Assembly (NCBI GenBank): GCA_036244855.1
Contig: BQKZ01000020.1
Coordinates: 129,915-193,914 of the forward strand
Reading direction: 5' to 3'
DNA from: Temnopleurus reevesii
Taxonomy: Eukaryota > Echinodermata > Echinoidea > Temnopleuroida > Temnopleuridae
DNA: 64,000 bases
A model generated the notes under the pieces. That model was not told the origin of the DNA and ran no database searches. It saw only the letters and a list, made by a program, of their open reading frames with translations. The translations under genes and the position numbers were made by a program. Below are positions 1-64,000 of this stretch, piece by piece. How positions within the stretch are numbered: the stretch's first letter is position 1; the number at the start of each line of letters is the position of its first letter.

Positions 1-2465
1 TGTCATCAATTGAAACTCTAGATTTTTAAAATGAAATCAACATTTTCCCTACATGTAGCAATTCATTTGTGACGTGTAAATCGTCTCCACAGACTTAACA
101 TGCTCACCCACGGGGTGTATAAATGACGCAAAGTCATGCTTTTGTCGTCCTTCACCCGCAGACTCTCTTACATTTTCAAACCTTTCAGGCAGGATGGGAT
201 GTCTCTACAATCCCAGATGACTTGTTGAGTTTAACCCTTATGTGAGATTCTAGCATGCATCATTTACAGTACTTATCACCATCTCCATCTTTCTCCAACT
301 AGCTCTTTCTCTCTCCTTTTCTTTCTCTTTATCCTTTATCTCTATGTCCGTTTGGCAATAACATATTTTCCCCTTTATTTCTTGTGACCATCCATATGTT
401 CTTGGGCACTGGAACAATGTGTTATATTTGACTTTGATGGTTTAATTTAAAAAAAGAAGACTCCAAAGAACAAGATATGATTCAATGTTGTAGAAAATTC
501 TTATGAAACATTTTGACTATTTGACAGTAAATTTTAGGGCCATTAGGTCAACGGACAAGATCATTTTATGTAATGTAAAATGGCTCATTCCTGAAATAAC
601 TTGTGGGCCATGCGACATTTTTACACAGGTCTAGATCTGGTGTGCAGAAAGAAGGCACGACAATCTGAGAACATTTGGGGGCCATCTTGAATGTTAATGG
701 TTATGGAGGCATTTAGACATAGTGGTAATACACACTCGATTTGAAGTGATATAATAAGCAGGAAATCATAATGTGACAAGTTTGTTTTCATTTACTAAAG
801 GCATAATGAAAATTAATGTTTAGTGATAAGTCAAGTATTCATTTAGTTTTTCATTCCATGTGTGCTCACTCATTATATTATGTTTGTCATATTGACACAC
901 AAGCTAGATAGTTATTGAAGAACATTACTGCCAAGTTTTCTGACATGACACACCCCAATAATGAACTGTGCTTCTTTTAAAATGGCCGAGACATAAGCTT
1001 TTTGTAGCACTGTGTTTTCTTGGAAATATTTTAATTGGATTTCCATTTCCAGTGAACAAGGCTTTCGCAAAGTGAAAAAAATGGACATGTTGAGACAGTG
1101 ACCATGTTGAAAATGATCTGTTGAGTAGCGTAAAAGCATAATATCGACATGAGCGATAGAATGAACCACCTTTTGGCTCTCAGCAGACGGTAGGATCTAT
1201 CCGTATCCCTCAGGAGTTGTTTGTAACCAGCTACATCCCAAGCTATACACTCATCAGCATATTTGGATGATCAGTCTTCTTCAAGTATTCATAAACCATT
1301 TAGCATCTCTGACGTCTCAAGTGTTTTTAACACCCCGTCTCTGATACGTGCTTCTTAACGTAAGAAAAAAAAGAAGAAAAACAAGTATAGAATCTTTCGT
1401 CATATTCTAAGTTTTGATAGGAAATTAAGAATTACCTCACCTATGTATGATTTAATTTGATAATGCTCACTGCTTGGACTTCATCGGTGCTTGAGACAGA
1501 CGTGATAGACCTTAATTATCTTATTTTTCATTGCCCGATTTACGTCATAGATATCTTGATCTTTTGTACACACTCTCTCTGATTGTTTTAATCACCATAG
1601 ACACAGATGTGTTTCTGGGTGTTTTGATGCCTAATGATAAATCCAGTGAAATCCTTCTCAATAAACACAAACATATTTATCACTCTTTTTCTTTAGATTG
1701 TTGAGGATTGATTGAGGATGTACATACAATGCTATTTGCTTAAAGGTTTTAAATCTAATGTGCATACTCATCTGCATCTAATTTTGTTAAATTTTATGAC
1801 ATTAGCTTCAAGAAAACCTAAAAATGTAGAGTACTATAAATTTGCATATACATGATGGCCTAATAATCCTGCATGTAAACTGTCTTAGCATAAATTAATT
1901 GGAAATTATGTTCAATGGGAATGGTCGGCAAAAGAAAAGTGACAGAATTCAATAGAAAACAACCCAAAGTTTAAAAGATTCCTAACACATTTAATTAATT
2001 TATTTAGCTCTCTTTAAAGTAAAGAGACCTTTTCTAGCTAAAGCAAAAACATGGTTGTGTAAACTATGAATCATCCTATCTTTAGATTTGTATAGACCTG
2101 GACTGACAATAGTTTTGTTTATTTGTCTTTCAATTCTGTAGATTATGTCATTAACCATGTTTTGAAAAGCTATGTGTACATGTGTAAGCCTCATGGTCAG
2201 TAGAAGCTTGGGGAATCATTTTGGTGTAGTGGTTCTGACTCTTATCTCTTTAACCAGACAATCAAAGGTTGAATCCCAACCATTGTCTTAATTCCCTTCA
2301 GCAAGAAATTCATTCACATTGTGCTGCATTTAATCCAGGTGAGGTGTTAGAAGGAATATCTTGAAATGCAGCACACTGCTTACAGCTGCATTGCTAAAGC
2401 CAGGTTAATCATGTTGCATTGTAGAGCGCTTGGAGACTTTAGTGTAAAGCATTATATAAAGCCCC

Positions 2466-2583
2466 GGTCACATAAGACCCCGGAAGCAACACGATTCACC
2501 CCGACTCGTTGTTCTGAGGCAGTTAACTGTGAATTAACAAAGAGTCGGGGTGAATCGTGTTGCTTCCGGGGTCCTATGTGACC
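2466..2583. mobile_element. Foldback element, 42-bp inverted arms
   Basis: The arms at 2466-2507 and 2542-2583 are inverted complements over 42 bp with one mismatch, separated by a 34-bp loop. The outer ends read GGTCACATA and TATGTGACC. No coding capacity is visible. A shorter relative with the same ends and the same inner AACAAAGAGTCG string lies at about 34099-34177, so this is a dispersed non-autonomous family. Confidence 0.75.
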
Positions 2584-4742
2584 AGGGATTATGAATGTAA
2601 TATAGTTATTATTATTAATCTCTGGTGCCAAGCAAAGTGAAATGGATAAATCATATTTTCCCCTTTTACCTGTGAACTAAATTTAAGTTTAAATGGTTTG
2701 GAATCATTTGAAATATGCATTAATCAACAGCTAGGCCAAAAGATTGCTCACTTATTTGTGGGGCATGGTATGAAATATGTGTGCATTGCAATCCTAAAAA
2801 AAAACTCTCCCCTCTATCTAACAATTGACCCACATCAGCAAACCTTGATCACAATAATTCAGCAGTTGTGATGAATTCATGTATGAATTAAGTTGCTACT
2901 TCTGAGTGACCTTTTGATTGGAGAGTCAACATTTTTAGTAGATACGTTCCTAGATTCTATCAAAACACAGCATACCTGTCATTATGGTAAAATATTCACA
3001 GAATTGGGCAACACAATATTGACATCAGATTCACAATTGAATTATGTCCCGAATTGAATATAGCCAGAAGTTTTTGTTTGGAGTGACCATAGATATACTA
3101 CAATTTGTTTGTGTGGAGTGACTCACTCTCTCAAGTAGAGGAAATACTATGTAGTACGTGATGGGTTAAAGCATACCATTCTCTTCCTCAGTTCATCAGT
3201 GCTTTTGGTTAATTTGTGTTTGAATAGAGGAGGATATTTGATGTGTTTGAAATGCGAGCACAGCCTCCTTTATTTGAGGTATCACTTGATGAGTAAGTAA
3301 CAGACTGCTGCTAAGAGTTCAAATTAGGGACACCCCTTGTAATGATGAAGAAAAAGAGTGAGTAGCTCATAGAAAGGAATGAGTCGAGGATGAACATCTC
3401 ACATTACAAGCAGCAGGATACAGACTTGCTCTATTTTCAGGTTTCCGAAATGGGGTAGGATTAGAAAAAAAAAAGGAAAATAGGGAAAAGGGAAGAGAAA
3501 TTGTGAGATGGAGAGATAGAAGTAGAGAGTGAGATGGTAACACATCCCCCCTGGCCGTGTTCTTTGAGAGATAAACACGCTAGTTACGGAGTGCAGCAGC
3601 TCACTCTGTTGAAGTGATTATAGTGAGACGCAGCTTGCCATCCAACCTCATCTGGCTGCACGCAGCTCTCTAAAGATTTTTTTTTCTTGTTTGCAAATGG
3701 AGAAAATTCCAAGTTTGTATGTTAATGTGAAGCCATATAAGTGGGATTTGATAGAGAAAAAGCTGTTGTTATGTGGACTGGATGGGCTTAGTTGGTGGAC
3801 GTGGATGCGACGTAGCAACGCATGTGTGGGATAGAGGAAACGAGTGGGATGCTGCCTCCATTATTCCTTTGGATGTATCTTAGGAAGGTTTTTTACACCG
3901 GCCTTAATTATTTGTTACAGAGGTCACTCTCGCAAAAACAGCGGAACACCGTCAAAAGAAGCGCAGTCGAGAGTGAGAGAACAGAGCCTCTCAGATTTCA
4001 CCAAACTCTGGTGGTTGGATGGAGAGATATTAACTCTTGTGTTTGCATGTAGTTTAACTTGTCAATGAGCTTTCAGTGCCTTTATTCTCCAGTGCTCCTC
4101 AGAAATTTTCCAAGCTACATCTTGGTATGGGGATGTGGTTCTCCTCCCTTCTCCCTAGATGACACTGTTGCTTAGCGATTGAGATGCTAATGCTCGTGCT
4201 GTGCTAGTACCATCATAGCTCTCGGTAGGAATGGCAAGTGATTTGGCATTTGACCTCACTTTTTACGAGAGGCGACGTGAACACAGGTCACCATCGTTAC
4301 CTGTGATACGCAGTGACTTGAAGGTGGAAGCATGTCTTATGCGAAAGTACTCCAGGGGTGTAAGTACCACTCTTAATCATCCCATTGTGTGGGGATTCGG
4401 GTAAACAATGTGTCATGCCCCTCTTCCCATTTACCCATGTCTCTGATTTGAGTATATAAGGTGGATGTTCAATTATTGGATTCCTTTATCTTCTGTTAAT
4501 TGTAATTTTAAAATACACTTTTTTTCTTTTTATATAATTTTATATTTTTTTGTATGCCCTTGGTGTCTATTAATAATATGGTTTGTTGGAAAGATACTTA
4601 AGAATGGAACATCTAAGAGTTGTTTTTTTTTCAAACTAACATTTATCTCTGAATAAAAATGTATTTTTAAAAGGAGATAAACTTCAGGGCTAAGCATGCC
4701 TCCTGTATGGGACATAATATAATTTTCACAATGTAATGCCCT

Positions 4743-4783
4743 CCGCCCCCCCCCCCCCCCACAAAAANNNNNNNNNNNNNNNN

Positions 4784-4814
<31 letters not shown>

Positions 4815-4815
4815 A
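4743..4815. repeat. Poly-C/poly-A tract interrupted by a 16-base gap
   Basis: A C run, a short A run, 16 Ns (4768-4783), another C run and another A run follow one another. The gap is probably a sequencing failure in the homopolymer. Apparent Gly-rich reading through the other strand is an artefact of the run. Confidence 0.85.
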
Positions 4816-5731
4816 ATGCTGATGTAGCATGATATTCAAATTGAAAATAGTTCATTATTGCCTTGATGATCAGAAGTGTGCAAATCCCCAATATGTTTAT
4901 GTAAGTCATTTGTGTATCTAAAGTCTTCCAATCTTGCAAAACTAATGTCCCAGTGTAATTTGTAGTTATATTTATTAAAAAAAATTAAAATAGAAACTCC
5001 CATCACAAGCACTTCAGTTATTTGTCTTTATACGCATATATGCTGTAAGGAATGGATATTGTAATGAAACTATCGAGCTTGCTTTCAATGTCATCAATGG
5101 GCTGTATAGCAAAATATTTTGATCTTTTCTTAAACTGCATATCATTACATGAATACCTTTCTCCTAGGGCAATCATCCACTTATCGTATATATGGCCGTT
5201 TTCCTCTCTATACAGCTCACTTGCCCTGTCCCAAAGGCCCAGCTGTTTCCTATGAATGCTTACATCACACGCTTGCATTGCAGATCTAATTACAGCACTG
5301 ATAACTGTCAGATAGTTGAGCAATTAAATACCGCTTAGCATGCAGACCCTCCCAGCCTGGAAATACTCTTTGGGTTCATGCAGGCAAAGGACACACACCT
5401 ATATTAAAAGAGAAGTGATTTGGGAATGGAAGCCACAGTCGGTTTCTAAATTAAGCTTCAGTGGTTTATTTATTAGTATTTGTTTGGATTTAGTATTTGT
5501 TTGGATTAGGTATTGATGTTTTATTTGCTAATTTGGAAATGATATATTTGCTTTTTCTAGTATTCCCTACAGAGTACATGCAGTTATTCGTTGAGGGGTT
5601 TCCCCCACAACTTTATTTGCAGAGGAGGTGCTTTTTTAAAGGTTAAATGTGTATTACACTTTCTGAATTAAAAGTGAATGGATTACTTGTGTTTTTTTAA
5701 TCATTTCATCTAGACAATATCAGAATATATC

Positions 5732-5780
5732 GACACACACATACACACACACACAACACCCCTCCCCCACACACACATAT
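5732..5780. repeat. CA microsatellite
   Basis: Imperfect CA/ACAC repeats followed by a C-rich patch and more CACA units. Confidence 0.9.
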
Positions 5781-8044
5781 CAAAGACAGAACAAAAAAAG
5801 AGAAGGGAGAGAGAGATTGGAAGGGTGGAGAGAGCAAAAATAAGAACAGGAACATTAACAAAATATATGTAATGGAATATGCAATTTATAAGAGATAGAA
5901 AATTACACTGGGTTGAATGGATATTTAAAAGAGAGAAGAACATATTCATCCAAAGTGAGATAAGAAATAGAAGTTAGCGATACAGAGTGTGGGATTACTG
6001 GTGACATTTAAAAAAGGATAAGATAAGAAAGGAAATGTTATGATTGGTTAGATGAAGATAATGAAATACGAGTATAATCAATGAAAATTTATTGAGAATT
6101 TGAATATTGAAGATGGAGAGAAAGATGTATATAATAAAAGGGGGAGATTTGTGCATGTAAAGTCATAAGTACCAAAGAAGAGAGAAAACAGAAGCAGGAA
6201 AATAAGAATAACAACAAAAAAGCGTGGGGAGAAGAACATAAAGGGGGAAAAAGTAGGAGAAGAGCACTATAGAAAGACATTATGAGAGACTTGATACAGC
6301 AAAACAGGAAGAGAAAAAGTCATCAAAGATGTGCATTCTATGCCGAAAACAAACATCTTTGCTTGTTAAAAATCTCAAGGTTCTCATTACGACATTCTCT
6401 TATCTCTTTCCCCACAGATGGTTCATTTACCAGCCAAACCAAACTCACCATTACTCTTCATAGGTCTATAACTAATGCCATTAACTCAGCTCTAGTCACG
6501 TACATATCCATATCAGTCCCCAAGATAGATTCATCACCATATCATTCTTTTATCTCAATGACCAGACGGTTATCCCGACATGAAGCAAGACAAAAAATTC
6601 TTGATCAAAGACCGTAACTTGTGCCATTTCTCATTAGACTTCATGCTGTGGGCAAAGGTAATCCTCTAAATTGTTTGATACTGCTCAGGCTTGTGTCTAT
6701 TTTTACTCCCTTTCCAATTAGAGGCACATGCGTAGATGTCCAATTTAGTGTGAAACTAACTTTATATAAGCTCAAGACTTGTTTGTTAAGAATTTGCTAC
6801 AATGTTCATGTCAAAGCCTATATTATGTTCTACCTTTAAAACTGCCCTGGAACCAAACAAGTAGGATCAATGTAACGTATAATATAGATACTTTCATGTA
6901 GTTTCCCAGAACGTTCGATAATTGTAGAAATGTTGATTGAAAAAATTAATGTTGACATCATTTGGTATATATTGACATATATGTTTCTAGTTTGTTGCCT
7001 AAATTCTTCAATATGATGTATCATTTTGATCTCGGCTCAAAAAGTGCAAGCTCACCCATTAGATCAAAGCCTTAGTTATCTATAGTAGATGTGTAAATAC
7101 TTTCAACGATTCATATTGAAAATATGCATGTGTTGTTGAATGTGTTTCATAAGTATTTGTTATTGAATGTGTCTTTATGTGAAAAGTAATTACTTGACAA
7201 GCATCATTGAAGGAAATTGTGAAGATTCACAATAATGTAAACTCGATGGATTGAAAACAACATTTAATTCTACATCAACTAACATATGATTTAGTGACTA
7301 GCATGGATGTGTCTTTATACACATTTTCACACTATAAATAAATTAATAGAATTAGAATTTTTAGTGCCTGTACATCAGCAGTAGATAGGAAATCACTTGG
7401 TACTGTTGATAAACAATTTACAATAAGTACTACAAAGTTTGATTTTGGGTAACTGCTTGTAACAGTTTTTCAAAAATAGATACTAATGTAATTTCTAGCT
7501 TTGTGCTCAAGCTCTGTCATGCAAAGTATACAAACGGACAGCCCGAGGAAAATTTAACAATATGCTTTTGATGTAATCATGTAGAAGAGATAGAGTTACA
7601 TGAGCGAAAGTAGATATCTCACCATAAGTGATCTCTCAAACCAATGTCCCCCTCATAATCCTTCTGAACACTGTTGAGCCAAGCACATCAATGTACAAGT
7701 GTCCCTCTGTACTTTAGATGCACAGGCATACACACTTGACATTATGCTACCCAGTCAACCGCATCTCTTATGGAATTCTGCCGTACTTTGTGCCCATTTT
7801 CTTTGATCAGTGTGCTCTGAATTATCCGCATAAAGGAGATTGGAAATGGATTAGAGCATCAACATAGCAGTTTGTATCAACCGAAAATCAAGATGCACGC
7901 TTGTGTAATGTAGATGTGTTGAAATGGATTCAAATTCATCTCGCTCTTTTTCCGAATGTGTTTTAACCTTATCTTTTCCGCTATTTGTCCATCAATACTA
8001 TTTCTTCTTACTATCTCCAATGCTGTTTAATCCCACCATATTCC

Positions 8045-8660
8045 ATTGAACTCCTAGGGTCTTGTTTAACCACAGCATTCTCCCAAGAACTCCAAATAAT
8101 GGATTTTTACCCTATTATCCCTCTGGATTTCAACCTTGGGTCTTGTTTGAAATCAGCCTTATCCACCACCCATCCATGAATTATAACCGCACCCGATCTA
8201 CATTGCTTTTAAGTTTTTGTTTGACCACACCCAATCAAGATTGTTTAGCCCCACCCTTTTTTCACAGTACCAATATGAGTACTGTTTGACCCCAACCCAT
8301 TTTCATTTATTAGGGTTTTGCTTCTCACCATCTTTCTTGACCACACCTCTAATGATATTTGATCCACTATGATCTTCTGCACTTAATTTGTGGGAACTTT
8401 CTTCACCCCAAATCATCCCAAAGTACTCTAAATAATGAAAATACACCCAATGGTGATCTGTACTTAAAGCGATTATATGAAATCAAACTCTGCTGCAATT
8501 CAGGGATTTGTTTGGACCATCCTCTTTTCCTGCACTGGGAGGATATATTATTCGACCCCAACCTACCCTCCACTCATATTGTCAGCAGGATGCGGTTTTT
8601 GTATCCCCTCCCTGCTCTTCTTAGCCTCCAGGGGTGTTGTTTGACTTGTTGAGGCTGATG
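8045..8660. repeat. Degenerate tandem repeat
   Basis: A weak string of the type GTNTTGTTTGACCCCACCC recurs about every 40-70 bp (for example near 8058, 8129, 8218, 8240, 8284, 8508 and 8635). The copies are strongly diverged. There is no coding interpretation. Confidence 0.4.
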
Positions 8661-11444
8661 TTGCCAAAGATGTTTGCAGAATTTGCTTCCCAGGCCTCTC
8701 TTACCATCCACTGCCAGACTCAAAGAGTACTTCAAAGAAAGACAAGAGGCAGGACCCAAAAAGGTAGAAGTGCATTGCCATGTAAACCTCACAGTCCCAC
8801 ATAAAGGCACGTTTCTATTTATTGTCCTGATTACGAGTCTATCATGTGAAAGTAGTACATAGGGTAGGAGAATGTAGTTTTCATTGAGAAGACATAACTG
8901 GCATCATTGCTTAGGTTGACAATGATTGATGTCTCATTTTCTTGGAGTGTTTGCCAATTTTATCTATTTCCTAATACCTCATATCTTACACATTCAATGT
9001 AGTTGATGATTTAGATTGAGCCAGAAATGCGGATTGATGGAGATATTGCTTTGAGAGCTCACGTCTGAAGAAGTTTGTATCGGTGCATGTTGGGTATTGT
9101 GTGTTAGAGGCCCCTGGAGACGAGACATGTGTGTAATGGGCATGTTATTACAAGATGATGCTGGTAATACAGGAACCGTGGTTGCCATGGTAATCCGGAA
9201 GAAACTTACCTGGATGGGTTAGGGCAAGTTCATACCTGAGATGAATAGGAGTGAAGGTCGCATTTTAAGAGCAGTTTCTATGCATTTTGTAGAGTATGGA
9301 GAATTTATAATCCATATTATGGCGTAAAGAATGCTAGATTCATTTTGAAATGAAGCCAGCAATTTAGAATAGAAGTAAATGTAATGCGTCCATTGACATG
9401 CGTTTCAAGCATTAATGAAAGTATTGCAAAATGTGTTGCTGATCATTACATGGCTATCACAAATATATACACTTTTTGAATGTGTAAATTATTATTTTTT
9501 TCATTCATGATGATCTGATGTTCTGTTTAAGAATGAATATTTGTGAAGATAACAGCTTATCACCTAATTACTAGCTTTTGCATGCCTATTTTAGCACCAG
9601 GATGCTTTGATAGTGAAATTATGGGGGAAGAAATAGGAAGAGAAAAAAAATGTTAGAATTTAAACCCAAACAAGGAGTACAGTTGAACATTGATTGATAG
9701 ACTGAATATAATCAGATGTTAAATTCTCTTGTGTAGATCGATCACTGTTGTAAAATGAGATGGTATCCATATTTTCTTTGTATCATATCACCAAAAGTGT
9801 TGATTTGAAAGAGCAGGCTTTCCAGAATCTCATCTATATAAATTGCTTGTTGTCCTTTTTCTTCTCTGTAGGCATTTTGAATATATTAGATTCCTTAATC
9901 ATCAAATTCAGTTTACACGATTCAAACTACTTTTATGTTTTTATACCAATAAAGGTAAAGCGCTTGCCTTTGTCATAGACATTATATAGCTTAGTATTTT
10001 CTTTTCTAGGAAAATATTTCATAATTTGTGAAATATTCCTTAGACATAGGAAATCTTAGCACTGCTGGCGAATAAAATATCAGCCTTACATCGTAGAAAT
10101 GTTACCAAAGTGTTAGACTCTGCACGCACCTCCCCGTCCTCTGCCTGCTTCCATTATGTGGGTATTTCCGGCGTGCCTATAAGCCAGTATCGATTGATAA
10201 AGCTGATGATGATCCTTCGTAGCAGGAATGGTGTGCTAGTCAGTTCCCAAGCCGTCAGCAGAACAGATCAATGAACCTCCCTCCGTACAATGTCCCAGGG
10301 TTCTTACAAGGCTCATACCAAAGCTCCTACATTCTCCCGATTTGATATTTAGAGAGCAAGGCAAACCTTACAGCAACTTTAGGATTTGTTAGATTTGATA
10401 CGCCCATGGATAAAAGCAAACACCTGGTGGATAAAAGAAAACATGCGCATATATATACATTTATATGCATCATGAATTTGATATTGGAGGAGTGACAAGC
10501 TTGTTACCTTAATTGTCTGGATGTGTTCTTTTAGTAGTCTTTATACACTTGTCTTCATTATAAATGCTTAAAAGGAACGGAATAGATTAAAAGAAGGTAG
10601 ATTGAATTGAAAAAAGTGATAGATGTGGGAGGAAAGTGGGGGAAAAGAAAGAGAGAGAGACAGGGGATGTGTGAGTGGGAGGACACGGAATGTATGTCCA
10701 ATTATATTACCATACACATTAAACATACAGTTGTACAGAGAAAATGTGATGGGAATTAAGGAATACATGTTGTATAGTAAAATTGGATAAGTTGATAGGG
10801 TGAATGGTTAAATAGATTTATAGAGAGATAAAAAGAGACCTGATACAAAACACGGATACTAAGAGATAAATGCAGTGTTGTCATTGCGAGAAAATTGGAT
10901 CTCAGATGAACATTTTACGAGCAATCTAGATTTAACAGAACTAGATTCCTTTTCTCTCGTAGCCAAGCATGACCAATACATCTCTTTTGCCATGTAGGAT
11001 CAATAAAACCAGCTGCAATACCCAGTTCTCGGTCTCTCAACAAATTGATTTGATGGCCACCGTGTGGGATTTGGCGTGTATCTAGATACGATTTTCGATC
11101 CTCTATGGCCAAAGTGTATAACTTTCCAAGTTCTAGAAGGTCTTTAGCTCATTTCATTTCATGGAAAGTTAGCAACCTTCTGACTTTCACTGGTTTTACC
11201 TACATGAGCGATAGCAGTGTGCAGTCCATTTCTGTTCTGTGTTTATTCATGAGCCTATAGTTTCCTCTCTTGCACTTTTTGAGATCGGGCAAGACATCAA
11301 TGAAATAGAGAAATGCAAGAACAGAATAGAGATAGAGAAAGAACAAGGTAGGAAGAGAGAAAGGGAAGTAAAAAAAGGACAGGATGAAAGGAAGGATGGA
11401 TTAGAGAGAATAAAAGAGTTGCATGTGCCAAACGCAAGAGAGGA

Positions 11445-11448
<4 letters not shown>

Positions 11449-11477
<29 letters not shown>

Positions 11478-11592
11478 TATTAAGGGAGAGAGAGGTTGAT
11501 TGGTGAAAATTTAGGTAGACAGATAGATAGATAGAGAGATAGATAGATATATAGATAGATAGATAGATAGATAGATGGATAGATAGACAGAT
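11449..11592. repeat. GA and GATA microsatellites
   Basis: A (GA)n run at about 11449-11477 is followed by (GATA)n at about 11516-11592. A second (GATA)n block lies at about 11759-11786. Between them a diverged copy of the purine-rich flank recurs, including a shared string around GGTTGCATGTGCCAAA. Confidence 0.9.
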
Positions 11593-13914
11593 ATAGTAGA
11601 TTTAAATGAAAAAGGCAATGGAAGATAAAGAGGAATAGAAAATGAGAGGGTGAAAGGAAGGGTGAATTAGAGATAATAGAGAGGGTTGCATGTGCCAAAA
11701 GCAGAAGAGGAAGAGAAAAAGAGAAAGAGGGAGAGAGGTGACTAGATAGGGAGAGAAATAGATAGATAGATAGATAGATAGATAGAAAGATAAAGTAGAC
11801 GGGGAAAGGAAAAGGGAATGAAAAAAGCAGTGAAAAAGAGGAGCTCAAGAAGCAAGAGGGAGACAGATATGAGTATATTGATATTGATATCTATTTGAAA
11901 GATAAACAAATCAATATATCAATAGATGAGTTAATAATAGAATGAAAGGAGAATTTGGAAGAAAATGGGCTTGGCATGCAGCTTGTTGCAAAGTCCATTG
12001 AAGAAATGAATTATCAAAAGAATAAAAACAAACAGGATGTGCATTGCTAAATTATATGTGTCAGACATCCTTTTTATATTGAATCCAAGTTTCTCATGTG
12101 GATATCAAGTTTAAAATTCTCTACAATCACTTTGCTCTATATTTGGACAAAATCCATATTTGAAATTGCTTCAATGAAATTTCATACTATTACAGAAGCC
12201 TATTTTGATTTTCTCAATATTCTGCAATCCTTACAATAAAAAAAATCCTTTAGAATTTGTTCTTTTGAAACGTGTAACCAAAGTCTGTTAATGTTGTCAT
12301 GTTAGCCTCTCATGTTGCCCGCAATCTACCCTCTTCCCCAGCAATGTAATTTGATACTCAGAGACAAGGTATTTGATTTGTATGCGTGAAGCCCAGCGAT
12401 AATCAAGCGCCTTTGGAATATTTGCCATATTTTTTAATGTAAAGTGGAGGATTGAGTAGGAAAGTACAGATCCATAGCGGAGATTTATGACCGTCAGTAA
12501 ACCCCACAATGGAAGCAAAGAGGTGAACTAAAAACAAGGCTGTCGGAATATCTCTTTCTTGTATGCCCATGAAATATTTGCTGTGTATTGTCAGGCAACG
12601 TGTACTTCACTTGCATAGAATATCGCATGCCTCCCATTTACGTATCTAATAAACATAAATTATGAAGTGTACAGTTACAAATCAAATTAATTATCTGTGT
12701 GTAATAGAAATGTGGAAAAAGGGATCCATACTACCATAATTTTCACAGTCATTTATCGACAATTAGTTTTACGAGGTCATTTCCATGTATCTCAAATTGG
12801 GAGGTTAGGCATTGTAGTAAATTTGCTGAACAGGTTGTAAAGGCCTACGCATATAGTGTGCAGTTTAGACATATGTATGCATTTAGTTCAGTTGAATTCA
12901 GATGAAGGCAGCTTGATAAAATCAGGTTTCTGAGCAGCACATGTAATCACAGAAGTAACATGTGTCCTCGCCGTTTAAGATCCAATCGTACATGTCTGAT
13001 GTTGTGAGCTTAACGCCCCTAGGGTAGAAGATGCTCTTATCCCGTTACACTTTCACAAGAGGGGAGCAGAGCTTTACAAACTCAACTTGCCAATGGCAAG
13101 AGGGATGATTAAGTTCTTGTTATGTGAGTTTCCTTACCTGCATGTTTAAGATGTGAAGGATTATACTCTTCAATCAAGACCCATATAAGGGATATTAATC
13201 ACATTGTGCTAACACTGATATGAGCATACTGGACTACATCAATACATTATTGAATGTTTTCAGCATCTAGGCATCTTAATCGCTACCATTATCAGACTTT
13301 TAATATAATTTTCAACCTTACCCTTTCTTTGCTCCCTCAAAATCATGTTATAGCTTTTTCCTTGGTGTGACCTATGTTGCAAAATCAATTTGGTTAAAAT
13401 CAATTTAAGTTTTTTTTTACTGCATTGTTCTATGCTTATGTCATTCTGAGTTGTTGGTAGGTCACAAGATTGAATTGTAACATTTGTGACTATTATGTGT
13501 GCTTAGCTGAATATTTATTTATCAATGTCTATTACGATTCTAACGTTTCACTGTGGTAGTGATATTTGGCTTAGTATTAATACGCTCTCCCATCCCATTC
13601 AAACTTATCCATTATTTAACCAATGTTTGACCAGTAAATACCCATAGAATACAAGTCTGGTATGGCACTTGGACTGTTTCCCTGTCAATTTTTATTACCT
13701 AATACAGCAAAGAAAAATTATTCACCAAATAAGCATGAATGGGCATCAGTCTTCTTGTATTTCCATGATCCAATGCTTTTTTTAGCGTGGTATTACATTT
13801 GTATTGTATTGTATTACATTTTCTTCTATTTCATATCAATATCCGGTGACATTCTCATTCATATGATGAATTAATAATGTATTTCCTTTCTTTTTCTGTT
13901 CTTTTATCTTCCAG

Positions 13915-13956
13915 TCGCTGGAGAGCACCCGGCGTATGCTGCAACTCGCAGAAGAG
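13915..13956 (+). CDS. SNAP25: SNAP-25 exon 3 (Qb SNARE helix, N-terminal part)
   Basis: This 42-nt phase 0-0 exon encodes SLESTRRMLQLAEE. It differs from my recollection of human SNAP-25 residues 25-38 only at one position (Ala for Val). It follows a strong pyrimidine tract ending in TTCCAG and is followed by GTAATA. SNAP-25 is a plasma-membrane Q-SNARE that supplies two helices to the syntaxin/synaptobrevin bundle driving regulated exocytosis; this exon gives early turns of the first (Qb) helix. The preceding exon with the start codon is outside the window or unrecognised, so the gene is partial at its 5' end. Recognition rests on sequence identity plus the conserved exon length and phase. 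Confidence 0.95.
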
Positions 13957-16900
13957 GTAATATATTTGTCTTGAACGTGTATTTGGATAACTAGTAGTAT
14001 CAAATCTAGTAAATCCCTAGCAAACCATTAGGCTTGTTCATACAAGACACGACAAACCCTCACAGCTTTCACCCATATAATGTAATAGCAGGAGTTGTTT
14101 TAAGGAAAATATTCTTAAATCTTGAATTATATGAGAGCCTTCTGCAAACATCTAGGAAAGAACAGGCAAAAATATAAAACCCTATCCAGGGGTCTGTAAC
14201 AGAAAAATGCAATATTAGTTAAAAGTTTATGGCAAAATGTGTACCATAGGGATATATACAATTATTTTTCAATTTATTGTAATTGTTTATTTATTGTATC
14301 TCTTTTACGTTACAGGCCCATATCACTTTGAATATTTATAGTGAAAAAATGTTGTTTGGGTTTATTGCCTCCTGTTTGAACAAACCTTAATTCTCTGCCG
14401 AGAGACCTTGTGGGAAATTCAAATTAGTACAATATGAACTGAATGGCTTTAACCTGGATTACCATTCCTAATGCTTAGGTCACTCTCACTGACTGCATTA
14501 GTCTCAGAGCTCCAGACCCTGTCATGGCGACCTTAAGTGATCAGGATTTAAACCACTGTTGAAATTGTCTTTGGTTTATGCTCTAAAAATATTTCTCAGA
14601 ATGGTTTGGGGGTATTTTTTTTTCTTTCTTGTGTGATTAATAAAAAATCTCAGATGCATTCAAAGAAGTCTTACTTTTCTTTAGGATATTATACAAATAA
14701 TAGTTATATCATAAACATGCAAATTTGCACAAAATGTCCAGCCTTCTGCCGGAAGAGACATTTATCAAATTCCTCTCCAAATTTATGGATTTACATTGCT
14801 TTATTGAACTGTTCAAGATTGCAGAAATTGAATTATCTACATACATAGTACTCTACTCAATATAACTATGAAAATGAAAGGGAAAGAACATGGACAGAGA
14901 AGATAACTCACATTCAAATCTTCATAGTAGCAGTAGCAGACAATAGGAGTTTTGTTCCCCAACATATGCATAGAAATGTTGAGCAGGTGCTGCACCTATT
15001 TGCTACATGTAGATGAAATAGAAGATATTATGTTTTATCTGTAAGATCCATTTGGAAAGTTTTTTAGGAGAGTTTTAATATTTGGCTTTCATTTTAGAAG
15101 CGAATGTAACTGCATTCCAACCTTTATCCGACTTGTTTTCTGGATGTAGGGATTGCTTAGGGTTTGAATGCAAATGGCAACAAGCCAGGGATACCATTAT
15201 TGCTAAATGCTGTGAAATAGACCGCCTCGGGGTCAAATCAGACTCGGCTAAGAGAGAGTAGGAGATCATAGTGTAAGGGGTCAAATGGTTTGCAAGATGA
15301 GATGCCGATCGAGGGAGATGTGGTGATTTTCTTCTCCAGATGAAGCCCCAGGATTGGAGGGTGCAATAAAGAGCAAGAGATTCTGACCTGCAAGCTGGTT
15401 ACTCGGCAAAGACGCCACTCGGCGATTGTATTTCAATCGTACCTGGGACTTGCATAAGTCAGCTGCAGTTAGAATCCCTGCTTTACATATTAATGATTGG
15501 ATTGGGTCTCTAGGCAGAGAGTTGTTAACTGTAAAGTCTGATAATTGTGTTTTTTCCTATACTTTTATTATTTAAAAGTCACTTTCTAGCTATTTTTGTT
15601 GCTTTCCTGATAATCCACTGTGAAGTGATACGTCTTGTAAAACGTTACATCGTGTGTTTGCTATGGGACTTTCTGAGCCATTGTAGTTTGTTCTGTGAGT
15701 TGTTGCTCTTATAGTTTGTCATTGTCAATTCCTAACATTTGTACATTGTAATTGTCTTTAACATACATTATAACAAATATATTTGTTCAGTTAGAGAGCT
15801 ATCTTCAATCAAGCATCAATTCTGCATTTGCACATACCTGGTAAATGCCATTCAGAATTTGCTTTTGTCAGAACAGTTCAATCAAGATTATTTCAAAACT
15901 CGTAATTTACCCACAAATTGTACATCTTTGTTGACATTTTAATAATCTTCATATTTATGTACCTTGATAAGGTCAGTTGAGATTTGAAATCATTTGAATA
16001 AATGTATCCTCTCAGCTGCCCCCAAATGTTGCCGTTTTATTTCATCTTTTGCTCAATATTTGCGCTCTAAGTGATTGCATACTCCCCCTTTGTCTAAGCC
16101 AAAGTCTTTTTTTTGCCATGTATATTTGATACATGTTATCATATAGATCAGGCACATCTTGATGTGTGGGTGTAAATTATTCAATGTCTCTTTTATTCTA
16201 AACTAGAGGAAAGCTAAAGCCGGCATCAGAGATGTGCTAGTCCACCCACTCTATCTAACAGACATCCTTACCAAAACCTTTGCCATATTTTCCTCTACTC
16301 GCAGGATTTGTATCTTGTGCTTGTAATGTTGATAATTGCAATCTATAGGATACAGATATATGTTGAAATTAACTTGCATGGGAACCACACAAAAATTAAT
16401 GTAGAATATGGAAAAAAAAAAGATAAAGTACTTTTTAAAACCCTACATATTTCAAATTTCTCAATAGATAACTCATCAATTTCCTGCAGATCTTTCATGA
16501 ATTTTCTTTGAGTTCTATATTTTCTTTAATCCAGTAGCTGAGATATATTTCACCAGAACTTTGAGAAAAGCGTAATCTACATGATAGTTTTCTTTAGATC
16601 TCCCTTAGCTGTCAATGTAGAGGCCAATTTAACCCAGTATTGTCTCAGCTATTCATTGATAAAATTAATGAATTAAAGAATGGTTGTTCCAAAAATTGTA
16701 TGAGTTCATGTACTTTTCTTGGCAATTCTTCTAGATTAATGTTGTGCTATCTTTGTTAGATATGAACATAGGATACAAATCTCAACCTGACCTTACAGTC
16801 ATCTAGGCAAATTCTAGAAATGGTTTTATCAAAATAAATGTAAGAAATGATCATTATAGATGTAGAACAATCACTTGCAACAAAATTGTAGGAAAGCTCA

Positions 16901-18593
16901 GGTTGCAAATGAAAATGAAAACACACTCCTTGAATGCCAAGGACTCTTTTTTCTCATATTATGTTATCAGCCTTTGTCGAAAAATCAACCGTCTGCACTC
17001 TCTTTTTGCCATCACAGGTTGAATAAATACTCGTTGATTCTCTACGGATATAAATATTTCACACGGACTCTAATGACATGAGACTCGTGTGAATAGACGT
17101 GTCAACATTAAAGTTGCATAGGGGAGCCTAGACGTCTCAATACAGGTCTGGCAATCGTAGAGGCCTTGAAGAGGGTCGTGGAATGTTTGAATTCATTTCC
17201 ATATTCTTGATGAGAAGGCATTATTATTTGTTTGCCTGGAAGGCTAAGAACAGCCAATACCAAACATTTTGGGGGAAATAAGAATACAGTGAGATTTCTT
17301 TCACTATCAATAGTATAAGGAAACCATTGGAGATCAACTTATCAATTAAGAATGATGTGATAGAATGTCAGACCCACATTAGACAAATAATTTTTTCAAT
17401 TTTTGATGAAATCTGTTTTCTAAAGTATAGCCACAATGCTTGTCAACCCATTTTCTAATCAAAGAAACTAATGAATATAAACACTTTTTTCCTTTGATCT
17501 TTAATTCTTAAATGAAAATTTTGATATGATTAAGATACATTTTTGTATCACTTGTGAAAGTGCCACATTGAAAGTGTACATAATATGCACTCAAAGGCAA
17601 CTTGTCTCTGATGTGCTGTTGTCAAAACATCATCATGAGGAAAATTCAATTTTTCTATTTGCACGGAGCAAGAGGTAAGCATGGGTTTATTATATATTGA
17701 ATTCAAGTAGTCCGTCACACCATACAATGTTTGCTTGAAGCAGTCAAACACAAACCCAGGCAAAGGCAAATTTGAGAAGATGTCCAAACACAATTCTCCC
17801 TTCAATTGAGGCTGCGGATTCTACGTCTCTCTTTTTTATTATGTCTCTCCTGTCTGTTTTGTGATGATTTCTATAACATAGCCTTTAATCATCTTCTCTT
17901 CTTTTTCTATTACCCCATCCGAACCCTCCTTTACTTTATAATTCCTGTATCCTATATGCTTTTGTTTATCTCTGTCTACCATTATATGAACATTTCTTTT
18001 TTCTTTCTTGTCTGTATTCTATTGTTATTACTTTAAGACTCTACTTTCTCGTTTTTCCTCCCTACCACCCGTTTCTCTCTGTCTCTCTCCCTGTATCGTT
18101 CCTTTGACCTCTCTTTCTCAGTCTTTTTTTCTTAATTTTCTCCCATTCTTTTACTTGTTTCTCCCACTTGGTTGTATGTTGTGTACGTATCTACTTCTCG
18201 ATCTTGATTTGAATCTGAAGTGAGTTTAACTGTAAATGTGTTTTCGAAACAGTTTGAAATAAAAATGTAAACAAATTATATCAAATATTGATATTTTACA
18301 CCCAATATATTGCTCCCCCTTTTTTTTTAAAAGAAACAAAGTTTGACATATATATATATGTATATATATATATATATCTTGCTCAATTTGAATTTTATAT
18401 ATCTGAATTTTTTAATCACATTTCCTTGGTTTTCAACAATAATTCGACAATAATGTTCTGTGTATTGTATGTAATTTGCTACTCATTCCCTTTTCTGTGT
18501 TTATGTGTATGTGTCTTGGCTCTCAGTCCCATAGCTGTGTTTTTGTGTATGTGGTGGTATTATTCTTGATGTGACATCTTATTTCCACCTTAG
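13957..18593 (+). other. SNAP-25 intron 3
   Basis: No exon is recognised. The part at 15080-15480 is less AT-rich and more complex than its surroundings. From about 17806 to 18180 the + strand is strongly pyrimidine-rich with many TCTCT/CTTTCT strings, 410-790 nt before exon 4a. A TA microsatellite lies at about 18348-18377. Confidence 0.7.
18348..18377. repeat. TA microsatellite
   Basis: Alternating TA run with one G interruption, about 220 nt upstream of exon 4a. Confidence 0.9.
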
Positions 18594-18642
18594 AGTCAAG
18601 ATATGGGCATCAAGACATTAGTAATGCTGGATGAGCAAGGAG
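18594..18642 (+). CDS. SNAP25: SNAP-25 exon 4a (alternative, zero-layer exon)
   Basis: This 49-nt exon, phase 0 in and phase 1 out, encodes SQDMGIKTLVMLDEQG plus the first base of the next codon. The acceptor is CACCTTAG and the donor GTAAGA. It corresponds to human residues 39-54 and contains the Gln (human Q53) that forms the ionic zero layer of the SNARE bundle. A second exon of identical length and phase lies at 20977-21025. Joining both shifts the frame and reaches TGA at 21015-21017. Omitting both also shifts the frame and meets TGA within exon 5. The two must therefore be mutually exclusive to make protein. 4a and 4b share 12 of 16 residues but differ at 13 of 49 nucleotides, mostly silently, which suggests old copies kept by selection. 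Confidence 0.93.
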
Positions 18643-20976
18643 GTAAGAGAAGAGAGCCAAAGGGCCAGCCCTTCATCCGATGCCGTTTGTTTTCAAATCC
18701 TCTCACTGTGTTATCCATTCATATTTCACTTGAATTGTTCCATTTCACTATGCATGATGTTTTAAAATGTGTTATTTAAAAGGTATTTCAATTTTATAAC
18801 ATCTTTATAACCATTGGCAAAGAGTGAGTGTTTGAGTTATAGAAAAGGGAATACTGGATTTGTACTACCCTTACCTTTCTTCTGATTTTTCAAATGCAAA
18901 ACTGATGAATTTAACCACATAATTTAAAATAAAAACCCTGATTCATTTAATAACCAATTGTTATCTGCTGAATCTATCTCATCGTCTTAAAATCAACACA
19001 AACACTTTCTCTTTACTAAAGGTTCCGTTATGCCAACTTTTGCATTGCCTTAAAAAATGCTAGATGGTCCTTTGAAAGAAAAACAAATGACTTTTTGCAA
19101 AAACCAGAAAATTATATTATTATTATTATTATTAAAATTATTAGCCCCTTCAGTGCAAGCACTGTTCTCCCAAGGGGACTTGTATTAACATTTTGTTTGT
19201 TGCAGAAAATTGATCAATTGACCAAAGCAGGAAGAAAGTAAAAAGTGATGGATATGTTTTGGAATCGTTTTGTCATCTAAAGAGCCATGCTGGTTTATTG
19301 ATTAGATATCTCATACATGGCATTGCAGCTTTGTTGTTTAGAGATTTTCAAATGGAACACCACCCCTTTCTTTCATTGCTATATGATATTTCTTTGAAAA
19401 GGACTGTCTTATGTATTGTAAGGCAATGTTGACAGCCATTCCATCATTTATAGACATCAGCATGCCAAAAAATGGTTTGGGAGAAACTTTAACATGCAGG
19501 AAGTTTTAATCAAACTGCAACTTCACAGAAAATCAACTGCAGCATTGCATATAAATTTTTTCATCAAAGTTGATCATTGACAGATTTTCTTTCCAATTTC
19601 AGGGGATTTTGTGTATATCTTTCATTGGTGAAGTTATCAAATACTCTTAAGTGGATGTTGACAATTTATCATACTTGTAGCTGCTTGTTACACACATTGC
19701 AATGTGGATGTCCTTTTCATGGAGTTGCAGTTTGTGCTGGANTTTCAGACTGGATTTCAAATAAGTATCCTTTCCTTGACCTATTCAGAAATTATGGTGA
19801 AATTGACATGGGTTTTGAATATCTGGGAGCATGATTTCCGACTCCTATCCCAATATAAAGGGATTTAAGGCCATTTTGCGTGTTTTTAATAATTTTTTCG
19901 TCAACACATGCATATTTGGACCAAAATGCCTCAAAAACGAGCACACGATCCCCTATTTTTCAGAGTGAATTCTGATTACGCATCATCTCCTCTCCGTATT
20001 CTAAAATTTTCGTAAAATTGACATGGATTTTTAATATGTAAAAGCTTATGTTTCTAATATTTTCATTTTTAACAAAGTATAAGACTTTAAGCCCCGTTAT
20101 GGTTGTACATTTTTTACGAATTCGGCCAAATGAGGGCGCTATAACATAAAAACAAGTATCAATTGTCATGTTTTTTTATTTTTAAAGTCTCCATAGTACG
20201 TTCACAAACAAAGTTTGTAAGTATGATGTAAATACTAAGGGTTTGGGAAAAATTAGTTCAAATTATATGCAATGGTAGGAATTTTGAGACATATCATGGA
20301 CCAGATATGCTGCGATGACGTCATTTTTTCAGACATTCCACTATGGCATAATTCAATGCCCCGTAGAAAAAAATCAAGCACACGAACCTATGTTTTTATT
20401 TGCGGATTTCGATTCCCCATATTCCAAAGTACATTTATGCAAAATTTGGTGAAATTGACATGGACTTCATCTTAACCGGCGAACGTCCTTAAGTGGATGT
20501 TGACAATTTATCATACTTGTAGCTGCTTGTTACACACATTGCAATGTGGATGTCCTTTTCATGGAGTTGCAGTTTGTGCTGGAAAGATTGAGATTTTGTG
20601 CTTAAAATACATTTATATTTGATTATAATATCCCTGATGTAACATTGAAATGCACATTTTTTATTAACAGCTTGGTGCCAAATCAAATAATTGCTTTTCC
20701 TCTGCACATAATCATGATGTGAATATTATGTGTACTATACAGATTGGTTGATTCATGCAGATATGCTATGTTTTAACAACTTAATCTTGATTATTTCCTT
20801 CAAATTTCCTCATGCATGTAGTCGGTTAGACTGCGGTAACAGGGCTTTACTTAAATTCAGTCATGTTTTATTCCATTTTGTCTTCTTCTCTTCCCCATCT
20901 CTCTGTCATCCCTGCTTTTCTCTCTTCCACATTCTGGTTCATTCTATTTTTTTACCTGAATGCTGCCATGGCTTAG
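18643..20976 (+). other. Intron between alternative exons 4a and 4b
   Basis: A single UGCAUG lies at 18751. The rest of the first kilobase is ordinary AT-rich intron. At 19647-20583 there is a single N with a 95-bp direct repeat around an inserted element (separate entry). A pyrimidine-rich patch at about 20875-20940 precedes exon 4b, and another UGCAUG lies at 20813. Confidence 0.7.
19647..20583. mobile_element. TTAA-site insertion, probably filled and empty alleles in tandem
   Basis: The 95 bases at 19647-19741 recur at 20489-20583. The first copy ends at a single N (19742). The second follows about 745 bp of sequence containing recurring GTGAAATTGACATGG-type strings (about 19796, 20013, 20449). 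Both copies begin with TTAA. The inserted end reads GAACGTCC before that TTAA, whereas the first copy has ordinary intron before it. This fits a transposon inserted at TTAA in one haplotype, with the other haplotype's empty site left beside it by assembly. The left end of the element is missing. Confidence 0.6.
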
Positions 20977-21025
20977 AGCAAGGAAGCGGGTATCAAGACT
21001 TTGGTGCTCCTGGATGAACAAGGAG
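20977..21025 (+). CDS. SNAP25: SNAP-25 exon 4b (alternative, zero-layer exon)
   Basis: This 49-nt exon, phase 0 in and phase 1 out, encodes SKEAGIKTLVLLDEQG. The acceptor is TGGCTTAG and the donor GTGATA. It has the same length, phase and position in the protein as exon 4a, differing at four residues (Gln/Lys, Asp/Glu, Met/Ala, Met/Leu). It also encodes the zero-layer Gln. Its start (Ser-Lys-x-Ala-Gly-Ile) is closer to human SNAP-25 than that of 4a. The donor is less canonical than that of 4a, so inclusion may depend on enhancers. The following intron begins almost at once with a minisatellite carrying five UGCAUG motifs. Confidence 0.92.
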
Positions 21026-21044
21026 GTGATAAAATAGTGACTGT

Positions 21045-21690
21045 GTTTGACACTCTGGCCCATCTGCAGTGCCCCTACTGCACCCCTATTGCACCCTGCA
21101 TGTTTAATGTAAACACCTGACCCACCTTTGGTGCCCCTTTTGCGCCTGTACTGCACCCCTGAATGCCCAAGTACACCCCTGACCTACCTGTGGTGCCCTG
21201 CTACATCCCTACTGTACCCTGCATGCTAACTGTACACCCCTGATCTACATGTGGTGCCCCTGCTATATCCCTACTGCACTCGATCTGCATGTTAAAATAC
21301 ACCCATGACCCACCTATGGTGCTCATACTGCACCCCTGACCAATCTATGTTACCCCTATTGCACCCCTGCTTGATCAAGGACACCCCTGACCCACCTTTG
21401 ATGTGCTTATTGCAACCGTATTGCACCCTTTATGTAGCAAGTACACCCTTGGCCCACCTGTGTTGCCCCTACGTACTGCACCCCTGCTTGATCAAGGACA
21501 CCCCTGACCCACCCTTGGTGTTCTTATTGCAACCGTACTGCACCCTGCATGTAACAAGTACACCCTTGACCCACCTGTGGTGCACCTCTGAATGTCCCTA
21601 CTGCGCCCACCCCTGATCCACCTGTTGTGCCCTCCCTGCACCTGTATTGCAACCTAACATGGTCCAAATATGCACCCTTGCATGGTATAC
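21045..21690. repeat. Diverged minisatellite after exon 4b
   Basis: Strings such as CACCCCTGACCCACCT, GTGGTGCCCCTACTGCACCC and CCCTGCATG recur in the same order with a period near 60 bp. A higher-order duplication of about 125 bp is visible: CTGCTTGATCAAGGACACCC occurs near 21366 and again near 21484. It begins roughly 20 nt past the exon 4b donor, contrasts with the AT-rich flanks by its C/T richness, and has no coding interpretation. Confidence 0.85.
21097..21684 (+). promoter_or_regulatory. UGCAUG cluster, candidate RBFOX sites downstream of exon 4b
   Basis: TGCATG occurs on the + strand at 21097, 21220, 21286, 21546 and 21679, all 70-660 nt downstream of the exon 4b donor. RBFOX proteins bind UGCAUG, and when it lies downstream of an alternative exon they usually promote its inclusion. 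The motif is part of the minisatellite unit, so the repeat has multiplied it. By chance one such hexamer is expected every few kilobases. Binding is inferred. Confidence 0.5.
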
Positions 21691-22513
21691 CCTATACCCC
21701 TAACTTTTTCACCTTAATCTTAAAAGATGATGTCTGGTTCTGGTACTGTCAGGAATTTAATTTGTGCAGGAATTTTTTTTTATTTTTTTTTTACAAAATA
21801 GAGCCAAAATAGAGCATCAAACAATGATGCAATGCCAGCTGATTTTGAGGAAAAGTATTGAGCATAAAGAAAAGAGAGTTATTTTTTTTACACTGGTAAG
21901 CCGATACTTGGTTTGAAATTGGCTCGCTTTTAAACATTTTACCTTGGTCTTGCTTGAAACATTTATATCTTCTAGGGCATTATTCATAGTGTAGGATCGA
22001 CTGTTACCAGAACTCAGGGTTATCTAAAACCCAACCCAACTTCCCAGTGCATTTATGATGTCATTGTCTGTAAGCCTAACAACTCTTTGAAATGAATGTT
22101 TGCGCCAACTTGTTGTCAATTGTATATTTGTGTGAATTCTAAAAATCAACTTGATTTGTTTAAATCAATTTTAAAGAACTAATGAATTTGGAAGCACAGT
22201 ACTAAGGTGTGAAACATTATTTAACTGAGTAGTGTCAACTTCTATTATTTACTAACTGTATCTTTACTAAGAGCACTTTAAGTCTGACAATATATTTAAT
22301 TAATATTCTTTTGTGGCATATGTATGTTTTGCTGTATCAAAGTTTAACTCTTGATCTTGAGCTTGAAGTATACATTTTTCAGTAGAGAGCAATTTTTTAA
22401 TAGAAATGTTACCCCTCCCCCCCCCCTGATTCTTATTTGTCATATTTATATTACATCTTTCAACTGCTTGTAGAACAATGTCTTTGTTAGTAAACTATGT
22501 CAGTATATTTTAA

Positions 22514-23026
22514 AGCTCGCGTACAGTTTTGGTAAAGATGAAGAAATGTGAATTTGGGGGATTTTTATCATGACATGTTATTCTTATACACATTTTGAGA
22601 TCATAGCATCTTTTTTTTTACAAACTGATTCTTTTGCAAATTTGAATTTGACCGTTAAATCATATTTAGCGCCCTCTCTGGGTTATAGCATTATTTTGCT
22701 CGTTATCGAGCATATACAAAGTTATTTCCAAGATTTGACAATAGAACGATATAGAGATACACACAACAATTAAATTCTTCAATTTTCATCCAATTCTGAG
22801 CATGGGAAGTTGTCCTCTATCAAGAAAGAAAATATTGAAATAAAATGGTGAAGCACCACACTATAAAATTTTTCACATTTTAGGTTATAGCTTTTCCAAA
22901 ACTCGTTCATGTTTCGCACAATCTCTTGTGCAATATGTTTATGATACTATATTTCATTTAACGTAGATTTGAAGACAAAATCTGGTGATAAAAAATATAA
23001 ACTTTTACCAAAACTGTACTTGGGCT
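22514..23026. mobile_element. 513-bp non-autonomous element flanked by TTAA
   Basis: TTAA at 22510-22513 and 23027-23030 flanks the element. The left end AGCTCGCGTACAGTTTTGG matches the inverted right end AGCCCAAGTACAGTTTTGG at 16 of 19 positions, and the match continues into GTAAA. TTAA target duplication is the hallmark of piggyBac-type transposition. There is no transposase open frame. Confidence 0.7.
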
Positions 23027-23657
23027 TTAAACCATATATTATTTAAGTAAGAATGAAAACGAAGCACATAGATTAGTTTTGACATTCATTTTAGGCATGA
23101 AAATTCAAAACTTCAGTATCACTATAGAGATTCAAATTATTTTGAAAGGAAGCTATAATTTACTGTTGGAAGCCACCAAATTCTACTCTGTGTCTTTCTC
23201 AGAAGAAATCCAATCTATTTATAGTCACATTTCCGTAGATTCCTTTCAGGGAATTTCAAGACCATGTCCAGTAGATAAGAAAACTTTAGGGATGTTATTA
23301 CTGATTCCAACACCAGGCTTTCAGATACTCCATGTCCGCGCATCTTATCTTGCGTCATTTTCTGCATTTCTTTTTCAAAAATCACTCGTAGTGTGTTCAT
23401 CCTAAACAAATGTGTCCTTGGATCATGATACGCTTACAGCCCTCTAGAAATCACGTACGAATTATCAGGGGAGACAAGAGAGCATGACTGTAAAAATGAG
23501 CTTATCGGATTATGTCATGTGCGGAACAGAAATAAGAATGAGTGCTCAATACATTCATGTACAGGACTGACAATTTGACTAGTGGATGTTTATTTCATGC
23601 CTGCTGGGATATATAAGAGATGAATACTACACTCAAAACAAATTAGATAACTTTTTG

Positions 23658-23720
23658 TTTATTTATATATCTATTCATTTATCTATTTATTTATCTATTT
23701 ATTTGTTTATTATATTTATA
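23658..23720. repeat. ATTT-type microsatellite
   Basis: Imperfect TTTA/TCTA tetranucleotide repeats. Confidence 0.8.
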
Positions 23721-25766
23721 GAGGGTGATTTTTATCAATAATTTGGTGGTCTTCCATCAGGCCCTATTTCATAACAATAAGATGGGGTTACTGCCTGTCC
23801 CCCAGCCAAATATTTTTACTTTTATTTTGTGATGGATTCACCTAGTACAGCCTTTGATTCAGAGAGCCCATGAGTTGGACACATAGCAAGTCATAAAGTC
23901 TAAGTCTGCAAAGTAGACATTATGTGAAAATGTAGAACAAGAAACATACTAATTCAGAACTGGAAATTGCTGTTCAGGAGTATTGCGTAGGTTATGAAGA
24001 AACATAACTCTGGACATGGGATATGGACGTCAATTGAGTTCATCTTAAGAGGTGTAAACGGAAATAAGATGCGCTTTCTCATTTGAAGAAGCATCATATA
24101 TCTGACAAACATATCTCTCATGTAACCTTAAAACTGCTTATTTTTGCTGCGGAGAAATTCATGTATTTTTTAGTTCGTTTGTCTGTTTATGGTCAATTTT
24201 ACTTCAGACATTTAAAACTTCTATTTTGTTTCAGTCTTAAGTAAGCTACCTCAAGATCATGTTAATATTTGGACCATATATTGTAAAAAGTTATGATAAA
24301 TACAAAAATGGTGGCAAACTCGTAATTGCATGCCTATTTTACTGTTATCTCATGCTTTCCTCAAACTTTGAAAGCCAAGCAATTAGAAACAGTTTTCTGA
24401 TTTATTTCTGTCAACAGTTGTATAGTTATGAGGTCTTTTAGCAATTATATGCAAGTAAGGGGAAGTTGTTCGAAAGTTGCAGTTGATCGGAACGTGTCAA
24501 TCAAAATAATTGTTTCATGCGCATCTTGTTAAATGCGCATACTGTGAGAAAATAAAAATGCATGTTACAATTGGCAAAGTTGCAGCTGATTTGCAGTTGA
24601 TTTTGAACAACACCCTCTTAGGTTGGTTGAATGCATGCTGGATTGTAAGCAAGTATGTAGCAACCTAAAAATAAATGCACAAACTGTGCTGGTGAAACCT
24701 CTCATAATATACGACTCTGGTTGTTACTGCAATGATGCTCTCCATCAGCTCACTTCATACAAGTACCTCTTGAAATGGACTGTGTTCTATGGTATCCTCA
24801 ATACGATAAAGATAGACCTCTAATATATGGATATCGAGATGATCTTTGTTGATGATGTTAGCTCGTGGGAGGTCTTCTTCACAAGAAGAAGAATCAGATA
24901 ATACACGTCTTGATATTATTTTTTTCAATCTTTTCACGATCAACATCATATTCTTGTCATGTTGCTTCCATGTTTAATCATACATTGCTTCAATTATTGC
25001 TTCATATGAATTAAAAATAGATTTAACAGCTTCCATTTTTGCTTTACTTTCTATTATTTTTGTATGGATAAGATAATGTTCTATTTTGATATGTCATTAT
25101 CCTATTGAATTTATAATCATTTTAGCTTTAACATTTATATGCGATCATATTTATGTTCAATTGAGCATTTAACCTTGCACATTATCATTTCATGTGTATA
25201 TCATATCCCGTGCATGCCCATTTACTAGTGTTTTTAATTTGTGATTTATCAGTTGTATGATTTGATTATTGAGATAAAAACATAGTTGAGTTTGATACAA
25301 TTTTCTGTGTTTTTATGTTTGAGAAATTCAGTATTTTTAAATGTAGGCCTATAAGCTAGTTTTTAATTTTGATCTCATCATTGGCCTTTTCCTATATTGG
25401 TTTATATTTTGGAAAGAAAATGAGCATGTAATAGAACATTTTCTTAATACCAATTGCTTAAAAGATACTGCAAGCTGTTGAAATTCAGAAATAATGGATA
25501 TCTTTAAATCAATGTAAGTGACATTAGAAGTAGATTTGCACAGACTGCATTTATGCATGATACAAAGTTTGTCATAGAATTCAGATGCGTATAGAGACCT
25601 ATTGCTGAAGAAAATAAATTCAGAAACATCTAAAACATTTCCCTCTTGCTGCAATCAAAAGTATGCCATTATCTATATTCAAGTTTAAAGCAATGATGCT
25701 TGTGTTTATTATATAATTGTGAAATGCATCTAACAATTTCTCTACCAACTCTGTTACCCATTACAG

Positions 25767-25884
25767 AACAACTGGATCGTATTGAGGAGGGTATGGACCA
25801 GATCAACACAGACATGAGAGAGGCCGAGAAGAATCTCACTGGTCTTGAGAAATGCTGTGGAATCTGCGTCTGCCCGTGGAAGAA
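25767..25884 (+). CDS. SNAP25: SNAP-25 exon 5 (end of Qb helix and palmitoylated Cys cluster)
   Basis: This 118-nt exon, phase 1 in and phase 2 out, has the same length as vertebrate exon 5. Completed by the G of exon 4 it encodes [17 protein letters not shown], then [20 protein letters not shown], then Trp-Lys. The acceptor is CATTACAG and the donor GTAAGT. It finishes the first SNARE helix and supplies the cysteine cluster that family members palmitoylate to anchor in the plasma membrane. The four cysteines align to human positions 84, 85, 88 and 90, and position 92 (Cys in human) is Trp. Vertebrates have two alternative copies of this exon. Only one is visible here, but a 520-base gap begins 259 nt downstream. 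Confidence 0.96.
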
Positions 25885-25920
25885 GTAAGTGATCGTGAAG
25901 TTTAAAGAAAATGAGTGAAA

Positions 25921-26143
25921 ATATTTGATTTGATTTGATTTATTCATTTCCATTTCAAAAACATACAATATAACAAAAGTAAGTGTGAACAATATCGAGT
26001 AAGCATAAATTGAAACAAAATTACAAAGGAAAATCGTGTACAAATATTTACAGGATAATTGTTTACAAACTAAGGGTTGATTTAAATGACCAAGCAGTTA
26101 TCATTACATGAAGTGGAGGAGTGAATCTGAGGAAAGAGTTCAA
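25921..26143 (-). mobile_element. Probable retrotransposon 3' end, antisense
   Basis: A TTTGATTTGATTTGATTTA run at the left edge followed by AT-rich unique sequence has the look of the simple-repeat tail of a LINE or SINE read from the opposite strand. It runs into the gap, so the body is not visible. A looser relative may lie at about 27890-28080. No protein homology supports this. Confidence 0.35.
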
Positions 26144-26663
26144 NNNNNNNNNNNNNNNNNNNNNNNNNNNNNNNNNNNNNNNNNNNNNNNNNNNNNNNNN
26201 NNNNNNNNNNNNNNNNNNNNNNNNNNNNNNNNNNNNNNNNNNNNNNNNNNNNNNNNNNNNNNNNNNNNNNNNNNNNNNNNNNNNNNNNNNNNNNNNNNNN
26301 NNNNNNNNNNNNNNNNNNNNNNNNNNNNNNNNNNNNNNNNNNNNNNNNNNNNNNNNNNNNNNNNNNNNNNNNNNNNNNNNNNNNNNNNNNNNNNNNNNNN
26401 NNNNNNNNNNNNNNNNNNNNNNNNNNNNNNNNNNNNNNNNNNNNNNNNNNNNNNNNNNNNNNNNNNNNNNNNNNNNNNNNNNNNNNNNNNNNNNNNNNNN
26501 NNNNNNNNNNNNNNNNNNNNNNNNNNNNNNNNNNNNNNNNNNNNNNNNNNNNNNNNNNNNNNNNNNNNNNNNNNNNNNNNNNNNNNNNNNNNNNNNNNNN
26601 NNNNNNNNNNNNNNNNNNNNNNNNNNNNNNNNNNNNNNNNNNNNNNNNNNNNNNNNNNNNNNN
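26144..26663. other. Assembly gap, 520 Ns
   Basis: Unknown sequence within intron 5, starting 259 nt after the exon 5 donor. Apparent open frames across it are meaningless. Confidence 0.99.
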
Positions 26664-29283
26664 TATATGAAACACATTTGGGCCCTCTTTCACTGAAAAG
26701 GGTATTGATAATGGTATAATACATCAATACAGATCAACTTGTATTTTCATAATAGTGGACCTTTAAGAAGAATCTTTCTGGTCTTCGGGAGTTCTGAGGC
26801 ATGCCTATTAAAGACTGGCATGCATGGTGTGTGCTGATTATCTGCATCTTGCAATCGATCGCAACATTCCAGAACACGATATTAACTATCTTCGAAAAAT
26901 TATGTTGAACGCAAATTCAATGGTCCTTTGTAATGCTATTCAAATCGGAACTGGCTTGCGATTGTTGTGTTCACATAGTTGAATACACGGCGTACAGTTC
27001 TATTGTCTGTGGCCCACATAACTTTTTGGAAATAGTTTATATCGTATTCTAGTAACACCACAAAATGTCTTTCACTTTTGATCTCAAGATATTGGCCTCA
27101 AGTTGCCCTGTTGCTGACCTACCAGGTTTAATTCTGAACTTGTTATTCTTTGTTTACTACACATTGTAGATTGATTGGCTGTAAATGTTTTCAATTCTGT
27201 ATCAATTTCGAGCAATGTGAAATGAGTATCAGAGGTGAGGCAGTGACATGATCTTAACATACAATGCACTTTGCTATACAAGGCCGAGCCACCATATAAA
27301 CTCTGTTATTCAGTGAAGAAGAGTTCAGTCTGTCATATTGCCTTCCCAAAGCTTCACATTTGTGCTGGGCATTATTCTCCTCTCCCTCCGCCCTCGTTTT
27401 TATGTAGAGAGACACTCATCTCGTACTGTTGCACGTTGTTGTGCGATCTGATGAAGTTATAGTGACATATTGTGCTCTTAGCCTAAATTGGCTTGATATT
27501 GGCGTTATGATCAAGGGAAACAGATACAACCATAGCCATCGCAGACACCCCACCCCCACCTCCGCTCCCTTTGGATGAGTATACCCAGGCCTTTTCTCTA
27601 CTCTTATTTGCATTTTGATTGAATTTTGTTTACGAATTTGGGTACCATTGGCAATCTGTGCTTATGGCATTAAATATGAAAGATATGCCTATTTAGTCTT
27701 TTCTGTATTTTTGGATTGAAAGATGTGAGCTGGCAGCTGTCTGAGGACAAAGTTTTATTTTTAAGATGAATTATTTATTTAGAATGCCCCAATGATGATT
27801 ACGGATAGAATATTATAGATGGAAGATTCAACTTTTGCTTTATCTTATATATTTTTTTCTGTTTCATACAATATTTGTTTTCATCATCACTACTTGAATC
27901 AAATTTATTTGTATATTTCACATTACCAAAAAACAAAAACAATAACAATAAATTATTTACAACAGATTAATCATACATATTAATGGCATATACATACAAG
28001 TACTTAGAGCATCAAAAGAGTAAGCTTATGAAGGAAAGGCATAATGAGTATGTGAATTATGAAGGAATCTGCAGAAAAGCAAAATCTTTAAGTTTGCATA
28101 TTCTGAATGGAGGAGTCTTGTTGAATGTAATGACGCAGAATTGAATTGGCATGAGAGAAAAACCAAGATATAGTGCATTCATTTTGCTTAGAATATGTTC
28201 ACTAGTGCTGAAGGTAAGAGAGTTTTATTGAGCTCAGTCATTTCTAACATTTTTGAGAACTAGAAAACTGAGGTTTTAAGATCCCTTCAAAATTATCTAT
28301 AGAGATAATTTCCTTGAAGAGGCACTTGTATCTTCCTGGGAGTTATTCTCAATGAGTTTCACCCAGTCATGCCAATTATTTTTGTGTTCCTCTGAGCTGC
28401 GAACCGACCGACATTTATCATGAGGTTTACGGTGAAGTGTTCCTACATCCATAGTGTTAAAATGTTATTGGAATTCCCTGGATGCTGATCAGGTTTCCAA
28501 ATGGATAGATTTCCTTCCTTCTACTCTTCAATCATAATTAACCTTCCTCACTCTACAATATATACAGTTTTTTAATTATCTTAATCTTTTTCAATGATTA
28601 TTTTTCTTTTGACAGTTTACTCCCATTTTCCTGACTGTTCAAAGCTACCATAATAAACACAGGGCGTGCTTGTAAAGCAGTTTTTTTAACTGAATGCACC
28701 TACCCTGTTTTTAAAGAACACTATGATAAATAAATAAATTGATAAATTTGTTCACAAACAAATACAAACTAAGAAATTGGTTAGGATGGGAGGCAGCATT
28801 CCAATGTATTCGATTGAAGATGAGTGTTTAGACATAATATTCATATCACATATAGGTCATTACTAGACTTATTTTGAATTATTCTATTTTATATTCAATG
28901 TGTGATATTCAATGATTTTAGGGTATTTTCATAGCAACTGCATATTGCTATACGTGTATGTGGTCACCAATCTTGCCACAGAGCATTGTTTTGCAGATGA
29001 TTCCCTTTCTTATTGAGTATTCAGACATGAAATCTTTGAAAATTAGATTATTAGGGATAATGCATCATTTGTCTGATATGAAGCTCAATGTTTTCAAAAA
29101 TACTGCCCCAGTTTTTCAAAAGAATGGTAACAATAGAGTAATAACAAAACATTGTGTTTTTCTGAGAATATTAGATTGTACCGTAGAACCTTATACTTTC
29201 AGATTTATGTATTATTCGAGAATGAGTATCAAAATGACAGTTTTATTTGATTGGAAACCGCCAGTCCAACTATTACGCTAGGT

Positions 29284-29314
<31 letters not shown>

Positions 29315-29344
29315 CCCTCCCCCCCCCCCCCCCCCCCCCCCCCC
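29284..29344. repeat. Poly-C tract of about 61 bp
   Basis: Nearly pure C on the + strand with two T interruptions. Translation as polyproline is an artefact. Confidence 0.95.
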
Positions 29345-31878
29345 GCCCTTGTTATTTCTACTGCCCGTAGCCCTAGTCATATCTCAATTAATTATTTTGT
29401 CTGAACTAGGTACGTGTGGGTTGTTAAAATTGCATGTAAAGCATGTGGGACAGTCTAATGGCCTGAAGGGTTGGAGGAAAACGTGCTGAATCAAGGAGGG
29501 TCTTTTGATGTGTGATTGTTTTATTCTCTTGTCACGGAAATCTATTATATGAAACAAAAAGACTGATGATTATGAATCTAATTGAAATGATAAAGGGAAA
29601 AATGGGGAAGGTCTTAAGATGGTGTGTGTGAGAGGGAAGTAGTGTCGAGAAGAAGTGAAATAGGGATAGAAGGGAAAAAGATAATGTCCCAGATAAGAGA
29701 AAGAGAGAGGGAGAAGAGAGATCGTGATCTAGGAGGACGATTCAGAGATCGGGCAAGAGACACTATTGATGTGTTTACGGAGAAACAGCTCGCGGGGACC
29801 TCCGTCAAAGCAGCACCGATTATAAATAGGCAGGGTTAAACAAGTTTATGTTTTTCTTTGCGCACTTACTGCACTGGAAAAGAACACAATTTGGCGCTCG
29901 TGTTTGTCTTTGCGTACGGAGAAGGCAAATTTGCCTTCAATGCACCGAGGAGCATAAATGTATTCAGGTGGTGAGAGTGGGTCTTTACTTTCGCCCCAAA
30001 CCTATCGTTTATGCTCTCGTATTTGCAGAGGGCAATTTGTGATTCTCTACATGCTAATCAAATCACAATTCTGGTTGGAAAGCGTCATTAACTTTTAAAT
30101 TTAATAAGCAGGTAAATTTGAATTTTTTTAGTATACCTTTATCACAATTAAACCTAAAGCAAGAAATTATGAAATCACTATCTTGTGCAAACGCAGATAT
30201 AAACTGATATCAATTTACTTTTCAGTGTCTATTGTGCCTTTTTTTTCTCTTACTATCTAAAATTGTTTGATGAAATGTGCATCAAATAAATGATTTGTGC
30301 TCAGTATTTCAGGGATTTGTATTATATCATAATTTAATTATCTGTCAAAACCCAATGTCTTTTCTGACATGATTTGTCAACTTGTGTCTATAAATTACTA
30401 GACATTATTTATCGACTGCTGAATCATCATCTTTCATTGAATCATTATTATAGAATTATTTTTCCCTCAAAGATTAAAAAAGGAGTCAGTGTGATAGAAA
30501 AGCAATCACCTCCATGCATACAAAGGATAATGGTCTAGTGCTTTAGGGAGTGTCGAGTTGTATATCCACAACATCCCCCGAGTGTTGAGGGATAAGTTCC
30601 TATCTTCATCTGTAAGCAATATGGCTGGATATTGAATTAAAACGCCTTTAGGCAAGTGGCATTTTAAGGACACATGGTTTTCAGGCTGTGTGGTGTATGT
30701 GCATATTCTTCTTTCTTTGGAGTACTTGCGGTCAGTGCTCTGTTTACGCGAGTAGGCATTGATGCAGGAATGGCATCAGCGTCTTTATTAACCATGTAAA
30801 TTCAGACGATGCACTTGTTGGTCAATTTGCATGTATTTGGATGCAGTTGTCTGTGTCTTTCTGAACCGTATAGGTAGCGGGATATCCGGTTTCAACTTGC
30901 GGTTGTTGCTCTATTTGATCAGTTCATGTTAAAATGGTCCATTTGAAGGGCAAAACATCAAGTTCAATTTATCAAGTACAAGCACACCAACCTTCAATTT
31001 TTCCACTTCTCATTATTGCATCCATTTATTATATTTAAGGTGTCCTGCAAATTTGTTGAACTTACCAAATTGAATGATTAATTGCCTTTTATGAAACATG
31101 CACTCTGAATTGATCTAAGTCAACATTTACAATGAATTTAACATTATGGTAACATAGATAAGTATTAAACTTTAGTCTTGCCACTATTAATTGATATAAG
31201 ACCCATACATGCTTTGTTTTGAAATACTTCTTTTTCTTATTCCATTCTTTGTTTGTATAGTATGTACATGATGAAAAGAATACTGAAGTCAAAATTTTCC
31301 ATCACTGCTTGCAAAATACTAACCCCTCTTGCAGACAGAAGAGAAATCAACACAAAGAATCGTTAAACCAATCTTTCTGTCCACAATAAAGAATACTTCC
31401 GAATCAAGGTCGTAATTCTTGCCTAGAAAACTCTTGTCGATCAGCACTTACAATTCCTGAGGGTATCCAAAGGCCGATTCACCTGATAATAATGTTTAAA
31501 CATTGACACATCAGGCTTCGTGGAATTAATGGAAAAGCAACTATTGACGCTTCTATGGAGTGTGTAGATTCAAATCACATGCCTCCTTAGGGCAAGTGCT
31601 ACAAACCTGCAATCCTTTGTGTAACACTATCCGACACTATCCATGGAGATATTGACAGAAGCATGGTGTAGAAATGATATAAACAACATTTGCAGTGATT
31701 TTTATAGGATTCTATCAAATGTGTTCTAAATCTGAATTATTTTGTCATATAGGCTTTAGAATGATTATTTAAATAATATTGAGTTTAGAATTACTATTTT
31801 TAATAAATGTTGGCCAGGTATTCCTTCTCATGAGTAATATCTTTCCAAGTTGAAAGTGCAGAATCGTTTTTGTTTGAA

Positions 31879-32052
31879 CAGTCAAACCTCGTTATATAAG
31901 AACATTGATGCATCGAGCTCTCGTAATAACAAGGTAATTTTCCTTGACTCATCTCTTTGTATTTTATTGTATTTTGGTCCTTCTAGAACAAGCTTTCAAT
32001 ATAAAGAGGTAATTTCTCTGGTCCCAACGACCTTGTTAACAAGGGTAGACTG
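31879..32052. mobile_element. Probable pogo/Tigger-like MITE
   Basis: The left end CAGTCAAACCTCGTTAT and the inverted right end CAGTCTACCCTTGTTAA are similar. The element is about 174 bp and a TA follows its right end. CAGT-starting ends with a CCTCGTTA-like continuation are typical of pogo/Tigger-derived MITEs. It has no coding content. Confidence 0.5.
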
Positions 32053-32244
32053 TATATCATTGCAATGCTTATATGAATAAAGGTGATCAGTCTGTTTAGA
32101 AAAACCTGGATTACATTTCTATTATTGTTTTTCTTTTTTTACTTTAAATCAAGATCCTATTTATCAAATTTTTGCTACCAATTTCCAGGTTATGATCTAG
32201 TTTCGATCTGCTCATTTAAATGTTGTTTTTATTTGACTTTGCAG

Positions 32245-32382
32245 ATTAGGTAACTTTGAGAAGGGAGGTGACTATAAGAAGACATGGAAGGGGAACGATG
32301 ACGGTAAGGTGAATTCTCATCAGCCAATGAGAGTGGAGGATGATCGCGATGGCACTGCTGGCAACAACAGCATGATTACAAG
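32245..32382 (+). CDS. SNAP25: SNAP-25 exon 6 (linker between SNARE helices)
   Basis: This 138-nt exon, phase 2 in and phase 2 out, completes a Lys from exon 5 and encodes 45 residues beginning LGNFEKGGDYKKTW and ending TAGNNSMIT. The acceptor is CTTTGCAG. The donor AG|GTTCGT is unusually weak. It is the hydrophilic, Asp/Lys/Asn-rich linker between the palmitoylated cluster and the second SNARE helix. The YKKxW motif near its start and the QPxRV motif in the middle match vertebrate SNAP-25; the rest is diverged, as usual for this linker. Confidence 0.93.
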
Positions 32383-33784
32383 GTTCGTGGATCAGTCTTT
32401 TATGATTTAATACAGAGATAGTGAACTAATCTGGAATATATACGAGGTCAAGATTTAAATATGAGTAACGAAACAACTGAACAAAACCAAGGGAAAATAC
32501 ACACATCTCATGGCATATTGTGGAACAGGCTCAGTTAATAATATGACCTTTTCCAGGTAGATCCTGTCCTCATCCAGTTTTCAAAAGTGATTTCCATGAA
32601 ACCAACTACAAAGTCACCTTTAAATTCCAAATGATGACATTTGCCCAGTTTCTGTTTAGAGAAAATTGACATACATATCAATTTTAATGAAATTACTTGT
32701 TAGCTATGTAACGCCATTCAGCAGAGGCTGTTGATAGAATGTGATAATCCTATATTCAAATAATCTATGGAGTTTTAAATGTCTTCAATTATGTATTTCA
32801 AATATCTAATTGAATCAAGAATGTACCTTGATGAAGTGTTGTGAGGATAGTGGCTGTATATCGGCAGGTGTTAGCATAGGATGTACTCATGTCTTAGTTG
32901 ATATCCGGCAAATGATCCCAGTGACTTGAATCAGGAAATACCAAAGGTTATGTACCCTTCAAACTCCATGATACTATTCACGACTTTCTTTCTCAGTGTA
33001 TAATATAATTCAAACCAGTCAAGTACTATACGCAGCACATTCATTAACATTTATCTGCTATGTAGATGTGTCACATACTGTGTACTTCTTAGAGTGGAAT
33101 GGGCAATTTAGGGCATAGTTTTAGAGAGCTGAGCCCATCCAACTCACTGGAGTTAAATTAATGTTGTTGTGACTGATTTTATCGAAATATTTCATTATGA
33201 GCACTGGGATGATTGGCTTTTGTACTAAAAAATAGTCCCAAAATCTATAAAAAGATACTATCAATAAGGCATTGATACCAAAATATAACCAGCATATGAA
33301 CTTTCATGATTAAGTTTTATTGTAATTTTAAGCTTTAAGTTGGGAAGAGGAAGAAATTAAGATCATCATGAAAGCTTTTAGGTTGACATATATCTGAATT
33401 GTTTTGTGGAACATACTATGTTCTGAAATTCATCCAGATTTTTTGGCATTACTTCTTATGCACACTTCACTTTTTTATTGTCGTTAAATCCTATATGGTA
33501 AATGGTTTTTGTGATTGGTCAATGTTTTTTAAGCAATCGCGAGTGTTTTAAATATGAAATCAGAACAAATAATCACTTTTAAGAATTACATAAAAGCAAT
33601 ATAATATCGTTTGGAAAGAGTAGGGAATTTTTCCCGGGAAAGCAGTTACCTTAATTATTTTTCAAATTTGTTAATGTATATCCTTAATATAAGCTTGATA
33701 TCTATATGACACATTGTGTTGAAAGTGAAATTAAACCCTAGGCAAGTAATCAATCAATCAATTTACTCTTTCTACCCCTTTCAG
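32383..33784 (+). other. SNAP-25 intron 6
   Basis: AT-rich intron. I see nothing else in it. It ends in a clear pyrimidine tract before the exon 7 acceptor. Confidence 0.8.
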
Positions 33785-33929
33785 AATAACGAATGATGCC
33801 CGTGAGGATGAAATGGACGAGAACCTGACTCAGGTGAGCGGCATCGTGGGTAATCTGCGTCACATGGCCATCGACATGCAGAGCGAGATCGGAGCCCAGA
33901 ATCAACAGGTGGAGCGTATCTCTAGCAAG
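33785..33929 (+). CDS. SNAP25: SNAP-25 exon 7 (Qc SNARE helix)
   Basis: This 145-nt exon, phase 2 in and phase 0 out, encodes [14 protein letters not shown], then [17 protein letters not shown], then [17 protein letters not shown]. The acceptor is CTTTCAG and the donor GTAAGC. It carries most of the second (Qc) SNARE helix. The zero-layer Gln (human Q174) lies in AQNQQ. Identity to vertebrate SNAP-25 is very high. Because it ends in phase 0, it can be joined in frame to any of three terminal exons further downstream. Confidence 0.97.
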
Positions 33930-34098
33930 GTAAGCTCATTGTGCTCACAATCTCATACATGCACACAAATAGATCACATCATAACATATCAACTACTAAT
34001 TCATATTACAATGATATCTATAGAAGATTATCTGGCTCATATCATTATTTATTCATTCATGCATTTATATCATGCCTGTAAATTGCACTTTAAATCTA

Positions 34099-34177
34099 AG
34101 GCCACAGTCACATAACTGCCTCTGAACAAAGAGTCGTGTTTTATGTGTTCCTTAAGGGCTTCTATGTGACTGGGGCT
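34099..34177. mobile_element. Small foldback, relative of the 2.5 kb element
   Basis: Ends GGCCACAGTCACATA and TATGTGACTGGGGCT are inverted. The interior carries AACAAAGAGTCG as in the 2466-2583 element. It is shorter and more diverged. Confidence 0.55.
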
Positions 34178-35550
34178 AAACCAAAGCGCTTCAAATCTAA
34201 CCAAAATCTGGTATAACATTTATATTAAATGCAGTGGAGCTTTTGAATAACATGCATTTAACAATTTGCACCATTTTGGTTTGCTTCAATGCATGTAAAA
34301 TCAGCCAATCAGCTTGCAATTCGTTGCCAAGCTCTATTGAATGCAAATTAAAGAACAATGAGCCCATGTTAAAAAAAAGTTGAAAACAAAAACAGTCATG
34401 CTGTAGATCTTTACACATCTCAAAGACTATTTGTGCTCTTTCCAATTTTATTGAAACCATGCTTGGAAACTAATTTCTTGGCTTGATGGAATACTGTTGA
34501 ATTAATCAACTTCATCATTCTGGCTTTCATCAAAATTGTGCATTTCTGAGGATATTTGTTTCATGTCTTACGTTCATTTTTACACATTGTCCCCCAAAAC
34601 AAAAAGTTTTCAAATTCTTGCTTTCTGAATTTCCTGAAAGTGGAGAATGTTAGCTTTCCAATGAAACTTAGTTTTATTTGAATATTTATCATTAAACCTG
34701 ACTATATGCAATTGTAACTTGTTGAAAATTATTAATAAATAGTGAAACTAATATGGATAAAACTTTCATCCCTATGTGTGACTGAGGAATCACAAAATTT
34801 AAAAAAATTAATCAAAATACCCAAATCTGTTTCATAATGCAAAAAAAAATATCGCCATGATAAAGTGACAGTGATGCATGATAAAGTCATGATTATGATG
34901 TTTTGATAATGTCATTCCTTCAAAATCATAATCTGGTATTTGTTTTATACAACTTATTGGTGATTTTGAAGCATATGGTTACTAATGTGGCTTTGGATTT
35001 CACGATTGTTCAATCCTTGTTTTCAAGCATGTGATTGTGAACATTATTTCAAGATCTAATATTGTTATCTCACTGATTAATAATGCTTGTCATTACATTG
35101 ATTTTATTGTTGTTTTCATGATACACTCGTTTTTACTCACAGAATCATGCACAATCATTACATTGCATCACTTGCTTGACTGCAATTGGCTTTCATTCAG
35201 GGAGCAAATCACAATTGTTTCATTTTCTGACAATCAAAATAGTTTTAATTGTACTGTGCTTTAACTTTTTGATGAATCTTGCCAATGCTCATTTCTTTTA
35301 GATTGCATTTTGGTGATATTGAAATTTCATTTCAGTCATCTAAGCCAACAATTCTGATGGGGATCTTATTAATCATTATTTTGCACCACTATCGTTTTAA
35401 TGAAAGGTTAAGCAGAATGAGACATTTTAAAGTTAATAAGGAATTGATATATTTTTAATTATGTATTTGGATGATCAATAGATCAATTTCATAGTTTTAT
35501 CATTCAATATTTTGTTAAATCCCTGACAGAATGTGATCTGTAAATTCATA

Positions 35551-35596
35551 AAAGTTTTCTATAGGAGAAAGTGAAAGTTTTCTATAGGAGAAAGTA
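35551..35596. repeat. Two tandem 23-bp units
   Basis: AAAGTTTTCTATAGGAGAAA plus three bases is repeated twice almost exactly. Confidence 0.9.
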
Positions 35597-36687
35597 GGAT
35601 TTATTCAAGCGTTTGCATGCCGTACTTTGCCATTTGACACATCGATTGACTCACTGTTCATAAGCTGCACATAAAATTAACTTTGTGCGCAATATTGCGA
35701 TATGCTTTTTACAGAATTATATTATTCTCAAGCTTATCAATGCATATTATCGTTTAGAGTCCCAAAACATCTTATGTTTAATGTAAGAAGTTGCTTAAAC
35801 TTGATGCAGAGTAAGGAAGTTAATAGATCAAGGGAGAGTGTGATGAAAAAATAACTTATATCAATATAAGATTGACCTCACTTTATTCAGTTATTCAGAT
35901 AAGTCATGCTTTATTCTGAGCAGACACGTGTTATGCATAGAATTGACACGAATATGCCTTAAGTAATGTTTCTATTTTGGGATAACGCAAAGAAACACAA
36001 TACGCAAGAGAAATAAATGGATAAATATGAACAATTTCTATATATATGCTTGATGGATTTTGTGTGATCCCACACAATGACCTAGTTGCATTGATGAAAT
36101 CTCCTTGAAATATCATCTCTATCTCCCCGAAGGATTACACTAGTTTAATGCTTTCCCTCTCCCATGGCAAGCTCCTTCAAGGAAATGGGATGCCGAATGG
36201 AGAACTAGAGTTGTGCGGGATTTTAAATATTTACACCCACACTGCATGCATGTGCCTTTTACATTTCATCGGGTAATTTCAGAAATGACATCACATCTAT
36301 TTCTCATTCATTATGTCATATTTTGGGGAATTCGCATTGCTTGCTTTTTAAGTCATAACCATTCATTTTCATATTTTGACATTCCTTAGGTTTGATTTTT
36401 AACAATTTTTGCATCTTGGAATTAAAGCTTTGATTGATCACTGTCATTTTAATTACACTTTTTATCATTCATTGATTTTTCTTTCCTTACATTTTAAAAT
36501 TCATTCATTCTCTTTTCTTTCCATTTGTTTTTTTGTATTTCTCCCACACCCTTCGCCACACACACACACACTCACGCTCATGCGATTCACGGTTTGCTTG
36601 TTTTGTGTTGTTCGTTGTTGTCCATACCCCTTCTTGAATCCATCCTCATTGTTTTGCTGTAATATTCTGATTATTGTCAAACCACAG

Positions 36688-36750
36688 GGTGATTCTAACG
36701 TGGAACGCTTGGCTGTAGCCAACAGCCGTGCTAGCAAGCTCCTCAAATAA
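36688..36750 (+). CDS. SNAP25: SNAP-25 terminal exon 8a (alternative C-terminus)
   Basis: This phase-0 terminal exon encodes 20 residues starting GDSNVERLAVANSRA and ending SKLLK, then TAA. The acceptor is ACCACAG with a poor pyrimidine tract. It corresponds to the last turns of the Qc helix (human residues 185-206). Core positions N188, A195 and A199 are kept, and Leu/Leu stand at 192 and 202. It is two residues shorter than human and than the other two terminal exons. Lacking a donor, it must end a transcript. Possible AATAAA signals lie at 37045 and 38006. A weak acceptor in the first of three competing terminal exons would permit readthrough to 8b and 8c. Confidence 0.9.
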   Translation, partial: GDSNVERLAVANSRASKLLK

Positions 36751-39700
36751 AGCTCTACATGGATTACTATGTGTGGGAACATCATTCACACAACACCTAA
36801 ATGATGAGATAGAAGATTACCATCACTCATAGCAACTGTTAATTTCTTATGATTTAACATGACTTATCCATTAATGTAATGCCAGAATTGAGAACAAAAT
36901 TAGACATCAGATTTCATCATAACTTGTTGGAGATTGATGAGCTCTTTAGCTACTGTTAAGTAATCTTAATTTCATTGCCCCAAATCAAAAGAAAATCTAA
37001 CAATTACAATCTTATGAAATTTTCGATAAATTTACCTAGATGTAAATAAAAAAATATCAATGTAAGATGGAGCATACCATTAAACTGGAGTCCTCCTGAC
37101 AGAGGACATGGACAGAATACATCACAGCAATTTACTGAAGAAATTTTCCAACATGAAAGAAAACCCCTATAATTATTTCAATCCTATTCGCCTTCTGAAA
37201 AATATACATAAGAGTGCATGTCATACTGTAAAACCTGTTATACCAACTTGAACTATTACATCCTAACCTTTGCATACACCTCTGCATGCAAAAAGCAGCA
37301 TAAGTATTACTGCAATATCCTTATCTGCTTCTATGATTTTCTTTATTCCTAGAGTTTTATGCTTTTTGTAACCTAATCGTAATCATGGAAAAAAAAATGT
37401 GTCACTCTTGATAAATTATTGATCTCTATGCAATCCTTAATTTGGCAATGTGTAATGGATAATTCAGCTGAAGTGATGGTGATATTAAAATTATTTTGTT
37501 CCTCATTTGTTCTTCTCATGGTCACCAGAACTGAATATAAGATTATTATAAATTTGTAGTTTGATTGAAATTGGTCACATATTTATAAAGTAATTGTAAA
37601 GAAATGTAATTTAGCTCCCAAATTTAAATTGTTTTGTATCGTTTTTCAAAGAGGTCAAAAGACGTTTGTATGATTCTAATATTTATCCAAGCATTGAATA
37701 TTATTGTATGGAGTAAAAATTTATAAATATGTCAGAGTACTGAGTTTTCTTTAAAATATTTGTACCCTTTAACTGTTAAAGGTTATTTTTAGAGCATAGT
37801 AAACTTCTGTAAATTTTAATGATACTCTTTTTCATAAATTGACAATTGATCCCATATTTTTGGTCTCTTTTAATTGGCTGGTATAGGCATATAATTGTTT
37901 AAAAACGAAGTAACATTGTACTCAAATTGCCAAATCAAACTTAGATTCATTTCCCTATTGTTATCATTTCACCTCATGTCCTAACAACAAACTTTTGATG
38001 TTTCAAATAAAGCAAACATATTTTCCCAGGCTCGTAAAATATTGTACTGTCCTAGTGAGTTCATCATTTAACCAGTTTTCCTGTGTTACAATATTTTCTT
38101 ATTGGCTCATACAATATAATTGGTTATCAGTGTGCCCCCACTTCCAGATATATCTTTCTATATACCACCTCATATCTCCTTATACAATCATTTATGATAT
38201 CTTGAAAATATATTCTTCCTTGTTCATCCTGTATTGGCTAACTTAAAACTTTGACACCCCTACCCTTGGTTTACTCAATCATGTAATTTCCTATGTGTCT
38301 GTCCACATTCAACCTTTAATAACCAGATTGTGTTTATGTTGCAAGTTATATCACTACACTCATTCATTATTCATACCAATTTAGAGCAACCCAACTTTCA
38401 CCATACCCTTCCTTCGACTTGCCAGATCAAATTTCCCACCTCTCTGTCATAGCCCCTAGCCCCAGTGACATACTCAATCACAACATTACTGTATCTTCTC
38501 CCAAAATATACTCTTTCACTATACTCGGCAACTCCTGTGCATCTCGCTTGTTCGCTATCTTTATAGTTATACCCCTCAATGTCCTTTCAGTATTTTTTGT
38601 TTATTTTTGGAATATTGATGCATCTATTTTGAGGAAATTCAATAATTTTGGCCTAAATCTTGTTCAAATTTCATACCCAGTGGAGATATATGAGGAGAGT
38701 TAGCTACCTGATTTACACCCACATATTGAACCCTATGATGTAGTGGGAGTAGGGATTCATGAAGAATGCATACACAAGGTCATAAGGGTTTTATTTATCT
38801 CTTTTATATATAAAATCTGTTTAATCTGGACAGAAAAGGGATATTTCATAGAGAAATTTGAAAGAAAAAGCAAATGCAGGCATGCAATCTATTGAAATTA
38901 AGATGTTATTGAAAAATAAGATGTTTAGAGAAATTATTTTAAATCTAAACAAGCATATCTGGAAGGATCATTTTACCTAGGTTGTTTTTTTTTTCTTCCT
39001 TATGGCTCTATATTCACTAAAAAAAGAAACAATTTAAATGCATGAAGAAACCATCCATCAACGAAAATATATGTTTATCCGTCCATTTGTCTGAATGCCA
39101 ATTCAAATGTAATGAACTTTGATAATTCTGAAGTTTGTTATTTCCGTTAGAACCAAATGTCAGTAGACATCAATTACTTCACACCCTCTGTATAAGGTAT
39201 ACAATATAACAGAGACTGAAGAGGAAAAATTTATGAAAAAGCAGACAAAAACCGCAGAGGCCATTGGCCTTTCTAGGCAAAACCTCAACAAAGTAAATTG
39301 ATATCGGCCACATTGAAAGATCAGATTCCTGTTTTTTTCCAAATACCAACAGAAGTGCATCAATAGATATAAAATGTTTTGTTGATAGGTGTATCACACG
39401 GATGGCTTCATGATTTACAGTAAAAGTGAATGCAATAAATGCAATTAGAAAATGATTGGCTTGTTTATAATAATCTCGCTCCTGCATTCTTTCAATATTG
39501 AACAAAAAGTGTTGTTGTATTTCTGTAATATCTTTTAATTTGGACTCACAGTCACAGTACACTGTGTGGACATTAGATGCATTATGTTAATCAGGAAAAA
39601 CAAATCCTTGTGCCCCGAAATAGAGGAGAAAGGAAAGATAAATGAGATTATGCATAAAGCTCTTGTAGAACGTGTGGCTGTGTTCGGTCATGCTAGCCTC

Positions 39701-41147
39701 TCTTCACATGTATCAAAGGCTTCCACCTGTCAGATGTCCACTGTAGGGTTTATCATCATCGTTGTCGCTATAAAGACTGCCCTCTATCTTCCATGCACTG
39801 TCCATTTATCCCTAGTGCACCATCACCATCAGCACCACCATCTCATATCTTATATTTACATCCTTGTAACCCTGGAATAGACTGTGCCGATGGTGTCATC
39901 ACCAGAGTTGCAGAATGTCCTTAGTTCCTATTAAAGTATTTCTAGTGATGTCATTTGAGCGCCATGTTGGAAGGCAAACACCACCTTTTTTTCACACTTT
40001 TACTATCCACAGTATTCATAGTCTGATGCAAGGGCCTGTTTGTGTTTTGTCCTCCAAAATGGCCGAGTCTGGCGTCACTCGAAATGCTTCTTTTGTGTTA
40101 CTTAAATATCATCCATCTGGCCCTGACCAGACAAAGCATGAACACATGACGTCACCCTATCCTCTAGTGAGCTTGAAACCTTGTACTCTGTACCTCCATC
40201 TATTGACATTCAAGGCATAAAGAATGCACATGCATGTACTAGCCGCCATCAAATCTTTATTGGCTACTCCTCAGATGTCAAGATATGAAGCATTTATCGG
40301 CCTATTTGTCTCATCCAGGCGGTCCCTCGCTACTATTTGTCTGATCTAAATGTTCATTTCATCACGCTACTTCTCCCCCTGGAATTTTTTATTGTCCTGT
40401 GTGAATGTGAACAAGAATTGTTTTGAACTTGAGAACACGTATACATGCAGTGTGCTTCATTTACTCACTCTAGATCTGTTGCCTGTAGTCTACTTTCTCT
40501 CTCTCTCGCATACCATTTATCCAGTTCATTTTTTTTGCTCTTTCAACTTTTATATTGCTAGTTTGCATGTTATTGCTCATGCTATCTTAATGCATGCTAA
40601 GGTCGCATTACCGAGCCTGCACTATAGGGTTGAGATAATGAATACTTCAATGCAATGTTGCTCAATATTTTCCCATTACAATTTAAGAACCAAAGCGGCA
40701 ATATTCAATGTTCTGTTTGTTCATGACTATGAAACTAACCATTATTCTTACTTTCAAGAGATCAGTGCGCAGTGTCTGTGTTTTAAATTGTTTCCTATCG
40801 ATTATAAAAATGTCCATGTATGTTTGCCTAATTAATATGTAACATGCAATATTTAATCACTTGTTAACCCCCACTTGTTGCTGAATTACATGTTATGCCT
40901 TTATATCGACTACGGTGTGTCGTCCCACCAAATAATGTCCTGTTCTGTCTTTTTCCCTCTTCTTTCCTTACCTCATTCTTTCCCCTCATACCCTACCCCT
41001 TCTCCTCACATATATAACCCTATCCTCACCTTTCTCCATCACACAATCCATGATGGCTGCTCACAACCCCACCCTCACCTCCATGCCTCTGACATTTGAC
41101 CTCTGACCTTCGACCTGTCATGTGACTTCTTTCCCAACCGTCTGCAG
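36751..41147 (+). other. 3' UTR of 8a and intron before 8b
   Basis: The first part is AT-rich and probably 3' UTR, with AATAAA at 37045-37050 and 38006-38011. No exon is recognised in the rest. At 40226-40600 there are several TGCATG motifs. From about 40949 to 41040 the + strand is strongly pyrimidine-rich, 100-200 nt before exon 8b. A CRE-like TGACGTCA lies near 40147. Confidence 0.65.
37045..37050 (+). terminator. Candidate poly(A) signal for the 8a transcript
   Basis: AATAAA, 295 nt past the 8a stop codon. A second AATAAA is at 38006. Confidence 0.4.
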
Positions 41148-41216
41148 GCACGCCTAAATGACACCCGTATTGATATGGCCAACAAGCGAGCTACCACAAT
41201 TCTCCACAAGAATTGA
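41148..41216 (+). CDS. SNAP25: SNAP-25 terminal exon 8b (alternative C-terminus)
   Basis: This phase-0 terminal exon encodes 22 residues, starting ARLNDTRIDMANKRAT and ending TILHKN, then TGA. The acceptor is CGTCTGCAG behind a good pyrimidine tract. Aligned to human 185-206 it keeps N188, TRID at 190-193, AN at 195-196, RAT at 198-200 and a hydrophobic residue at 202. Of the three terminal exons it is the most vertebrate-like in the middle, but it ends in a basic HKN instead of Gly-Ser-Gly. AATAAA occurs at 41754. Confidence 0.93.
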   Translation, partial: ARLNDTRIDMANKRATTILHKN

Positions 41217-41753
41217 AATGTTCCCGAAAGCTTTATTCCATGACACGGTCAATCATTCTTGTTTCCCCAGTATTGATTCATGTCGATCGTTCATAATCAT
41301 GATTCATTTTTTTTCATGGGGTTATAAAAAACAATTGATCATAAAAAACCAACCTAATAAGTAAATTGGATACATGGAAATATAATGACAGAAGAGGTTT
41401 CGGACCACAGGCTGACTCGGCATCTGTATTCATTTTATTGCTGTTTTTGTAAATTTTATTGTCAAAATGTGCAATAACTAATATGCTTTATGGGGATGTG
41501 TGTAATAGGGTTGACGACCAAAACGCTTTTTTTATTTCATAATCTCATGATCAATAGCAACATTAATTGATTTCTTGTCAACTGATGATATCTTAATTCA
41601 AGTGAAAATTAATTTAGAATACATAAGATTGAGGGTTATCGAAAAATGATAAGTAGGGATGCTAGAAGTTATTTTTAGGAAGATTTGAATTTGAATTTTT
41701 ATTTGTTTTTGTATCTTTTTTTTTTTAAATTTCTTCATTTATTAAGTATAGTA

Positions 41754-41759
41754 AATAAA
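41754..41759 (+). terminator. Candidate poly(A) signal for the 8b transcript
   Basis: AATAAA about 540 nt past the 8b stop codon. Confidence 0.4.
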
Positions 41760-44700
41760 ATGATTAAGAGAAAAGATTTCGTTTGTTAGAGTGTAAAGTA
41801 ATCGCATATCTGTATCATGAATATGTTGCTTGTACAACTAATATACAAATAAGGTTGTTTCTAACTAAATATAGCAATTTAGAATAGGTTTTGTCTTTCA
41901 AATATTAGCATCTTATTTGACGTATGAACCATGTAATCGTGAAATTTAATTTATGGCTCATGTAGTTTGCTTAGGATTAAAGTGAACAAATGCTTCAATT
42001 CTTTGCCTAAGTGTCACATATATTTCAGAGTTATTTCTTTGTAAATGTGTATAGATATATTCACTGTCTCCTATTTAATCATATATATGCATATAATATC
42101 TCCAATCTATATAATGCGTGTTTGCTTTATAGTGCAAAAAGACGAGATATATATATGATAAACATTTATGTGCAATATGTTAGTAGTGATTTCCAAAGTG
42201 CTTGAATTTATAGTTTGTCTATAGGAATTGTTTTATTTGAACTATTAGAAATAATTTCCAGTTATTTTCAACCACAAAATAATCTGAGATGATAACAAAT
42301 TTAGATTCGTTCTGGAATGTGAACAATCTGATGAGAATCATAACTTTGAAATTATTCATCAAAGTCAAATTCTAGCGATGTGTTTATTAATTTATTCATA
42401 TATATTTTTTTTCATTATCAACTAAATGTTAAGCTTAATATACTGAATATAGATGTAGTTAAGATGATAGTGATATTACCCTATAAACAGAATTTTGATA
42501 GCTTTTGTGTGATTTCTGGTGTTTGTAAATAAGATCAGCATTTTGGATTCTGACACAATTTTTTTCTTCAGATTTCTACCTGATATTCTTTAACATTAAG
42601 TATTCAAAGAACACCAATTCCTTGTTGGAATATGACAAAAAGATTCAAGGATTTGTGACACACCAGAACTTTTAACATTCTATCGCGACTTTAGCTATCT
42701 TGCTGCTCCTCATTAGATTGTATTAGAGAATGTACATATCAATGTACCCTCTTTTGTGGTATTTTTCATGCCAAAATTTTGGTTTTGATTATGAATGCTA
42801 TGTGACAACATAATTTTGTACATAGATTGAATCTTTTTCACAAAAGCTGTAAAGTGCAACGATTTGGACATTCTTTTTTTTATTTGATTTGCAATTCAAT
42901 GTTCATCATATGTTGAATTATGTACAAGTATTATTGTAGTGCATAATAATGGTTTGAGTTCTAGAGATGTTAGTGTATTTTGACCATATTCCTTCCTTAT
43001 TTACCCTGTAGTGATTTCAGCAAAATATTTGTAATCTGAAATTCATGTGTAGAGTATTTAAGGCAAAGGGAAAGTAAATTAAAATTAAAATAAGTTTATC
43101 ATACTAAACATTTGATGTTTCCTGTCTACGTTTATATTACAATATAAACTTAATTGCAAAGACCTTTTTTATCAAAAGATTTGTAAGAAACATTATATTT
43201 GCAATTTTCTTGTGTATTGTATGCATTCCATCTTGACTTTTCAATGTACTTGATTTTCCTTTGAAAGCCTTTGCAATTAGGTTTATACTGTCTATTATCG
43301 AAAAAAAAAGACCTGTTTTGTAAAATCTTTAGAAATGTAAAATTTTTTATTTTTATTGAAGGAGATGACAGTATTTTGATCGATAGCTTAGACTTTTTTA
43401 TTTGAGTTTTTGAGTAGGTGTTTTATTAATATGAAGTAGTCATTTTAGACTTTGGGAATGGAGTGAGAATCAGATGACATTTAATCGAGATTAGAGTTCC
43501 AAGGAAACCATGATCATTATCAAGAAGAGGGTAGTGTTAAACTGATTTGCCAGTCTACCCCTATGGTTTGGTTATTTAAATAATACCACAGGATAGTCAA
43601 CTTTACGGTTAACATTTCATTAGCCATGAGATCTTCCATCTTTCAAAAAAAAATTAAAGAGAGGAGGTATATTTATTAATATGTTTCATTGAAAAACAAT
43701 CTGCACCAAACATCTCTCACATAATCCATAACTAATAATAGACTGTTCAATAACTACTTCTATTACCTCTTCAATCAATATCAATTCAAGATCAATTCTA
43801 TCGGAATCAATTCTGTCCAGAAAGAATCATCATGTGACGTTTAGAACAATGTATTGTTTTCATAGAGCTGTTCATGGGGCTCTCTTTGTATTATCCCAGT
43901 GTGGTCAAACAGTTCTTTCGGCATCACCTAATTCAGGCCTAAAATGCTAAATCCCAGAAAAATGGGCTGAAAAGGTCAGTGTTTCTATTTGCCATAAATA
44001 GAAGCAAAAGACATGTTAGACTAAATTTTCCAAAGGAAGCAGATTGAATAAGAGCAAGATATGGAGGAATGGAGTTTGAAGATATGTTTTTGAAGTATTG
44101 AGAATAGAAGTAACCCTTAGAGAGAGAGAGAGAGAAATGTTTTAGTCCTCTTCACTGCTGGCAGAGGGATATGTATTCACACTTAGCGGACTCTTCAACT
44201 AGATGGATAAGTGGAAACAACTTCTACAATTATAAATGTTCAATGTGGTAGAATAGTTGCTAAAAGATTATTTCATTTATGATAGTAATGGATGTGTATG
44301 TACGTCTATCTTATACTTTTCTATATACTACTGAGCCTTTGATATATTATTTTTCTTGTTATTCGTAATCAAATTTTATATCAGAAAAATGAATTACATT
44401 TTATCCAGCTTTTTGATGATTTGAAGTGCACCTCACTCTGTAGAATTTATCTGTCTCTGATGGAAAAATCTACCAAAGTACTATTCAAAGTGAATATGTT
44501 GAGGAGGAAAACCATTTTAGGGTTGTTGCTGATACAGTTTGTTTCAATCTTTCAACATTATTCCTTCTTGCCTCACATTCCCGAGCATGCCAAGTTGTCA
44601 GCTCATTGTTCGTATGTCAATGCTTTGCATGCTGTCATTGTAATTCGAAAGAGCACGAGCTCAAAATAAGATAAAATTGTCATGTATATTGTCATAATTA

Positions 44701-45040
44701 TAGCAGCTAGAATCGATGTCTTGTTTATGGTTGTTTTGTCAGACACATTTCTTTTGTCAAGTATTTTTATATTACACTGTACTTTGCAAGAAAGTGCATG
44801 CATGATCTATATCAGAAAGTCACATTATGAAATGAAAAAAAATATCAAGATTGCCTATGAATCCTATTCATTTACACCAGAGCAGTCCACTTTGACCATA
44901 TCCATGGCAACCATTCCATTCTGTGTGCTTTGTGGTTCATGAGTTCTTACCAAATTATCTATTGAAATAAGTCAAGTTTCAAAGCAAAGCGTAAAAAAGA
45001 CCATGCCACCAAAAGAGAAGCAACAAATCAATCCCGGGAG

Positions 45041-45203
45041 GTGTTTCACCAAGATAAGAAAGACTTTACGCACGACTTTACGTTCGACTGGTATCCCTTC
45101 TTGCGCTGGATGCGCGTAATATTATGAATGATTACGGGCAAGAAGGGATACCAGTCGAACTTAAAGTCGTGCGCGTAAAGTCTTTCTTATCTTGGTGAAA
45201 CAC
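45041..45203. mobile_element. Foldback element with about 65-bp inverted arms
   Basis: Arms 45041-45104 and 45138-45203 are inverted complements apart from one mismatch and a two-base insertion, with a 33-bp loop. The ends read GTGTTTCACCAAGATAAG and its complement. No coding content is present. Such an arm-to-arm match would form a strong hairpin in the primary transcript between exons 8b and 8c. Confidence 0.85.
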
Positions 45204-45870
45204 TTCCCCGCTTTGATCACACAACCACATCTGATTTACAAAATTGGCTTGTCACAGAATTTGTCAAGCTCAATTCAGAAATACTCCCTTTCATAGTTTG
45301 TGAATTCATACAGTCTATTTATTGTGAAGTGATGACTTACCTCTATACTATTTCAAGAATTTTCAATATTGTGTATCCCCTGAAAGAAACCAGATGATTA
45401 GAATCAATGTTTTGGGGGTAAAACCTTCCTACTGTAACACTATCTTCTTTGATTTGTTTCTTTGCGTTATATGTTGTATGTTCTATAGATGACTTGTATT
45501 TTAGAATGGATCTAGTTTTAGCATTTGTGTTTTTTAAATTTCTTATAAGCATGTCAAAGATTAATTCTTCATAATTCCAAATTTATGGATAGAGAAACTG
45601 ACACTAGCTAGATTGAGATATGGACTTGCTAGCCTTTTTGGTAAAATTGCTGCAAAAACAGAAGGGAGTCCTCTCTCCGGATTATTACTGTTAAAAATAT
45701 CGATGACAAAGGGATTGGGGAAATTTGTCTTAAAACTTACATGAAATAGAGAATATGTTGATGCAACTTTTACCTGTTTATTTTCCTATGGCAAAATTTA
45801 TCTCTACTATAAAGTGGCAAGGTATTTTGTTTTACACATGTATGATCAGATACAACTTGCCCAGTCTTCT

Positions 45871-45900
45871 ACCCCCCCCCAAAAAAAAAAAAAAAAAAAA
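45871..45900. repeat. C-run followed by A-run
   Basis: About ten C then about twenty A, the same composition as the 4.75 kb tract. Confidence 0.9.
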
Positions 45901-46377
45901 TATTATAATAATTGTTCATGGTGTTTTGAAATATTTACATCCCCTTACTTCAGTAACTTTTTCTCAGAGGCTCATATTTCACCAATGTTGAGACATTTCT
46001 TTGATATCCTCCCCCACAGTCAATTTGAGTGCTTTGTGTTGTACTATTTTCTATGTATTGTCATTCTTTATGTTCAGACTTTTTTGCAATTTCATATCAT
46101 ATATTTTTTTGTCCAAGTTTCATTTATAAGTAAGGATAATAACTACATGCAATCATTAATGCCATTCAAATAACATTTAATTTTGATACGTTTTCATCAT
46201 CCTTTTATGAACATACTTTTTATATCGTCCTGTACACAAGCCTTTCAAAATTTATTTTCCATTTTTTGAGTATGAAATTGCACGCCTTACATGATTGTTG
46301 ATTGGCAAGTGTTATGATATTCATGAATATTAATTAGCCTGTTCTTCTATTTCTTTTCCCTCTCATCTTCCATCCAG

Positions 46378-46446
46378 GCGGAATCCAATGAACAGAGGAT
46401 AACCAGCGCTGACAAGAGAGCCAAAAATATCCTCAGAAAGCAGTAG
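46378..46446 (+). CDS. SNAP25: SNAP-25 terminal exon 8c (alternative C-terminus)
   Basis: This phase-0 terminal exon encodes 22 residues, starting AESNEQRITSADKRA and ending KNILRKQ, then TAG. The acceptor is CATCCAG behind a long pyrimidine tract. Core positions are kept relative to human 185-206 (SN at 187-188, I at 192, A at 195, RA at 198-199, I at 202), while exposed positions differ from 8a and 8b. The end is basic (Arg-Lys-Gln). AATAAA lies at 46600, 150 nt downstream. It is the last recognised SNAP-25 exon. Confidence 0.93.
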   Translation, partial: AESNEQRITSADKRAKNILRKQ

Positions 46447-46599
46447 AAGGTCAGCTGACTAATCACATGACTGAACATTGGAGATGTGAAAGTGTCACCT
46501 GACTTGGCTTTGACTGTGTAGGATTGCATCCATCTTGCTTAGGCCTGATCAGAGTTGACAAACGCAGCAGCAATATCTCTTTCGCAAGAAAATTTGTTG

Positions 46600-46605
46600 A
46601 ATAAA
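46600..46605 (+). terminator. Candidate poly(A) signal for the 8c transcript
   Basis: AATAAA within AATAAATAAAC, 154 nt after the 8c stop. Confidence 0.5.
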
Positions 46606-49600
46606 TAAACATTCTAGATGCCATCAATAACTAAGCTATTATTGGAATATTTGCAGTAGAACAGCAAGATTTTAGTGGGTTCTGAATCCATTGATGTGAG
46701 GATTTGTTTATTTGTTTTTTCATAAAAACATTGCCATTGTAAGAAGTGGAATATATGTTTTGCTTGTAGCAAGTAATGTCATTACTGTTGAATCAAATTC
46801 TACTTCTGAGTATGACATCTCTCTTTTACTATCGTTCCATTCACTCTGTAAGGTATTGATTGTAGTATTCTAGGTACATGCAGTTCATTTGTAACATCAA
46901 ACACTGAAACAGAAGCGAGAATAGCTTTATTTAGTTGTCATATAATCTGTCAAGTCAATAAGGTATTTAAGATTTCTCCTCTTAAATTCATCAGTGTTAT
47001 CCTGTGGCCATGGTCTTGTTTGATGGTAGTTCAGTCGTTCAACCAGATTAGTGTCATATTTGAGCTTTTATTAATTTGTATCATATGAATTAAGTTTATT
47101 AACTTAGCAGATTTGTGTATATAGATATATTTTGTATGTTTTCTCAGTGTTTTATATTCAATTACACATATTAAGTTGTTTATTTGACCTTATTTGATAC
47201 AGTATTTGTAGGAATATTTGTAAACTGAGTTCAAACTAAACTACCAATTGAATTAAATGGGAAGGAAATTAGGTCATCTAGTTAATTTATTTCTATCAAT
47301 TTATTTCTATTTATGTCCAATCTAAGTCATTTCATCAGTTTTAGTGGTTTGGTAGTAGGAGAGCGTTTCTATAAAGCATTGCTGTCAATTTGGAAATGAT
47401 GCAACTTTGATGTTATGTTTTTCAGCACAAAATAATCTCATGTCCAAATTATTTGAGATTTTGATGGAGTTCCTCTTTTTTCCTACTTTCTGGTGGATCA
47501 AAGTCATTTTTCAGTCTTTAATTGCTAAAATTGTTCAATTGTCTAGATTTGAAATACAAGAGAAAATAGATCATTTAGAAGTTGTTTGTGAACTTTGTTT
47601 TAACCTGGGTGGACTATTAGCTACATGTGTCTGTTTGGTCTTTTCTTGAAACTCTCCATCAAAATAGTTGGAGAGAATAGAATGAAATCCAATGGTAGTG
47701 CCTGCAAGCAGACTCAGCTTCCATGATATTTTAAAGGATCTAAGACCCAGTCTTAACCTCATACAAGACTGGGCTTGCCGGGGTCATAGGCGACTTGTTC
47801 CGGCCAGGCTAAAATTTTACACCCAAACTTGGCTATCTATTGTCCATATGACATTTTCGAGGAATGAATCGACGAGCAGTTTTGTACCGCCAGAACCAGG
47901 AACAAATTAAGTTCGTCACTCTCTCTTATATTGCTTTGTGTTTATAGAATCAGATTGTTGACATGGAATGGAGCTCATCTCAATAGGCACCCTGAATATA
48001 TCATGACAGAGAAGCCAACCATTCCAGAATATGCATCAGGCAAATTTAAAATGTGAATAACAAAACAGCTGCACAAAAGAGAGAGAGGGAAAACGCAACG
48101 ATATCCTTCGAGCCATGTAATGAAACCCTTGAATTCATGTGAAAATATGCCTTATGCGTATTCTGTAACAATTGGCTTCTCTGGTTCTCAGAATAAGCAT
48201 ATTCGATTCTGCAAGTATTCTACTCATTATTCTGTAATAGAGACACAAATCTATGCTGCCAAAGAGAGCGTATAATCTGACCAAATATTTGAACGCATTT
48301 TCTGTTTCCCCAAATGTGATTATAGGAAAGGGTTGCCAACCAAGTTATTCAGAGGTTGTGATTTTCACTTTTGTTTAATTTGATTTAATGCTATTCTTTG
48401 CTGCGAGATGTATGATTATCTTTTAACCTTTTTTATTGAGGAAATTGTTGAATTATGACCTTTCTGGTGCTTGTACAGTGTTGTTTTCTTATGTTGATTG
48501 TGTATTTAGTAAATGAATTTGCCATATTGAAAGGTCAGCAGTAATCTTTAGCAACTCCTAATTAGCAACATTGATTTAGATGCCTCTAGAATTCAGGCAT
48601 TATAGATCACTAAATATAGACCTTTTTAGAAATATTCTTAATTTGATTGAAAGTTGTTAACATTTGATTTTCGTTTTAGTTACCAGTAGGCCTTTTTTTC
48701 TCCCCTCTTTTTCCTCATCCTATTTTTCTACAATCTCCTTCATATTCTTAAAATCTTATTTTCCCCATCATTTCATGTCTGTTCCAGTGGATTTGCCTTA
48801 CTCGTTGTTCTATCAAACAATCAAATAATATCTAAGAAAGGCTTTATATCAAATCTTACAATATCCTGAAATGCCATGCAATCTAGTGTTTGATTAATTT
48901 CACTGTTGAATATTCACACATTAGGACGGATGAATGTGCTATACAATAGTCTGTAAACTTGTGTTCTGATGAATAGTGTATATCAACTGTATGCGATCTG
49001 GCAGTGTGATATTTGTGCTGGGGAACAGTGTAAACTGCAAACTATTCCTTGTCTGAACAAAGTTCTGGCAGATACTTACAACTTTTTAATGAATTGTACC
49101 CACTTAAGCCCCATTGATCAGTTCTTATAAAAAGCATAAATTTCCATGACACTGTCAGATTGTGTGTTTATTGCTTGCAATGATAACCCCATGGCAGTTG
49201 TTAAAGTAAAAAGTATACTTGATGAGAACCTTTTTAGAATAAGGGCACTACAAATACAACATCATACATTTTGTTGATTATCTGCTTGCTCATTTGAACC
49301 AGAAAATACTAAAGCAAATTTTTGAAACAGTTGTTATGTATTTTGTTAACAAAAACTGACAACACAGATGTACATTTAAAGGACTACATATCCCAATATT
49401 ATAATTCATATCTAGAACCCACCTTGTTATCTTCTTTATACATGTTGTTCATTTGAAATCTGTTTCGGTGTATAGTAAAATTTGAAATATTTAATTGTAA
49501 CTTTAATTCATTTCATTCTGTAAACATCGTTTGAATGGTACACATCTAGATTATGAAATTTATATCAAATATTTATAAATGATGAATCGCACTGCTGCCT

Positions 49601-51661
49601 TTTAAAGATAAACATATTGAAATTTAAGATAAAATTCTAATAATATACATGTACTTGTAAAACTATGAAACCAATTCCACAGTCAGCAACTTTTTTTACA
49701 TTAAAGTTTTATAGTACTTTTCACTTTCTTATTAAAACATGCATCACATTTCCATGGGCAAAAGAAGCTTGAGTCTTGGTTTGTCATACATGTTACAGAA
49801 TAGAGATGCAAATTTGATAGAAAAATTCTTACTAGATTATTCTGCATTAAAATTAAATTATTTCATCACTATTTGGAAAATGCTTGACATTTATGTCATT
49901 CAACAGATCATTTTCAAAGTTAAGTGACATGCCAAAAGAACAGTAAGTAATGTTACATTAGTTCTAAGTTATCTGAAGTATATATTTCCCCATAAATCCT
50001 ATAATGGGAATAAATTTCATCATAATGTCATTGTAGTGAATGAAACAAATGTGATAAGGGAAAATCACTAAATTTGATTCATTACTTCTGCAAAATTTAC
50101 TTTTGGAAATGATGCAGGAGTAAAATTATAAAATAAGGAATAACAAATTTAGTAGTCTGACAACATGACTGTGGAATTGTCAAGTAAATGAATCAAGGAT
50201 TTCTATTTTGATTGATAAATCCTAATTATATTTGTAATTGACTTTATTACCATGTTTGTTGTATATAGAGATAAGAGTAGCAATGTTGCTGGTAGAGCAC
50301 TCTAGGTTTATTTGATAAACATGTCTGAATATGCAAATTTATCATTCCATTTGTCTTATTTGAAATTGCTCTTTGAATTTGAAGTTGATCTGCAGCAGAC
50401 CAGTCTTATATGAACAGTTTCATTTCTTGATTGAAATACACAATTAGAATTTAAGTCAGAAATGTATGCAAATTGGAGTCACATTTTTTTTTCTTTGATG
50501 ATTAAATTGATATTATTAACACTCCCAGAAATGCTTTGATTAGACTATCAACTGTTGTAATACGTTACAGCTAAAAGGCATAGTGTTCATATTTATTGTT
50601 TATTTAATATGTTCATCTCATTCACCTTCTGATTTTAAATTATGTTTTTTTTTTCTACTCTTGGCAATCTCTCCTCCTTTTATCACAATACACCATAGTA
50701 CACATTTTAATTTTGAGTGATACTATCTTTATTATTGAGGATAAGTGAATGGAAAACATGTTATTTAAAGAAAAAAAATTGGACAAAGGAATTCTTCATA
50801 CAAAATTGGCTTTTAGTCTGCTATAGTAGTTCAAATACTGTTCATGCAAAAGTTGTTGAGGAGATGTTAATTGTATAGAAATATATAAATAAGATATATA
50901 TATTTCATTTAACTTTGTGCATATTGTGAATATATATTATACTATCTACATGCTATCAATAATTCTGCATTCCCTATAAATGTGTTTTGGGATTTATTTC
51001 TTGAAAATAAATGTAATTCAGCCAATGAGCTTGTACTTAAAATTTGATATATGCTTGTCTCTTTTTTAGTGAAGTATATTTTGTTTGTGGTGTGATGAAC
51101 TTGTGCTCAACCATCAAACCGTTGCATTCTACTGTCATAGCAACACATTTCAATAGTCTGCCCATTTGCGTGTTGAGGTATAGAGGATTTTTAGTTAAAT
51201 ATCCCTACATACATTTTGCAAATCTTAAAATGATTTGTTCTGACGCATTAACAAGAACGGACCTATCATATGATCTATCAAGATCATTCTAAAAGTATTG
51301 TAATGTGGATGTCGTTGTTTGAGAGATGATGCTACTGTTTGTGCTGTAAGTGGTCATTAATATAATCATAATACTGATCAATGGAAGAGGGGCAGAAGAG
51401 AAAGAAGGAAGATAGGGGAGGAAGGAAAAAGACCAGAGGGATTGAGGAGGAGGCAGAGGGGTGGAGCAGGATAAAGATATGTGAAAGAGGAGGAGGATGA
51501 TGGAATGTGGGATAAAAAGAGAGGAGAAAGAGGATAACAGTTGTGGAGGAGGAAGCAGAGTAAGGAGCAGGGGGAGAAGATGAACCGGAGGATGAGGATT
51601 AGGAGAACTTGATAGGAAGGAGAAGAAAAAGAAGAGGAGCAGAATGAGATGAGAATGTTGA

Positions 51662-51757
51662 CGATGGTGGTGAAGTGGTGTTGGTAATGGTGATGATGGT
51701 GATGATGATGAAGATAACGATGATGGATGATGATGATGATGGTGATGATGATGATGG

Positions 51758-51788
<31 letters not shown>

Positions 51789-51950
51789 GGTGATGATGAC
51801 GACAATGATGATGGATGCTGATGATGATGATGATGGTGGTGATGATGATGATGACGACGATGATGATGATGGTGATGATGATGATGATGATGATGATGGT
51901 GGTGATGGTAATAATGATGGTGATGGTAATGATAATGGTGTGGCAATATA
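51662..51950. repeat. GAT/GGT trinucleotide microsatellite
   Basis: About 290 bp of GATGATGGTGAT units with interruptions. The long apparent poly-His, poly-Asp and poly-Met frames here are products of the repeat. Confidence 0.95.
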
Positions 51951-52020
51951 GATAATAATAATGGATGAAATTTATATAGCGCACGTATCCACTCTGCTGA
52001 GTGCTCAAGGCGCTTTACGT
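51951..52020. repeat. Dispersed repeat with TATAGCGC...GGCGCTTTAC ends
   Basis: A compact segment reading TTTATATAGCGCACG, then CTCTGCTGAGTGCTCAAGG, then CGCTTTACG. Short segments of this pattern are common beside microsatellites in marine invertebrate genomes. A related string (AGAGCGCTTGGAGAC...TTATATAAAG) is near 2422-2461. Confidence 0.4.
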
Positions 52021-52761
52021 TCGTTATTTACATCGATTAGGTAGCTGTTAGATTCACAGAAGGTTTTGATTGTGAACAAAACAAATATTATCATAGATAA
52101 TATATGAGCTTCATCATAACATTTATGATAATTAAAAAAAAACCTTTAATCCCTACACTGTTGAACACAGTATAGTTGCAAACAACCCTATTTCCCTGCA
52201 GGGTAAATCGTCTTTTTGATCATACAGTCAGATTTGATTATTATTCCAACGAAGATACATATTTGATATACATACATACATACTGAATCAGTCTCTTTTC
52301 AAGATTTACATTATCTTTACGATGTCAAAACTCTCATTCTTTTGATCAAAATGTACTTTGGACCGTAATCTGGCAAAACACAGTCGGCACACCCTCTTCA
52401 ATACGTCAATATATCATATCCTACACCGGAGCACCAAAAATATTCTTTACCTTTCTCTAGATTTATTTGAAAAGCACTGACCCGCATGAACAAGCTCATA
52501 GAATGCAAACAATTGTGTAGTATTTGTGAAAACAGAAAATTATTTTTATTATGAAGTTGACATGAACTGCCACCCGTGCTAGTTATCGGGTGGTACGTAA
52601 AGGAAAAGAGTCTTTTAATAGACATACAGTCGTCCTATTCTGCAGGAAAAGTTTTGATAAGTTGATTTGGAAGTTGAATCGTTTTATTGGATCTTTAAGC
52701 TGAGATAAAGGATTATATACTTTGATCAATGTAATACTAGTAGTAAAAGAAATATTACACG

Positions 52762-52819
52762 ATGGCTAGAATAGTCTATTTCACGCTCCTACTCTGGATG
52801 ATGTTCTTCATCGAAAAAG
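52762..52819 (+). CDS. Membrane protein exon 1 (signal peptide)
   Basis: ATG at 52762 opens MARIVYFTLLLWMMFFIEK plus one base (phase 1), followed by donor GTAAAT. The segment is hydrophobic with a basic residue at position 3, typical of a secretion signal. It belongs to a gene whose later exons (56874, 57929, 59710 or 62248, 63345) join in consistent phases to an open frame of 350-351 residues. The start is chosen because the peptide is a good signal and the phase fits exon 2. Transcript ends are not known. A TATA-like string at about 52713 may be too close to the ATG to be the promoter. Confidence 0.75.
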
Positions 52820-53370
52820 GTAAATTTGCTTTACGAAAAATCTATTTCTGCCATTTCCTTCTGATCTCATCACACTACCGCTCTCATATGCTCATCGTAG
52901 GCCGTTAACCGCGCGTGGTTGGAGCATTTATATCCACCAGTTTGGTTAGCTAATTATTTACTACTTTGACATTTCTTTACGACAAAATGACGGAAGAATA
53001 TTCGCTTTTCTTGGTTGTCAAGATTTGTAAGATTAGAAGCGATGTACTAAATATAATCGACGCCTCTTTAATTTTCAACAATTTTGATAAATTCCTGGCG
53101 TTTCCTTATTTTGTCAGGAGCGCATTATGATCCACCCACTGGAAACAGACTTAACAAAAATGATGACATTTGTTTTCAAGAAATATCGTTTCGTGACGCA
53201 CTGTCACTAGTATGTTATCATAGGCATTGTACTTCTATTATAAATTAAGGAAATTGGTAAGAGCACCAATAATGACTAGATTGTCACACTAAAATTAAGT
53301 ACAAACTTGTTTCAATAAAGACTTGACGTAGAAAGCTAGAATGAACAGCACACATTTATCTACGAATTTA

Positions 53371-53545
53371 AAGGGGAACTTCACCCAGATATTGATGTGC
53401 ACTCATTGGATGAAGAAAATTACAGTGGTCAATTTGTGAAAATTTTAGCAAAATCCGACGATCCATTCAAAAGTTAAGCATTTTCAAAGTTTTGATTCAC
53501 ACCCCTCATGGGCTCCTCACGTTGGCAACGTACAGGCACAAAATG
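53371..53545 (+). mobile_element. Possible MITE end beginning TTAAAGGGGAACTTCACCC
   Basis: The string resembles terminal repeats of widespread TTAA-flanked MITEs. I could not find the inverted partner, so the right boundary is a guess. Confidence 0.3.
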
Positions 53546-54764
53546 GCTGCCAACTTGGAGAACTCTCCATTCACTTTGTACACAGAATTTCACATTTTCT
53601 TCTTTTTCTACGAATATGATATGGATATTTTGATTCTGCATGCATTTCGGAATGCATTTTGTTGATTTAGTTTGTTTATTTGTTGTTTTATGCTATCAAC
53701 TCGGGAGTTCAGGTTGCACATGTGAACACCCCCTCCCCGTTTGCAAAAAAAAAGTCTCCTTGAAACATCAAACGGACAATTTGAGCAAGAAAATATTATT
53801 CTGATTGACCTACTGGGTCCCCTTTTCAATCTCCTCCATTGAAAGGGAGAAGGGGAGGAGGGTTTTCTTTGTACTTTTTAGGAAGAAATGAGTCCGCTCG
53901 GTAAAATTTTGAAATCGCATCGTCTGGCAAAATGGAACTATATCTCCATGTTCATGGCTTGAAAGATAACTTTATTATTTGGCATAGATTTTTCAGTGCC
54001 ATTTCTATTTGTTATTTGTGTCCTAATTTGCGAGCAATTCTGTTATGGCTCGCCGAATTTTTTCTAGATCCACATTTCCAAGGGTTTCCTTATATAATCC
54101 CTATAACGACAAGAATACGTTTATCATGAAATCAGACTTGTAATTTTGTACAGGAAAAGCGTATCGCCATGGACGACGACTTAGGATGAACCCTTTGAAA
54201 AAGGTGCAAATTAAACTTTTGTATGAACATGCATTTGGAATGCCCCAAGAATAATTTCGCACGTATTTCTTTTGTATTTTAATTTGAAAATTCCAACCAA
54301 CCATTTTTCCTACGGCACGCTGGATGGAGGACCGCGAGCGGACAAGGATGAAAATTAATGGGTTTCCGATGGTATTGTATGTAGAGTATGAATTCGCATT
54401 CATTATGCACGTGAGTTGGTGTACTGTTGAAGGAAGCGACGCGTTATTTTTGTTTCGCGATAATTAAGCAATTTTTGGGTCGATTCTGTTCTTCAAACAA
54501 ACTATGAACATTATCTATGTTTTGTTAAAAACTACATTATTGTGATACTTTTAACGGGAGCTCAGAAAGTAGTCAAATATCTGAAGCGCTATCTCTCCCA
54601 AAACTGATCAATATATACGTTGTAATTAGCACCCTGGGGCCAATTGCACAGAATAGTCTTAGCTATCCTCTTCTTACTAAGACGTCTTGACTTCTTGTGC
54701 CACCCTCAAAACATAGACATTAGCGTCGATACGATTATGTTAAGAGGGTGGCATAAGAACTTAA

Positions 54765-56721
54765 AAGGAAACTACACTCAAATGATAAATCGGCTTATTA
54801 AAAAAAAAGTTAAATGTGTATCTAATGATTCAAATATGCGATTTACTATAAAAGTATAAGATTTAGAGTTAAATCACCATTATCTGAGCCAAGTTATCGT
54901 CTGCTAACATTAGCTGGGGGATGCAATTTTCTTTTTGGTACAAGAAAGTATTTTTGTTCCTAAATCAAAGCTTTCTTGATCGGTAATAACATAATTCAAT
55001 ATTTTAGAAAAAATATGATACGTATGTGGACATATATATTTTATTATTTAACACTGATCCATTAGTCTTTAAAAGAGTCATTTTGCGCATTGAAACTCTT
55101 TTTTCTTGACATACATGACGTACAACATGGACTAATTAACGTATGACATGGACTACGACATGAAGCTTCTTCATTACAAAGCTAATGAAAGAAAGGAATC
55201 TGTAGGCTAGTATCGGTTGGCTATTTCAACCATTATATGTGACTTTCTATAGCGTTATACAATCAGATGAAGACCAGAACAAAAAAGAAGAATCTGTAGT
55301 ACAGATTAGATTCGTGTTTATATAAGGTCTTTGGCAAAACACTACGTTTTCACCTGTATTCAAACAATAGAATACAATATTTTATTTTATTTTTTATTTT
55401 ATTTATTTATTCACCATTCATAGGTTGGATTGCCCTATTCAGCCTACAGGCTGGTTTTCAAAGGGGTCCATACCATATAAAAATACATAAAAATACATAA
55501 AAAACAACATTTTACATACATAAAAATGATTTACAAGTGTAGATAAAGGAATACAAAATATGACAAATTATGGATATAAAGAAAATATGTAAACCTAAAG
55601 AGCGAACAAGAGATGGGGGGGGGGGGGGGGGGTGTGAGAATGCTAAAAAAATATTCTCCAAAAATCAGGGTATGTGTTGGGTTATTTATTGAAATCAGCC
55701 AGAATTTGTGTCATACCAGGGTTATTATTTAAATTGCGTTTGAACGTTTCGATAGATGAATTTGTTGAGATAGGATAATCCAAAATATTCCAAAGTTTGG
55801 CGCCACGATAAGTAAGAGATCTTTTTCCATAATCTGTTTTTGGTTGGAAAAGGATTAATTTATTTGAAGATGATCTTGTAGAATATACATATAAAATATT
55901 ACTGAGGTAAGAGGGGCAAAGCTTGTGAATTGCACGATACATTGTACGTGCTACAAATTTTGACCATCGGACATTAAGTCGATCTAATTTCAGGTCTGTA
56001 TACAAAAGTCTTGTTGAAAACATATAATCTACATTCAAAACAATGCGAAGGGATTTGTTTTGTTGTATTTGCAATTGATTTAGATTGGATTTTGAACAAT
56101 TTGACCAGACGGAGCAACAATAATCGAAGTTACTTTGTATAACTGATTTATAAAACAATAAAGCTGTACGCTGATCAATGTATGGACGTAATCTTCTTAG
56201 AAGATATACACTTTTACTAACTTTTTTCTTTACACGATCAATTTGATCATTCCAAGTAAGACTTTTGTCAATTGTAACTCGGAACAAAATACATGGAAGG
56301 CTTGCTGAATAAAGGAAATTCTGTTATGCCAGGCAAGCCCACTAGTAAAAGCAAATTTCTTTAGTATAAACAGATGGTTTGAAAACTTAATTGTGTATTA
56401 TAAGTTTTACTAAAATATTGGACAGCTATCATGCATTTTTCCAACATAACATATTTTATTCGCCAAAGATTGAACTATTTTAACGTTTCATGAATATTTC
56501 CCTTGCCATTGAGGATGATCTATCAATGGATCACGTCGCAATATCTGTTCTGAACAAAATGACAGCCCCCTTGTAATATGATAGCAAACGAACACCTGTT
56601 CTAAAATTTCGGGAAATTTACGCTTTTCTGAATACATTGCAGATTTTGATCCAGTTCAATTAGAAGAGATATATGACACCTTTCTTATAGGTGTATATTA
56701 TCATATAAGTTTAGTTTCCCT
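54765..56721. mobile_element. TTAA-flanked DNA transposon carrying a nested LINE
   Basis: It is flanked by TTAA at 54761-54764 and 56722-56725. Left end AAGGAAACTACACTCAAATG and inverted right end AGGGAAACTAAACTTATATG match at 16 of 20 positions, and both continue ATAA. Removing it restores the foldback hairpin, with one TTAA kept. Without the LINE it is about 1 kb and has no transposase, so it is non-autonomous. Confidence 0.75.
55377..56290 (-). mobile_element. 5'-truncated non-LTR retrotransposon (LINE) fragment
   Basis: On the minus strand an open frame of about 200 codons (56287 down to 55682) reads through DKSLTWNDQI, LLRRLRPYID, DYCCSVWSNCSKS, LQIQQNKSLRI and SLTYRGAKLWNIL, ending in a stop. 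These are the conserved strings after the catalytic domain in CR1/Jockey-type reverse transcriptases. The catalytic part is absent, so the copy is truncated at its 5' end, as is usual for LINEs. Downstream is a 3' UTR with a G-run (+ strand about 55615-55633) and an A-rich tail at 55377-55410. The frame is intact, suggesting a young insertion. Confidence 0.88.
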
Positions 56722-56873
56722 TTAAGACGCCTTAGCATGAAGAGAATAGCTAAGATTATTTCGTGCAAGTGGCCAATGGTTTTCTTGCTGCAGATATGGA
56801 ACTTTTCTAATACATGTGACAAGTTTGTTTATTTATCTTTTTCTGATCAATTCTTCTTTCCCCTTATGATCAG

Positions 56874-57069
56874 TTCATTCCAGCCACATCGAGGAGACAG
56901 GCATGGACGAGGCGGAAGCAGAAAGACGAAGGACATACTGCATCCGGGTCGCGCGTGTCAGCAAGAGGGATACGTTTGAAGTACATCCGGTTCATTGTCT
57001 ACCAGGGTTCGAGTTCTGCTTCACATCTACAACATGCTGCTGTGAACAGATACCTGAGGAAAAGCATAT
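56874..57069 (+). CDS. Membrane protein exon 2 (six-cysteine ectodomain)
   Basis: This 196-nt exon, phase 1 in and phase 2 out, has acceptor TGATCAG and donor GTAAGC. After a junction Val it encodes 64 residues: an acidic/basic stretch (HSSHIEETGMDEAEAERRR), then cysteines spaced C-x18-C-x6-C-x5-CCC, ending EQIPEEKH. The six cysteines lie between the signal peptide and the membrane helix, the layout of the Shisa/WBP1/VOPP1/CYYR1-like superfamily. The spacing is not identical to any member I recall. Read without splicing, the frame stops just after the donor, which supports the donor. Confidence 0.75.
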
Positions 57070-57928
57070 GTAAGCTAGGAATGATCATACCTCTACCCTT
57101 CATAGAACTTGGAGGGGAAAAGAATGTTCCTTTAATCTAGTTTGATATTCCTGATAAAAATGTATTAATTTTTTGCATGTTTGTAATATGAAACTATTTC
57201 GTGTTCCCCATTATTTTCGAGTGTTCTATTGGCTGATTAGTTACAGGCTTCTGCCCCCTCCCCCAATTTAAAAAGATGTAGCTCTTCTGCCATTATACGC
57301 CCCCCCCCCTTGCTTTTTCATTTCTCTATGTCTCTCCCACTATACTAGTAAATTTTAGTTGAAATTAATCGGAACTCAGTTATAATGCTTTTTTTTAATT
57401 GCTATAGAAACGGGATTTGACTTGAGTAATGATACGATTGTTTCATTCACTAAAAGTGTTGTTAGATCAAGTTACAACTAATTCATCAAAATTATTCTCA
57501 CTTTAATTTGTATGTATTTTGTTTATGCTATTTCTGTATATTATTGACATTTGATTTTCTATTTTGAATATTGTATTGATGTATACAGAAATTTGTTTGT
57601 TGAAGGAAAAAAATAAATGTTATTTTGAATTGAAAAAAAATTTGAATTATCAATCACGTATGACAATGGTTTGTTTCATATCCTGATTCCATTTTCCCGG
57701 GTGCATTGTGAATTCTATCTTTATAACAGTTGCATAGCCTATATATCGCCATTACTATTTTTGAAGGAGATTGATAATTTCGGGGAAGCATTCAATCGTG
57801 TACTTTTTAAGTTTAAGCGCGTGGAATATAAAGCTTCTATAGGTGGGAATGTTTAGTTTTTATATAACAAATAATATATATTCAAATTTCCAACTCTCTA
57901 CATCTGCGCCCTCTATCATTTCTTCCAG
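57070..57928 (+). other. Gene 2 intron 2
   Basis: AT-rich, with a C-rich patch near 57299. Nothing else is visible. Confidence 0.75.
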
Positions 57929-58023
57929 ATCTCTTCCTCTAGCTGTTGGGATATCTGTCAGTGGAATCATCTTCACTGCAATTCTCTTCTTCACATGCTG
58001 GACATGTTCACAAAGATCGCGTG
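57929..58023 (+). CDS. Membrane protein exon 3 (transmembrane helix)
   Basis: This 95-nt exon, phase 2 in and phase 1 out, has acceptor TCTTCCAG and donor GTAAGA. It completes an Ile and encodes SLPLAVGISVSGIIFTAIL followed by FFTCWTCSQRSR. Residues about 89-111 of the protein form one clear hydrophobic helix. Cysteines at its cytoplasmic edge (CWTC) followed by basic residues suggest the N-out, C-in orientation and possible palmitoylation. The phases match exon 2 and the tail exon exactly. Confidence 0.82.
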
Positions 58024-58029
58024 GTAAGA

Positions 58030-58180
58030 ATCTATTATTATCAGTATTATCATCATGATTATTGCTATTATTATTATCATCATTATCATTATTATCATTA
58101 TTGTTATTGTTGATATTATTATTATTATTATTATCATTATCATCATTATTATCATTATCATTATCATCATCATTATTTTT
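58030..58180. repeat. ATT/ATC microsatellite
   Basis: Imperfect trinucleotide repeats directly after the exon 3 donor. Confidence 0.9.
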
Positions 58181-58780
58181 TTCATTGTAAAAGGGGGCTT
58201 ATGAATATAAACACAACCACCCTTCTCCCGCCCGCCGGTTTTGATGTTGCCCAACCAAATGATCAGACAGCATCAATCAGATCTTATCATCTAGAATCTG
58301 ATGAGACCACATTCAATGTCATCCTAAGAAAAAAGAATCGTGATATGGGTTTAGACTTAAACTGCCGAGTCAGTATTAATGTCAATGAGCATGTTCAGTT
58401 GTGGCAAGGGATTTTTATCATTATATTTATTTAGAAACAAAAAGTATCGAGAACTTTATTGGAAACATATAGGAATACAAGGTTAAAAACATATCTGAAA
58501 ATTGTTATTGTTTGTTTATTTTTGTTTGATAAATAAATAAAAGAATGCGAAATTAATAGACAAACAAGCAATCAAACAAATATACATTTATATTAAAAAT
58601 AATAATGATATTAAGCGGAAAAGGATATGTTTTGGGGTGTATCGACTCCTTCATCCTGCACTTCCTTAAAATATGAGGCGATGTATTCAATGTCATTTTC
58701 AGAAGAAAAAAAATCACGATTGGGGCTCAGACTTGAACTGCCGAGTCAGTATAATGTTAAGTTAAATGGTCATGCTCAGC

Positions 58781-58828
58781 TGTAGCAAGTGATTGTCTGT
58801 AGCAAGTGATTGTCTGTAGCAAGTGATT
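58781..58828. repeat. Three tandem 17-bp units
   Basis: TGTAGCAAGTGATTGTC occurs twice, followed by a partial third copy. Confidence 0.95.
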
Positions 58829-59709
58829 TGTACATTAGAGTGTACCCAGAACGTTATTGGAAAACAAAGGTGGAAACTCATCTGACGATTGTCATTGTTA
58901 ATTTTCTTATTTGATGGTAAACAAAAATAAGGAGAAGCGGAAAAGGATAATATCAACCTCTTTATACATAAAAATTCTTCATCCTTCCCTTCCTCAAATA
59001 TGGCATACTGCCATCTATTGTTGTTGTGGACCTGGGACAGTTTTATTCCTTCATGCTTTGTGCGAGTGACGAGTCAGGTTTTTATTATTTTTTCTTTGGC
59101 TCGTCACGGGAAAAGAACATGTTCAACCTCCACAAAGAAAATAGATTTAGAAGAAAACCTGTATGTTGAATGGATCTATACTTTGACTTTGTTAGTTTGG
59201 ATGTTGGTTAGGCGCCTGATGAAATTTTCCTGGGAAATGCTAGTTTTAGGGATTTATATGAATAAAAAGTGTAACCCAGAAACTCCCCAAACTGTGTTAA
59301 CTCTTATAAGTTGGACAAAAGTACTAAGTGGCGTGATATCCTTTTTGCCATAATTGGGTAAAATCTACTAGAAATCATTACATTAATGACTAAATAATTT
59401 GCCAAAAGTTTACAAGACTAGGCAAAATATTGCCTTAATAAACAGCCGTTTCGCGGAACGCATCAAAGCTCTCCGTAAAGTTATATAGATTAATCATGAT
59501 TATAGATTGGAACATACATATAGACTCATAAAAGTTAGATAGTTCTTTATTCGCCAAAGATTTAGAATTATGGAAACATTTTATGAACAAAATTGTGAAT
59601 ATAACGAAAACAGTGAAAATCCCACACACACAAAAAAAACCCCGCAAATAAACACTCAATTGATCTGAAAGTAGCATCATAAAATGTTGTCTCAGTTCAC
59701 ATTTTGCAG

Positions 59710-60024
59710 CTCTTCCACCACCAGAGGTAATGGACCCGGATGACTCACGGTCCACCCGTAAACGTACCCTCTCCGGTAACAGTGTCTACAACTATCGGTC
59801 CAAGTATGGCGGGCCTGCACCGTCATCGTTCTATGGCGATCCATCAGAGAAGTATGGCGCGCCATCGTCGCGGTACGGGTATGCGCCGGGCGCCAAGGGT
59901 GGTGAGAGTTTGGACGATTTCGATGTTGGGAAGATGGGACCTTTCTCTATTTCTGGGAGTGTACCCCCTCCTCCTTACAGCGAACACTCCTTTGCTGTCG
60001 GGCCAGCGGTACTCTATAAGCCAG
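59710..60024 (+). CDS. Membrane protein tail exon, copy 1 (PPPPY)
   Basis: Phase 1 in and phase 1 out, acceptor TTTTGCAG. It encodes LPPPEVMDPDDSRSTRKR, a Tyr/Gly/Pro/Ser-rich stretch including YRSKYGG, SEKYGAPSSRYGY and ESLDDFDVG, then SGSVPPPPYSEHS and LYKP. PPPPY (about residues 202-206) fits the PY class bound by WW domains such as those of NEDD4-type ligases. Two donors in the same phase are available, GTAGAG at 60025 and GTCAGT at 60031, differing by two codons. A nearly identical copy lies at 62248. An adjoining TAG/TAA microsatellite lies in the intron and is not coding. Confidence 0.8.
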
Positions 60025-60101
60025 GTAGAGGTCAGTATTTGTTTCCTTTTTTGAAAAGTGTAATCTTGAAAGAGGCAAATGATCCTCTTGATAGCAATAG
60101 T

Positions 60102-60231
60102 AGTAGTAGTAGTAGTAGTAATAGTAATAATAATGATAAAAATTATAATATTGTTAATAATAATACTACTACTACTAATAATAATAATGATAATAATACT
60201 ACTAGAACTACTACTACTAATAATAATCAAC
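60102..60231. repeat. TAG/TAA microsatellite, copy 1
   Basis: Trinucleotide repeats in the intron after the tail exon. The same array, apparently identical, is at 62643-62772. Confidence 0.9.
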
Positions 60232-60581
60232 ACAGCATTTGAATGCAACATCTAGCTAGACTATTTCAAGGTGCAGAGTGATAAAAAAGTAAGCAGCAGA
60301 AATAATTCATTAGCACTTAATTTTTGTTTGCTAACATAAATAGTTAAGATTTTTTTTACTCCAATTATTAAATAGAATATTTCAAATAATAATAACGTTA
60401 ATACTACATAATCAAGATAAACAATCAAAGCGCTTTGAGTTAAATATGATGTCGGCAAATTGTTTTATTGATTACTGCATTAAATTGATCGATTAATTCA
60501 TTTCTTTTGAACAGAGTGTACACAAATAAACATAATTCATATAATGTAATTTGTTACGTTATACCTCGGACTCATTTGCAG

Positions 60582-60623
60582 AATTGCTCAGGCAGTCAAA
60601 AAGAAATAGGGACTTGCTGGAAA
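60582..60623 (+). CDS. Possible 42-nt cassette exon, copy 1
   Basis: Between CATTTGCAG and GTAAGA lies a 42-nt stretch that, in phase 1-1, encodes ELLRQSKRNRDLLE. It could be included or skipped without changing the frame. The basic, helix-like peptide is plausible but matches nothing I know. The same stretch at 63123-63164 is identical, but since the whole segment is duplicated that is not independent evidence. Confidence 0.35.
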
Positions 60624-60803
60624 GTAAGATTTTAAACGCTTATAAAGCAAAAAGAGAAGGAAAAATAGACAAAACAATCCCTACAAACTTTGGATTCCCC
60701 TATAAAAACTTTGATAGAGACTGCATTACGTGTTTTTGTTGAAATTTTATTTATTCATAATCATATTGAGTAAACGAATTATTTCGTCTCTTGTTGATTT
60801 TAG

Positions 60804-60940
60804 ACGTAAGCACGCACAGCTACAACAAGAGATCATCACGTCTTTCATCAGTAGCTTCCTGGATCAAGACACAAGATGGCGCTAGACCACAACAGCGTCG
60901 CTCGTCCACGGGCAGCCTCGGATCAGTGGTGCGCAACTCT
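60804..60940 (+). CDS. Membrane protein last exon, copy 1, cut at an N
   Basis: Acceptor GATTTTAG, phase 1. It encodes DVSTHSYNKRSSRL, then SSVASWIKTQDGARPQQRR, then SSTGSLGSVVRNS, and stops at the single N at 60941. What follows the N is unrelated to the exon, so this copy is incomplete. The full exon is at 63345-63733. The only base difference I see between the copies in this exon is at 60925 versus 63466. Confidence 0.75.
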
Positions 60941-60941
60941 N
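60941..60941. other. Single N, probable contig join
   Basis: The exon is broken here, and its complete duplicate lies downstream. A single N also marks the direct repeat at 19742, so single Ns in this assembly look like joins. Confidence 0.8.
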
Positions 60942-60980
60942 TGTCGATAAGGTCTTACCACTTAGATTTTTGCCCCCGTT

Positions 60981-60984
<4 letters not shown>

Positions 60985-61015
<31 letters not shown>
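60985..61015. repeat. GT microsatellite
   Basis: Uninterrupted GT repeats followed by looser GT-rich sequence. Confidence 0.95.
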
Positions 61016-61018
<3 letters not shown>

Positions 61019-61689
61019 GTTTATGTTTCTGTGTAGGTGTGTATTAGGTGATTTTCTGCATGTGTTTTCGTGTGTGTGCATGTACGTGTGTGTTTGAACG
61101 TGATTCTGCCTGTCCAAGGGACACAAGTTACTTTCATTGTTTTCATCTTCACTCAGCCACTTGGCGCAAGTAAGATTTTATACCTTTAGCAAAGTTGTCT
61201 CGTGTGCGGTCATGCGTGCAACAATACCAATAAAAGTGGTACCAAAATATTATTTGGAGAATACTCTATCAGGATATACCATCAAATTTTGGATTATAAT
61301 TTCATGTATTGAACAGGACGTCATCAAAGTTGGAGGACATTTTTTTTACTCACTCTGTATATGACTTTGTGAGGTAGGATGTTGGTCAGGCACCTGATGC
61401 AATTCCCTGAGAAAAACAAGAATTATGTTAATGGTTCTTACGTACAATGATGAACATTATGCTTAAATGCCAATCTTTAGACTCCTATACTGACATGACC
61501 ATATCAGTTTTGCGCATGGATGTGTATAGTTTAAAATATACTTTGTTTAACGTTTAGTTTTTACTATGCTTGATATTTTTTTTAAAACATTGGTGTGAAT
61601 CTTTTGTCAAAAATGCAATTTTGCATTTTTACCATTAAAAAAAGTGTTCAGATTGATGGGATAACAAAAAGTACACTTATAGTATTCTC

Positions 61690-61723
61690 CTGAAGATGAT
61701 GAGAACATGCTCCTCGAAACGTC
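61690..61723 (+). mobile_element. Possible Penelope-like remnant with a hammerhead-like core
   Basis: CTGAAGA, a GATGAG/CTCCTC imperfect stem, then CGAAACGTC. CTGANGA...GAAAC...GTC is the hammerhead ribozyme core order reported in Penelope-like elements. The third stem is not convincing, so this may be a decayed copy or coincidence. Confidence 0.3.
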
Positions 61724-62247
61724 AAGAGTGGGCAGGTCTTTTTCAGGACCACTCACATTCTAAGAAAGAGCTCGTTGTACCGTAAAGCCTTTCATTATAT
61801 AGCATGCATTTTATGTTCAGTTTATATCCTATAAAAGGACAAATGTGACTCTCAAAAGGTTGATTTTTTTCCAATTTTTATGTGTCCATTATGAAGAAAA
61901 GTGTGAACCGTGCTGATTTTCACTCCTGCAAGCTAAGTATTTATAAACATTACTTGCAAAATGTTATAGTTTTGGAGACCGAAAATACATATCTTGCATG
62001 AACATAGGCGCAGGACGTAAAGTGACAATTTCGCCAACATAGATCACATAATAATAATAATTATATGTCTAGCCATTTTACAATTTGTCACGAATAAAAG
62101 AGAGAATTGTGTCTTAAATTTCTATCATGGTTATACATCTATAAACTAACAAACAAACAAACAAAACAAACACAGAGAAACACTAATTTATTCTGATGTC
62201 TTTAGAGTAGCCTCATAAAAATGTTGTCTCAATCTCATCTTCTGCAG

Positions 62248-62565
62248 CTCTTCCACCACCAGAAGTAACGGACCCGGATGACTCGCGATCCACCGTCCGT
62301 AAACGTCCTCTATCCGGTAATAGTGTCTACAACTATCGGTCCAAGTATGGCGGGCCGCCACCGTCATCATTCTATGGCGATCCATCAGAGAAGTATGGCG
62401 CGCCATCGTCGCGGTACGGGTATGCGCCGGGCGCCAAGGGTGGTGAGAGTTTGGACGATTTCGATGTTGGGAAGATGGGACCTTTCTCTATTTCTGGGAG
62501 TGTACCCCCTCCTCCTTACAGCGAACACTCCTTTGCTGTCGGGCCAGCGGTACTCTATAAGCCAG
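62248..62565 (+). CDS. Membrane protein tail exon, copy 2 (PPPPY)
   Basis: Phase 1-1, acceptor TCTGCAG. It is one codon longer than copy 1 (STVRKRP instead of STRKRT) and has other changes in the first 125 nt (EVTDPDD for EVMDPDD, GGPPPSS for GGPAPSS). After about 62371 it is identical to copy 1, including PPPPY and both candidate donors (62566 and 62572). With exons 1-3 and the last exon it gives a 351-residue protein. It may be the other haplotype of copy 1 or a true duplicate. Confidence 0.8.
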
Positions 62566-62642
62566 GTAGAGGTCAGTATTTGTTTCCTTTTTTGAAAAGT
62601 GTAATCTTGAAAGAGGCAAATGATCCTCTTGATAGCAATAGT

Positions 62643-62772
62643 AGTAGTAGTAGTAGTAGTAATAGTAATAATAATGATAAAAATTATAATATTGTTAATA
62701 ATAATACTACTACTACTAATAATAATAATGATAATAATACTACTAGAACTACTACTACTAATAATAATCAAC
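62643..62772. repeat. TAG/TAA microsatellite, copy 2
   Basis: It appears identical to the array at 60102-60231. Unchanged length between two microsatellite copies argues for very recent duplication or an assembly artefact. Confidence 0.9.
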
Positions 62773-63122
62773 ACAGCATTTGAATGCAACATCTAGCTAG
62801 ACTATTTCAAGGTGCAGAGTGATAAAAAAGTAAGCAGCAGAAATAATTCATTAGCACTTAATTTTTGTTTGCTAACATAAATAGTTAAGATTTTTTTTAC
62901 TCCAATTATTAAATAGAATATTTCAAATAATAATAACGTTAATACTACATAATCAAGATAAACAATCAAAGCGCTTTGAGTTAAATATGATGTCGGCAAA
63001 TTGTTTTATTGATTACTGCATTAAATTGATCGATTAATTCATTTCTTTTGAACAGAGTGTACACAAATAAACATAATTCATATAATGTAATTTGTTACGT
63101 TATACCTCGGACTCATTTGCAG

Positions 63123-63164
63123 AATTGCTCAGGCAGTCAAAAAGAAATAGGGACTTGCTGGAAA
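63123..63164 (+). CDS. Possible 42-nt cassette exon, copy 2
   Basis: Identical to 60582-60623: phase 1-1 between AG and GTAAGA, encoding ELLRQSKRNRDLLE. Same reservations apply. Confidence 0.35.
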
Positions 63165-63344
63165 GTAAGATTTTAAACGCTTATAAAGCAAAAAGAGAAG
63201 GAAAAATAGACAAAACAATCCCTACAAACTTTGGATTCCCCTATAAAAACTTTGATAGAGACTGCATTACGTGTTTTTGTTGAAATTTTATTTATTCATA
63301 ATCATATTGAGTAAACGAATTATTTCGTCTCTTGTTGATTTTAG

Positions 63345-63733
63345 ACGTAAGCACGCACAGCTACAACAAGAGATCATCACGTCTTTCATCAGTAGCTTCC
63401 TGGATCAAGACACAAGATGGCGCTAGACCACAACAGCGTCGCTCGTCCACGGGCAGCCTCGGATCCGTGGTGCGCAACTCTCGACCAGTCAGCCGTGCTG
63501 GGGGCGTCTCCAACCAGGGTTTCGAACCCGAGATCGAGCAACAACATGACTTGATGACGATCCCAAGTGTGCGTTCGAGCAGTGGATCGACCGTGGCAGC
63601 CAGTGAAGTGATTTATAACACGGTCGGTGCTCGCTCTCAGGCGGGATCTCAAAGGGGAGCAGCACGATCACAGGCTGGGGCCTCGACTGTAGGGAGGCAC
63701 TCGATTGCAGCATCCACTGCACGAAATGCTTGA
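63345..63733 (+). CDS. Membrane protein last exon (Ser/Arg-rich C-terminus)
   Basis: Acceptor GATTTTAG, phase 1, 389 nt to TGA. It encodes the C-terminal 128 residues: STHSYNKRSSRL, QQRRSSTGSLGSVV, RPVSRAGGVSNQGFEPEIE, SVRSSSGSTVAASEVIYNT, and a Gln/Ala/Gly/Ser-rich end (AGSQRGAARSQAGAS, HSIAASTARNA). It is basic and Ser-rich with RRSS and RxxS sites that could be phosphorylated, no cysteine and no hydrophobic helix, consistent with a disordered cytoplasmic tail. AATAAA lies 68 nt after the stop. Confidence 0.82.
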
Positions 63734-64000
63734 AATACTATCGACATATTACTACAAGTATATTGAAATACGACTGATGATCTAAATAGTACTATGATCA
63801 AATAAATAATTATGTGATATAAGAAATGATAACATGTCACCGAGTATCCAAGGTGATAGGTTTGGTTTATATTCTAAAATCTTGAAAAACTTAGTTTAAA
63901 AAGAAACGGTAAAAAAAAAAGACTGAAAAGGAAATGACGACAATTTTTGCTTCGCGTGTTATTGTTGTTGCTTCTAATCACCTGACTGTCAATATTTGAC
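63734..64000 (+). other. 3' UTR and downstream of gene 2
   Basis: AATAAA at 63801-63806 is the likely poly(A) signal. I see nothing else before the window ends. Confidence 0.6.
63801..63806 (+). terminator. Candidate poly(A) signal of gene 2
   Basis: AATAAA 68 nt after the stop codon of the last exon. Confidence 0.6.

What the first reader, a model, noticed from the sequence alone, without database searches (positions are those of the whole stretch)
36688..46446. Three alternative terminal exons give SNAP-25 three different C-terminal ends
Exon 7 ends in phase 0 and three downstream phase-0 exons (36688, 41148, 46378) each encode the last 20-22 residues and a stop. All keep the core positions of the Qc helix but differ in exposed residues and in the final tail, which is short in 8a and basic in 8b and 8c. 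This part of SNAP-25 sets the last zippering steps of fusion. Vertebrate SNAP25 has one version. I do not know of this arrangement being described.
Basis: partly seen in the sequence, partly recalled or inferred. Interest (0 to 1): 0.92.

Follow-up and report, generated by a model that had tools for sequence, protein, structure and literature searches.

The report
SNAP-25 with three interchangeable tail exons
A sea-urchin-like gene for SNAP-25, a protein that drives release of neurotransmitter, carries three interchangeable last exons that each rewrite the end of the protein that completes membrane fusion, and related tail versions are found in other echinoderms and acorn worms.

Summary
Exon 7 of a SNAP-25 gene (33785-33929) ends in phase 0, and a scan of both strands finds exactly three matching phase-0 terminal exons downstream (36688, 41148, 46378). 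Each encodes SNARE layers +3 to +8 of the Qc helix and a stop; chance is excluded.

Same-species protein isoforms with identical bodies (132-198 residues) but different tails occur in 15 of 20 species that I compared: three ambulacrarians (Acanthaster, Apostichopus, Ptychodera) and 12 molluscs. Ambulacrarian tails group by exon class, not species; holding the window's three exons together is rejected (p-AU 6e-6, only 22 columns). Classes b and c occur in echinoderms and hemichordates; class a in sea urchin and sea star. So this is an old, maintained exon set, not a local oddity.

The two longest AG-free stretches on the + strand end exactly at 8b and 8a, a mark of regulated acceptors with possible distant branch points; 8c has an ordinary acceptor.

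Such isoforms already sit in automatic annotation; seven literature searches on SNAP-25 splicing showed no description. Use of each tail in this species, exclusivity, and any effect on fusion are inferred, not shown.

The parts
4231..4359 (+). alternative first coding exon (MASDLAFDLTFYERRREHRSPSLPVIRSDLKVEACLMRKYSRG); its joining to exon 3 is inferred from the relative
   Evidence: tblastn 95% identical to the N-terminus of Lytechinus pictus isoform X2 (P0001), E 8e-25
13915..13956 (+). SNAP-25 exon 3 (SLESTRRMLQLAEE)
   Evidence: splice sites and frame
18594..18642 (+). exon 4a, alternative copy (SQDMGIKTLVMLDEQG)
   Evidence: same 49-nt length and phases as 4b
20977..21025 (+). exon 4b, alternative copy (SKEAGIKTLVLLDEQG)
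   Evidence: QD-type and KE-type isoforms occur in 9 of the 20 species
25767..25884 (+). exon 5 (cysteine cluster)
32245..32382 (+). exon 6 (linker)
33785..33929 (+). exon 7 (Qc helix up to layer +2; ends in phase 0 at a GTAAGC donor)
36428..36685 (+). 258-nt AG-free zone upstream of 8a
   Evidence: second longest of 3465 N-free AG-to-AG gaps on the + strand; holds 6 GA
36688..36750 (+). terminal exon 8a, coding part with stop
40773..41145 (+). 373-nt AG-free zone upstream of 8b
   Evidence: longest of 3465 N-free AG-to-AG gaps on the + strand; holds 9 GA
41148..41216 (+). terminal exon 8b, coding part with stop
46378..46446 (+). terminal exon 8c, coding part with stop; pyrimidine-rich acceptor (14 of 16)

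Best explanation
This SNAP-25 gene has three alternative last exons (8a, 8b, 8c) that arose by duplication of the terminal coding exon and have been kept as distinct classes since before the radiation of living echinoderm classes (b and c since before the echinoderm-hemichordate split). Exon 7 is spliced to one of the three acceptors, and the chosen exon ends the mRNA with its own 3' UTR, which makes the choice exclusive. 8c, with an ordinary strong acceptor, is the likely default; 8a and 8b, behind unusually long AG-free zones, are the likely regulated choices. All three tails keep SNARE layers +3 to +8, so every isoform should still assemble a SNARE complex, while exposed residues are exchanged: the acidic pair D186/D193 implicated in synaptotagmin-1 binding, position S187 (kept in 8a and 8c, leucine in 8b) and the residues after layer +8. 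The inferred function is to tune the last zippering step and its coupling to calcium sensing by cell type or stage. Shown: exons, frames, uniqueness in the window, AG-free zones; in other species, records of isoforms with different tails, and exon classes. Inferred: use of each exon in RNA here, polyadenylation after each exon, exclusivity, default versus regulated choice, effect on fusion.
For: Phase-0 exons with exact frame and the only three such sites in the window. In 15 of 20 species compared, a pair of isoforms identical over the body has tails differing at 10-15 positions. A tree of 19 ambulacrarian tails needs the minimum of 3 label changes (0 of 200 shuffles as low), and holding the tails of one species together is rejected for the window (p-AU 6e-6), Acanthaster (9e-4) and Apostichopus (0.03); such groupings of the window and Apostichopus tails appeared in 0 of 100 bootstraps of the wider tree. 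The only two AG-free gaps of 258 nt or more on the + strand (N-free gaps) end at 8b and 8a, with GA still present 9 and 6 times. Large AG exclusion zones go with more frequent alternative splicing of human exons (PMC1431707, passages seen). Layers +4 to +6 are crucial for C-terminal zippering (PMC4744192, passages seen); D186/D193 were implicated in synaptotagmin-1 binding (PMC9623538, passages seen).
Against: No transcript of this species was available, and the isoforms of other species are largely predicted models (names with X1, X2 ...). The absence of strict donor motifs after the three stops says little: only 4 such motifs occur on the whole + strand. Poly(A) signals after the exons (1.4, 1.0 and 2.0 per kb) are about as common as in the window at large (1.6 per kb). 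Near branch-point candidates exist at -18 (8a) and -42/-56 (8b), so distant branch points are not required. 8a shares 15 of 20 residues with Patiria but 14 of 20 with beetle-type tails, so class a rests on little. In 5 of 20 species one tail only was seen. The trees rest on 22 columns, the tool warned of few columns and of joined long branches, and I had seen an earlier tree before the tests; in the wider tree classes a, b and c were single groups in 58, 53 and 27 of 100 bootstraps.
Confidence: 0.78

Rival explanations
1. 8a and 8b are stop-carrying cassette exons: included, they make an mRNA that continues to 8c and is removed by nonsense-mediated decay, so they regulate level rather than protein form.
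For: Poison-exon regulation is common for neuronal genes (recalled).
Against: All three encode a full-length helix end with conserved core layers, which a decay exon would not need; protein records of other species end in tails of these classes.
Confidence: 0.1
2. Only one or two tails are in real use; the others are idle or decaying duplicates.
For: Among 159 splittable tails of the 205 proteins, 8a's nearest is one Patiria record (15 of 20), closely followed by beetle-type tails (14 of 20); 8a has the poorest pyrimidine tract of the three terminal exons (9 of 16).
Against: Frames are intact and core layers kept in all three; 8a and Patiria join with support 100/99 and share the motif NVxRL, while 8a shares 7 of 20 with 8b or 8c, so the copies are old and look constrained.
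Confidence: 0.1
3. The protein tails are interchangeable and the three exons mainly serve to attach different 3' UTRs (localisation, stability, timing). Not exclusive of alternative last exons as such.
For: Core layers are nearly the same in all three; alternative last exons bring different 3' UTRs by their nature.
Against: Class-specific exposed residues are kept across the echinoderm-hemichordate split: L187 in 6 of 6 tails that I labelled b and ADKR in 9 of 9 labelled c. The labels were mine, and two starfish tails set apart as b-like have S187.
Confidence: 0.15

Closest known systems
Vertebrate SNAP25 exon 5a/5b (mutually exclusive duplicates)
   Same: Tandemly duplicated SNAP-25 exon giving isoforms of one protein with different exocytosis (PMC2581893, passages seen).
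   Different: Another exon (39 residues, internal), two copies, dated by that paper to early bony fish. Here the terminal exon exists three times and changes the end of the Qc helix; one exon 5 was found, with a run of N in intron 5 (26144-26663) that could hide another.
Two-tailed SNAP-25 isoforms in molluscs (automatic annotation)
   Same: Identical body, alternative tails of about 20-22 residues.
   Different: Two tails per species among the listed representatives; the second has L at layer +4 and V at layer +5 in 14 of 14 that I labelled so. Orthology with 8a-8c is not resolved.
Exons with large AG exclusion zones and distant branch points (alpha-tropomyosin exon 3, PTB exon 11)
   Same: 258 and 373 nt without AG before 8a and 8b.
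   Different: In the passages seen (PMC1431707) the cases discussed are cassette or mutually exclusive exons; here the exons are terminal, and no branch point has been mapped.

Membership tests
SNAP-25 family | Pfam SNAP-25 (PF00835) match above the gathering score | tested here: met
   joined exons 3-4a-5-6-7-8a: 72.3 bits against 25
SNAP-25 family | Qc helix homologous to SNAP-25 in solved SNARE complexes | tested here: met
   exon 7 + 8b matches 1sfc_D, E 1.4e-24; 8a and 8c were not sent
SNAP-25 family | cysteine cluster for palmitoylation | tested here: met
   CCGICVC in exon 5; palmitoylation itself not testable
Alternative last exons | shared upstream donor and compatible phase | tested here: met
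   exon 7 phase 0 to three phase-0 acceptors
Alternative last exons | no downstream donor used | tested here: inconclusive
   no strict donor motif after the stops, but only 4 on the whole + strand
Alternative last exons | each exon has its own polyadenylation site | tested here: inconclusive
   signals after each exon at about background density
Alternative last exons | transcripts using each exon | not testable with these tools
   no RNA of this species; protein records of others
Distant-branch-point exons | AG exclusion zone of 150 nt or more | tested here: met
   8a 258, 8b 373; not met by 8c (38)
Distant-branch-point exons | branch point mapped far upstream | not testable with these tools
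   YNYTRAY candidates both far (-281 for 8b, -236 for 8a) and near (-42, -18)

The most novel reading that the evidence does not exclude
The ancestral bilaterian SNAP-25 gene was already combinatorial: a choice between two exon-4 versions (QD and KE types) and between at least two C-terminal fusion ends, kept in molluscs, echinoderms and hemichordates, and reduced to a single C-terminus in vertebrates, which then invented the exon 5 switch. Invertebrate synapses would thus choose the energetics of the last zippering step by splicing.
Probability: 0.45. Interest if true: 0.85.

Novelty: new variant of a known kind. Interest (0 to 1): 0.68.

Why it matters
The C-terminal half of the SNARE bundle is the part whose zippering drives fusion. 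Here evolution offers three natural, long-kept versions of exactly that segment (layers +3 to +8) on one protein, probably exchanged by splicing. That makes it directly testable which exposed residues tune fusion speed and calcium coupling, and it would change the view that SNAP-25 exon variety began with exon 5 in bony fish.

Tried and rejected
Chance: rejected by the scan and shuffles. A fourth tail exon in the window: none (runs of N excepted). A second exon 5: one match only. First coding exon of the usual type (MEDA.../MRNELEE...): not found in the window; an alternative first exon was found at 4231. RNA families at gathering scores and tRNAs: none. A deep tree joining mollusc and ambulacrarian tail classes: the first tree suggested two ancient types (branch support 0.908), but that split stood in 12 of 100 column bootstraps, c + amphioxus + mollusc-2 in 13, 8a-type + arthropod in 15, and mollusc tail 1 was never one group (0 of 100), so I do not claim it. 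A protein search with the last 40 residues returned one candidate. 'Distant branch point' as a fact: downgraded to possible. Gene copy number in the genome: not determined, the genome search did not complete.

Limits. The AG-free zones were noticed while checking acceptors, not predicted beforehand; 4 gaps of 3469 that hold N were left out. The minus strand has three gaps of 258 nt or more (465, 271, 267); they are C/T-rich with 4-6% G and hold 1-2 GA, unlike the zones of 8a and 8b (11-12% G, 6 and 9 GA). Class labels were given by me from the sequences, so clustering by class is partly circular; the tests against grouping by species are less so. The 54 tails were hand-picked (50 from the 205 proteins, 3 window, 1 rat). 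The 20 species were picked by hand from the listing; species with several records were not compared. In one search, 158 of 205 proteins were tallied and 47 dropped (no split, or tail not 19-23 long). In one search, 70 of 205 gave no exon-4 match. Listed proteins are 90% cluster representatives and each listed 120 (of 2207 and of 387).
Full report
OBSERVATION. The window holds a SNAP-25 gene on the + strand. With recalled rat SNAP-25 as query, tblastn finds the SNARE and linker exons; splice sites give exon 3 13915-13956, exon 4a 18594-18642, exon 4b 20977-21025, exon 5 25767-25884, exon 6 32245-32382 and exon 7 33785-33929. Exon 7 ends ...VERISSK|GTAAGC in phase 0. All six combinations of exon 4 and exon 8 read through without an inner stop. 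Pfam gives SNAP-25 at 72.3 bits against a cut-off of 25 for the 4a/8a form, and exon 7 plus 8b matches solved SNAP-25 SNARE chains.

CHANCE. In a scan of AG-preceded, stop-free frames on both strands the three score 50-54, the next site 10.2, and the best in 20 triplet-shuffled windows 12.0. With rat alone as reference (+ strand) they score 52, 47 and 43, against 11 for the next and 21 for the best shuffle. Outside runs of N there are exactly three.

WHAT IS EXCHANGED. Counting from the 206-residue rat protein (numbering and layers recalled; I192 as layer +5 is in PMC4744192, passages seen), the terminal exon starts at residue 185 and carries layers +3 to +8. The layer residues are GNLAAL (8a), ANIAAI (8b), ANIAAI (8c) and ANIAAM (rat). 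At positions 186/187/193/194 rat has D,S,D,E; 8a D,S,A,V; 8b R,L,D,M; 8c E,S,T,S. Net charge of the tail is +2, +3 and +3 against +1 in rat. D186 and D193 were implicated in synaptotagmin-1 binding (PMC9623538, passages seen); S187 as a protein kinase C site is recalled. Layers +4 to +6 are called crucial for C-terminal zippering and fusion in PMC4744192. So each tail should still zipper but offer a different surface. That is an inference; nothing functional was tested.

RELATIVES. The first protein search listed 120 of 2207 matches, and one scored on the C-terminal 73 residues listed 120 of 387; together 205 different proteins. They are representatives of 90%-identity clusters, so isoforms of one species are often hidden inside a cluster. 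The best hits are Lytechinus pictus (90%) and Diadema setosum (85%), so the window is from a sea urchin or close to one (inference). For 20 species with two or more representatives, picked by hand, I compared body (exons 5 to 7 or longer) and tail. In 15 of 20 there is a pair with identical body and tails that differ at 10-15 positions: Acanthaster, Apostichopus, Ptychodera, and the molluscs Mytilus, Patella, Saccostrea, Pomacea, Mercenaria, Mya, Dreissena, Babylonia, Physella, Elysia, Littorina and Crassostrea. In 5 of 20 (Glandiceps, Saccoglossus, Biomphalaria, Liolophura, Haliotis) one tail only was seen. The two Saccostrea records lie on contigs of different length, so they may be two copies. 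Pomacea shows all four combinations of exon-4 type and tail. These are largely predicted models. One c-type tail (P0006, unnamed source, sequence close to Apostichopus) comes from contigs of at most 1608 bases that encode 195 residues; given the introns here, this points to spliced RNA (inference).

EXON CLASSES. 8a shares 15 of 20 residues with Patiria X5. 8b shares 18 with Lytechinus X2, 14 with Apostichopus X3, 13 with Saccoglossus, 12 with Ptychodera X4 and 9 with Ptychodera X12. 8c shares 18 with Diadema, 17 with Acanthaster X7, 16 with Amphiura, 15 with Antedon and Apostichopus X4, 14 with Glandiceps and P0006, 13 with Anneissia and 12 with an amphioxus. Within the window the exons share 7, 7 and 10 of 20. 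Against this, 8a also shares 14 of 20 with beetle-type tails, so it may be the copy nearest to an ancestral form and its class rests on one relative. A tree of 19 ambulacrarian tails needs the minimum of 3 label changes (0 of 200 shuffles as low); support is 100/99 for a, 79/97 for b and 82/74 for c. Holding the window's three exons together is rejected (p-AU 6.45e-06), likewise the Acanthaster pair (0.000908) and the Apostichopus pair (0.0311). The tool warned of few columns and of long branches that meet, the labels were mine, and I had seen an earlier tree. The starfish tails of Asterias and Acanthaster X4 are b-like but not placed (22/0). In a wider tree of 54 tails, classes a, b and c stood as single groups in 58, 53 and 27 of 100 column bootstraps and grouping of the window's or of Apostichopus' tails by species in 0 of 100; links of mollusc, arthropod and amphioxus tails to these classes are unresolved. 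The reading that best fits: the duplications predate the species, with b and c older than the echinoderm-hemichordate split.

SPLICING. While checking acceptors I found that the two longest of 3465 N-free AG-to-AG gaps on the + strand, 373 and 258 nt, end exactly at 8b and 8a; 30 simulated first-order Markov sequences reached at most 194. It is AG and not base composition alone: GA occurs 9 and 6 times in the same stretches, and shuffling the letters of each zone gave no AG in 0 (8b) and 63 (8a) of 20000. The minus strand has three gaps of 258 nt or more, in C/T-rich DNA with hardly any G. The other seven acceptors of the gene have zones of 36-127 nt. In human exons such zones suggest distant branch points and go with more frequent alternative splicing (PMC1431707, passages seen). 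Branch-point-like heptamers occur both far (-281 for 8b; -255, -236, -213 for 8a) and near (-56, -42; -18), so a distant branch point is possible, not shown. 8c has a pyrimidine-rich acceptor (14 of 16), 8b 13 and 8a 9 of 16. No strict donor motif follows the three stops in the 4398, 5162 and 3554 nt scanned, but only 4 occur on the whole + strand, so this is nearly uninformative; poly(A) signals after the exons are at about background density. Working model: distal 8c by default, regulated use of proximal 8a or 8b in certain cells, each ending the transcript.

PRIOR KNOWLEDGE. The vertebrate SNAP25 exon 5a/5b pair is the known duplicated-exon case, dated to early bony fish (PMC2581893, passages seen; its main text has no occurrence of invertebrate, sea urchin, exon 4 or exon 8). 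Seven searches of the open-access library for SNAP-25 with sea urchin, alternative last exon, echinoderm, mutually exclusive exons, mollusc, tandem exon duplication, and squid/Aplysia/oyster (listings only, apart from PMC2581893) showed no description of alternative SNAP-25 C-termini. Most subscription papers are not in that library, so this is weak evidence of novelty. The isoforms themselves are in public automatic annotation.

VERDICT. It is a new variant of a known kind (exon-duplication isoforms of SNAP-25), at the functionally most telling place of the protein.

Noticed in passing
18594-18642 and 20977-21025: Two versions of exon 4 (SQDMGIKTLVMLDEQG and SKEAGIKTLVLLDEQG), equal length and phase. 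QD-type and KE-type isoforms with identical body also occur in 9 of the 20 species, from hemichordates to molluscs: probably an old mutually exclusive pair just before the zero layer of the first SNARE helix.
   Followed up: partly
4231-4359: Alternative first coding exon 95% identical to that of a Lytechinus pictus isoform; related proteins show several unrelated N-termini before SLESTRRM.
   Followed up: partly
59697-60251 and 62235-62792: Near-identical repeat (98% over 300 bases, 88% over the first 60; spacing about 2.54 kb) with a coding-looking stretch MDPDDSRS...KYGGPAPSSFYG in the first copy; no Pfam match.
   Followed up: partly
55682-56287, minus strand: 201-residue ORF that looks by eye like the end of a non-LTR retrotransposon reverse transcriptase; no Pfam match at E 0.001.
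   Followed up: no
26144-26663: Run of N inside intron 5 of the SNAP-25 gene; a further exon could hide there.
   Followed up: no
P0011 and P0014 (Ptychodera flava): Two different tails that both begin SRLN, so the b-type exon may be doubled in this acorn worm.
   Followed up: no
36688-36750: 8a is nearly as close to beetle-type SNAP-25 tails (14 of 20) as to its sea star relative (15 of 20): it may be the least changed copy.
   Followed up: partly
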